In this document: in pieces, positions 1 to 29,201 of the stretch
Position numbering within the stretch: position 1 is the first letter of the stretch
Layout of the letters: every line of letters starts with the position of its first letter
Origin: a virus
Direction: 5' to 3' (one strand)
IMG/VR virus record: IMGVR_UViG_3300042330_000045
Coordinates: 1 to 29,201 of that record
Length of the DNA stretch: 29,201 nt
The notes under the pieces: model-generated
Told to the model about the DNA's origin: nothing
Seen by the model: only the letters and a program-made list of their open reading frames with translations
Database searches by the model: none
Position numbers and translations under genes: made by a program

Positions 1-127
1 TAAAAATCGTTATATTAAAAAAAAAAGATGAGTACAATTAAAAAAGAAATTTTCAGTAGAATTGTAGAGTTAAATACTAGACAAGAAAAAAGAGTAGAAT
101 TAGCTGTTAATGATGATTTGCAAAAAG
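1..127. repeat. Terminal direct repeat, copy 1 (circular overlap)
   Basis: Bases 1-127 are identical to 29075-29201, including the 10-A run before the first gene. An exact end overlap of 127 bp is what a de Bruijn assembler with k=127 leaves on a circular contig, so the sequence should be read as a circle of 29,074 bp. A true short terminal repeat cannot be excluded from sequence alone. Confidence 0.95.
8..14 (+). promoter_or_regulatory. Late-promoter-like motif A (CGTTATA) before the capsid block
   Basis: CGTTATA lies 13 nt before the start codon of the 122-aa gene at 28. Read across the circle join, CAAAA (29063-29067) sits 14 nt upstream of the motif. The same arrangement precedes three other virion-gene blocks (2547, 20756, 28286). 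It lacks the TAnnTTTG box of host promoters. Promoter function is inferred from recurrence and position. Confidence 0.5.
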
Positions 128-396
128 CATATACAGCTGCTATTAATGCTAGAAAAAGTAGCTCTGATGTTTATTTAAACGCTAAAAAAGCTGTAGAAAG
201 TGCATTACAAGAAATTAAAAGTTTAAAAGCAATTAACGAAAACTTTTTACCTATTTACCAAAAATTTGAAGCTATGATTAAAGAATTAGGTATACCTATG
301 CCTAAAGAAATAGAAAATCAAAAGCAAAATATACAAGATGGTTTAAAAGGTACGTTTACTCAATTTGAAAAAAACTTACAACAGTCTAAACTTTAA
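28..396 (+). CDS. Helical protein upstream of scaffold and capsid genes
   Basis: A 122-aa, lysine- and glutamate-rich protein that looks almost entirely alpha-helical; residues 1-70 are likely coiled coil. It has no Cys, no signal peptide and no membrane segment. It is the first gene behind the late motif at 8-14 and is followed after 10 nt by the scaffold-like gene and then the major capsid gene, so a role in head assembly or as a minor head component is likely. I do not recognise a named family. The start is the ATG after the A-run; there is no Shine-Dalgarno site, as usual in Bacteroidota. Confidence 0.8.
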   Translation: MSTIKKEIFSRIVELNTRQEKRVELAVNDDLQKAYTAAINARKSSSDVYLNAKKAVESALQEIKSLKAINENFLPIYQKFEAMIKELGIPMPKEIENQKQNIQDGLKGTFTQFEKNLQQSKL

Positions 397-406
397 TTAA
401 TTAAAT

Positions 407-961
407 ATGAAGCCAAGTGAATTATTAAAAAACATCCAAACGTTATTGAGTGCTAAAATTCAACTAGCACAAGAAGTAACTACGGATGGTGTTATTCTAG
501 AAGCTGAAAGTTTTGAACCAAAATCGCCTGTATTTATTGTTACAGAGAATGGTACAGAGCCTGCAGGTAAGGGAGAGTACAAGCTAGAAAATGGTAAAAC
601 GTTAGTAGTAGCAGAAGATGGTTTAATCGACGCTATTGTAGAGGCAGAAGCTGAAACAGAGATAGAGATTGAAGCAGCTAAAGAGGTAGAAGTTGAAGCA
701 GCAGAGGAAGTAGTTACAGAGGAGACAGTAGTAGAAGAGAAAATGCCATCGCAAGAGGAAATTATCGATGCCGTTGTTAAAGTTGTAGCACCTATGTTAG
801 AGCAATTAAAATCTGAGGTAGAGGAAATTAAAATGAAGTACGAGGAAATGACTAAGACTAAAATGTCTAAAGTAACACATACTCCTGAGGTTAAAAAGAA
901 TGTAGCTAACCCTACAAAAAGAACAAATGCATTAGAAAATATTTTTTCAAAATTAAATTAA
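407..961 (+). CDS. Putative capsid scaffolding protein
   Basis: A 184-aa, strongly acidic protein directly upstream of the major capsid gene. Residues 1-78 contain a short beta-rich segment (around SFEPKSPVFIVTENG and GEYKLENGKTLVV). Residues 79-112 are a low-complexity Glu/Ala/Val stretch, residues 114-150 a predicted coiled coil (PSQEEIIDAVVKVVAPMLEQ), and the tail is basic. Acidic, coiled-coil, low-complexity proteins immediately before the capsid gene are typical scaffolds, and the XkdF-like protease gene just upstream on the circle fits a protein that is cleaved during maturation. A decoration role is possible. The assignment rests on composition and position, not on a catalytic motif. 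Confidence 0.65.
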   Translation: MKPSELLKNIQTLLSAKIQLAQEVTTDGVILEAESFEPKSPVFIVTENGTEPAGKGEYKLENGKTLVVAEDGLIDAIVEAEAETEIEIEAAKEVEVEAAEEVVTEETVVEEKMPSQEEIIDAVVKVVAPMLEQLKSEVEEIKMKYEEMTKTKMSKVTHTPEVKKNVANPTKRTNALENIFSKLN

Positions 962-968
962 TATAAAA

Positions 969-1892
969 ATGAGCAACTTAACAAGACAAAACTTTACTGA
1001 ACCTGCTATTACTACAACTTATGCAGGAGAATTTGCAGGAAAATATATCGCTGCAGGTGTATTATCTGCACCAACATTAAAAAATGAGGGTATTACTATT
1101 ATGCCTAACGTTAAATACAAAGCTGTATTAAAGAAATTAGCTAATGTAATTACTATTGCTAATGCTACTTGTGATTACACAGACACAGCAGACGTTACTT
1201 TAACTGAGAAAGTATTAACAGTTACTGAGAAACAAATTAACCTTACTTTATGTAAAACTCCATTCGAGAGCGATTGGGAGGCTGTATCTATGGGTTACTC
1301 TTCATTTGATACTTTACCATCTAACTTTACAGATTTCTTTATTGCAAATATGTTAGAGCAAGTATCTTATGCTACTGAGACTACAGTTTGGAATAGTTTA
1401 ATCGCTCAGGCTATCGCTGATGGTGCTGATGATAGTTTAAACCCAGGAGCTCCAACTGCTGCTAACATTATTGACACTTTAGGAGATGCTGTAGATTTGT
1501 TACCAAACAATGTATATGGTAAAGAAGATTTAACTATCTATATGGGATTTGAAAGCTTTAAAGCTTATGTAAGAGCTTTAGGTGGTTTTGCTTCAGGTGG
1601 TTTAGGTGCTAATGGTGTGAACGGAATGGGTACAATGTGGTATGATGGTATTCAGTCATTAACTTTCGATGGTATCAAAATTTTCGTATCAGGAGAGCTA
1701 GGTAACAAAATCGTTTTAGCTCAAAAATCTAACTTATACTTTGGAATTGGACTTTTAGACAATTTGAATGAGGTACGCGTTTTAGATATGGCAGACAAAG
1801 ACGGTTCAAAAAATGTACGTTTCATTATGAGATGGTCTCAAGGTACGCAAGTAGGTTTCGGAAACGAAATTGTTTTAGTAAACTGCGACTAA
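969..1892 (+). CDS. Major capsid protein (HK97-fold type)
   Basis: A 307-aa protein with the composition of phage major capsid proteins: an N-terminal arm (residues 1-30), a central mixed alpha/beta region, a glycine-rich loop around residues 205-225 (GGFASGGLGANGVNGMG) and a beta-rich C-terminus ending in RWSQGTQVGFGNEIVLVN. It resembles from memory capsid proteins of Bacteroidota siphophages. It follows the scaffold-like gene by 7 nt and ends at a strong intrinsic terminator (1902-1928), the arrangement expected for the most abundant virion protein. Its codon use is richer in T- and C-ending codons than the surrounding small genes, consistent with high expression. Confidence 0.85.
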   Translation: MSNLTRQNFTEPAITTTYAGEFAGKYIAAGVLSAPTLKNEGITIMPNVKYKAVLKKLANVITIANATCDYTDTADVTLTEKVLTVTEKQINLTLCKTPFESDWEAVSMGYSSFDTLPSNFTDFFIANMLEQVSYATETTVWNSLIAQAIADGADDSLNPGAPTAANIIDTLGDAVDLLPNNVYGKEDLTIYMGFESFKAYVRALGGFASGGLGANGVNGMGTMWYDGIQSLTFDGIKIFVSGELGNKIVLAQKSNLYFGIGLLDNLNEVRVLDMADKDGSKNVRFIMRWSQGTQVGFGNEIVLVNCD

Positions 1893-1901
1893 ATATTATA
1901 G

Positions 1902-1928
1902 GGGTGGGTAACACCACCCTTTTTTTTT
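1902..1928 (+). terminator. Intrinsic terminator after the major capsid gene
   Basis: The stem GGGTGG (1902-1907) pairs with CCACCC (1914-1919) around the loop GTAACA, followed by nine T (1920-1928). I see no promoter between it and the next gene at 1949, so it probably attenuates rather than blocks transcription. Confidence 0.85.
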
Positions 1929-1948
1929 AATTTTAAATAATACAATAT

Positions 1949-2473
1949 ATGTTATGTACGATCAATACAGGGCGTTTATTAGCTTGTAAAGATAATGTCG
2001 GTGGTATCCGTAACATTTACTTTGCAGACTATGGAACATTAGGAGCCTTGACTATTTCAGGTGGAGAAATTACTGCTATTGCAGGTACTCCTGATATATA
2101 CAAATACGAGGTTAGAGGTGCTAATAGTTTAGAGGTTACTGTTACGCAGAGTGCCGATGCAGGTACTACTTTTTATGAGCAAGCTTTAACTGTAACTTTA
2201 CAGAAATTAGATGATGAGACTACTGTAGCTTTAAACTCAATTATTATCGGTAGACCTCACGTTTTTATAGAAGACAATAATGGTAAATTTTATTCAGTAG
2301 GAGTTACTAGAGGATGTGATACTACAGGAGGTACATTTGCTACAGGTGCAGCATTTGGCGATATGTCAGGTTACACATTAAATTTAACAGCTTCTGAGCC
2401 ATTTTACCCTTATCAGGTTGTTAGTACTATAATTAGTGCTAATTTAGATACTACAAATATTAACCCTGCATAA
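1949..2473 (+). CDS. Putative tail tube protein
   Basis: A 174-aa, beta-rich protein with few charges. Near the N-terminus is IRNIYFADYGTLG, and near the C-terminus GAAFGDMSGYTLNLTASEP, a pattern I recall from tail-tube-like structural proteins of Bacteroidota phages. It lies between two intrinsic terminators, next to the capsid gene, which implies a separate and high expression level as needed for a tube protein. Its location among head genes rather than next to the tape measure is unusual, so a decoration or head protein is the main alternative. The start is the first ATG (1949). Confidence 0.6.
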   Translation: MLCTINTGRLLACKDNVGGIRNIYFADYGTLGALTISGGEITAIAGTPDIYKYEVRGANSLEVTVTQSADAGTTFYEQALTVTLQKLDDETTVALNSIIIGRPHVFIEDNNGKFYSVGVTRGCDTTGGTFATGAAFGDMSGYTLNLTASEPFYPYQVVSTIISANLDTTNINPA

Positions 2474-2495
2474 TTTCGGTTAATTATAGATTAAG

Positions 2496-2525
2496 AGGAT
2501 AGTTTTTTAGCTATCCTTTTTTTTT
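2496..2525 (+). terminator. Intrinsic terminator after the tube-like gene
   Basis: AGGATAG (2496-2502) pairs with CTATCCT (2511-2517) around an 8-nt loop, followed by a run of nine T ending at 2525. A late-promoter-like motif begins immediately downstream. Confidence 0.85.
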
Positions 2526-2528
2526 GTG

Positions 2529-2553
2529 CAAAAAATAAAATAATATCGTTATA
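2529..2553 (+). promoter_or_regulatory. Late-promoter-like motif B before the portal block
   Basis: CAAAA (2529-2533), 13 nt, then CGTTATA (2547-2553), starting just after the terminator T-run. The ATG at 2559 follows after only 5 nt, so a transcript started here would be almost leaderless. The spacing to the ATG is identical to motif D at 28286. Function is inferred. Confidence 0.55.
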
Positions 2554-2558
2554 TAGGT

Positions 2559-2885
2559 ATGATAATATTACAGCAAACAACAGAAGAGCAAACTTTTAAA
2601 TGTATTCCTAGAAGTTATGAGACTAACGTTATATTAATTCTAGAGAACGAGACTACTAATACAAAGACAAATATAGTACCTGAGATAGAAATTATAGACG
2701 ATAATTATTTTGTAACAGCAGAATTTGATTTAAAGAACGATAATTTTTATAACATTACTATCTTGTATGGAGAAGAGGTAACATTTAAAGATAAGGTATT
2801 TTGTACCGACCAACTCGTTTATGATATAAACAAAGACGTTTATACTAGTGATACTAGTTATAACAACCAATATATAACAATTTAA
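2559..2885 (+). CDS. Small beta-rich protein preceding the portal gene
   Basis: A 108-aa protein predicted to be mostly beta strands, with an N-terminal FKCIPRSYETNVILILEN segment and a tail rich in Tyr, Asn and Asp. It has no signal peptide or membrane segment. It stands first after late motif B and one base before the portal start codon, so it is very likely part of the late virion operon. I recall similar short proteins beside portal genes in Bacteroidota phages but know no established function. A virion or assembly role is inferred from position only. Confidence 0.75.
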   Translation: MIILQQTTEEQTFKCIPRSYETNVILILENETTNTKTNIVPEIEIIDDNYFVTAEFDLKNDNFYNITILYGEEVTFKDKVFCTDQLVYDINKDVYTSDTSYNNQYITI

Positions 2886-2886
2886 T

Positions 2887-4701
2887 ATGGAAGATAATAA
2901 AAATAGTATAAGGTTTGTACAAATGAGCAATTACACTTCGCCTGTAGTTAAAGAGGTTAAGAGTAAGGAATGGGTAGAGTACGGAGAAAACAATTTATAC
3001 TTCGAGCATTTAATTGACCGATACAATGGAAGTCCTACTAACAATGCTTGTATAAACGGAATTAGTCAAATGATATTCGGTAGAGGTTTAGATGCTATTA
3101 ATTCTAGTATAGATGATTATACAGAGTTTAAAATGCTTATAAACGATGAGGATGTACAAAAGATTAGCTCAGACCTTAAATTATTAGGTAATGCTGCTAT
3201 ACAAGTAGTTTACAATATCGACCATACTAGAATATTAGAAGTTGAACACTTCCCTGTTGAAACATTACGAGCAGGTAAAGCTAATGATGAGGGAGTTATA
3301 GAACATTATTATTACTTCCCTGATTGGAGCAAAATAAAGAGAACTGACAAGCCTACTCCTATTTGTGCTTTTGGAACTAGTACCTCAGGAAACGAGATAT
3401 TATATATTAAACCTTATAAAGCAGGGTTTTATTACTATGCACCGCCTGACTACCAAGGAGGACTGCAATACTCTGAGCTTGAAGAGGAGATATCTAACTA
3501 TCATTTAAATAATATTCTTAATGGACTAGCACCTAGTATGTTAATTAACTTCAACAATGGTATTCCTGACGAAGATATGCAGGCTACTATTGAGGCTGAT
3601 GTACAAAGAAAATATGGAGGGACTAGTAATGCAGGTAGATTTATTCTAGCTTTTAATGATAAGCCTGAGGAGAAAGCAACTATAGAAGCTATACAGTTAT
3701 CTGATGCACATAATCAATATCAATTTTTGAGCGATGAGAGTATGCGTAAAATTATGATTTCTCACAGAGTAGTAAGTCCTTTACTTTTAGGTATTAAAGA
3801 CCAAACAGGTTTCGGTAATAATGCAGACGAATTAAAAACTGCTAGTATATTAATGGATAACGTAGTGATTAGACCATTTCAGGACTTAATTATTAAAGCT
3901 ATTGATAAAATTTTAGCATTTAATAAAGTTAATTTAAAACTATATTTTAAAACATTACAGCCATTAGAATTTATAGACCTTGAAAATGCTACTACTAAAG
4001 AGCAAATAGTAGAGGAGACAGGATATGATTTTAGCGAAAAAAAAAAAACTTGTAGCCATATAGATTTCTCTAGTGAATTAGACGATATCGTAGCTGAGAA
4101 ATTGATTTCTTTAGGAGAGTACCCTAGTGAAAAATGGTTATTGTTAGATGAGTACGAAGTAGATTATGATGGAGACGAGTTAGAGAATGAAATGCTATCT
4201 AAAGAATTTAGTAAACAAAACTTTGTAAAAACAGGTACAGCTAGACCTAATGCAAAAAGTGAACAAGATGACGTTATAGATGATATTAGATTTATTACTC
4301 GTTATGTATATGCAGGAGAAACAACTAGTAAGAGTAGAAAATTTTGTCAGAAAATGACAGATACAAAAAAAATATATCGTAAAGAAGATATAATAGCTAT
4401 GGCTAGTCAGGAAGTAAACCAAGTAAGCACAGATAAAAATGGAGTTCGTAAAGGTTTTGGACCGAATGGAAAACCTACATACGATATTTGGTTATACAAA
4501 GGAGGAGCTGCTTGCCACCATAGATGGAATAAACAGATTTATGTGTCTTTTGACAATGTAAATATAGACGTAAACAGTCCTAGAGCTAGACAAATAGCAG
4601 GACGAAAAGCAGAACAATTTGGATATGTAGTAAAAAATGATAAATTAGTTTCTACTAGACCTATTGATATGCCAAACAAAGGATTTTTAAACCCTAGATA
4701 A
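2887..4701 (+). CDS. Portal protein with C-terminal MuF-like/extra domain
   Basis: A 604-aa protein. Residues 1-370 look like a tailed-phage portal: an N-terminal wing, then VQRKYGGTSNAGRFI (239-253) and ISHRVVSPLLLGI (291-303), typical of the portal clip and stem region in Bacteroidota phages. A C-terminal domain (about 465-560) carries SRKFCQKM (483-490) and YDIWLYKGGAACHHRW (532-547). This Cys/His-containing module is found attached to portal or head-morphogenesis proteins in related phages, and resembles MuF-type domains in having a conserved Cys and late His residues. Its function there is unsettled. A 12-A run at 4037-4048 encodes Glu-Lys-Lys-Lys and is a possible slippage or sequencing-error site. 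The connector gene follows after 1 nt. Confidence 0.8.
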   Translation: MEDNKNSIRFVQMSNYTSPVVKEVKSKEWVEYGENNLYFEHLIDRYNGSPTNNACINGISQMIFGRGLDAINSSIDDYTEFKMLINDEDVQKISSDLKLLGNAAIQVVYNIDHTRILEVEHFPVETLRAGKANDEGVIEHYYYFPDWSKIKRTDKPTPICAFGTSTSGNEILYIKPYKAGFYYYAPPDYQGGLQYSELEEEISNYHLNNILNGLAPSMLINFNNGIPDEDMQATIEADVQRKYGGTSNAGRFILAFNDKPEEKATIEAIQLSDAHNQYQFLSDESMRKIMISHRVVSPLLLGIKDQTGFGNNADELKTASILMDNVVIRPFQDLIIKAIDKILAFNKVNLKLYFKTLQPLEFIDLENATTKEQIVEETGYDFSEKKKTCSHIDFSSELDDIVAEKLISLGEYPSEKWLLLDEYEVDYDGDELENEMLSKEFSKQNFVKTGTARPNAKSEQDDVIDDIRFITRYVYAGETTSKSRKFCQKMTDTKKIYRKEDIIAMASQEVNQVSTDKNGVRKGFGPNGKPTYDIWLYKGGAACHHRWNKQIYVSFDNVNIDVNSPRARQIAGRKAEQFGYVVKNDKLVSTRPIDMPNKGFLNPR

Positions 4702-4702
4702 G

Positions 4703-5200
4703 ATGATACTATTTGTAACCCCTGAGGACATAAAAAGAAATACTATAATAAATGGTAATGTAGACAATAATGAGTTCTTACAATTCGTTAAAATAGCTCA
4801 ACAGATACATATACAAAACTATTTAGGTACACAGTTATATGATAAGATAACTACAGATATTGAGAATGACGATCTAACTCCTGATTATGTATTTTTATTA
4901 AATGAATATGTACAACCTATGTTAATTAACTTTGCTATGGTAGATTATGTACCATTTGCAGGTGTAACTATTAAGAATGGAGGTATATTTAAGCATAGAA
5001 ACGATGTAGCAGAGATACCTACTAAAGAGGAGATAGATTTTATAACACAGAAATATAGAAACTTTGCTGAGTTTTATACTCGTAGATTTATTGATTATAT
5101 GGGAATATATGCTAGTCAGAAATACCCTGAGTATTTTACTAATTCAAATGCTGATATGTTCCCTGATACTAAAGCTAATTTTGTTGGATGGGTACTATAA
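4703..5200 (+). CDS. Head-tail connector/adaptor protein (DUF6712-like)
   Basis: A 165-aa, mainly helical protein with FLQFVKIAQQIHIQNYLGTQ (residues 26-45) followed by LTPDYVFLLNEYVQPMLINF and AEFYTRRFIDYM near the C-terminus. This pattern matches, from memory, the DUF6712 family found directly after portal genes in Bacteroidota phages and thought to play a head-tail adaptor (gp6-like) role. It starts 1 nt after the portal stop codon, the usual place for the first connector. The function is inferred from position and helical architecture. Confidence 0.7.
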   Translation: MILFVTPEDIKRNTIINGNVDNNEFLQFVKIAQQIHIQNYLGTQLYDKITTDIENDDLTPDYVFLLNEYVQPMLINFAMVDYVPFAGVTIKNGGIFKHRNDVAEIPTKEEIDFITQKYRNFAEFYTRRFIDYMGIYASQKYPEYFTNSNADMFPDTKANFVGWVL

Positions 5201-5304
5201 AATATAAAGTTAAAGAAGAGAATATTAAAAAGCTTCAAAAATATTTAGAATTAAAAAAAGAGAAAGATGGCAAACAAAATAGATTGGGGACAAGGAGTAA
5301 ATAA
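5188..5304 (+). CDS. Very small basic protein bridging connector and WGQ genes
   Basis: A 38-aa, lysine-rich, probably helical peptide (begins MGTIKYKVKEENIKKLQKYL). It overlaps the connector gene by 13 nt and the next gene by 38 nt in another frame. Without it there would be a 66-nt gap in an otherwise gap-free operon, and the part inside that gap reads as good coding sequence. It could instead be chance; the C-terminal part within the next gene looks less natural. Confidence 0.5.
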   Translation: MGTIKYKVKEENIKKLQKYLELKKEKDGKQNRLGTRSK

Positions 5305-5503
5305 TAACTCGATAGGATGGGGACAGGCTGCTATTAATAACTCTATTGGGTTTGGTTCTGTTTATTCTACTAGTTGGAGTGGAGATACTGAAATTTTAGG
5401 TAATGAAATAGAAGCGGTTATAAACTTTATAACAAGAATTGCTACAGATAGCGGAGTATTTGAAGCTAAACAATGTTTAATTAATTTAATAGAAAATATA
5501 TAA
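5267..5503 (+). CDS. Small virion-type protein with WGQ repeats and an FEA-CL module
   Basis: A 78-aa protein. Residues 1-40 are an Asn/Gly/Trp-rich repeat (IDWGQGVNNNSIGWGQ, then NNSIGFGSVYSTSWSGDTEI), recognisable from short structural proteins of Bacteroidota and marine phages. Residues 52-76 contain FITRIATDSGVFEAKQCLI, a helical module also present twice at the N-terminus of the 810-aa tail protein (23537-25969). It lies between the connector and the receptor-binding gene and overlaps the latter by one base. A role as a small head or tail appendage component is inferred. Confidence 0.75.
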   Translation: MANKIDWGQGVNNNSIGWGQAAINNSIGFGSVYSTSWSGDTEILGNEIEAVINFITRIATDSGVFEAKQCLINLIENI

Positions 5504-6708
5504 TGAGTTTATTTGAAAGTGCAAGTTTGGTAGTAACACCAAATGGAACAAAAGCGAGTAAGTTATACGCTATAAAGCCTACAAGTGGTGCAGGAGATTT
5601 AAGTGTTACAAGAGCAACAACAGCAACAAGAGTTAATAGTGCAGGTTTAATTGAAAGCGTAGCAAGTAACGTACCACGTTTAGACTACACAAACGGAAGT
5701 TGTCCGAGTATATTAGTAGAGCCACAAAGAACTAATCTTTTTACTTATAGCAATACTTTTACTGATGCAAGTTGGAATTTAGAAGATGCAACTATATCTG
5801 CAAATGTTGCTATTTCACCTGACGGAACACAAAACGCAAGTAAATTAGTTTCTAATGCAAATAATACAGACCATACTATTTATAAAAATGTTTTAACTTT
5901 AGTAGATAGAACTTTTAGCTGTTATGTAAAAGCTGATGGCTACAATTATGTATTTTTAGGTAATAATAATGGTTTAGCAAGTAATGGAGTTTTCTTTAAT
6001 TTAACAAATGGAACTATATCTCAAAATACCTCAACATTTACAGCGTCAATTAAAAGTGCTGGTAATGGTTGGTATAGATGTGAGATTAGTCAATCTTTAT
6101 GGTTGCTTCCTTACGCAATGATTTGTTTATCAAATAACGGAACAAGTTTTACTTTTGCAGGTAATGGAACAAGTGGCGTATTAATATATGGGGCACAAAA
6201 TGAAGCAGGCTCTTACGCTACTTCATACATACCTACTACTTCTGCAAGTGTAACACGTAACGCAGATGTAATTTCTAAAACAGGTATAAGTAGTTTAATA
6301 GGGCAAACAGAGGGGACTATTTTTTTGGATTTTGAAGCTAATGGTTTTGAAGCAAGTGATTTTTCTTTTATAAGTTTGACAGAAGGAACTACTAATATTA
6401 TTTATGTTGGTTCTTTTTCAAATATTTTACTTGTAAGAGTAGTTAATGGTGGAGTTATGTCTGTAAATATAAATTTAACATTTTCAACAAATACAAGATA
6501 TAAATTAGCATTTGCATACAAAAATAACGATTGTGTTTTATTCATTAATGGTGTAAATAGAGCCTCTGATACAAGTGCTTCAATTCCAGCTACAAGTAAA
6601 TTGACGTTTAATGATTTCGGTTTAGGAACAAGTTATGATGTTAATAATACTTTACTTTACAAAACACGTTTAACAAATGCTGAATTAGCAGAACTAACAA
6701 CTATCTAA
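5503..6708 (+). CDS. Receptor-binding/fibre protein with lectin-like domains
   Basis: A 401-aa protein rich in Asn, Ser, Thr and Gly. The N-terminal 80 residues include TRATTATRVNSAGLIE and ILVEPQRTNLFTYSN, a virion-attachment type segment shared by many phage fibres. Residues about 85-235 look like a beta-sandwich carbohydrate-binding domain (YVKADGYNYVFLG, GNGWYRCEIS), and residues about 255-401 like a concanavalin/LamG-type sandwich (GTIFLDFEA, RYKLAFAYKNNDCVLFINGV). This combination fits host-surface glycan recognition. Codon use (many ACA, GCA, AGT, GGA) differs from the neighbouring head genes, and such genes are commonly exchanged, so recent acquisition is plausible. Confidence 0.75.
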   Translation: MSLFESASLVVTPNGTKASKLYAIKPTSGAGDLSVTRATTATRVNSAGLIESVASNVPRLDYTNGSCPSILVEPQRTNLFTYSNTFTDASWNLEDATISANVAISPDGTQNASKLVSNANNTDHTIYKNVLTLVDRTFSCYVKADGYNYVFLGNNNGLASNGVFFNLTNGTISQNTSTFTASIKSAGNGWYRCEISQSLWLLPYAMICLSNNGTSFTFAGNGTSGVLIYGAQNEAGSYATSYIPTTSASVTRNADVISKTGISSLIGQTEGTIFLDFEANGFEASDFSFISLTEGTTNIIYVGSFSNILLVRVVNGGVMSVNINLTFSTNTRYKLAFAYKNNDCVLFINGVNRASDTSASIPATSKLTFNDFGLGTSYDVNNTLLYKTRLTNAELAELTTI

Positions 6709-6709
6709 A

Positions 6710-7018
6710 ATGTACATATATAAATTAAAATACACAGACAAAGAAACTGCAATAGCTAATTTATTAGTAAAGAAAGTTTATGTAGAAGTAGAAAACCTTA
6801 ACAAAGAAATTACTTTAGCTTACGGACAAGGTATACAAGCTGTTATAGAAATTGGTTTAATCGTTTTAGAGAATGGTAGTTACGATGATAAATTTAATGT
6901 AATTACCGAACCTGTTTACGCTGATGGTTACCATTATGACGTTATGAGTGAAAATAAAATTGATTTTGGTAGTAATGAAATACAAGTAAATAACCCTAAA
7001 CATATATTTGCTTCGTAA
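6710..7018 (+). CDS. Fibre-associated accessory protein
   Basis: A 102-aa soluble protein starting 1 nt after the fibre gene and overlapping the holin-like gene by one base. It contains AVIEIGLIVLENGSYDDKFN and DGYHYDVMSENKIDFGSNEI, a combination I recall from small genes directly downstream of fibre genes in Bacteroidota phages. It may be a fibre chaperone or part of the receptor-binding tip. No enzymatic motif is visible. The function is inferred from position only. Confidence 0.7.
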   Translation: MYIYKLKYTDKETAIANLLVKKVYVEVENLNKEITLAYGQGIQAVIEIGLIVLENGSYDDKFNVITEPVYADGYHYDVMSENKIDFGSNEIQVNNPKHIFAS

Positions 7019-7212
7019 TGACTAGACAGAAAATAGATTTATTTTTAAATAAGTGGTTAAGTAGAAAACTAACGGTATTTGTAATAGCTTCAGTAGGTTT
7101 ATTCTTTGGAGTTATTACTTCTACTGATTGGGTAATAGTTTCTACTTCTTATATAACTATAGAGGGAGTTACGAATATTGTTGAACGTTTAATGAAAAGT
7201 AAAAATGTCTAA
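7018..7212 (+). CDS. Small membrane protein, candidate holin or lysis regulator
   Basis: A 64-aa protein with a short basic N-terminus (to K18), a hydrophobic segment at about 19-33 (TVFVIASVGLFFGVI), a second apolar stretch at about 38-48 and a charged C-terminus. It starts the lysis cassette: it is followed by another one-TM protein, then the M15 endolysin and spanin-like genes. Either membrane protein could be the holin, with the other an antiholin or accessory. It overlaps its neighbours by 1 and 8 nt, indicating translational coupling. Confidence 0.7.
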   Translation: MTRQKIDLFLNKWLSRKLTVFVIASVGLFFGVITSTDWVIVSTSYITIEGVTNIVERLMKSKNV

Positions 7213-7372
7213 TAACGATTTAAAATTGTATTTTTTAAATACTATAACAATGGCTTTAAGTTTCTCTAACATAGAAAACGCTTTAAAAATAATTCTATTA
7301 ATTGCCTCTATATTTTATACTGTATTAAAAATAATAGAAACTTATAAAAATAAAAAAGATGAGAATAAGTAA
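7205..7372 (+). CDS. Putative holin (single-TM, 55 aa)
   Basis: A 55-aa protein: a polar N-terminus, FSNIENALKIILLIASIFYT (residues 20-39) forming one membrane helix at about 26-45, and a highly basic C-terminus (ETYKNKKDENK). It resembles from memory the short holin-like proteins of Bacteroidota phages, which carry an IE-x-ALKI-x-LL motif before a SIxYT segment. It overlaps the endolysin start by 14 nt. Position, size and topology make it the better of the two holin candidates. Confidence 0.7.
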   Translation: MSNNDLKLYFLNTITMALSFSNIENALKIILLIASIFYTVLKIIETYKNKKDENK

Positions 7373-7811
7373 ACATTTTACCTTAGCTGAGTTTTGCAAT
7401 AGTGCAGCTGCTAAAAGATACGGAATTAGCAATATAGCTGATGATAAAAGTATTAAGAATTTAACAATACTAGCAGAGACAATATTAGAGCCAATTAGAG
7501 AACATTTCGAGAAACCTATACATATTACCTCAGGATATAGAAGTCCTGCTTTAAATAAAAAAATAGGTGGAGCACATAATTCGCAACATTTAATAGGTCA
7601 GGCAGTGGATATTGATAATGACAATACAGAAGTTAGTAACTCAGAGATATTTAATTTTATTAAAGACAATTTAAAGTTCGACCAACTTATATGGGAGTTC
7701 GGAAATGATGAGAACCCTGCTTGGGTTCACGTATCTTTTTCTAGCAAACCACGTAAACAAATATTGAAAGCTTACAAGAATGGTAGTATTACAGTTTATA
7801 AAAAAATATAA
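7359..7811 (+). CDS. Endolysin, zinc peptidase M15 family
   Basis: A 150-aa peptidase of the M15 (Peptidase_M15_3-like) family, expected to cleave peptide cross-bridges of peptidoglycan. Seen directly: SGYRSPALN (58-66), the zinc-ligand motif SQHLIGQAVDID with H77 and D84, and the third ligand H124 in AWVHVSF. All key residues are present and the length is typical of the single-domain enzymes. There is no signal peptide, so release would depend on the holin encoded just upstream. It overlaps both neighbouring lysis genes. Confidence 0.92.
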   Translation: MRISKHFTLAEFCNSAAAKRYGISNIADDKSIKNLTILAETILEPIREHFEKPIHITSGYRSPALNKKIGGAHNSQHLIGQAVDIDNDNTEVSNSEIFNFIKDNLKFDQLIWEFGNDENPAWVHVSFSSKPRKQILKAYKNGSITVYKKI

Positions 7812-8103
7812 ATGGATGATAGCAGTAATTTTAACGATTATTGCTTTTGTCGTTTATAAGGACTTTAAAAATAGAAGTAGTATAAATACCCTAAAAACTA
7901 ATAATAATCGCTTAGAAGTAAAGAAAACAGCCTTAAAAGATAGTTTAAAGATTATAATTAAAACACAGACTAAGTATATTAATAAAATTAAGGTAATTAA
8001 AGAAAAAGAATATGAGCAGATTAAAGTTATTGATACTTATAGTAATGCTGAGCTTGAAAGGTTTTTCACAAATAGATACGACAAAGATAGTATTAAGCAG
8101 TAA
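7780..8103 (+). CDS. Putative inner-membrane spanin (Rz-like)
   Basis: A 107-aa protein with a basic N-terminus (KKYKW), one membrane helix (residues about 13-25, MIAVILTIIAFVV) and a long charged helical domain, the Rz architecture of an anchored periplasmic coiled coil. It overlaps the endolysin by 32 nt; an in-frame ATG at 7816 would remove the basic residues before the helix, so 7780 is preferred. The downstream spanin partner begins inside this gene in another frame. Assignment rests on topology and context, since spanins diverge strongly. Confidence 0.7.
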   Translation: MVVLQFIKKYKWMIAVILTIIAFVVYKDFKNRSSINTLKTNNNRLEVKKTALKDSLKIIIKTQTKYINKIKVIKEKEYEQIKVIDTYSNAELERFFTNRYDKDSIKQ

Positions 8104-8458
8104 AGTAGCTAGAGAAGTTGTTAAAGATTTGACTAGATATGATAACTTAAAAAACATATCTAAGTTTCAGGATAGCTTAATAAACACTAAGGATAATGAA
8201 ATACTCGTTTTAAGAGACTTAAATACACTTAGTGATAAGATTATATTAAACCAACAAGATATTATAAATAAACTATCTAAAAAGAGCTTAAAATTAGATA
8301 TAAGGATAGGAAGTAATATTACAAATAGGTTTGAGTTATATAATACAGTCAGATTAAACTATGATAAGTTTTATATAGGCTCTTATTTGTCAGTTAATAA
8401 TTATAATTTATATCTGAGTTCCCAATTTGGTATAAATATAGAATATAAAATCTTCTAA
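8012..8458 (+). CDS. Putative outer-membrane spanin partner with beta-strand C-terminus
   Basis: A 148-aa protein starting inside the Rz-like gene (92-nt overlap, different frame). It begins with a clear signal peptide, MSRLKLLILIVMLSLKGFSQ, with cleavage probably after SQ and no lipobox Cys. Residues 25-92 are charged and helical. Residues 93-148 alternate polar and apolar residues in about four beta strands (IRIGSNI, NTVRLNY, FYIGSYLSV, LYLSSQFGI) and end in Phe, as outer-membrane beta proteins do. This suggests an o-spanin anchored by beta strands rather than by a lipid. The overlap arrangement mirrors Rz/Rz1. The function is inferred. Confidence 0.65.
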   Translation: MSRLKLLILIVMLSLKGFSQIDTTKIVLSSKVAREVVKDLTRYDNLKNISKFQDSLINTKDNEILVLRDLNTLSDKIILNQQDIINKLSKKSLKLDIRIGSNITNRFELYNTVRLNYDKFYIGSYLSVNNYNLYLSSQFGINIEYKIF

Positions 8459-8668
8459 AAAACCCTATATAATTATTATATATATAATAGCTATATAATA
8501 GAATACTATATAATTAGAATATATAATTATTATTAGTTATATATTAGAATATATAATTAGAAACATATAGTAACTACATTATATATAGCGTTTATTTTTT
8601 AAATTAAAAAACTAATTTACAATAAGATATTAAAAAGATATTAAAACTATTATTTAAAATATATTTTG
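8459..8668. repeat. AT-rich repeat region, candidate replication origin
   Basis: About 210 non-coding bases that are almost pure A/T. TATATAATTA occurs four times (8466-8475, 8507-8516, 8520-8529, 8550-8559), and a 16-bp unit TTAGAATATATAATTA occurs at 8514-8529 and 8544-8559, exactly 30 bp apart. The region separates the lysis genes from the early/replication genes. Easily melted DNA with spaced direct repeats fits an origin; a regulatory array or simple A/T drift are alternatives. Confidence 0.5.
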
Positions 8669-8676
8669 TACCTTTG
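8669..8676 (+). promoter_or_regulatory. Host-type promoter -7 element before the NinG-like gene
   Basis: TACCTTTG matches the Bacteroidota -7 consensus TAnnTTTG. The start codon follows after only 4 nt, implying a very short or absent leader. No convincing TTTG -33 box is visible. Confidence 0.55.
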
Positions 8677-8680
8677 AAAT

Positions 8681-9070
8681 ATGAAAACAAAAAGAAAGAG
8701 TTTAATAGACAAACTAGACAAAGAGTTTAGTATTTTTATCAGGAACAGATACGCTAAAAATGGAATGGCTGAGTGTGTAACCTGTGGAACAGTAAAAGAA
8801 GTAAAGCAGTTACAATGTGGGCATTTTATGAGTAGAAAGCATTATGCTACTAGATGGGATGAGGATAATTGCCAAGTTCAATGTTATACCTGTAATGTAA
8901 TGAGATATGGAGAGCAATATAAATTCGGTTTATATTTGAATGCTACTTATAATAAAGATAAAGCAGAGGAGTTATTAATACAGTCTAAACAAACTTTAAA
9001 GCTATCTGACTTTGAATTAGAGGAAATGATAGAAAAATATAAAATAATCAATAAAACATTTGCACATTAA
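8681..9070 (+). CDS. NinG/Rap-like recombination protein
   Basis: A 129-aa protein resembling lambda NinG (Rap), which acts on recombination intermediates. Visible motifs: a zinc-ribbon pair C32-x2-C35, the CGHFMSRKHYATRWDE block (46-61) with H48 and W59, then C68-x2-C71 followed by N72 and RYGE. It is shorter than lambda NinG (about 200 aa), containing mainly the zinc/HNH-like core plus a helical tail (KLSDFELEEMIEKY). It lies first in the early region, behind its own -7 element, and fits with the RecE-like exonuclease and SSB-like proteins encoded downstream. Confidence 0.85.
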   Translation: MKTKRKSLIDKLDKEFSIFIRNRYAKNGMAECVTCGTVKEVKQLQCGHFMSRKHYATRWDEDNCQVQCYTCNVMRYGEQYKFGLYLNATYNKDKAEELLIQSKQTLKLSDFELEEMIEKYKIINKTFAH

Positions 9071-9089
9071 AAAATTAATCATATCTTTG
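9059..9089 (+). promoter_or_regulatory. Strong host-type promoter driving a small RNA
   Basis: TTTG (9059-9062), a 19-nt spacer, then TATCTTTG (9082-9089): a full match to the Bacteroidota TTTG/TAnnTTTG promoter. It starts within the last codons of the NinG-like gene. The predicted transcript start is near 9096 and there is no ORF before the terminator at 9151-9185. Confidence 0.8.
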
Positions 9090-9095
9090 CTGTGT

Positions 9096-9185
9096 TCTGT
9101 TCTAGATTTAATCTAGTTTGAGTTAATAACTCAGTTTTCTTTTAGTATTAAGGTGGTTGCTATTCATTTAGTAGCCACTTTTTTT
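9096..9185 (+). ncRNA. Candidate structured small RNA (about 90 nt, three hairpins)
   Basis: Between a full promoter and an intrinsic terminator lie three hairpins: CTAGAT/ATCTAG (9102-9107 with 9111-9116, loop TTA); TGAGTT/AACTCA (9119-9124 with 9128-9133, loop AAT); and a 10-12-bp terminator stem (9151-9162 with 9169-9180, loop TTCATT) followed by seven T. There is no start codon with a worthwhile ORF. It could be a regulatory RNA, a decoy or an attenuated leader. I recognise no known RNA family. The 5' end is predicted, not measured. Confidence 0.6.
9151..9185 (+). terminator. Intrinsic terminator of the small RNA
   Basis: GTGGTTGCTA (9153-9162) pairs with TAGTAGCCAC (9169-9178), including two G-U pairs, around the loop TTCATT. 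The T-run is 9179-9185. Confidence 0.85.
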
Positions 9186-9271
9186 ATGTTTGAAACCCTT
9201 ATAATTCCTACAATTTTAAAAATATTTGTATTTTTTTATTAAATTTATTTTTTTTATTAAAAATCTTTTTA

Positions 9272-9279
9272 TAATTTTG
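9272..9279 (+). promoter_or_regulatory. Host-type -7 element before the SSB-like operon
   Basis: TAATTTTG matches TAnnTTTG and lies 27 nt before the ATG at 9307. The -33 region is a T-run without a clear TTTG. The region between the upstream terminator and this element (9186-9271) is A/T-rich and holds no gene. Confidence 0.55.
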
Positions 9280-9306
9280 TTTTATTATTAATTAAAACTA
9301 GAACAA

Positions 9307-9480
9307 ATGGAAACAAAAGATGAGCATTTAGAATACTTGCTATTTAGAGTGAGTGCTATGGAAAAAGAGTTAGACAGATTAAGATTAGAAAATCTTTATT
9401 TAGCTCAAAAATTAGAATATTACGATAATCGTAATGAAATATTAACTATTAATTATAATCATTTAAACTATGGAAACTAG
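9307..9480 (+). CDS. Small coiled-coil protein heading the SSB-like operon
   Basis: A 57-aa, leucine- and glutamate-rich peptide with a predicted coiled coil (SAMEKELDRLRLENLYLAQK, residues 16-35). It is the first gene after the promoter at 9272 and overlaps the next gene by 11 nt. A similar tiny leucine-rich helix (13891-14007) is first in the RecE operon, so each early operon starts with a short helical leader protein. Possible roles are dimeric regulation or protein-protein contacts; nothing more specific is visible. Confidence 0.7.
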   Translation: METKDEHLEYLLFRVSAMEKELDRLRLENLYLAQKLEYYDNRNEILTINYNHLNYGN

Positions 9481-9847
9481 CCAAGTTAAACAAGTCGAGC
9501 AAAACGGCTTATGGAATGGAATGAACAAATTTAAGGTAACCTTATCTAATGGTAAAGCTCTAACGTTTTTCGCTAAAGGAGAATTTAGTGCTAAGATAGG
9601 AGATACTATTAATTATGAAGTTACTAATGAGCAGTATGGTAATGCTAAATTACTAAGAGATACACCTAAAACCTTTGTACCTCAGGAAAAAAAGTACGAG
9701 AGTAAGAGTGTAGATACTCAGACTAGTATTATTAGACAAACTTGTATTAAGGCAGCTGCTGAGTTTAATGCTCAGAGAACAGGTGTAGGAGTTCAGGATA
9801 TAATTACAGATGCAGAAATATTATTTAATTGGGTAACAAATTCATAG
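9470..9847 (+). CDS. OB-fold-like DNA metabolism protein
   Basis: A 125-aa protein. Residues 10-62 look like a small beta-barrel (FKVTLSNGKALTFFAKGEF, GDTINYEVTNEQYGNAKLLR), as in OB-fold modules. Residues 84-125 are helical (SIIRQTCIKAAAEFNAQ then AEILFNWVT), resembling a C-terminal segment shared by several phage single-strand-binding or recombination accessory proteins. It is followed after 2 nt by a protein with an SSB-type acidic tip. A ssDNA-binding role is plausible but not proven. Confidence 0.6.
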   Translation: METSQVKQVEQNGLWNGMNKFKVTLSNGKALTFFAKGEFSAKIGDTINYEVTNEQYGNAKLLRDTPKTFVPQEKKYESKSVDTQTSIIRQTCIKAAAEFNAQRTGVGVQDIITDAEILFNWVTNS

Positions 9848-9849
9848 AG

Positions 9850-10140
9850 ATGGAAAATATATTAGTAAATGGTTTAATACCAAAAAAAGCAAAGCACGAT
9901 TTTATCGTAACTAACTTACACTTTAACGTAGCAGAGTTTAGTAATTTTTTAATAGAGCATAAAGAATATATTGCTCAGAATAATGGATGGCTAACTGTAG
10001 ATATTTTAAAGTCTAAAAAAGATGCTGATAAGTTTTACGGAAAGATTACTAAATTAGATAAAAGAGCTGCGGTTCCTGCTTCAAGTCATATGCCCGACAG
10101 AGAGGTAGCTGCTAAAGTAGAAGATGATTTACCATTTTAA
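9850..10140 (+). CDS. Small protein with SSB-like acidic C-terminal tip
   Basis: A 96-aa protein from the ATG at 9850, two bases after the upstream stop; the in-frame TTG at 9829 lies inside the upstream gene and is less likely. It has a mixed alpha/beta core (KHDFIVTNLHFNVAEFSNFL, NGWLTVDILKSKK) and ends in KVEDDLPF. The sequence DDLPF closely matches the C-terminal tip (DDIPF) by which bacterial SSB recruits replication and repair proteins. It therefore probably works at single-stranded DNA with its upstream neighbour. I do not recognise the core family. A terminator follows. Confidence 0.65.
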   Translation: MENILVNGLIPKKAKHDFIVTNLHFNVAEFSNFLIEHKEYIAQNNGWLTVDILKSKKDADKFYGKITKLDKRAAVPASSHMPDREVAAKVEDDLPF

Positions 10141-10149
10141 TAATAATAT

Positions 10150-10178
10150 GGGGTGGCTGTTATAGTTGCCCCTTTTTT
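10150..10178 (+). terminator. Intrinsic terminator before the ATPase gene
   Basis: GGGGTGGC (10150-10157) pairs with GTTGCCCC (10165-10172), four G-C pairs plus wobble pairs and a closing C-G, followed by six T. No promoter is visible before the gene at 10193, so downstream genes probably depend on readthrough. Confidence 0.75.
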
Positions 10179-10192
10179 AATACACATAAAAG

Positions 10193-11107
10193 ATGCTAGT
10201 AGAAATAGAACAACAAATAGAATTATTAAGACAGGTTAAGTTAGGAAATATTAAAGAGGGTTTAAAATTAGAGATACCTGAAATAGATGAGTATTTTAGA
10301 TTTAAGCCTACAAACCTTAATTTTATATTAGGACACGCAAACGTAGGTAAGACTTCGGTAATAATGTATTTAATGTTATGTTATTCAAAAAAGTATAATC
10401 TTAAATGGTTAGTTTATACTTCTGAGAATGAAACATACGGAGTTATACGTAGATTAGTTGAGTACCTTTGTGAAAAGCCGATACAACATATTGACGATTT
10501 CGATTTTAATTACCAAGTAGGATGGATAAATGACCATTTTAAATTTGTAGCTACAGATAGAATATATACATATAAGCAGTTATTGGACTTAGGTAAGGCA
10601 GTTAAGGAAGCTTGGGACTATGACGGAGTATTACTAGACCCGTATAATTCTATTGCTAAAGATAGTCAGGTACTAAAATCGGTAGGAGGTAACTCTCACG
10701 ATTACGATTATTATGCAACTAGTGAAATGAGAATATTTTGTAAGGTTAATAAAGTTGCTATGTGGATATGTGGACACCCTAGTACAGAAAGTATTAGAAA
10801 AGTACATAGAGACGGACACTTTTATGCAGGACACCCTGTACCACCTAACAGCTCAGATATTGAGGGAGGAGGGAAATTTGTAAACCGATGCGATGATTTT
10901 ATGGTAATACATAGATATATATACCACGCAGCAGATTATATGAAAACTCAGATTTATATGCGTAAAGTCAAAGAGATAGAAACAGGAGGGAGACCTAATA
11001 GCATAGACAGTCCAATAGAGATGCGAGCTATGAAAAATAATGTAGGTTATGAGATAGGAGGAAAGAGTATTTTAAAATTAATTGAGGAACAGAAAGCACC
11101 ATTTTAA
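10193..11107 (+). CDS. RecA/DnaB-type ATPase, probable replicative helicase-like protein
   Basis: A 304-aa P-loop ATPase of the RecA/DnaB superfamily. Walker A is GHANVGKT (47-54); a catalytic-glutamate-like position is in TSENE (76-80); Walker B is YDGVLLDPYNS (143-153), with LLD ending in D149; ICGHPS (192-197) fits a sensor/H-loop. There is no separate DnaB N-terminal domain or primase, so it is a minimal ATPase of the DnaB-C/RepA type. It would act in DNA replication or recombination, with the SSB-like proteins just upstream. No phage polymerase is visible, so host replication proteins are presumably recruited. Confidence 0.8.
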   Translation: MLVEIEQQIELLRQVKLGNIKEGLKLEIPEIDEYFRFKPTNLNFILGHANVGKTSVIMYLMLCYSKKYNLKWLVYTSENETYGVIRRLVEYLCEKPIQHIDDFDFNYQVGWINDHFKFVATDRIYTYKQLLDLGKAVKEAWDYDGVLLDPYNSIAKDSQVLKSVGGNSHDYDYYATSEMRIFCKVNKVAMWICGHPSTESIRKVHRDGHFYAGHPVPPNSSDIEGGGKFVNRCDDFMVIHRYIYHAADYMKTQIYMRKVKEIETGGRPNSIDSPIEMRAMKNNVGYEIGGKSILKLIEEQKAPF

Positions 11108-11108
11108 T

Positions 11109-11330
11109 ATGACACCAAAAGAAAAAGCCGAAGAGTTAGTAAATAGATATATGAATTTAAATAAAGTAAAGTTATCAGATTACTCAGTGATTTATACACC
11201 AACAGCCAAACAATGTGCATTAATAGCAATTGATGAGATGATAAAACAACAACAAATTCAGTTTGATGAAATGATTTGGTCTTGCGTTGGATATTGGAAA
11301 GAAGTAAAAGAAGAAATTTTAAAGCTATGA
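11109..11330 (+). CDS. Small conserved phage protein (MTPKEKAEEL family)
   Basis: A 73-aa, mostly helical protein. The start is the ATG one base after the ATPase stop; an in-frame TTG at 11082 within the ATPase gene is unlikely. The pattern PKEKAEELVNRY, AKQCALIAIDEM and YWKEVKEEILKL is common, from memory, in small proteins of Bacteroidota phages and prophages, with no known function. Codon use (GAA, CCA, CAA) differs from that of the core genes, as in the following three genes, suggesting a shared accessory cassette. It overlaps the next gene by ATGA. Confidence 0.75.
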   Translation: MTPKEKAEELVNRYMNLNKVKLSDYSVIYTPTAKQCALIAIDEMIKQQQIQFDEMIWSCVGYWKEVKEEILKL

Positions 11331-11491
11331 AAATAGAAATACAACATTACGGAAATACATACACAGTAGAAACACCAAATGATGATTTAGAAGCTGTAGA
11401 AGTATTAGATATTATTACAGGTTTATTAATTCAAATGGGATATCAACAAAAAAGTATTAACGAGGCAATAAAAGAATTAGCAGATGAGTGA
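11327..11491 (+). CDS. Small conserved protein of unknown function
   Basis: A 54-aa protein starting at the ATG that overlaps the previous stop (ATGA); the longer reading frame from 11276 lies within the upstream gene. It begins with a beta hairpin (MKIEIQHYGNTYTVETPNDD) followed by helices (VEVLDIITGLLIQMGY, INEAIKELADE). I recall similar short proteins in Flavobacteriia phages but know no function. It overlaps the next gene by 8 nt. Confidence 0.7.
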   Translation: MKIEIQHYGNTYTVETPNDDLEAVEVLDIITGLLIQMGYQQKSINEAIKELADE

Positions 11492-11684
11492 TATAACTAA
11501 ATGCCAAGATGATAAATGCCCGTCAAAAGAAATATGTTACAGATATACAGCACCTGAAGGAGAAAGACAAGCTTATGGTATTTTTAATAGAGAGGAAGAT
11601 GCAGATAATTGCGATATGTTTTGGGGAGGTAATGCAACAGCTATATTTATAGAATTAAAAAATATAGTAAATGGAAACAATTAA
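11484..11684 (+). CDS. Small Cys-rich conserved protein
   Basis: A 66-aa protein with Cys at 7, 12, 18 and 43 in ITKCQDDKCPSKEICYRYTA and NCDMFW, a probable zinc-binding arrangement. The motif K-C-x4-CP-x-KE-x-CYRYTAP is familiar from small proteins scattered through bacteria and phages, annotated as hypothetical. It belongs to a run of four overlapping small genes (11109-11889) between the ATPase and sigma-factor genes. Such runs often encode host-interaction functions, but nothing shows that directly here. Confidence 0.7.
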   Translation: MSDITKCQDDKCPSKEICYRYTAPEGERQAYGIFNREEDADNCDMFWGGNATAIFIELKNIVNGNN

Positions 11685-11889
11685 AATAACATTTAAGCAT
11701 TGGGACTATACTTGTGGAGATGGTTGTTGTACAAGTTTTGGCACAAGATTATATTTAAATAATAAAGAATTAGAACACCCAAACCCTGAAATATGGGATA
11801 ATGGATATTTAGGAGAAGATATAGAAACAGCATTACACGCAGTTTTAAAAGAATTAGGATATAAAGTTGAATTTGAAAATAAATATTAA
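11671..11889 (+). CDS. Small conserved protein with CGDGCC motif
   Basis: A 72-aa protein with HWDYTCGDGCCTSFGTRLYL (residues 10-29), which has three closely spaced Cys, followed by NNKELEHPNPEIWDNGYLGED and a C-terminal helix. The combination is seen, from memory, in hypothetical proteins of many bacteria and phages; metal binding is plausible. It overlaps the upstream gene by 14 nt and the downstream gene by 1 nt. Confidence 0.7.
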   Translation: METIKITFKHWDYTCGDGCCTSFGTRLYLNNKELEHPNPEIWDNGYLGEDIETALHAVLKELGYKVEFENKY

Positions 11890-12275
11890 TGGAAACTAAA
11901 AAAGAATTAACAGAAAAATATGTACACAAATTAGTAACTAGTGTAATGACAGCTCAGATATTAAATAATCAATTACACGAGCTAAGCGTTGTAGGTCTGT
12001 TTCAGAAAAAAGACAAACAGATTATAAACAATGCAGTTAGAATATTAGAAAACATAGAGACTACATATTACGATAAGTTTTGGGAAGAGAAAGAAAAAGA
12101 TACAAGCGATGTTTATTTAGTGTATGAGACTTTTATTAAAGTAATGAGTAATATACCTATTTATGATGTAGAAAATTTGATGTATTTATATGATTTATAT
12201 AAAAACCATACAGAGAAGTTAAACAATTTAATAGAGGAAATAAATGGAAATGAAATTTTATCTGACAAGAGTTAG
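11889..12275 (+). CDS. Helical early protein of unknown function
   Basis: A 128-aa, almost entirely helical protein without Cys, signal peptide or membrane segment (segments ELTEKYVHKLVTSVMTAQIL, INNAVRILENIETTYYDKFW). It shares one base with the preceding gene and overlaps the next small gene by 32 nt. I do not recognise it. Its place in the early operon suggests a regulatory or host-interaction role, which is inference. Confidence 0.65.
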   Translation: METKKELTEKYVHKLVTSVMTAQILNNQLHELSVVGLFQKKDKQIINNAVRILENIETTYYDKFWEEKEKDTSDVYLVYETFIKVMSNIPIYDVENLMYLYDLYKNHTEKLNNLIEEINGNEILSDKS

Positions 12276-12399
12276 AGGTTTCGCTATCGGAGTGATAGTA
12301 TACAAACCTAGTTACGAATATGATGATGTTACAGAGGAAGACGAATTTACTGAAATTGACATTATATTAGGTTTTATAAGTATTAAAATAGTATGTTAG
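12244..12399 (+). CDS. Small acidic protein upstream of the sigma-like gene
   Basis: A 51-aa protein: a basic, beta-prone N-terminal part (MKFYLTRVRGFAIGVIVYKP), an acidic middle (DDVTEEDEFTEID) and a hydrophobic end (IILGFISIKIVC). It fills the gap between two genes and overlaps both (32 nt and 7 nt). An alternative start is the ATG at 12250. Its position next to the sigma-like factor invites comparison with an anti-sigma or co-regulator, but the sequence shows no specific motif. Confidence 0.6.
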   Translation: MEMKFYLTRVRGFAIGVIVYKPSYEYDDVTEEDEFTEIDIILGFISIKIVC

Positions 12400-12896
12400 A
12401 ATTACTAGCTAAACAGCATACAACTTGGATAAAATATTTAAGGTCGTTTGGCTGCCCTGAGTATTTATGTGAGGACTTTGTACAGGATATGTATATTAAA
12501 ATTTATGAGTATTTAGAAAAGTACGACAAAGATTTAATGTACAACGGAGATGAGGTAAACTATTATTTTGTATATGTAACTTTATATAATCTTTATAAGG
12601 ATAGCCACAGAAAAAAGAAACTAAACTTTATAGATGTTTTAGATTTTCAGGAACTAGAGATAGAGGACTTAGTATATTTTGAAATAGATAATAGTAAGGA
12701 ACTAGAAGCTGTGGAGAAATGGTATAACTCAGAGAATAAAAATGTATACGAAGATTTATATTATAAGAAAATTTTTGAGGAGGTTTTTATAGAAAAAAAG
12801 TCAGTTTCAGAACTGAGCCGAGAAAGTAAAATTACATATTGGAGTTTAAGAAATGCTGTTAAGATAATTAAAAAACAAATAAACGATTTAAAATGA
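12393..12896 (+). CDS. Sigma-70-like RNA polymerase sigma factor
   Basis: A 167-aa protein with the layout of small (ECF-like) sigma factors. Residues 27-75 match region 2: EDFVQDMYIKIYEYLEKYD, then NYYFVYVTLYNLYKDSHRKKK, equivalent to the core-binding and -10-recognition helices. Residues about 136-165 (KSVSELSRESKITYWSLRNA) form a helix-turn-helix like region 4. The linker is acidic. It would redirect host RNA polymerase to phage promoters; the repeated CGTTATA motif before virion genes is the obvious candidate target. It lies in the early region, as expected for a middle/late switch. Confidence 0.75.
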   Translation: MLELLAKQHTTWIKYLRSFGCPEYLCEDFVQDMYIKIYEYLEKYDKDLMYNGDEVNYYFVYVTLYNLYKDSHRKKKLNFIDVLDFQELEIEDLVYFEIDNSKELEAVEKWYNSENKNVYEDLYYKKIFEEVFIEKKSVSELSRESKITYWSLRNAVKIIKKQINDLK

Positions 12897-13060
12897 TACG
12901 ATCACTAGACAAGTTTTATTTAAAGAAAATCAAAAGAAGATTTGGAGAGGTTCCGTACTTACAATGTATATACACAAACGGACTAGAAACTAAAATAATT
13001 GCCTATCAGTATGGAGAGGATATAAAAACTGTAATATATGAAAATGAAACTAGGGACTAA
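12893..13060 (+). CDS. Small protein after the sigma-like gene
   Basis: A 55-aa protein that starts at an ATGA overlap with the sigma-like gene. It has a basic helical start (KFYLKKIKRRFGEV), then a beta-prone part (YLQCIYTNGLETKIIAYQYG). The tight coupling suggests joint expression with the sigma-like factor. I do not recognise a family. Confidence 0.65.
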   Translation: MIRSLDKFYLKKIKRRFGEVPYLQCIYTNGLETKIIAYQYGEDIKTVIYENETRD

Positions 13061-13199
13061 GTTAGAAATACTGTTTAAGTATACAGGAATTAAATTTATA
13101 GTTAAATGGTTTAGCAATTTATTTAACATAGATTGTGGATGTGAGGAGAGAAAAGATTTTTTAGATAACTTAGATAACATTTATAGAAATGGAAAGTAA
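13038..13199 (+). CDS. Small conserved CGC-ERK protein
   Basis: A 53-aa protein: a basic amphipathic start (LGTKLEILFKYTGIKFIVKW), then DCGCEERKDFLDNL. The pattern, a GI-x-x-IVK helix followed by CGC-x-ERK, recurs, from memory, in short phage proteins of unknown function. An alternative start is the ATG at 13044. It overlaps the previous gene by 23 nt and the next by 11 nt. Confidence 0.7.
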   Translation: MKMKLGTKLEILFKYTGIKFIVKWFSNLFNIDCGCEERKDFLDNLDNIYRNGK

Positions 13200-13404
13200 A
13201 GATTATTTTTATTGGTATGACTTTAGAGCAGGTATCGGTAACCGAATAACTAGAGAAGAGTATAACAAGGTATGTGAATTACACGCTAAGTACTTTAATC
13301 ACAAGGTAAAGTATGTATGTACTTGTAAACCTAGTGCAATACAAAAATATATAGACGATTTAAACGAGTTCTTTGAAAAGTCTCAGAAGCCAAAAATTAG
13401 ATGA
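13189..13404 (+). CDS. Small conserved protein with CTCKP motif
   Basis: A 71-aa protein with YVCTCKPSAIQKYIDDLNEF (residues 42-61) near the C-terminus. Short proteins ending in C-x-C-x-P followed by a helix with DLN often sit beside the CGC-ERK protein in Bacteroidota phages (from memory), suggesting the two work together. The function is unknown. It overlaps the next gene by 4 nt (ATGA). Confidence 0.65.
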   Translation: MESKDYFYWYDFRAGIGNRITREEYNKVCELHAKYFNHKVKYVCTCKPSAIQKYIDDLNEFFEKSQKPKIR

Positions 13405-13805
13405 TAAAAAAAATTAAAGAATGGGAGTTAGCGTTAGTTAATTTACTTAACCTAGATGGGTGGAAATTAGAAGTTTCAAAAGATTATGATTGTTACGATG
13501 CTATAGGATATACTCCTAAGGGTTTAAAATGCGTAATAGAAATGAAATTTAGAAACGATTATTACGAGGAGAAAATGCTAGAGAAAGCAAAGTACGATAA
13601 GCTTATGAAAATGGAGGGATATGTAAAGATATACTTTGTTAATGATGCTAAGGGTAATTATTTTTTTTGGTTAGATGATATGATAATGCCTGAGTTAATA
13701 ACAATGCAACTTCCTAAGCAAACCCTATGGAATAAAGACAAAGTAACCAAGCAGATATATTTACTTCCTGAAAGTAAAGCTACTATAATTAATAGGAATA
13801 GTTAA
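13401..13805 (+). CDS. PD-(D/E)XK-type nuclease-like protein
   Basis: A 134-aa protein with a minimal restriction-like nuclease signature: D33 in CYDAIGYTPKG, followed by the E-x-K pair E47/K49 in KCVIEMKFR, then a helix with conserved Tyr (AKYDKLMKM) and a strand YVKIYFVND. The order (helix, D strand, ExK strand, helix, strand) matches the PD-(D/E)XK fold, including Holliday-junction-resolvase-like and VRR-type members. A role in recombination or DNA processing is likely. It ends the operon before the gap at 13806. Confidence 0.7.
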   Translation: MIKKIKEWELALVNLLNLDGWKLEVSKDYDCYDAIGYTPKGLKCVIEMKFRNDYYEEKMLEKAKYDKLMKMEGYVKIYFVNDAKGNYFFWLDDMIMPELITMQLPKQTLWNKDKVTKQIYLLPESKATIINRNS

Positions 13806-13854
13806 ATTTTTTAAAAAAAGTTACATTTTTATTTTTTTATTAAAAAAGTTTTAA

Positions 13855-13862
13855 TATCTTTG
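13855..13862 (+). promoter_or_regulatory. Host-type -7 element before the RecE-like operon
   Basis: TATCTTTG matches TAnnTTTG; the start codon follows 28 nt downstream. The -33 position falls in a T-rich run with no good TTTG. The gap 13806-13890 holds only this element and A/T-rich DNA. Confidence 0.6.
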
Positions 13863-13890
13863 TTGGGTTATTAATTTAAACTAAAAGAAA

Positions 13891-14007
13891 ATGAACGATT
13901 TTATGTACAACAAAGTAATGCAATTAATAGAAGAAAAATTGCAATTAGAATTAGAGATTATAAGATTAAAAAGAGAATTAGAAATTATTAAAATAGAGAA
14001 CAGATGA
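13891..14007 (+). CDS. Very small leucine-zipper-like peptide
   Basis: A 38-aa peptide that is one continuous predicted amphipathic helix (QLIEEKLQLELEIIRLKREL). It is first in its operon, as is the 57-aa coiled-coil gene at 9307, and couples to the next gene by ATGA. It could dimerise. No function is known to me. Confidence 0.6.
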   Translation: MNDFMYNKVMQLIEEKLQLELEIIRLKRELEIIKIENR

Positions 14008-14198
14008 GAACAGAAATTATAGAATATTACGAGGTTGAGTTTGAAGTTGAGTACAAGTTTATTGAGGGAGACTTTAGTACAGGTTTAACAGATAGCTTTA
14101 TTATTCAGGCTATTTATGTGAATGGAGTAGAAGTTTACGAAATATTAAGCGATAAGGTAATAGATTACTTACATAATGAAATTGCTCAGAGATGTTAA
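14004..14198 (+). CDS. Small acidic early protein
   Basis: A 64-aa, acidic, beta-prone protein (TEIIEYYEVEFEVEYKFIEG) with a helical end. It overlaps the genes on both sides by 4-7 nt. I do not recognise it. Confidence 0.65.
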   Translation: MRTEIIEYYEVEFEVEYKFIEGDFSTGLTDSFIIQAIYVNGVEVYEILSDKVIDYLHNEIAQRC

Positions 14199-14356
14199 CT
14201 AAAGATACTTGGTATACGGTTTTAAATGAAATTAGAGCGTATGCACAGACAGACACAGAACTAACGCATATTAATTTAGAGATGCGAATAAGAAATAACA
14301 AATCAGGAGAAAAGAAAATAAGTACTTGTAAAATTAACTTAACAACAGACCAATGA
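14192..14356 (+). CDS. Small early protein of unknown function
   Basis: A 54-aa protein that fills the space between the acidic gene and the RecE-like gene and overlaps both (7 nt and 4 nt). It has an N-terminal helix (TVLNEIRAYAQT) and a basic beta-prone end (EMRIRNNKSGEKKISTCKIN). No motif is recognised; tight coupling to the nuclease supports it as a real gene. Confidence 0.6.
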   Translation: MLTKDTWYTVLNEIRAYAQTDTELTHINLEMRIRNNKSGEKKISTCKINLTTDQ

Positions 14357-15126
14357 AAATACAGACACTAGACGGAAAACAATGGGACAAAAAAGAACTA
14401 ATAGACAATATGTACGAAGATAGCTTTTATTATGGCTATTTAGGTAAAAATGCCTTTAGTAGTTCTGCTATGAAAATGTTATTAGATAGTCCTAAGACTT
14501 ATAAATATGTTACTCAATATGGCTCAGGAGAGAGCCAAGCATTAAGAGATGGTAAATTATTCCATACAATGATGCTAGAACCTGAAAAAATAGATGGCTT
14601 TACTTTTGTGGATGTACAGAGTAAGAATACAATTAAATACAAAGAGGCAGTTTCTTTTGGAGGAGAGGTATATACGAATAAGGAGAGAAAAGATGCAGAG
14701 AGATTATGTGATGCTATTTATAAAAACGAGAACGCTAGAAGTTTACTTATAGGTTGTGATTACGAAATACCTGAGGCAGGTATATTACACGGATACCCAT
14801 TTAGAGCTAAGGCAGATATTTTAGGAACAAATAGGATAATAGATTTAAAAACTACTACTAATGTTAAAGACTTTAATTACTCGGCTAAGAAGTATAGATA
14901 CAATTTACAGGTTTATATTTATTGTCAGTTGTTTAATGTAGAATTTAAAGATTTTAAATTTATATGTATTGATAAGGGAAATTTAGATATTGGTATCTTT
15001 GATGTATCGGAGGACTTTTATTACTCAGGAGAGCAGTTGTTAGATTTGTCTATTAAGATTTATAAAGAATGTATAGAGGATACTAGCTATGATGTAAATG
15101 ATTATGTAATTTATGGAACTTTATAA
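14353..15126 (+). CDS. RecE-like PD-(D/E)XK exonuclease
   Basis: A 257-aa nuclease of the exodeoxyribonuclease VIII (RecE)/DUF3799-like type, expected to degrade one DNA strand from double-stranded ends for recombination. Key blocks: ALRDGKLFHTMMLEP (63-77), acidic residues in EIPEAG (138-143), RAKADIL (151-157) with D155, IIDLKTT (162-168) giving the D-x-K pair D164/K166, and YRYNLQVYIYCQLF (181-194) with Q186. The set is complete. No RecT/Beta-type annealing protein is recognised nearby; the OB-fold-like proteins at 9470-10140 may play that role (inference). Confidence 0.85.
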   Translation: MKIQTLDGKQWDKKELIDNMYEDSFYYGYLGKNAFSSSAMKMLLDSPKTYKYVTQYGSGESQALRDGKLFHTMMLEPEKIDGFTFVDVQSKNTIKYKEAVSFGGEVYTNKERKDAERLCDAIYKNENARSLLIGCDYEIPEAGILHGYPFRAKADILGTNRIIDLKTTTNVKDFNYSAKKYRYNLQVYIYCQLFNVEFKDFKFICIDKGNLDIGIFDVSEDFYYSGEQLLDLSIKIYKECIEDTSYDVNDYVIYGTL

Positions 15127-15127
15127 T

Positions 15128-15361
15128 ATGAAAACAGCAATAGAATGGTTAGAGCATATGTTATTAATTGTTTTAAATGAAGAAGAGTTTAAAAAAATTA
15201 AATTTAGTATTAACCAAGCCAAAGAAATGGAAAAGCAACAGATTATTTATGCTGATTTGAATGGTAGTATTAGAACCGCAGAAAGTGCTGATTTTAGAGT
15301 ATCATTTTTAAGAATTAAAGAGCTAGGAGAACAATACTACAAAGAAACATTTAAAAAATAA
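15128..15361 (+). CDS. Small accessory protein, TAIEWLE/QAKEMEKQQI family (copy 1)
   Basis: A 77-aa protein from the ATG two bases after the RecE-like stop. It contains TAIEWLEHML, INQAKEMEKQQII and a QYYKETFKK end. The same three blocks occur in the 64-aa gene at 15623, so the two are paralogues. Such proteins are common, from memory, in Bacteroidota phages and have no known function. Codon use (GAA, CAA) differs from that of the neighbouring core genes. Confidence 0.7.
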   Translation: MKTAIEWLEHMLLIVLNEEEFKKIKFSINQAKEMEKQQIIYADLNGSIRTAESADFRVSFLRIKELGEQYYKETFKK

Positions 15362-15364
15362 GAT

Positions 15365-15619
15365 ATGAAACAAGAAACACTTGAAGAAGTTGCTGAAAAT
15401 TATAAAATAAACATTATAAAGTCAGGAAGAAGTCATAGAGTTGAGTATACTAAACAAATAAAATTAGATTTTATAGCAGGTGCTAAATGGCAACAAGAAC
15501 AAGACAAGAAAATGTATAGTGAGCAAGATATGAAGTTAGCTTTTGAAACAGGTAAAAATTTTCAATTAATAGTAGAAAATAATTTTATTGAATGGATTAA
15601 AAAATTTAAAAACAAATAA
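15365..15619 (+). CDS. Small accessory protein with GAKWQQEQDKKMYSEQDM motif
   Basis: An 84-aa, helical, charged protein. FIAGAKWQQEQDKKMYSEQD (residues 36-55) is a signature that recurs, from memory, in short genes of Bacteroidota phages, often beside the QAKEMEKQQI family as here. The function is unknown. It is flanked on both sides by nearly identical junctions (AAATAAGATATGAAAC), suggesting a cassette. Confidence 0.7.
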   Translation: MKQETLEEVAENYKINIIKSGRSHRVEYTKQIKLDFIAGAKWQQEQDKKMYSEQDMKLAFETGKNFQLIVENNFIEWIKKFKNK

Positions 15620-15622
15620 GAT

Positions 15623-15817
15623 ATGAAACAGACAGCAGTAGAATGGTTAGAAGAAAAACTTATTGATGCAGGTTTGCAATTTACAAAAGGAGAAGCTCTT
15701 GAAATTGAACAAGCCAAAGAAATGGAAAAGCAACAGATTATTGATGCTTATGATGTACAATGGAACCCAAATATTAAAGACGGAAAAGACTATTACAAAG
15801 AAACATTTAACAAATAA
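15623..15817 (+). CDS. Small accessory protein, TAVEWLE/QAKEMEKQQI family (copy 2)
   Basis: A 64-aa paralogue of the gene at 15128: TAVEWLEEKLIDAG, IEQAKEMEKQQIIDAY and DYYKETFNK line up with it in order, while the spacer regions differ. Two copies around one unrelated gene suggest local duplication or stepwise gain from related phages. The function is unknown. Confidence 0.7.
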   Translation: MKQTAVEWLEEKLIDAGLQFTKGEALEIEQAKEMEKQQIIDAYDVQWNPNIKDGKDYYKETFNK

Positions 15818-15818
15818 G

Positions 15819-16028
15819 ATGGGAAAGATAAAAAATATATACATACCTGAGACACATTGCTTAAGTCAGTCAAATGGAGAGCTTTATATAGAGGGAGAAA
15901 ATTTTAGTATCGTTTGGAATTGTGAAACTTTATATACTGATTTACCTCACATTGTTAAAATGGTATTAGATGCTAGAGAAGAGACAAATAATAGAATTAA
16001 AGAACAATTAAAAGACTTATTAAAATGA
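15819..16028 (+). CDS. Small early protein of unknown function
   Basis: A 69-aa protein starting at the ATG one base after the previous stop; the longer frame from 15663 lies inside the upstream gene. It has a beta-prone N-terminal half (GELYIEGENFSIVWNCETLY) and a helical, charged C-terminus (EETNNRIKEQLKDLLK). It is coupled to the next gene by ATGA. I do not recognise it. Confidence 0.65.
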   Translation: MGKIKNIYIPETHCLSQSNGELYIEGENFSIVWNCETLYTDLPHIVKMVLDAREETNNRIKEQLKDLLK

Positions 16029-16141
16029 CAAACTTAGAGAGAATAAAAGAAGTACTAGAGTTTTATTATGATAGAGGAACGAATAAAGAAAGTATAAACG
16101 AATTATATAGAAAAATATTAAATGGAACTAGACAAAAATAG
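16025..16141 (+). CDS. Very small helical protein
   Basis: A 38-aa helical peptide (LERIKEVLEFYYDRGTNKES). It overlaps the genes on both sides by 4 and 20 nt and fills what would otherwise be a 93-nt gap. No function is recognised. Confidence 0.55.
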   Translation: MTNLERIKEVLEFYYDRGTNKESINELYRKILNGTRQK

Positions 16142-16358
16142 AGGTATTACACTAGAGGACAACTTAGGACTATCTGAGGGGTTTATGACCGAGTTAGACG
16201 AAAAGATAGATGATAGCATACATTATGGTATTGGAGTAGCTTATAAGATAGATATTATAGATTATGTTTTAAAAAACTTTAGTTACAATGAGTTAGTTAT
16301 TATAGCTAGTAAGTACATAGATGATGCAGCAGCATATTATATAGATAATGAATATTAA
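16122..16358 (+). CDS. Small acidic helical protein
   Basis: A 78-aa, acidic protein with helices (GFMTELDEKIDDSIHYGIGV, IDYVLKNFSYNELVIIASKY). It ends 2 nt before the DnaA-C-like gene. No known family is recognised. Confidence 0.65.
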   Translation: MELDKNRGITLEDNLGLSEGFMTELDEKIDDSIHYGIGVAYKIDIIDYVLKNFSYNELVIIASKYIDDAAAYYIDNEY

Positions 16359-16360
16359 AA

Positions 16361-16792
16361 ATGAAAAAAGAGACACACAGAGTAGGGAACAGATATTTAA
16401 AAGTAGCTGATAGGATAAAAGAGATTACAGGAGTTAATATATTTGAGAACAAGAGAACATTACAGATAGTAGATGCTAGAAGTACAGCTTGTTATATTTA
16501 TAATAAATATTATAATGGTAGTCTGCACGATATAGCAAACTTCTTTAAAGAAAACGGAAAGCATTACGATCATAGTTCGGTATATTATAATATACAATTA
16601 TTTGAGGAGGTCAGACAGAGGAGAAAAGATATAGATAAAAACTTAGGTTACTTAGTAGGCTCAATAGATATAAGCACACAATTAAACATTGTTATAGATA
16701 CTATCCTGAGTAATGAGGATAAGGAAAGAATTATCAATATAGTAAACAGACTTGTTAATAAGTATCAAAACAAAAATAAAAGCGTTATATAA
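16361..16792 (+). CDS. DnaA C-terminal-domain-like DNA-binding protein
   Basis: A 143-aa protein. Residues 20-90 resemble domain IV of DnaA, the part that binds DnaA boxes: ITGVNIFENKRTLQIVDAR (22-40), then the helix-turn-helix LHDIANFFKENGKHYDHSSV (55-74) and YNIQLFEEV. The typical RK..IVxAR and HSTV-like positions are visible as RTLQIVDAR and DHSSV. There is no AAA+ domain, so it cannot be a full initiator. It may mark an origin, recruit host DnaA or act as a regulator. Its last codons contain a CGTTATA motif (16783-16789). Confidence 0.7.
   Translation: MKKETHRVGNRYLKVADRIKEITGVNIFENKRTLQIVDARSTACYIYNKYYNGSLHDIANFFKENGKHYDHSSVYYNIQLFEEVRQRRKDIDKNLGYLVGSIDISTQLNIVIDTILSNEDKERIINIVNRLVNKYQNKNKSVI
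16766..16789 (+). promoter_or_regulatory. Possible late-promoter-like motif E before the terminase block
   Basis: CAAAA (16766-16770), 12 nt, then CGTTATA (16783-16789), at the 3' end of the DnaA-C-like gene. The start codon of DUF3310 follows after 2 nt, so a transcript from here would begin near or inside that gene and would serve mainly the ParB-TAGT-terminase genes. It is weaker evidence than motifs A-D because it lies in coding sequence. Confidence 0.35.
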
Positions 16793-17013
16793 TGAAACCA
16801 ATACACTACACAGGTGCAAAGAGTTATGATGTAATAGACTTCTGCAAAGATTATGATTTAAACTTCAACAAAGGTAATATTATAAAATATCTAGTAAGAG
16901 CAGGTAAGAAAGATGATGAGCTTAGAGATATGAGAAAAGCTTTAGATTACCTAGAGAGAGAGATAGCATACTTAGAGATAAAACAAAAAGAGTGGATAGA
17001 AAATAACAAATAG
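16792..17013 (+). CDS. DUF3310 family protein
   Basis: A 73-aa protein matching the DUF3310 pattern: HY near the start (IHYTGAKSYDVIDFCKDY, residues 4-21), FNKGNIIKYLVRAGKK (25-40) and KALDYLEREI (49-58). The family is common in phages and sometimes labelled nucleotide-kinase-related, but its reaction is not firmly established. It overlaps the upstream stop by one base and is followed by a tiny Cys protein and the ParB-like gene. Confidence 0.85.
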   Translation: MKPIHYTGAKSYDVIDFCKDYDLNFNKGNIIKYLVRAGKKDDELRDMRKALDYLEREIAYLEIKQKEWIENNK

Positions 17014-17015
17014 AT

Positions 17016-17114
17016 ATGGAAGAGTATAGTAATTGTTGCGGAGCAGAACCACACCACATTTGGAGTGATTTATGTAGTAGTTGTTTAGAGCATTGTAATT
17101 TTGAAACCGAATAA
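17016..17114 (+). CDS. Tiny Cys/His zinc-ribbon-like protein
   Basis: A 32-aa peptide with NCCGAEPHHIWSDLCSSCLE (residues 6-25) and a final EHC: six Cys and three His, a miniature zinc ribbon. Similar tiny NCCGA...CSxCxEHC proteins are widespread in phages and bacteria (from memory), without known function. It starts 2 nt after DUF3310 and ends 4 nt before the preferred ParB-like start. Confidence 0.7.
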   Translation: MEEYSNCCGAEPHHIWSDLCSSCLEHCNFETE

Positions 17115-17118
17115 TATT

Positions 17119-17697
17119 ATGATAGTAGATATTAATAAAATTAAGGGTAATACTAATAACCCTAGAATAATCAAAGATGATAAGTTTAAAAAGTTAGTAA
17201 AATCAATTAAGGAGTTCCCTGAGATGTTAGAACTTCGACCTATTGTAGTAGACGAGGATATGATAGTGCTAGGTGGAAATATGAGATTAAAAGCTTGTAT
17301 AGAGGCAGGACTTAAAGAAGTACATATAACTGTAGCTAGTAACTTAACCGAAGAGCAAAAGAAAGAGTTTATAGTTAAGGACAACGTAGGCTTTGGAGAG
17401 TGGGATTGGGATATGCTAGCTAATGAATGGGATAATAACAACTTAATTGAATGGGGTATTGATGTTTGGACTCAAGATATGCTAGTGAATAATATGAATG
17501 AATTAGATATTGATATTGAACAAGAGTTTGACCCAATTGGTACATCATCAGGAATACAAAGAGTAGTCTTTTTATTTGATGGCTCAGAAGAAGCAGAAAG
17601 TTGGCTAAAACAACATCCTACTTTGCCATTAAAAAAACAAAATATGGCTTGGCAAATTGACTTAACTAGTGGTAAATTTTTAGAAAATGCTCAATAA
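17119..17697 (+). CDS. ParB/sulfiredoxin-domain protein
   Basis: A 192-aa protein from the ATG at 17119; an in-frame TTG at 17101 inside the tiny Cys gene is less likely. Residues 1-75 form a ParB N-terminal-like domain: NTNNPRII (11-18), LRPIVVDEDMIVLGGNMRLK (39-58) with the GGNMR motif, and AGLKEVHITV. Residues 83-112 (FIVKDNVGFGEWDWDMLANE) are the usual follow-on segment. A separate small C-terminal unit (149-187, FLFDGSEEAESWLKQH) looks ferredoxin-like. In phages such proteins often accompany DNA-modification enzymes; here the next gene is a TAGT glycosyltransferase, overlapping by 11 nt. It could guide or prime modification. No methylase domain is present. Confidence 0.8.
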   Translation: MIVDINKIKGNTNNPRIIKDDKFKKLVKSIKEFPEMLELRPIVVDEDMIVLGGNMRLKACIEAGLKEVHITVASNLTEEQKKEFIVKDNVGFGEWDWDMLANEWDNNNLIEWGIDVWTQDMLVNNMNELDIDIEQEFDPIGTSSGIQRVVFLFDGSEEAESWLKQHPTLPLKKQNMAWQIDLTSGKFLENAQ

Positions 17698-18451
17698 ATA
17701 TCCTATTTACATAATTTCAAAAGGGAGATACGAAAAAACACTTACAGCTGATAACTTAGAAAATAGTGGTTTAAATTATTTAATTGCAGTAGAGCCACAA
17801 GAATATGATAACTATTGTAAAAAGCTAGGAGAAAAAAGAGTTTTAAAATTACCGTTTTCTAATTTAGGATTAGGTAGTTATCCAGCTAGAAATTTTTGTT
17901 GGGAACACGCAAAGAGTATAGGTGCTAAGTATCATTGGCTTTTTGATGATAATATTCTTTTTTGGATGAAATGGATAAACGGAAAAAGAAGAAAAATAGA
18001 GAGTTTAAATGAAGCTCTTATTTATGTTGAAAGGTTTGTTGATATGCATAATATTACAATAGGAGGGTTTGAAGAGCCAAATTTTGTAGTTAAACCACCT
18101 AAAAAGGCATTTAAAATTAATTGCCATATTTATTCTGATATGTTAATTAAAAATGATATACCTTACAGATGGAGGCTTAAGTATAATGAAGATGTAGACC
18201 TTTGTTTACAAGTGTTACATAACGGAGGTAGTACAGCAAGTTGCGTTTATTATATGGCTAATAAAGTATCTACAGCAGATAAAATGAAGGGAGGAAACCA
18301 AACAGAACTTTATAAAGGAAATGCACCTGAAAAAAATTTACTAAAAGCTAAAATGTTAGAAGCAGTTTGGCCTCAATATGCAAAGACGGTTATAAGGTTT
18401 AATAGACATCATCATTTAGTTGATTGGAGAGTATTTAAAAAAAAAAAATAA
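17687..18451 (+). CDS. TET-associated glycosyltransferase (TAGT/GREB1-like)
   Basis: A 254-aa protein matching the TAGT family, glycosyltransferases found in phages with hypermodified DNA. Motifs in order: PIYIISKGR (6-14), VEPQEY (35-40), LPFSNLGLGSYPARN (55-69), WLFDDNI (84-90) with the DD pair D87/D88 as nucleotide-sugar/metal site, YNEDVDLCLQ (166-175), GGNQTELY (202-209) and RFNRHHH (237-243). All expected blocks are present, so it should be active. Known members act on hydroxymethylated bases made by TET/JBP enzymes; no TET/JBP, methylase or hydroxymethylase is visible here, so the acceptor is unknown. It overlaps the ParB-like gene by 11 nt. Codon use from about 17540 to 18451 looks different from the terminase genes, suggesting a transferred unit. 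Confidence 0.88.
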   Translation: MLNKYPIYIISKGRYEKTLTADNLENSGLNYLIAVEPQEYDNYCKKLGEKRVLKLPFSNLGLGSYPARNFCWEHAKSIGAKYHWLFDDNILFWMKWINGKRRKIESLNEALIYVERFVDMHNITIGGFEEPNFVVKPPKKAFKINCHIYSDMLIKNDIPYRWRLKYNEDVDLCLQVLHNGGSTASCVYYMANKVSTADKMKGGNQTELYKGNAPEKNLLKAKMLEAVWPQYAKTVIRFNRHHHLVDWRVFKKKK

Positions 18452-18484
18452 AAAATAATAATCAGTAATTTAGTAAATAAAAAA

Positions 18485-18835
18485 ATGAACCACCAAAATA
18501 CGACACTTAAAAAAGCAATGATTGAAGCTTTAGAGAAAAGTTTGTCAGTTGTTACTACAGCTTGTAAGCAAGTAGGTATAAATAGAAGTACACATTACGA
18601 ATGGTTAAAGAATGATGAGGAATATGCTAAGGAAGTTAAGAACCTAGAGAATATAGTTTTAGATTTTGCAGAGAGCCAATTACATAAACAAATTCTAGAT
18701 GGAAGTACAACAGCTACTATCTTTTTATTAAAGACAAAAGGCAAGAGTAGAGGATATATTGAGAGACAAGAAATAGTTACAGATGCAGATAACTTTTTTA
18801 AAGTAGAGATACTAGATGACGAACATAAAGACTAA
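18485..18835 (+). CDS. Terminase small subunit
   Basis: A 116-aa protein with an N-terminal helix-turn-helix (ALEKSLSVVTTACKQVGINR then STHYEWLKNDEEYA), the homeodomain-like fold of many small terminases, and the KQILDGSTTATIFLLKTKGK (69-88) oligomerisation-type segment common in these proteins. It should bind the packaging site and hand DNA to the large subunit, whose gene overlaps its 3' end by 20 nt. The 33-nt gap upstream (18452-18484) shows no promoter. Confidence 0.85.
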   Translation: MNHQNTTLKKAMIEALEKSLSVVTTACKQVGINRSTHYEWLKNDEEYAKEVKNLENIVLDFAESQLHKQILDGSTTATIFLLKTKGKSRGYIERQEIVTDADNFFKVEILDDEHKD

Positions 18836-19970
18836 TGTAGTTTTTAAGCACCTTAATAACTCGAATAAGAGAATAACTATTGAGCAGGGTGGGACAAGGT
18901 CAGGAAAGACCTATAATATCCTTATATGGCTTATTTTCGGTTACTGTTCAAATAACAGAGGAAAGACTATTACTGTAGCTAGGAAAACATTCCCTAGTTT
19001 ACGGACTTCTGCTATGCGAGACTTTTTCGAGATATTAAGAACCTATGACTTATACCGAGAAGAGTATCACAATAAAAGTAGTTCCGAGTACAACCTTAAC
19101 GGAAACCTAATAGAGTTTATATCTTTAGACCAACCTACAAAAGTAAGAGGTCGTAAAAGAGATTTACTTTATATTAATGAAGCTAACGAGTTATATTGGG
19201 AGGATTGGCAACAATTAGTATTTAGGACTAAAGATAAAATAATAATTGATTATAACCCGTCTGACGAGTTCCATTGGATATATGATAAGGTTAAGACTAG
19301 AGATGATGCAGACTTTTATATAACTACTTATAAGGATAACCCATTCCTGCCTGATGAGATTAAAAAAGAGATAGAAAGGTTAAGAGATACTGACGAGAAT
19401 TATTGGCAAGTATATGGACTAGGACAAACAGGTCAGAGTAAAGCATTAATCTTTAGAATACACGAAATAAAAGAAATACCTAAGGAGGCAAAGTTTTTAG
19501 GTTATGGAATGGACTTTGGGTTTACTAACGATCCAACTACATTATCAGCAGTCTATATGAGTGGAGATAATTTATACTTTGATGAGTTAATATATAAAAC
19601 AGGTTTAACAAACCCTGATATAGTTAAGCAGTTTGAGAGTTTAGGAATAGATAGAAGAGCTGAGATATTTGCAGACGATGCAGAGCCAAAAAGTATAGAG
19701 GAAATATACCGAATGGGGTGGAATATAAAAGAAGCTAAAAAGAAAGAAATAAACTTAGGTATCGATATAATGAAGAGATACAAATTACATTGTACTAGTA
19801 GCTCTGTTAATATGATTAAGGAATTTAAAAACTATAAATGGGTAGAGGATAAGAACGGTAATATACTAAATAAGCCACAAGATATGTTCAACCACACAAT
19901 AGATGGTATTAGATATCTGTTATACAATAAGATAAGCAGACCTAATTACGGAAAGTATGCTATAAGATAG
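18816..19970 (+). CDS. Terminase large subunit
   Basis: A 384-aa packaging motor. ATPase domain: Walker A GGTRSGKT (25-32), Walker B region DLLYINEANE (116-125) with the catalytic E, and coupling motif IDYNPSDEFHW (144-154). RNase H-like nuclease domain: MDFGFTNDPT (232-241) with D233, FADDAEPKSIEE (285-296) with D287/D288, and HTIDGIRYLL (360-369) with D363. All catalytic positions are present; the length is at the short end for the family. It lies next to the small subunit and, unusually, is followed by tail genes rather than by portal and capsid genes. Confidence 0.93.
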   Translation: MTNIKTNVVFKHLNNSNKRITIEQGGTRSGKTYNILIWLIFGYCSNNRGKTITVARKTFPSLRTSAMRDFFEILRTYDLYREEYHNKSSSEYNLNGNLIEFISLDQPTKVRGRKRDLLYINEANELYWEDWQQLVFRTKDKIIIDYNPSDEFHWIYDKVKTRDDADFYITTYKDNPFLPDEIKKEIERLRDTDENYWQVYGLGQTGQSKALIFRIHEIKEIPKEAKFLGYGMDFGFTNDPTTLSAVYMSGDNLYFDELIYKTGLTNPDIVKQFESLGIDRRAEIFADDAEPKSIEEIYRMGWNIKEAKKKEINLGIDIMKRYKLHCTSSSVNMIKEFKNYKWVEDKNGNILNKPQDMFNHTIDGIRYLLYNKISRPNYGKYAIR

Positions 19971-19997
19971 TACGCTATATTGTACGTTATATTGTAC
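19971..19997. repeat. 12-bp tandem repeat after the terminase gene
   Basis: TACGCTATATTG (19971-19982) is followed by TACGTTATATTG (19983-19994) and a further TAC. The first copy begins right after the TAG stop of the terminase gene. The second copy contains CGTTATA. The flanks TAGTAC...GTACAAAGTA recur after the tape-measure gene (28221-28243). Confidence 0.7.
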
Positions 19998-20035
19998 AAA
20001 GTAAAAAAAAAATAAAAAAAAAGTTTAAAAAAAGT

Positions 20036-20065
20036 TTTGTTATTAAAAAAATGTTTATATCTTTG
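20036..20065 (+). promoter_or_regulatory. Host-type promoter before the small accessory genes
   Basis: TTTG (20036-20039), an 18-nt spacer, then TATCTTTG (20058-20065), a good match to the Bacteroidota consensus. The first start codon is at 20090. It gives the four small genes between terminase and tail genes their own, probably early, expression. Confidence 0.75.
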
Positions 20066-20089
20066 TCAAAGAAAATTAAAACAGAGTAT

Positions 20090-20197
20090 ATGAAAACAAG
20101 TAAGATTAAAGTAAGAGTACAAAGATTTGGTAATACAATAATTACCCAATATATTCAAGATAAAAAAATAATAGAAACAATAGTAAGCTATATTTAA
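20090..20197 (+). CDS. Very small basic protein
   Basis: A 35-aa, basic, beta-prone peptide (KIKVRVQRFGNTIITQYIQD). It is first behind the promoter at 20036-20065 and 1 nt before the next gene. No family is recognised. Confidence 0.6.
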   Translation: MKTSKIKVRVQRFGNTIITQYIQDKKIIETIVSYI

Positions 20198-20198
20198 A

Positions 20199-20324
20199 AT
20201 GAAAACAGAAAAAGAAATTATCATTAATGAATTAGAAACATTAATTTATTTAGCTGAATTATCAGAGAGAACATTAGACCAAAAGAAACTACAAAGAGTA
20301 TTAACTTATATTAAAAATAACTAA
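20199..20324 (+). CDS. Very small helical protein
   Basis: A 41-aa, two-helix peptide (IIINELETLIYLAELSERT, KKLQRVLTYIKN). It begins MKTEK, similar to its neighbours, which all start MKT. It may be a regulator or host-takeover factor; nothing specific is visible. Confidence 0.6.
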   Translation: MKTEKEIIINELETLIYLAELSERTLDQKKLQRVLTYIKNN

Positions 20325-20325
20325 A

Positions 20326-20454
20326 ATGAAAACAGCAGTATTATTAACAGCAGCATTTATAGCTTTACATACAGAGAATGTAGTTTTATCTTTAGTATTA
20401 GCTTTGTCTCTTATATGTGCAATAGTTTTAAATAATAAATTTGAAAACAAATAA
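20326..20454 (+). CDS. Very small membrane protein
   Basis: A 42-aa, hydrophobic protein: residues 4-14 (AVLLTAAFIAL) and 19-36 (VVLSLVLALSLICAIVL) could form one or two membrane segments, with a short charged tail (NNKFENK). It is remote from the lysis cassette and behind an early-type promoter, so superinfection exclusion or a membrane-directed early function is as plausible as lysis. Confidence 0.6.
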   Translation: MKTAVLLTAAFIALHTENVVLSLVLALSLICAIVLNNKFENK

Positions 20455-20677
20455 GGGTTTAATTGCTCAGAGTTGGTGCAATAAGAATGGAATAATCATT
20501 TACCCTGTTACAGATTTAAAAGCACCTAAATATAATGAGGGTAAAAAGAACATACAGAAAGTACAAATAGAAATAAACAATAGAGGTAGAATAAATAGAG
20601 ATAAGACCTACTATAAACAAAATGAGGAAGTAGCACAAAAGATAGCAGATTATTACATATTTTATTTTGATAGTTGA
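20441..20677 (+). CDS. Small early protein, TTG start
   Basis: A 78-aa, basic protein (GLIAQSWCNKNGIIIYPVTD, then IEINNRGRINRDKTYYKQ). No ATG exists in frame and the frame is closed by TAA at 20429, so it probably starts at TTG 20441, giving a 14-nt overlap with the membrane gene. It is a small soluble protein with a central beta-prone region and a C-terminal helix. I do not recognise the family. Confidence 0.6.
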   Translation: MKTNKGLIAQSWCNKNGIIIYPVTDLKAPKYNEGKKNIQKVQIEINNRGRINRDKTYYKQNEEVAQKIADYYIFYFDS

Positions 20678-20682
20678 TTGAC

Positions 20683-20700
20683 TACTAGGAAAGACTAGTA
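20683..20700. other. Perfect hairpin before a terminator
   Basis: TACTAG (20683-20688) and CTAGTA (20695-20700) pair around the loop GAAAGA. No T-run follows. A terminator hairpin begins 4 nt later. It may strengthen termination or be a protein/RNase site. Confidence 0.6.
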
Positions 20701-20703
20701 AAG

Positions 20704-20733
20704 AGGTATTCAGAAATGGGTACCTTTTTTTTT
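20704..20733 (+). terminator. Intrinsic terminator before the tail block
   Basis: AGGTATTC (20704-20711) pairs with GGGTACCT (20718-20725), with two G-U pairs, around the loop AGAAAT; nine T follow to 20733. It separates the accessory genes from the tail operon, whose late motif starts 5 nt downstream. Confidence 0.85.
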
Positions 20734-20737
20734 GTCA

Positions 20738-20762
20738 CAAAATTAAGGGTATAAACGTTATA
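20738..20762 (+). promoter_or_regulatory. Late-promoter-like motif C before the tail block
   Basis: CAAAA (20738-20742), 13 nt, then CGTTATA (20756-20762). The ATG at 20776 follows after 13 nt, the same spacing as motif A. It lies directly behind a terminator, which supports a promoter role. Confidence 0.55.
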
Positions 20763-20775
20763 TAATAAAAACTTT

Positions 20776-21438
20776 ATGAAATTAACTATTGATATACCTA
20801 CTAGCTTAGACGATATTACCTTAGAGCAATACGTAAGATATAATAAGATATTAGAAGTAAATAAAGATGATGCACAAAGTCAGGACTTTATTAATTTTAA
20901 AATGCTAGAGATATTTTGTAACGTTAGTTATGCAGATGCGATCAAGTTTAAATATAAAGACATAAAAGAAATTACAGCTAACATAAGTAATTTACTAGTA
21001 CAGGAGCCACCATTAGTGAAAGGTTTTAAGATTAAAAATAAACAATTTGGGTTCGTAACTAATTTAGATGAGTTGAGCTATGATGAGTATAGTACATTAG
21101 ATACTTACATTTCAGATTGGAACACTATACATATTGCTATGGCTGTTTTATATAGACCTGTTATTGCAGGTAATACAGATGGCTATTATTTAGTAGAGGA
21201 GTATAAGCAGAAAAAGTATTGGTTAGATATAATGCAAATGCCATTATCGGCAGTAGTTAGTTCTACGCTTTTTTTTTACCATTTAGGCAACGAATTATCG
21301 CAAGTTATCCTGAACTCTTTGGAGAGCAAGGAAATGAAATTGACTTTACAGCAAGAGCTCAGTTTAGTAGAAAGTGGAGTTGGTATAACTCACTTTACAA
21401 ACTTGTTAAAGGCGACATTACAAGAATTAAAGAAGTAG
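20776..21438 (+). CDS. Tail assembly chaperone, zero-frame product (gpG-like)
   Basis: A 220-aa protein, first in the tail operon. Residues 1-165 are helical and acidic (SLDDITLEQYVRYNKILEVN; KMLEIFCNVSYADAIKFKYK). At codons 165-167 it crosses C followed by nine T (21268-21277). In the zero frame it continues for 53 residues (YHLGNELSQVILNSLE onwards) to TAG at 21438. The -1 frame from the same T-run reads 86 further residues of good protein sequence to 21536. This is the gpG/gpGT arrangement of siphophage tail chaperones, which bind the tape measure during tail assembly. Here the tape measure lies five genes downstream. Confidence 0.75.
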   Translation: MKLTIDIPTSLDDITLEQYVRYNKILEVNKDDAQSQDFINFKMLEIFCNVSYADAIKFKYKDIKEITANISNLLVQEPPLVKGFKIKNKQFGFVTNLDELSYDEYSTLDTYISDWNTIHIAMAVLYRPVIAGNTDGYYLVEEYKQKKYWLDIMQMPLSAVVSSTLFFYHLGNELSQVILNSLESKEMKLTLQQELSLVESGVGITHFTNLLKATLQELKK

Positions 21439-21536
21439 TAAAAATAGATATACATAGTTGCTTAATACATTTAGCATACGAGACAGAATTAGAGGAACTA
21501 GATAGACAGGATATTAAAAACAAATCAAAGAGATGA
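21261..21536 (+). CDS. Tail assembly chaperone, -1 frameshift extension (gpGT-like)
   Basis: An open frame with no start codon of any usual type. It opens just after TAG at 21258-21260, passes the nine-T run and ends TGA at 21534-21536. From the slip site it reads LPFRQRIIASYPELFGEQ, NEIDFTARAQFSRKWSWYNS and LYKLVKGDITRIKEVV, an aromatic- and Lys-rich sequence typical, from memory, of the second reading frame of Bacteroidota tail chaperones. It can only be made by -1 slippage, giving a predicted 253-aa fusion (20776-21276 joined to 21276-21536). The tail/neck gene start overlaps its stop by ATGA, supporting translation to that point. Confidence 0.75.
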   Translation, partial: FYAFFLPFRQRIIASYPELFGEQGNEIDFTARAQFSRKWSWYNSLYKLVKGDITRIKEVVKIDIHSCLIHLAYETELEELDRQDIKNKSKR

Positions 21537-22012
21537 TAACAAATACATACGGACTACAAAACTTTTATAAGATAACAGATATGATGAGAGAAGCTTTTAA
21601 TAATAGCGACTACGTTAATACTGTTACTTATGGAGATATATTTGCAATAGATTTAAGCAAACAAACAATATTCCCACTAACTCACGTTCAAGTAAATACG
21701 GTTACACATTCAGAAAATGTACTAACCTATAGTATTAGTATTATGAATATGGACTTAGTAGATATAAGCAAAGAGGAAGTAGTAGATATCTATTATGGAA
21801 ATGATAACTTACATTATGTATACAATACTCAATTAGCTGTTATTAATGAGTTTATTCAGTTAGTGAAAAGAGGTAGTATTAGTAGAGATGGTTTTCAATT
21901 AAATGGCGACCCAACTAGTGAGGCTTTTGTAGATAGTTACGAGAACTTATTAGCAGGATGGGTAACGACTATTAATATCGATGTAGCTAACAATATATCA
22001 GTATGCGATTAG
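21533..22012 (+). CDS. Tail/neck structural protein, possible tail terminator
   Basis: A 159-aa, mixed alpha/beta protein. VTHSENVLTYSISIMNMDLV (57-76), YNTQLAVINEFIQLVKRGSI (96-115) and YENLLAGWVTTINIDVANNI (136-155) are blocks I recall from structural genes of Bacteroidota siphophages. Its size and place between the tail chaperone and an HK97 gp10-like gene suit a tail terminator or head-tail completion protein. The assignment is by context. Confidence 0.6.
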   Translation: MITNTYGLQNFYKITDMMREAFNNSDYVNTVTYGDIFAIDLSKQTIFPLTHVQVNTVTHSENVLTYSISIMNMDLVDISKEEVVDIYYGNDNLHYVYNTQLAVINEFIQLVKRGSISRDGFQLNGDPTSEAFVDSYENLLAGWVTTINIDVANNISVCD

Positions 22013-22521
22013 AGAACCTTAAAAAGAGTTTAGAAGTCTTTAGGGATGCAGTAATACAGCAAGCTAAATTAAACCTTAAGGGACAGAATAAAGTATCTTC
22101 AGGAAACTTATATAATTCTATTAAAGGCTCAGAGGTTAAAGTATCTGCTAACTCTATTGAGTTTAGTATAGAGATGGAAGACTACGGAACTTTTATAGAC
22201 AAAGGAGTAAATGGTAAGAAGTTTGCATATACAACACCTTATTCATATAAGGATAAAATGCCACCGCCTAGCAAGTTAGATAAGTGGATAGTAAAAAGAG
22301 GTATAGCACCTAGAGATAAGAATGGAAAATTTATTGACAGAAAGAGTTTACAATTTGCTATAGCTAAAAGTATTTTTAATAATGGTATAAAACCTAGTCT
22401 ATTCTTTACAAAACCATTTGAGGAGCAGTATAAAAAACTAGAGGGGCAGTTAGATAATATTTTATTTAGAGATGCAGAGGATATGATACAATTTATAACA
22501 AAACAGAATTTTAAAAAATAA
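22003..22521 (+). CDS. HK97 gp10-like neck/tail protein
   Basis: A 172-aa protein resembling HK97-gp10/minor tail-type proteins: an N-terminal helix (LKKSLEVFRDAVIQQAKLNL), SSGNLYNSIKGSEVKV, then EDYGTFIDKGVNGKKFAYTT (57-76) followed by SYKDKMPPPSKLDKWIVKRG and a C-terminal GIKPSLFFTKPFEEQ. The YGxFIDKG and PPPSKLDKWIVKRG elements are characteristic. It overlaps the upstream gene by 10 nt and the next by one base. It probably acts at the head-tail joint or in tail completion. Confidence 0.7.
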   Translation: MRLENLKKSLEVFRDAVIQQAKLNLKGQNKVSSGNLYNSIKGSEVKVSANSIEFSIEMEDYGTFIDKGVNGKKFAYTTPYSYKDKMPPPSKLDKWIVKRGIAPRDKNGKFIDRKSLQFAIAKSIFNNGIKPSLFFTKPFEEQYKKLEGQLDNILFRDAEDMIQFITKQNFKK

Positions 22522-23537
22522 TGAAAAAGATATTTATAAGAAGTCCGTATTTTATACAGATAAATGAAGCAAACCAATTAGGAAGCAAGGTAGAATTATA
22601 TTTATACAGCAAGAGTGATGGTATGCCTATTTTACCTACTTATACTTTGAGTAAAAAGATAGCTACTAATACACAAAGAGAAAACACATATAACATATCT
22701 AATTATGCTAAGGAGTTTATTAACCCAATTAAAACATATACAACTACTGTACCTGCTGAGGAAGATGAGCTAACTTGGTGCTATTGTGTAGTAAAGAGAT
22801 ATACGGAATTAACTTTAAATACTTATACGTTATTATCAACTGAGACTTTTGTTTGTTTAAATGGCTATACAGATTACTCAGGTGGGTACAATAATTCAGA
22901 AACTAATACCGTTTTGCCTTTGTTTAATACAAATATAAAAAAGTATGTAAAAGACTTTACTACTAGTTATGTAAATGTATTTTTTGAAGATGGTAATTAT
23001 GATGTAGATAATGGAACAACTGTAGAGACTTTTAGTGTATCAGAGGCTTCTATGTATAGAATATTAATATCTAGTGAAGAGGTTTTAATAAGTCAGGATG
23101 GAGTAGGACAATTATATGCAATTAATGCTGAGGAATTATGCGAGGCTAAATATACCCCTATAACTTGTACGTTTGTTAATCGTTTTGGAGGTTGGGAGTT
23201 TTTAACGTTTTTTAAGGCAAATAAAATTAGTATAGACGTAGAGTATAAAAAATTTGATTTAAGTCCTGAGAATGTAAATTACAACCCTTATTTAGGAGTT
23301 AGTAAAACATTTAACCAACAAGGTAAGCAAAAGATAACTTGTAATACAGGATGGGTAGATGAGAATTACTTTGATTTAATACAAGACTTATTATTAAGTC
23401 AAACTGTTTTATTAGACAATATACCTGTTATAGTAAAATCACAAAGCTCGGATAAGAAAACTTACCTTAGAGAAAAGAATATAAATTACACAATAGACTT
23501 TGAATACGCATACGGACTAATTAATGATGTTATTTAA
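22521..23537 (+). CDS. Tail structural protein of unknown role
   Basis: A 338-aa, beta-rich protein. The opening FIRSPYFIQINEANQLGSKV and YTLSKKIATNTQRENTYNIS are familiar, from memory, from large structural genes of Bacteroidota phages. Later segments include VNRFGGWEFLTFFKANKISI and KYTPITCTFVNRFG. There is no signal peptide or membrane segment. It is flanked by one-base overlaps with the gp10-like and the 810-aa genes. A baseplate or distal tail role is likely. Confidence 0.6.
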   Translation: MKKIFIRSPYFIQINEANQLGSKVELYLYSKSDGMPILPTYTLSKKIATNTQRENTYNISNYAKEFINPIKTYTTTVPAEEDELTWCYCVVKRYTELTLNTYTLLSTETFVCLNGYTDYSGGYNNSETNTVLPLFNTNIKKYVKDFTTSYVNVFFEDGNYDVDNGTTVETFSVSEASMYRILISSEEVLISQDGVGQLYAINAEELCEAKYTPITCTFVNRFGGWEFLTFFKANKISIDVEYKKFDLSPENVNYNPYLGVSKTFNQQGKQKITCNTGWVDENYFDLIQDLLLSQTVLLDNIPVIVKSQSSDKKTYLREKNINYTIDFEYAYGLINDVI

Positions 23538-25969
23538 TGAAAGTTGCTTTATATATATATACTAAAAAAACTATTGACGATTCAGTAGAGCTAGTTGTAG
23601 ATAGGTTTAAAGATAGAGTAATTGCAGATGGTGGAACTTTTGAGGCTGATAGCTGTTTAGTATCTGAGATTAATTCTTTAGGTGGTGTTTATGGAGTTGC
23701 TTTAAATACTATTACTGACTTTGCTAATAGAGTACAAACTGATAGCGGTACTTTTGAGGCAGAGAATTGCTTATTAAACACAATTAATAGTTTAGGAGGA
23801 GTTGCTCCTGAGCCACTAGAGATAGATTATGTAAGAAGACTAGATTTATTCGATGATGAGAAAATAACAATTAACTCTTCTATACAAAATGTAAACGATA
23901 TTAGTAAGGTCTTTACCGATTTTAGTCAGAGTTTTACAGTTCCTGCTAGTGATAATAATAATGAAATATTTAGACATTGGTACGAGAATGCATTAGATAA
24001 TGGGTTTAACCAAAACCAAAGATACTCAGGATATATTGAAATTGATACTCAAGTATTTAGAGTAGGTAAATGGCAGTTAGAAAGTGCTACTATAAAAGAA
24101 AATAGAGCCTTAGATTATAAGATTACTTTTTATGGTACATTAACCTCAATGACCGATAAATTTAAAGAGGATAAGCTAAGAGACTTAACTACGTTAAATG
24201 ATTATACGATAGAGTACTCAGGTGCAAATGTAAAAACAAGTATTACAACTACGTCAGACCAAAATGTAGCATTCCCTTTGATTAGTTCGGATAGGGTTTG
24301 GCAATATGGAGGAGGTGGTGCTCAGGATATTAGCCAAAACTCGCATCATATGCATTATTACGAGTTAGCTCCTGCTTTAAAAATAGCTAGAATATTTGAT
24401 GCTATAGAAAGTCAATATGGAATTACTTTTAATGGTAACTTCTTAACACAGTCTAGATTTACTCAGGCTTATTTATGGTTAAAGAATAAAGAAGTATTTA
24501 CACAAACCTCTGCACCTGTTAGAGTAGACATATCATCTGTTACAGTAGATAGTAGTTCTCAGATTGTATTTGATTTTGATAACAATACTTATGAAGTAGT
24601 ACAAGCTATTGGAACCTTAGTTTTTCAAGCTTCTTTGTCAGTTAGTGCTACTTGGATAATTACTCTTTATAAAGATGGGCAGTTTTATTTTAATCAAACA
24701 GGTACAGGTACTTTTATAAGTATAAACTTACCAAATGAATTTGGAACATATTATTTAACTATACAAACTAGTTCTAGTTGTACTTATAACTCAGAAATTA
24801 TAGGACAATACCAAGAGTGGAACGATCCATTTGGATATTTTGAATGGGTGGACTATCAGATAATTGGAATAGGTAGTGGAACAACAAACTCTCAACTCGA
24901 TTTAACTCAGTATGTACCTGATATTAAGGTAGCAGATTTTGTAAGTGGTGTATTAAAAATGTTTAACCTAACAGCTTTTAGTTTTGATGAGAATAACTAT
25001 ACTTTAGAGCAGTTAGAGAATTGGTATTACCAAGGTAAAATAGAGGACTTTAGCGAATATTGTTTTACAGACTTAGATTTCGAGAGAATTAAACCATATA
25101 AGAAAATTAATTTTGAATATGAGAAGTCTGATAGTTTAATGAATAGAGCTTTTTATGATAATGCAGCTAGAGAGTATGGAGATTTAAGTTATGTATTTAA
25201 TACAGACGGAGCAGATTACACAATAAAGCTACCATTTGAAAATATGTTATTTAATAAATTCACAGGTACTAATTTACAGGTGTCTTATTCTTTAAATAAA
25301 GATTTACAGCCTTATATACCTAAACCTGTTATTTTATATAAAACAGAAAATACTAGTTGTAGTTTTTATTTTAATAATGGTTCTACTACGAGCCACATAA
25401 CTAACTATAATGTTTTCGGACAAGACGTAAATTATGAGAGTAACAAACATACTTTAAATTGGGGAATAGAAATAAGCTCGTATTATTTAAGCACAATTAC
25501 TAATACTTTATTTAAAGATTATTATTTAGACTATCTAAGCAATTTATATTCTTTAAAGTCTAGAATGGTAAAAGTATCTATGAGATTACCTTATAATAAG
25601 TTATTGAGTTTAAAATTAAATGATAGGATAGTATTAAGAGATAAAAGATATATTATAAATTCATTTAGTACAGACCTTGATACATTCGAGAGTAAATTTG
25701 AATTAATACAAGATTTTAGACCTGTTCAGTTTAATAACTCTATGCCTAGAATAGTAGATAGCTCTGCTCAGCTTTTAAGATTTAATACTGTTTCTAATGA
25801 GCCATTAACTTGGACTATACAACAAGATTTAACAGGTCAGATAATTACTATTACAGATGGAGCAGATTATGTAGAAGTAGATATAAAAGCTAATACCTCA
25901 GGGGTAGAATTATATTTTAGTATAGAGAGTAATTTAGGAGATATAATAGTAATAACACAAGAAAGATGA
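23537..25969 (+). CDS. Large tail protein with duplicated FEA-CL modules
   Basis: An 810-aa protein. Residues 22-51 and 60-89 are two copies of a roughly 30-residue helical module (RVIADGGTFEADSCLVSEIN; RVQTDSGTFEAENCLLNTIN, each ending in SLGGV). A third copy lies in the 78-aa gene at 5267. From residue 97 it matches a large conserved tail protein of Bacteroidota phages (IDYVRRLDLFDDEKITINSS; DFSQSFTVPASDNNNEIFRH), then long beta-rich regions with an Asn/Ser/Thr-rich insert (about 315-420), and a C-terminal beta sandwich. It is likely a baseplate/tail-tip protein. The duplicated modules look like an appended attachment unit. Confidence 0.7.
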   Translation: MKVALYIYTKKTIDDSVELVVDRFKDRVIADGGTFEADSCLVSEINSLGGVYGVALNTITDFANRVQTDSGTFEAENCLLNTINSLGGVAPEPLEIDYVRRLDLFDDEKITINSSIQNVNDISKVFTDFSQSFTVPASDNNNEIFRHWYENALDNGFNQNQRYSGYIEIDTQVFRVGKWQLESATIKENRALDYKITFYGTLTSMTDKFKEDKLRDLTTLNDYTIEYSGANVKTSITTTSDQNVAFPLISSDRVWQYGGGGAQDISQNSHHMHYYELAPALKIARIFDAIESQYGITFNGNFLTQSRFTQAYLWLKNKEVFTQTSAPVRVDISSVTVDSSSQIVFDFDNNTYEVVQAIGTLVFQASLSVSATWIITLYKDGQFYFNQTGTGTFISINLPNEFGTYYLTIQTSSSCTYNSEIIGQYQEWNDPFGYFEWVDYQIIGIGSGTTNSQLDLTQYVPDIKVADFVSGVLKMFNLTAFSFDENNYTLEQLENWYYQGKIEDFSEYCFTDLDFERIKPYKKINFEYEKSDSLMNRAFYDNAAREYGDLSYVFNTDGADYTIKLPFENMLFNKFTGTNLQVSYSLNKDLQPYIPKPVILYKTENTSCSFYFNNGSTTSHITNYNVFGQDVNYESNKHTLNWGIEISSYYLSTITNTLFKDYYLDYLSNLYSLKSRMVKVSMRLPYNKLLSLKLNDRIVLRDKRYIINSFSTDLDTFESKFELIQDFRPVQFNNSMPRIVDSSAQLLRFNTVSNEPLTWTIQQDLTGQIITITDGADYVEVDIKANTSGVELYFSIESNLGDIIVITQER

Positions 25970-26106
25970 TAAGAGATATAATAGATGCTTTAGAGTTGGT
26001 TAATTATGGAGATAGTGAATTAATCGATATAGCTAAGGGAAAGTATAAACTACCTCAAAACGTAAAAGAGTTTAAAAGATTTTTAAAAGATTTAATTAAG
26101 AAATAA
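25966..26106 (+). CDS. Small helical protein before the tape measure
   Basis: A 46-aa, helical protein (IIDALELVNYGDSELIDIAK; NVKEFKRFLKDLIKK). It fills the space between the large tail gene and the tape measure gene, overlapping them by 4 and 1 nt. The tight coupling suggests a tape-measure-related helper; no family is recognised. Confidence 0.65.
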   Translation: MIRDIIDALELVNYGDSELIDIAKGKYKLPQNVKEFKRFLKDLIKK

Positions 26107-28223
26107 TGGCTATTAAAAAAGAAATTGAGATTAATATAAACTCTAATGGTGCTGAGAAAGATTTAAAAGACCTAAACAAACAGTTTGAAAAGTTAGACAA
26201 GTCTGCTGATGAGTTAGGAAAGAGTGGAAGTAAAGCTCTAGATAACATAGACAAGAATGTTAAAGACACAGAGAAGAGTACAAAGTCTTTAGCTGAGGGT
26301 TTTAAGGGTGCAGGTCTAGCGTTGAAAGCTATGGGAATAGGACTAGTTATTAGTGCCTTATCTACTCTAAAGGATGTCTTTATGAGCAATCAAAAAGTAT
26401 CGGATACGTTTAGTGCTGTATTGGGTACTGTAGCTAATGTATTTTCTCAGGTTACAAATGTTATAGTTTCTGTAATTGAAAAAGTTAGTGGAGCTAGTAA
26501 TGGGTTTGAGGGACTAGGTAATGTTATAGGTGGCTTATTAAAATTATCTTTAGTACCATTAAAAGCAGCTTTCTTTGGTATTAAATTAGTAATTGATGAG
26601 GTACGTTTAGCTTGGGAAGAGAGTTTGTTTGGAGATGGCGATCCAAAAACTATTAAAGAACTTACTAAGCGTATTGAAGAGACAAAGGTTAGTTTAAAGA
26701 AAGTAGGTACAGATGCTGTTGCAGCAGGTAAACAAGTAGGAGAGAATATAGGTAAGGCTGTTAGTGAGGTCGGTGCTGTAGTAGAGGGAACTATAGACGG
26801 AGTTTCTAAAATATCAGTTAAGGCTGCATATGAACAAGCTAAGGCAAATGTTAATCTACAAAACACAGCAAAGTTAGCAGAGGCAAATCAGGCTAGACTA
26901 GTAGAGCAATACGATAGACAAGCTGAAAAATTACGACAAGTTAGAGACGAAGAGCGTAATAGTATAGAGGATAGAATTATAGCTAACAATAAATTAAAAG
27001 AAGTATTAAATAATCAGGAACAGGCTATGTTAGGTCAGGCTTCGGCTCAAATAGCAGCAGCACAATCTACGTTAGCACAAAATAACAACATAGAAAACCA
27101 AGTAGCTTTAACTAATGCTCTAGCAAATAGAGAGGGAGTGTTAGCTCAAATAGAGGGTTTAAGGTCAGAACAGAAAGCAAATGACTTAGCTTTAAATAGA
27201 GAGTTAATAGACTTAACAAAATCTAAACAACAAGCTGAGACAGAATTAGCTATTAATGAAAAGATATTTAATGCTGAGAGAATAAAAGACGAAGAGGCTA
27301 GTTTAATTGCTAAAAAAGAAGCTTTAGAAATAAGTAAACAATTAGAATTAGAAAGATTACAGAATGTAGTAGATAGTGCTAAGGCAGGTACTCAGGCTAA
27401 GGTCGATGCAGAAAATGAATTTGCTTTAAAGAAGCAAGAAATTGAGCAACAAATTATAACTAATGACGATGAGCTTTTTGCATATAGAGAGAATAAAAAA
27501 ATAGAACAACAACAAATAGTAATTGAGAATGAAAATTTAGGGTTTGCTAGTAGATTATTAGCTTTACAGGAACAGGATAAAATTATTAATGAAAGTATCT
27601 TAATAGGAGAGGAAGAGAAAAATAAAATACTTGCAGAGAATGCTAAAAAAAGAGATGATATTGTAAAAGCCGAGGCAGAGTTTAAAGAGAAAACCTATAG
27701 AGACAATTATACTAACTTACAAACTATACTTAGTATGGGAGGTAAGGGGATGCAGAAAGTTGCTAAGGCTCTAGCTATTGCCGATGTTGCTCGTACAGCA
27801 GCTATGAGTATATCTAAGTCAGTTTCAGCTATTAGTACTGCTAATGCAGGAGCTTTGGCTACACCTCAGGCTATTGCAACAGGAGGAGCAGCGGCTATAC
27901 CTGCAATTATTATGAACACAGTTAAAGGAGGTTTACAAATTGGAGCTACAGTAGCAAGTGCAGCTAAGGCTATTGCATCTATCAGGTCAGAGGGACAGTC
28001 AGTACCAAGTGCTAGCGGTTCGTCTTCAGGAGGAGGAGGCGGTGGAGGAGAAAGCACTGCACCTGCCCCACCTCAATTTAACGTAGTAGGTGGAAGTACA
28101 GCTAATCAATTAGCAGGAACGTTAGGAGCTCAACAACCTGTACAGGCTTTCGTAGTGGCTAACCAAGTAACTAGCCAACAGTCTATGGATAGAAACATAG
28201 TTAATAATGCTAGTATAGGATAG
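26106..28223 (+). CDS. Tail tape measure protein
   Basis: A 705-aa protein with the usual tape-measure layout: an N-terminal coiled coil (GAEKDLKDLNKQFEKLDKSA), apolar helices at about 68-90 (GLALKAMGIGLVISALSTLK) and 100-175, a long Gln/Glu/Ala-rich helical region (about 240-540), a second Ala-rich apolar stretch (about 550-630) and a flexible Gly/Ser/Pro C-terminus with a GGGGGGG run. Tape length sets tail length; at the usual ~0.15 nm per residue, 705 residues suggest a tail near 105 nm (estimate). The chaperone is encoded five genes upstream. Its stop codon begins a tandem hairpin pair. Confidence 0.85.
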   Translation: MAIKKEIEININSNGAEKDLKDLNKQFEKLDKSADELGKSGSKALDNIDKNVKDTEKSTKSLAEGFKGAGLALKAMGIGLVISALSTLKDVFMSNQKVSDTFSAVLGTVANVFSQVTNVIVSVIEKVSGASNGFEGLGNVIGGLLKLSLVPLKAAFFGIKLVIDEVRLAWEESLFGDGDPKTIKELTKRIEETKVSLKKVGTDAVAAGKQVGENIGKAVSEVGAVVEGTIDGVSKISVKAAYEQAKANVNLQNTAKLAEANQARLVEQYDRQAEKLRQVRDEERNSIEDRIIANNKLKEVLNNQEQAMLGQASAQIAAAQSTLAQNNNIENQVALTNALANREGVLAQIEGLRSEQKANDLALNRELIDLTKSKQQAETELAINEKIFNAERIKDEEASLIAKKEALEISKQLELERLQNVVDSAKAGTQAKVDAENEFALKKQEIEQQIITNDDELFAYRENKKIEQQQIVIENENLGFASRLLALQEQDKIINESILIGEEEKNKILAENAKKRDDIVKAEAEFKEKTYRDNYTNLQTILSMGGKGMQKVAKALAIADVARTAAMSISKSVSAISTANAGALATPQAIATGGAAAIPAIIMNTVKGGLQIGATVASAAKAIASIRSEGQSVPSASGSSSGGGGGGGESTAPAPPQFNVVGGSTANQLAGTLGAQQPVQAFVVANQVTSQQSMDRNIVNNASIG

Positions 28224-28260
28224 TACCCTAAAAGGTACAAAGTATACCCAAAAAGGTATA
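28223..28260. other. Tandem hairpin pair after the tape measure gene
   Basis: Hairpin 1: GTACC (28223-28227) with GGTAC (28234-28238), loop CTAAAA. Hairpin 2: TATACC (28243-28248) with GGTATA (28255-28260), loop CAAAAA. The two have matching stems, loops and spacing, but no T-run follows, so they are not standard terminators. Late motif D starts 8 nt later. Confidence 0.75.
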
Positions 28261-28267
28261 ATAAAAA

Positions 28268-28292
28268 CTAAAATATAAAAATAATCGTTATA
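28268..28292 (+). promoter_or_regulatory. Late-promoter-like motif D before the protease/head block
   Basis: CTAAAA (28268-28273) and, after 12 nt, CGTTATA (28286-28292). The ATG at 28298 follows after 5 nt, exactly as in motif B, so the transcript would be almost leaderless. Confidence 0.5.
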
Positions 28293-28297
28293 CAGAT

Positions 28298-28912
28298 ATG
28301 GAAGTAATAGAATTAATAATAGACGAAAACCAAGAGCTTAGCGGTGTAGATGCAATTAGTATTGTAGAGAGACCTGCTATTGAGGAAAACTTTATAGCTC
28401 TATCTGAACAAAAAGAGTTTAAGTTTGAGAGTATAGATGATGAGAAACGTATTTTAATAGGTGCCTTGTTAATACCTGATAAGAAAATAATTAGAAGAGA
28501 TGGCAATAGAGAGTATTATGTTTATTTTTCTAAAAAGACGATCAGGCAAGCTATGGAATTGTACGCTAAAAGAGGATATCAGAACAATGCTACTTTTGAA
28601 CATAGAGAAGACGTTACAGGACTAACACTAGTAGAGAGTTGGATAAAAGAAGATAATAACAATGATAAGTCTAACATATATGGACTAGATTTGCCTATAG
28701 GTAGTTGGGTAGGTACTGTAAAAGTAAACAACGACGTTATTTGGAGAGATTATGTTAAAACAGGTATCGTTAAAGGTTTCTCAATAGAGGGATATTTTGC
28801 AGACTTAAAACAGAATACAGAAGAGGCAGAATTATCAGAAGAGATAGAGGCAGGTTTACAATTATTAAGCGTAAAAGCTGAGTTATTAAAATATATAGTA
28901 AATGAAAGATAA
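28298..28912 (+). CDS. Prohead serine protease, XkdF-like
   Basis: A 204-aa protein of the XkdF-like phage serine protease family (Peptidase_S78_2 type), which processes scaffold and capsid during head maturation. Visible features: SIVERPAIEENFIALSE near the N-terminus, IGALLIPDKKIIRRD (54-68), the probable catalytic His in NATFEHRE (97-104, H102), and the catalytic Ser in VKGFSIEGYF (158-167, S162) after IGSWVGTVKVNNDVIW. The acidic tail may be an assembly signal. On the circle it directly precedes the scaffold-like and capsid genes, as expected. Confidence 0.87.
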   Translation: MEVIELIIDENQELSGVDAISIVERPAIEENFIALSEQKEFKFESIDDEKRILIGALLIPDKKIIRRDGNREYYVYFSKKTIRQAMELYAKRGYQNNATFEHREDVTGLTLVESWIKEDNNNDKSNIYGLDLPIGSWVGTVKVNNDVIWRDYVKTGIVKGFSIEGYFADLKQNTEEAELSEEIEAGLQLLSVKAELLKYIVNER

Positions 28913-29057
28913 AACTTACATACCTAGTTGGTCTAGCCCTAAGGGTGGCAAGAGAGCTTGTTTATGTAAAGACAGAGACGATTATAGTATTAAATGCTGT
29001 AATGGAGACTTACAAGAGCAAGGTATAGGAATTATACAAAGAGTAAATGAAGATTAA
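28902..29057 (+). CDS. Small Cys-rich virion-operon protein (CLC...CC family)
   Basis: A 51-aa protein with Cys at 20, 22, 32 and 33 (GKRACLCKDRDDYSIKCCNG) followed by LQEQGIGII. The pattern CLC-x-D-x(n)-YS-x-KCC-x-G-x-L-x-x-QGIG is familiar, from memory, from short genes beside head genes in Bacteroidota phages. It may bind metal or form disulfides. It overlaps the protease gene by 11 nt. The function is unknown. Confidence 0.7.
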   Translation: MKDKTYIPSWSSPKGGKRACLCKDRDDYSIKCCNGDLQEQGIGIIQRVNED

Positions 29058-29074
29058 AAATGCAAAATAATTAT

Positions 29075-29201
29075 TAAAAATCGTTATATTAAAAAAAAAA
29101 GATGAGTACAATTAAAAAAGAAATTTTCAGTAGAATTGTAGAGTTAAATACTAGACAAGAAAAAAGAGTAGAATTAGCTGTTAATGATGATTTGCAAAAA
29201 G
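29075..29201. repeat. Terminal direct repeat, copy 2 (circular overlap)
   Basis: Identical to 1-127. It includes the CGTTATA motif (29082-29088) and the first 100 bases of the 122-aa gene (start at 29102), which is incomplete here only because the window ends. It should be counted once. Confidence 0.95.

Follow-up and report, generated by a model that had tools for sequence, protein, structure and literature searches.

Described systems with TAGT or ParB genes

The TAGT family of glycosyltransferases was reportedly defined by Iyer et al. in 2013. The beta-glucosyl-HMC-alpha-glucosyltransferase (ggt) of phages T6 and T2 belongs to the same Pfam family, PF20691, as the TAGT of the window (the whole 29,201-base stretch of viral DNA analysed here), and its D-D, E-D and most other motif residues match. 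Ggt adds a second sugar (PMC13216743). The dCMP hydroxymethylase gene adjoins ggt in T6, whereas the window has no PF00303 match; no ParB is annotated within the T6 stretch examined, whereas the window TAGT has a ParB gene upstream. In the tree, a very long branch separates ggt from TAGTs of the window type.

Solitary TAGTs are common; in one survey of 753 phage genomes, 288 were without the T-even alpha and beta transferases (PMC13216743). The window type lies near the solitary TAGTs of Aeromonas phage Aeh1, Tenacibaculum phage PTm1 and related phages in the tree. Aeh1 and PTm1 have no TET. Unlike the window, they are large genomes with thymidylate-synthase-family genes, and their TAGT lies inside a longer protein with no ParB annotated adjacent. 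Nonlabens phage P12024L (Inhavirus) carries a TET/JBP-TAGT-methylase cassette. The window's structural genes (capsid, portal and tail), as well as L160, resemble P12024L, which carries its cassette instead of ParB-TAGT. P12024L holds TET and a methylase but no ParB homologue of the window type, the window holds ParB but neither TET nor methylase, and the two TAGTs are 26.8% identical.

ParB domains fused to methylases or near CmoX have been reported in phages, their role undescribed (PMC12704722, PMC12783734); for the fusions with DNA methylases the role is stated to be unknown (PMC12783734). These ParBs have nearly the same head as the window protein and occupy the same slot before the terminase. 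The window differs in that the partner is a glycosyltransferase in trans and goes with its own tail type. The text of the PNAS survey makes no mention of glycosyltransferases. We found no literature on ParB with hypermodification or with glycosyltransferases; ParB neighbours may be mentioned by Iyer et al. (2013).

Gene slot in the window

A 127-bp direct repeat lies at both ends of the record (nt 1–127 and 29075–29201). The genome is therefore closed, as the earlier sequence-only reading had stated. The gene order is ParB-like, TAGT and then both terminase subunits, all on the plus strand. The small subunit (nt 18485–18835; PHROG match, E=5.5e-7) and the large subunit (nt 18816–19970; PF04466, E=7e-22) form the context of the slot. 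The ParB gene ends with its stop at nt 17697 and TAGT begins at nt 17687, confirming the proposed overlap of 11 nt (nt 17687–17697, plus strand), from which translational coupling of the two genes is likely. Judged by gene content and order, the window holds a phage ParB-linked DNA-modification cassette, in which ParB lies next to a DNA-modifying-type enzyme before the terminase.

The TAGT glycosyltransferase

The plus-strand gene at nt 17687–18451 encodes a 254-aa protein with a GT-A fold. It matches PF20691 with E=4.9e-38 and 131.5 bits, against a curated cut-off of 27.5, and phrog_842 with E=1.1e-34. The AlphaFold2 model has a pLDDT of 91.3, and its best structural matches are GT-A enzymes, including TarP and SunS. 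Among 42 diverse TAGTs, including T6 ggt, residues R14, Y43, R68, N69, D87, D88, E168, D169, G202 and G203 show at least 95% conservation, and the window protein has all of them. D87-D88-N89 (nt 17945–17953, plus strand) is a putative DXD-type metal/nucleotide-sugar site, with D87 present in 95% and D88 in 100% of the 42 sequences. E168-D169 (nt 18188–18193, plus strand) is the presumed catalytic base region, with 95% and 100%, respectively. The full TAGT motif set that had been recognised from the letters alone is thus present, and the profile search, which might have revealed a missing active site, found it intact.

Between the TAGT of the window and that of locus L001, 12, 6 and 78 differences fall at codon positions 1, 2 and 3 (dN 0.03, dS 0.93), showing that the gene is under strong purifying selection. 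By these sequence measures nt 17687–18451 encodes a genuine TAGT glycosyltransferase, and its activity on DNA is predicted. TAGT is split into two ORFs in L007, L012 and L013 (176+64 aa; 94+103 aa), which represent broken genes or sequencing errors.

The ParB-like protein

The upstream gene starts from an ATG at nt 17119 and ends at nt 17697 (plus strand), encoding 192 residues; an alternative TTG start at nt 17101 is possible. The Pfam ParB_N score of 24.1 bits is slightly below the cut-off of 26.3. PHROG families of ParB type match with E down to about 1e-25 to 1e-27, and the profile of the protein matches ParB structure 4umk in the PDB with E=4e-8. The predicted head, about residues 1–120 (nt 17119–17478, plus strand), matches ParB-CTP structures in Foldseek. 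In the alignment the head has Box II, GGNxR, with R56 invariant, and the domain is common to the ParBs of other DNA-modifying enzymes. By sequence and predicted structure the protein has the ParB/Srx (ParB-CTPase) fold. NTP binding or hydrolysis has been shown for other members of the ParB/Srx family (PMC12704722), and by analogy the window protein may have the same capacity. No ParA-type ATPase, the ParABS partner, was found among the window ORFs scanned.

The C-terminal tail (nt 17494–17694, plus strand) is specific to TAGT loci and is presumed to be a docking unit, on the evidence of the tail profile and the correlation described below. The sequence-only reading had described a ParB with an extra ferredoxin-like unit at this end. 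The distinct, conserved tail was borne out, but the ferredoxin fold was unconfirmed and was set aside, with the predicted model at low confidence in this part (about 48–82).

Spread of the ParB-TAGT pair

Many of the records compared are incomplete fragments. In nearly all of the 80 viral loci found through TAGT, ParB immediately precedes TAGT or is parted from it by no more than a further sugar enzyme, and the terminase genes are near the pair. ParB is immediately upstream of TAGT in 10 of 10 loci from bacterial genomes, which belong to Bacteroidota, Bacillota, Pseudomonadota, Actinomycetota and Ignavibacteriota. These ten came from an alignment-based TAGT profile; the window protein alone as query matched none. 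The cultured Lactobacillus phages phi jlb1 and c5 also have the ParB-TAGT order near the terminase. On this distribution the pair is old and widespread, across unrelated phages and five phyla. In L019 (nt 1619–2741), just upstream of ParB-TAGT, genes that by eye resemble a hexapeptide-repeat acyltransferase and GT2 would again belong to sugar chemistry.

Partners of ParB in other loci

A census of 316 loci fetched via ParB, of which about 80 had first been found via TAGT and in which some contigs are counted twice, gave as partners TAGT in 124, Mom in 76, a ParB-fused methylase in 60, an ABC-ATPase/GNAT protein in 25 and TET in 22, with a handful of other genes. The labels derive from phmmer seeds, with Pfam confirmation for representatives; a representative Mom partner matches PF25680 with E=8e-35. 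All partner classes use the slot before the terminase. The classes are DNA-modification enzymes, an assignment made by inference for the ABC-GNAT type, so that ParB is next to or fused to a DNA-modification-type enzyme in nearly all 316 loci. In 60 of them ParB and the methylase are one polypeptide, and the published reports of ParB with methylases and CmoX fit the census.

Several partners merit separate mention. In the 25 loci of the ABC-GNAT class, the protein after ParB joins an ABC-type ATPase to a GNAT acetyltransferase domain, for instance at L092 nt 1633–2709 and L139 nt 3674–4744; it is possibly an undescribed ATP-dependent base-acylating DNA modifier. To the eye, the partner at L304 nt 4033–5058 resembles a C5-cytosine methylase that has the SPPC motif of CmoX, and it may methylate or carboxymethylate. 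A 307-aa protein with no Pfam match occupies the partner slot at L126 nt 1143–2066 (also L280, the same contig) and is a candidate new DNA-modifying enzyme. A DpdA-like partner read by eye in L086 and L114 was discarded, Pfam giving no support for L086.

Matching of ParB tails to their partners

The ParB heads, about 120 residues long, are more than 90% identical in many pairs of loci with unrelated partners, while the tails differ. At head identity above 0.9, the mean tail identity is 0.86 within a partner subfamily and 0.29, the background level, between subfamilies. The profile of the window-type tail finds 71 ParBs, of which 70 have TAGT downstream and the other, L057, is in a locus that also holds a TAGT; it finds none in the other classes. 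The remaining tail types are equally class-specific, each profile matching its own class only. The L098-type tail is recognisable with its TAGT type over four phyla, where the heads are far more divergent, and L014 and L016 have a different head yet the same tail and TAGT type. Within the window type, the divergence of the tail has a partial correlation of 0.85 with that of TAGT (0 of 500 permutations), against –0.03 for the head, a co-variation much of which could arise from recombination linkage between adjacent sequences alone. In L372 the head and the tail are in separate adjoining ORFs (nt 172–465 and 466–945), which is a natural split near the domain boundary or an assembly error.

Loci with TET separate the tail's neighbour from its match. 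There the tail stays matched to TET, and the middle gene varies (TAGT, a kinase or an unrelated 301-aa gene). For L116 versus L144 the identities are 0.96 for the tail, 0.95 for TET and 0.21 for the middle gene, and for L306 versus L308 they are 0.95, 0.90 and 0.22. These swaps, though only two or so independent events, argue against a purely positional linkage. In L144, ParB, a protein that by eye resembles a P-loop kinase, and TET stand in a row (nt 6555–7037 and 7024–7824); both the ParB tail and the TET of this locus have nearly identical counterparts in L116 (ParB-TAGT-TET), which suggests an exchange of the decorating step. In window-type loci GT32, epimerase, second glycosyltransferase and FkbM genes are gained or lost while the tail remains matched to TAGT. 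The match to TAGT persists even where GT32 or a second glycosyltransferase intervenes between the ParB and TAGT genes.

A proposed role for the pair

The preferred reading, to which we give a probability of about two in three, is that ParB is an adaptor loading a first-acting TAGT onto phage DNA for sugar transfer. The head, an NTP-binding-type ParB/Srx fold common to many phage DNA-modification systems, would engage DNA, and the tail would dock TAGT physically. Before packaging, TAGT would then use a nucleotide-sugar as donor to glycosylate the phage DNA, and the sugar would probably hide this DNA from restriction. TAGT would take the first-acting position held by a methylase, Mom or TET in the sister systems, and would not be a decorator that needs a phage enzyme to hydroxylate the base beforehand. 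The suggestion that the two genes form a compact DNA-hypermodification module with a guiding ParB gains strong support from comparison, that is, from the conserved pair, the tie of this ParB family to bona fide DNA-modifying enzymes and the partner-specific tail.

The order of action follows from the tails. If the tail follows the first-acting enzyme (methylase, Mom or TET), that enzyme in the window type would be TAGT. The survey of co-occurring enzymes that had been suggested earlier found TET with 9 of 9 TAGTs of two other subfamilies and with 0 of 88 of the window type. Among the 88 window-type loci, 20 contain sugar genes (GT32, epimerase, second glycosyltransferase, FkbM), which loci of the Mom, methylase, TET or GNAT class all lack. 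The extra sugar genes together with the lack of TET suggest that the window-type TAGT may start a glycan that others extend. T6 TAGT acts on glucosylated hydroxymethylcytosine (PMC13216743), so a first-acting TAGT is without precedent.

The source of the acceptor

The closest competitor, with a substantial probability that falls short of even, shares ParB and DNA with the preferred reading and differs on the first actor. It holds that TAGT sugars a base hydroxylated by an unrecognised enzyme, which would be of the host or a novel phage enzyme varying by phage. The acceptors of all well-studied DNA glycosyltransferases are 5-hydroxymethyl- or 5-hydroxypyrimidines (PMC13216743, PMC13390438). Two other TAGT subfamilies in this slot come with TET, and P12024L, with window-like structural genes, has TET-TAGT-methylase. 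Large relatives such as Aeh1 carry thymidylate-synthase-family genes, and C5 or N6/N4 methylases appear sporadically in some ParB-TAGT records.

The searches for such an enzyme stand against it. PF12851 (TET/JBP), PF00303, PF00145 and PF01555 had zero matches in the whole window genome, while the positive controls (P12024L, L091, L094 and cellular genomes) were detected, those for PF12851 being P12024L, L091 and L094. No thymidylate synthase/dCMP hydroxymethylase, C5 methylase or N6/N4 methylase was found in the window by profile searches, and the remaining window ORFs, run against Pfam and PHROGs, matched no acceptor-enzyme family. The sequence-only reading, which saw no TET/JBP, DNA methylase or pyrimidine hydroxymethylase in the genome and proposed a profile search of the small ORFs for dioxygenase, methylase or thymidylate-synthase folds, was correct on this point. 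A match of phrog_1530, labelled as a DNA methyltransferase, at nt 28298–28909 was rejected; the label is misleading, and the product is an XkdF-like prohead protease.

The same holds among relatives. TET is absent from 44 relatives with the window-type TAGT and from the cultured phages c5 and phi jlb1, and no PF00303 protein was found in any small ParB-TAGT phage examined. Clustering of the proteins of 20 ParB-TAGT records and P12024L placed TAGT in 21 of 21 and ParB in 20, P12024L being the exception; the other widely shared families are packaging, structural (terminase, capsid, tail) or minor ones, and the idea of a conserved acceptor-making gene elsewhere in these phages was rejected on this ground. 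Inserts of about 215–320 aa among ParB, TAGT and terminase, considered as the missing TET or methylase, proved by sequence and Pfam to be GT32, a sugar epimerase, a weak second glycosyltransferase and an FkbM methyltransferase. Aeh1 belongs to the sister clade; the published list of phages with the T4 gene 42 hydroxymethylase does not include it (PMC2993671), and its base has been entered as unknown (PMC8056088).

At the level of sequence, then, no conserved phage enzyme able to make the acceptor is found in ParB-TAGT phages. Three sources had been offered at the outset: the host, a small phage gene or a different acceptor. The small gene is disfavoured because no further non-packaging, non-structural gene is common to all ParB-TAGT phages. 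A host-made acceptor looks unlikely given hosts in five phyla, and a different acceptor is the best remaining option. A bolder version of the preferred reading, which we consider doubtful, is that the ParB-guided TAGT glycosylates a canonical base directly, for example at an exocyclic amine, much as the Mom and amino-methylases of this slot modify canonical bases. DNA would then be sugared in one step without hydroxylation, and the ParB head, through its interchangeable tails, would serve phage DNA-modifying enzymes in general as a loading platform.

Alternatives to a ParB-guided DNA enzyme

ParB and TAGT might have independent jobs and travel together only as occupants of a recombination hotspot before the terminase. 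Phages exchange genes at such slots, and tail and enzyme would stay linked simply by being adjacent and by recombination falling within the conserved head. This is improbable, however, as nearly every such ParB is beside or fused to a DNA-modifying enzyme, in 60 loci as a single polypeptide, and as each tail type keeps to its partner class, in one case across phyla. Moreover, the tail follows TET and not the adjacent swapped gene in the TET loci, and still follows TAGT past an inserted GT32 or second glycosyltransferase.

Less probable still is that the target of TAGT is a protein in place of DNA, be it capsid, tail, terminase or ParB itself. In favour of a protein target, the gene adjoins packaging and structural genes, the best structural matches include the protein/teichoic-acid glycosyltransferases SunS and TarP, and certain loci also contain GT32, epimerase and FkbM genes of the kind that typically build glycans. 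Against it, the ParB slot otherwise holds DNA methylases, Mom and TET, related TAGT loci are partnered with TET, and the T6 TAGT acts on DNA (PMC13216743).

Implications

With the ParB-TAGT family, the acceptor question of the solitary TAGTs comes down to a gene pair carried by a 29-kb phage and also by Lactobacillus phages in culture, and the cultured relatives c5 and phi jlb1 make the preferred reading, ParB as the adaptor of a first-acting TAGT, testable. It also offers a specific hypothesis for these ParBs, in which a single type of head engages DNA and can bear exchangeable tails, every tail fitting its own modifying enzyme. If true, this would explain how phages swap the chemistry of their DNA, and a new way of making glycosylated DNA could come to light.
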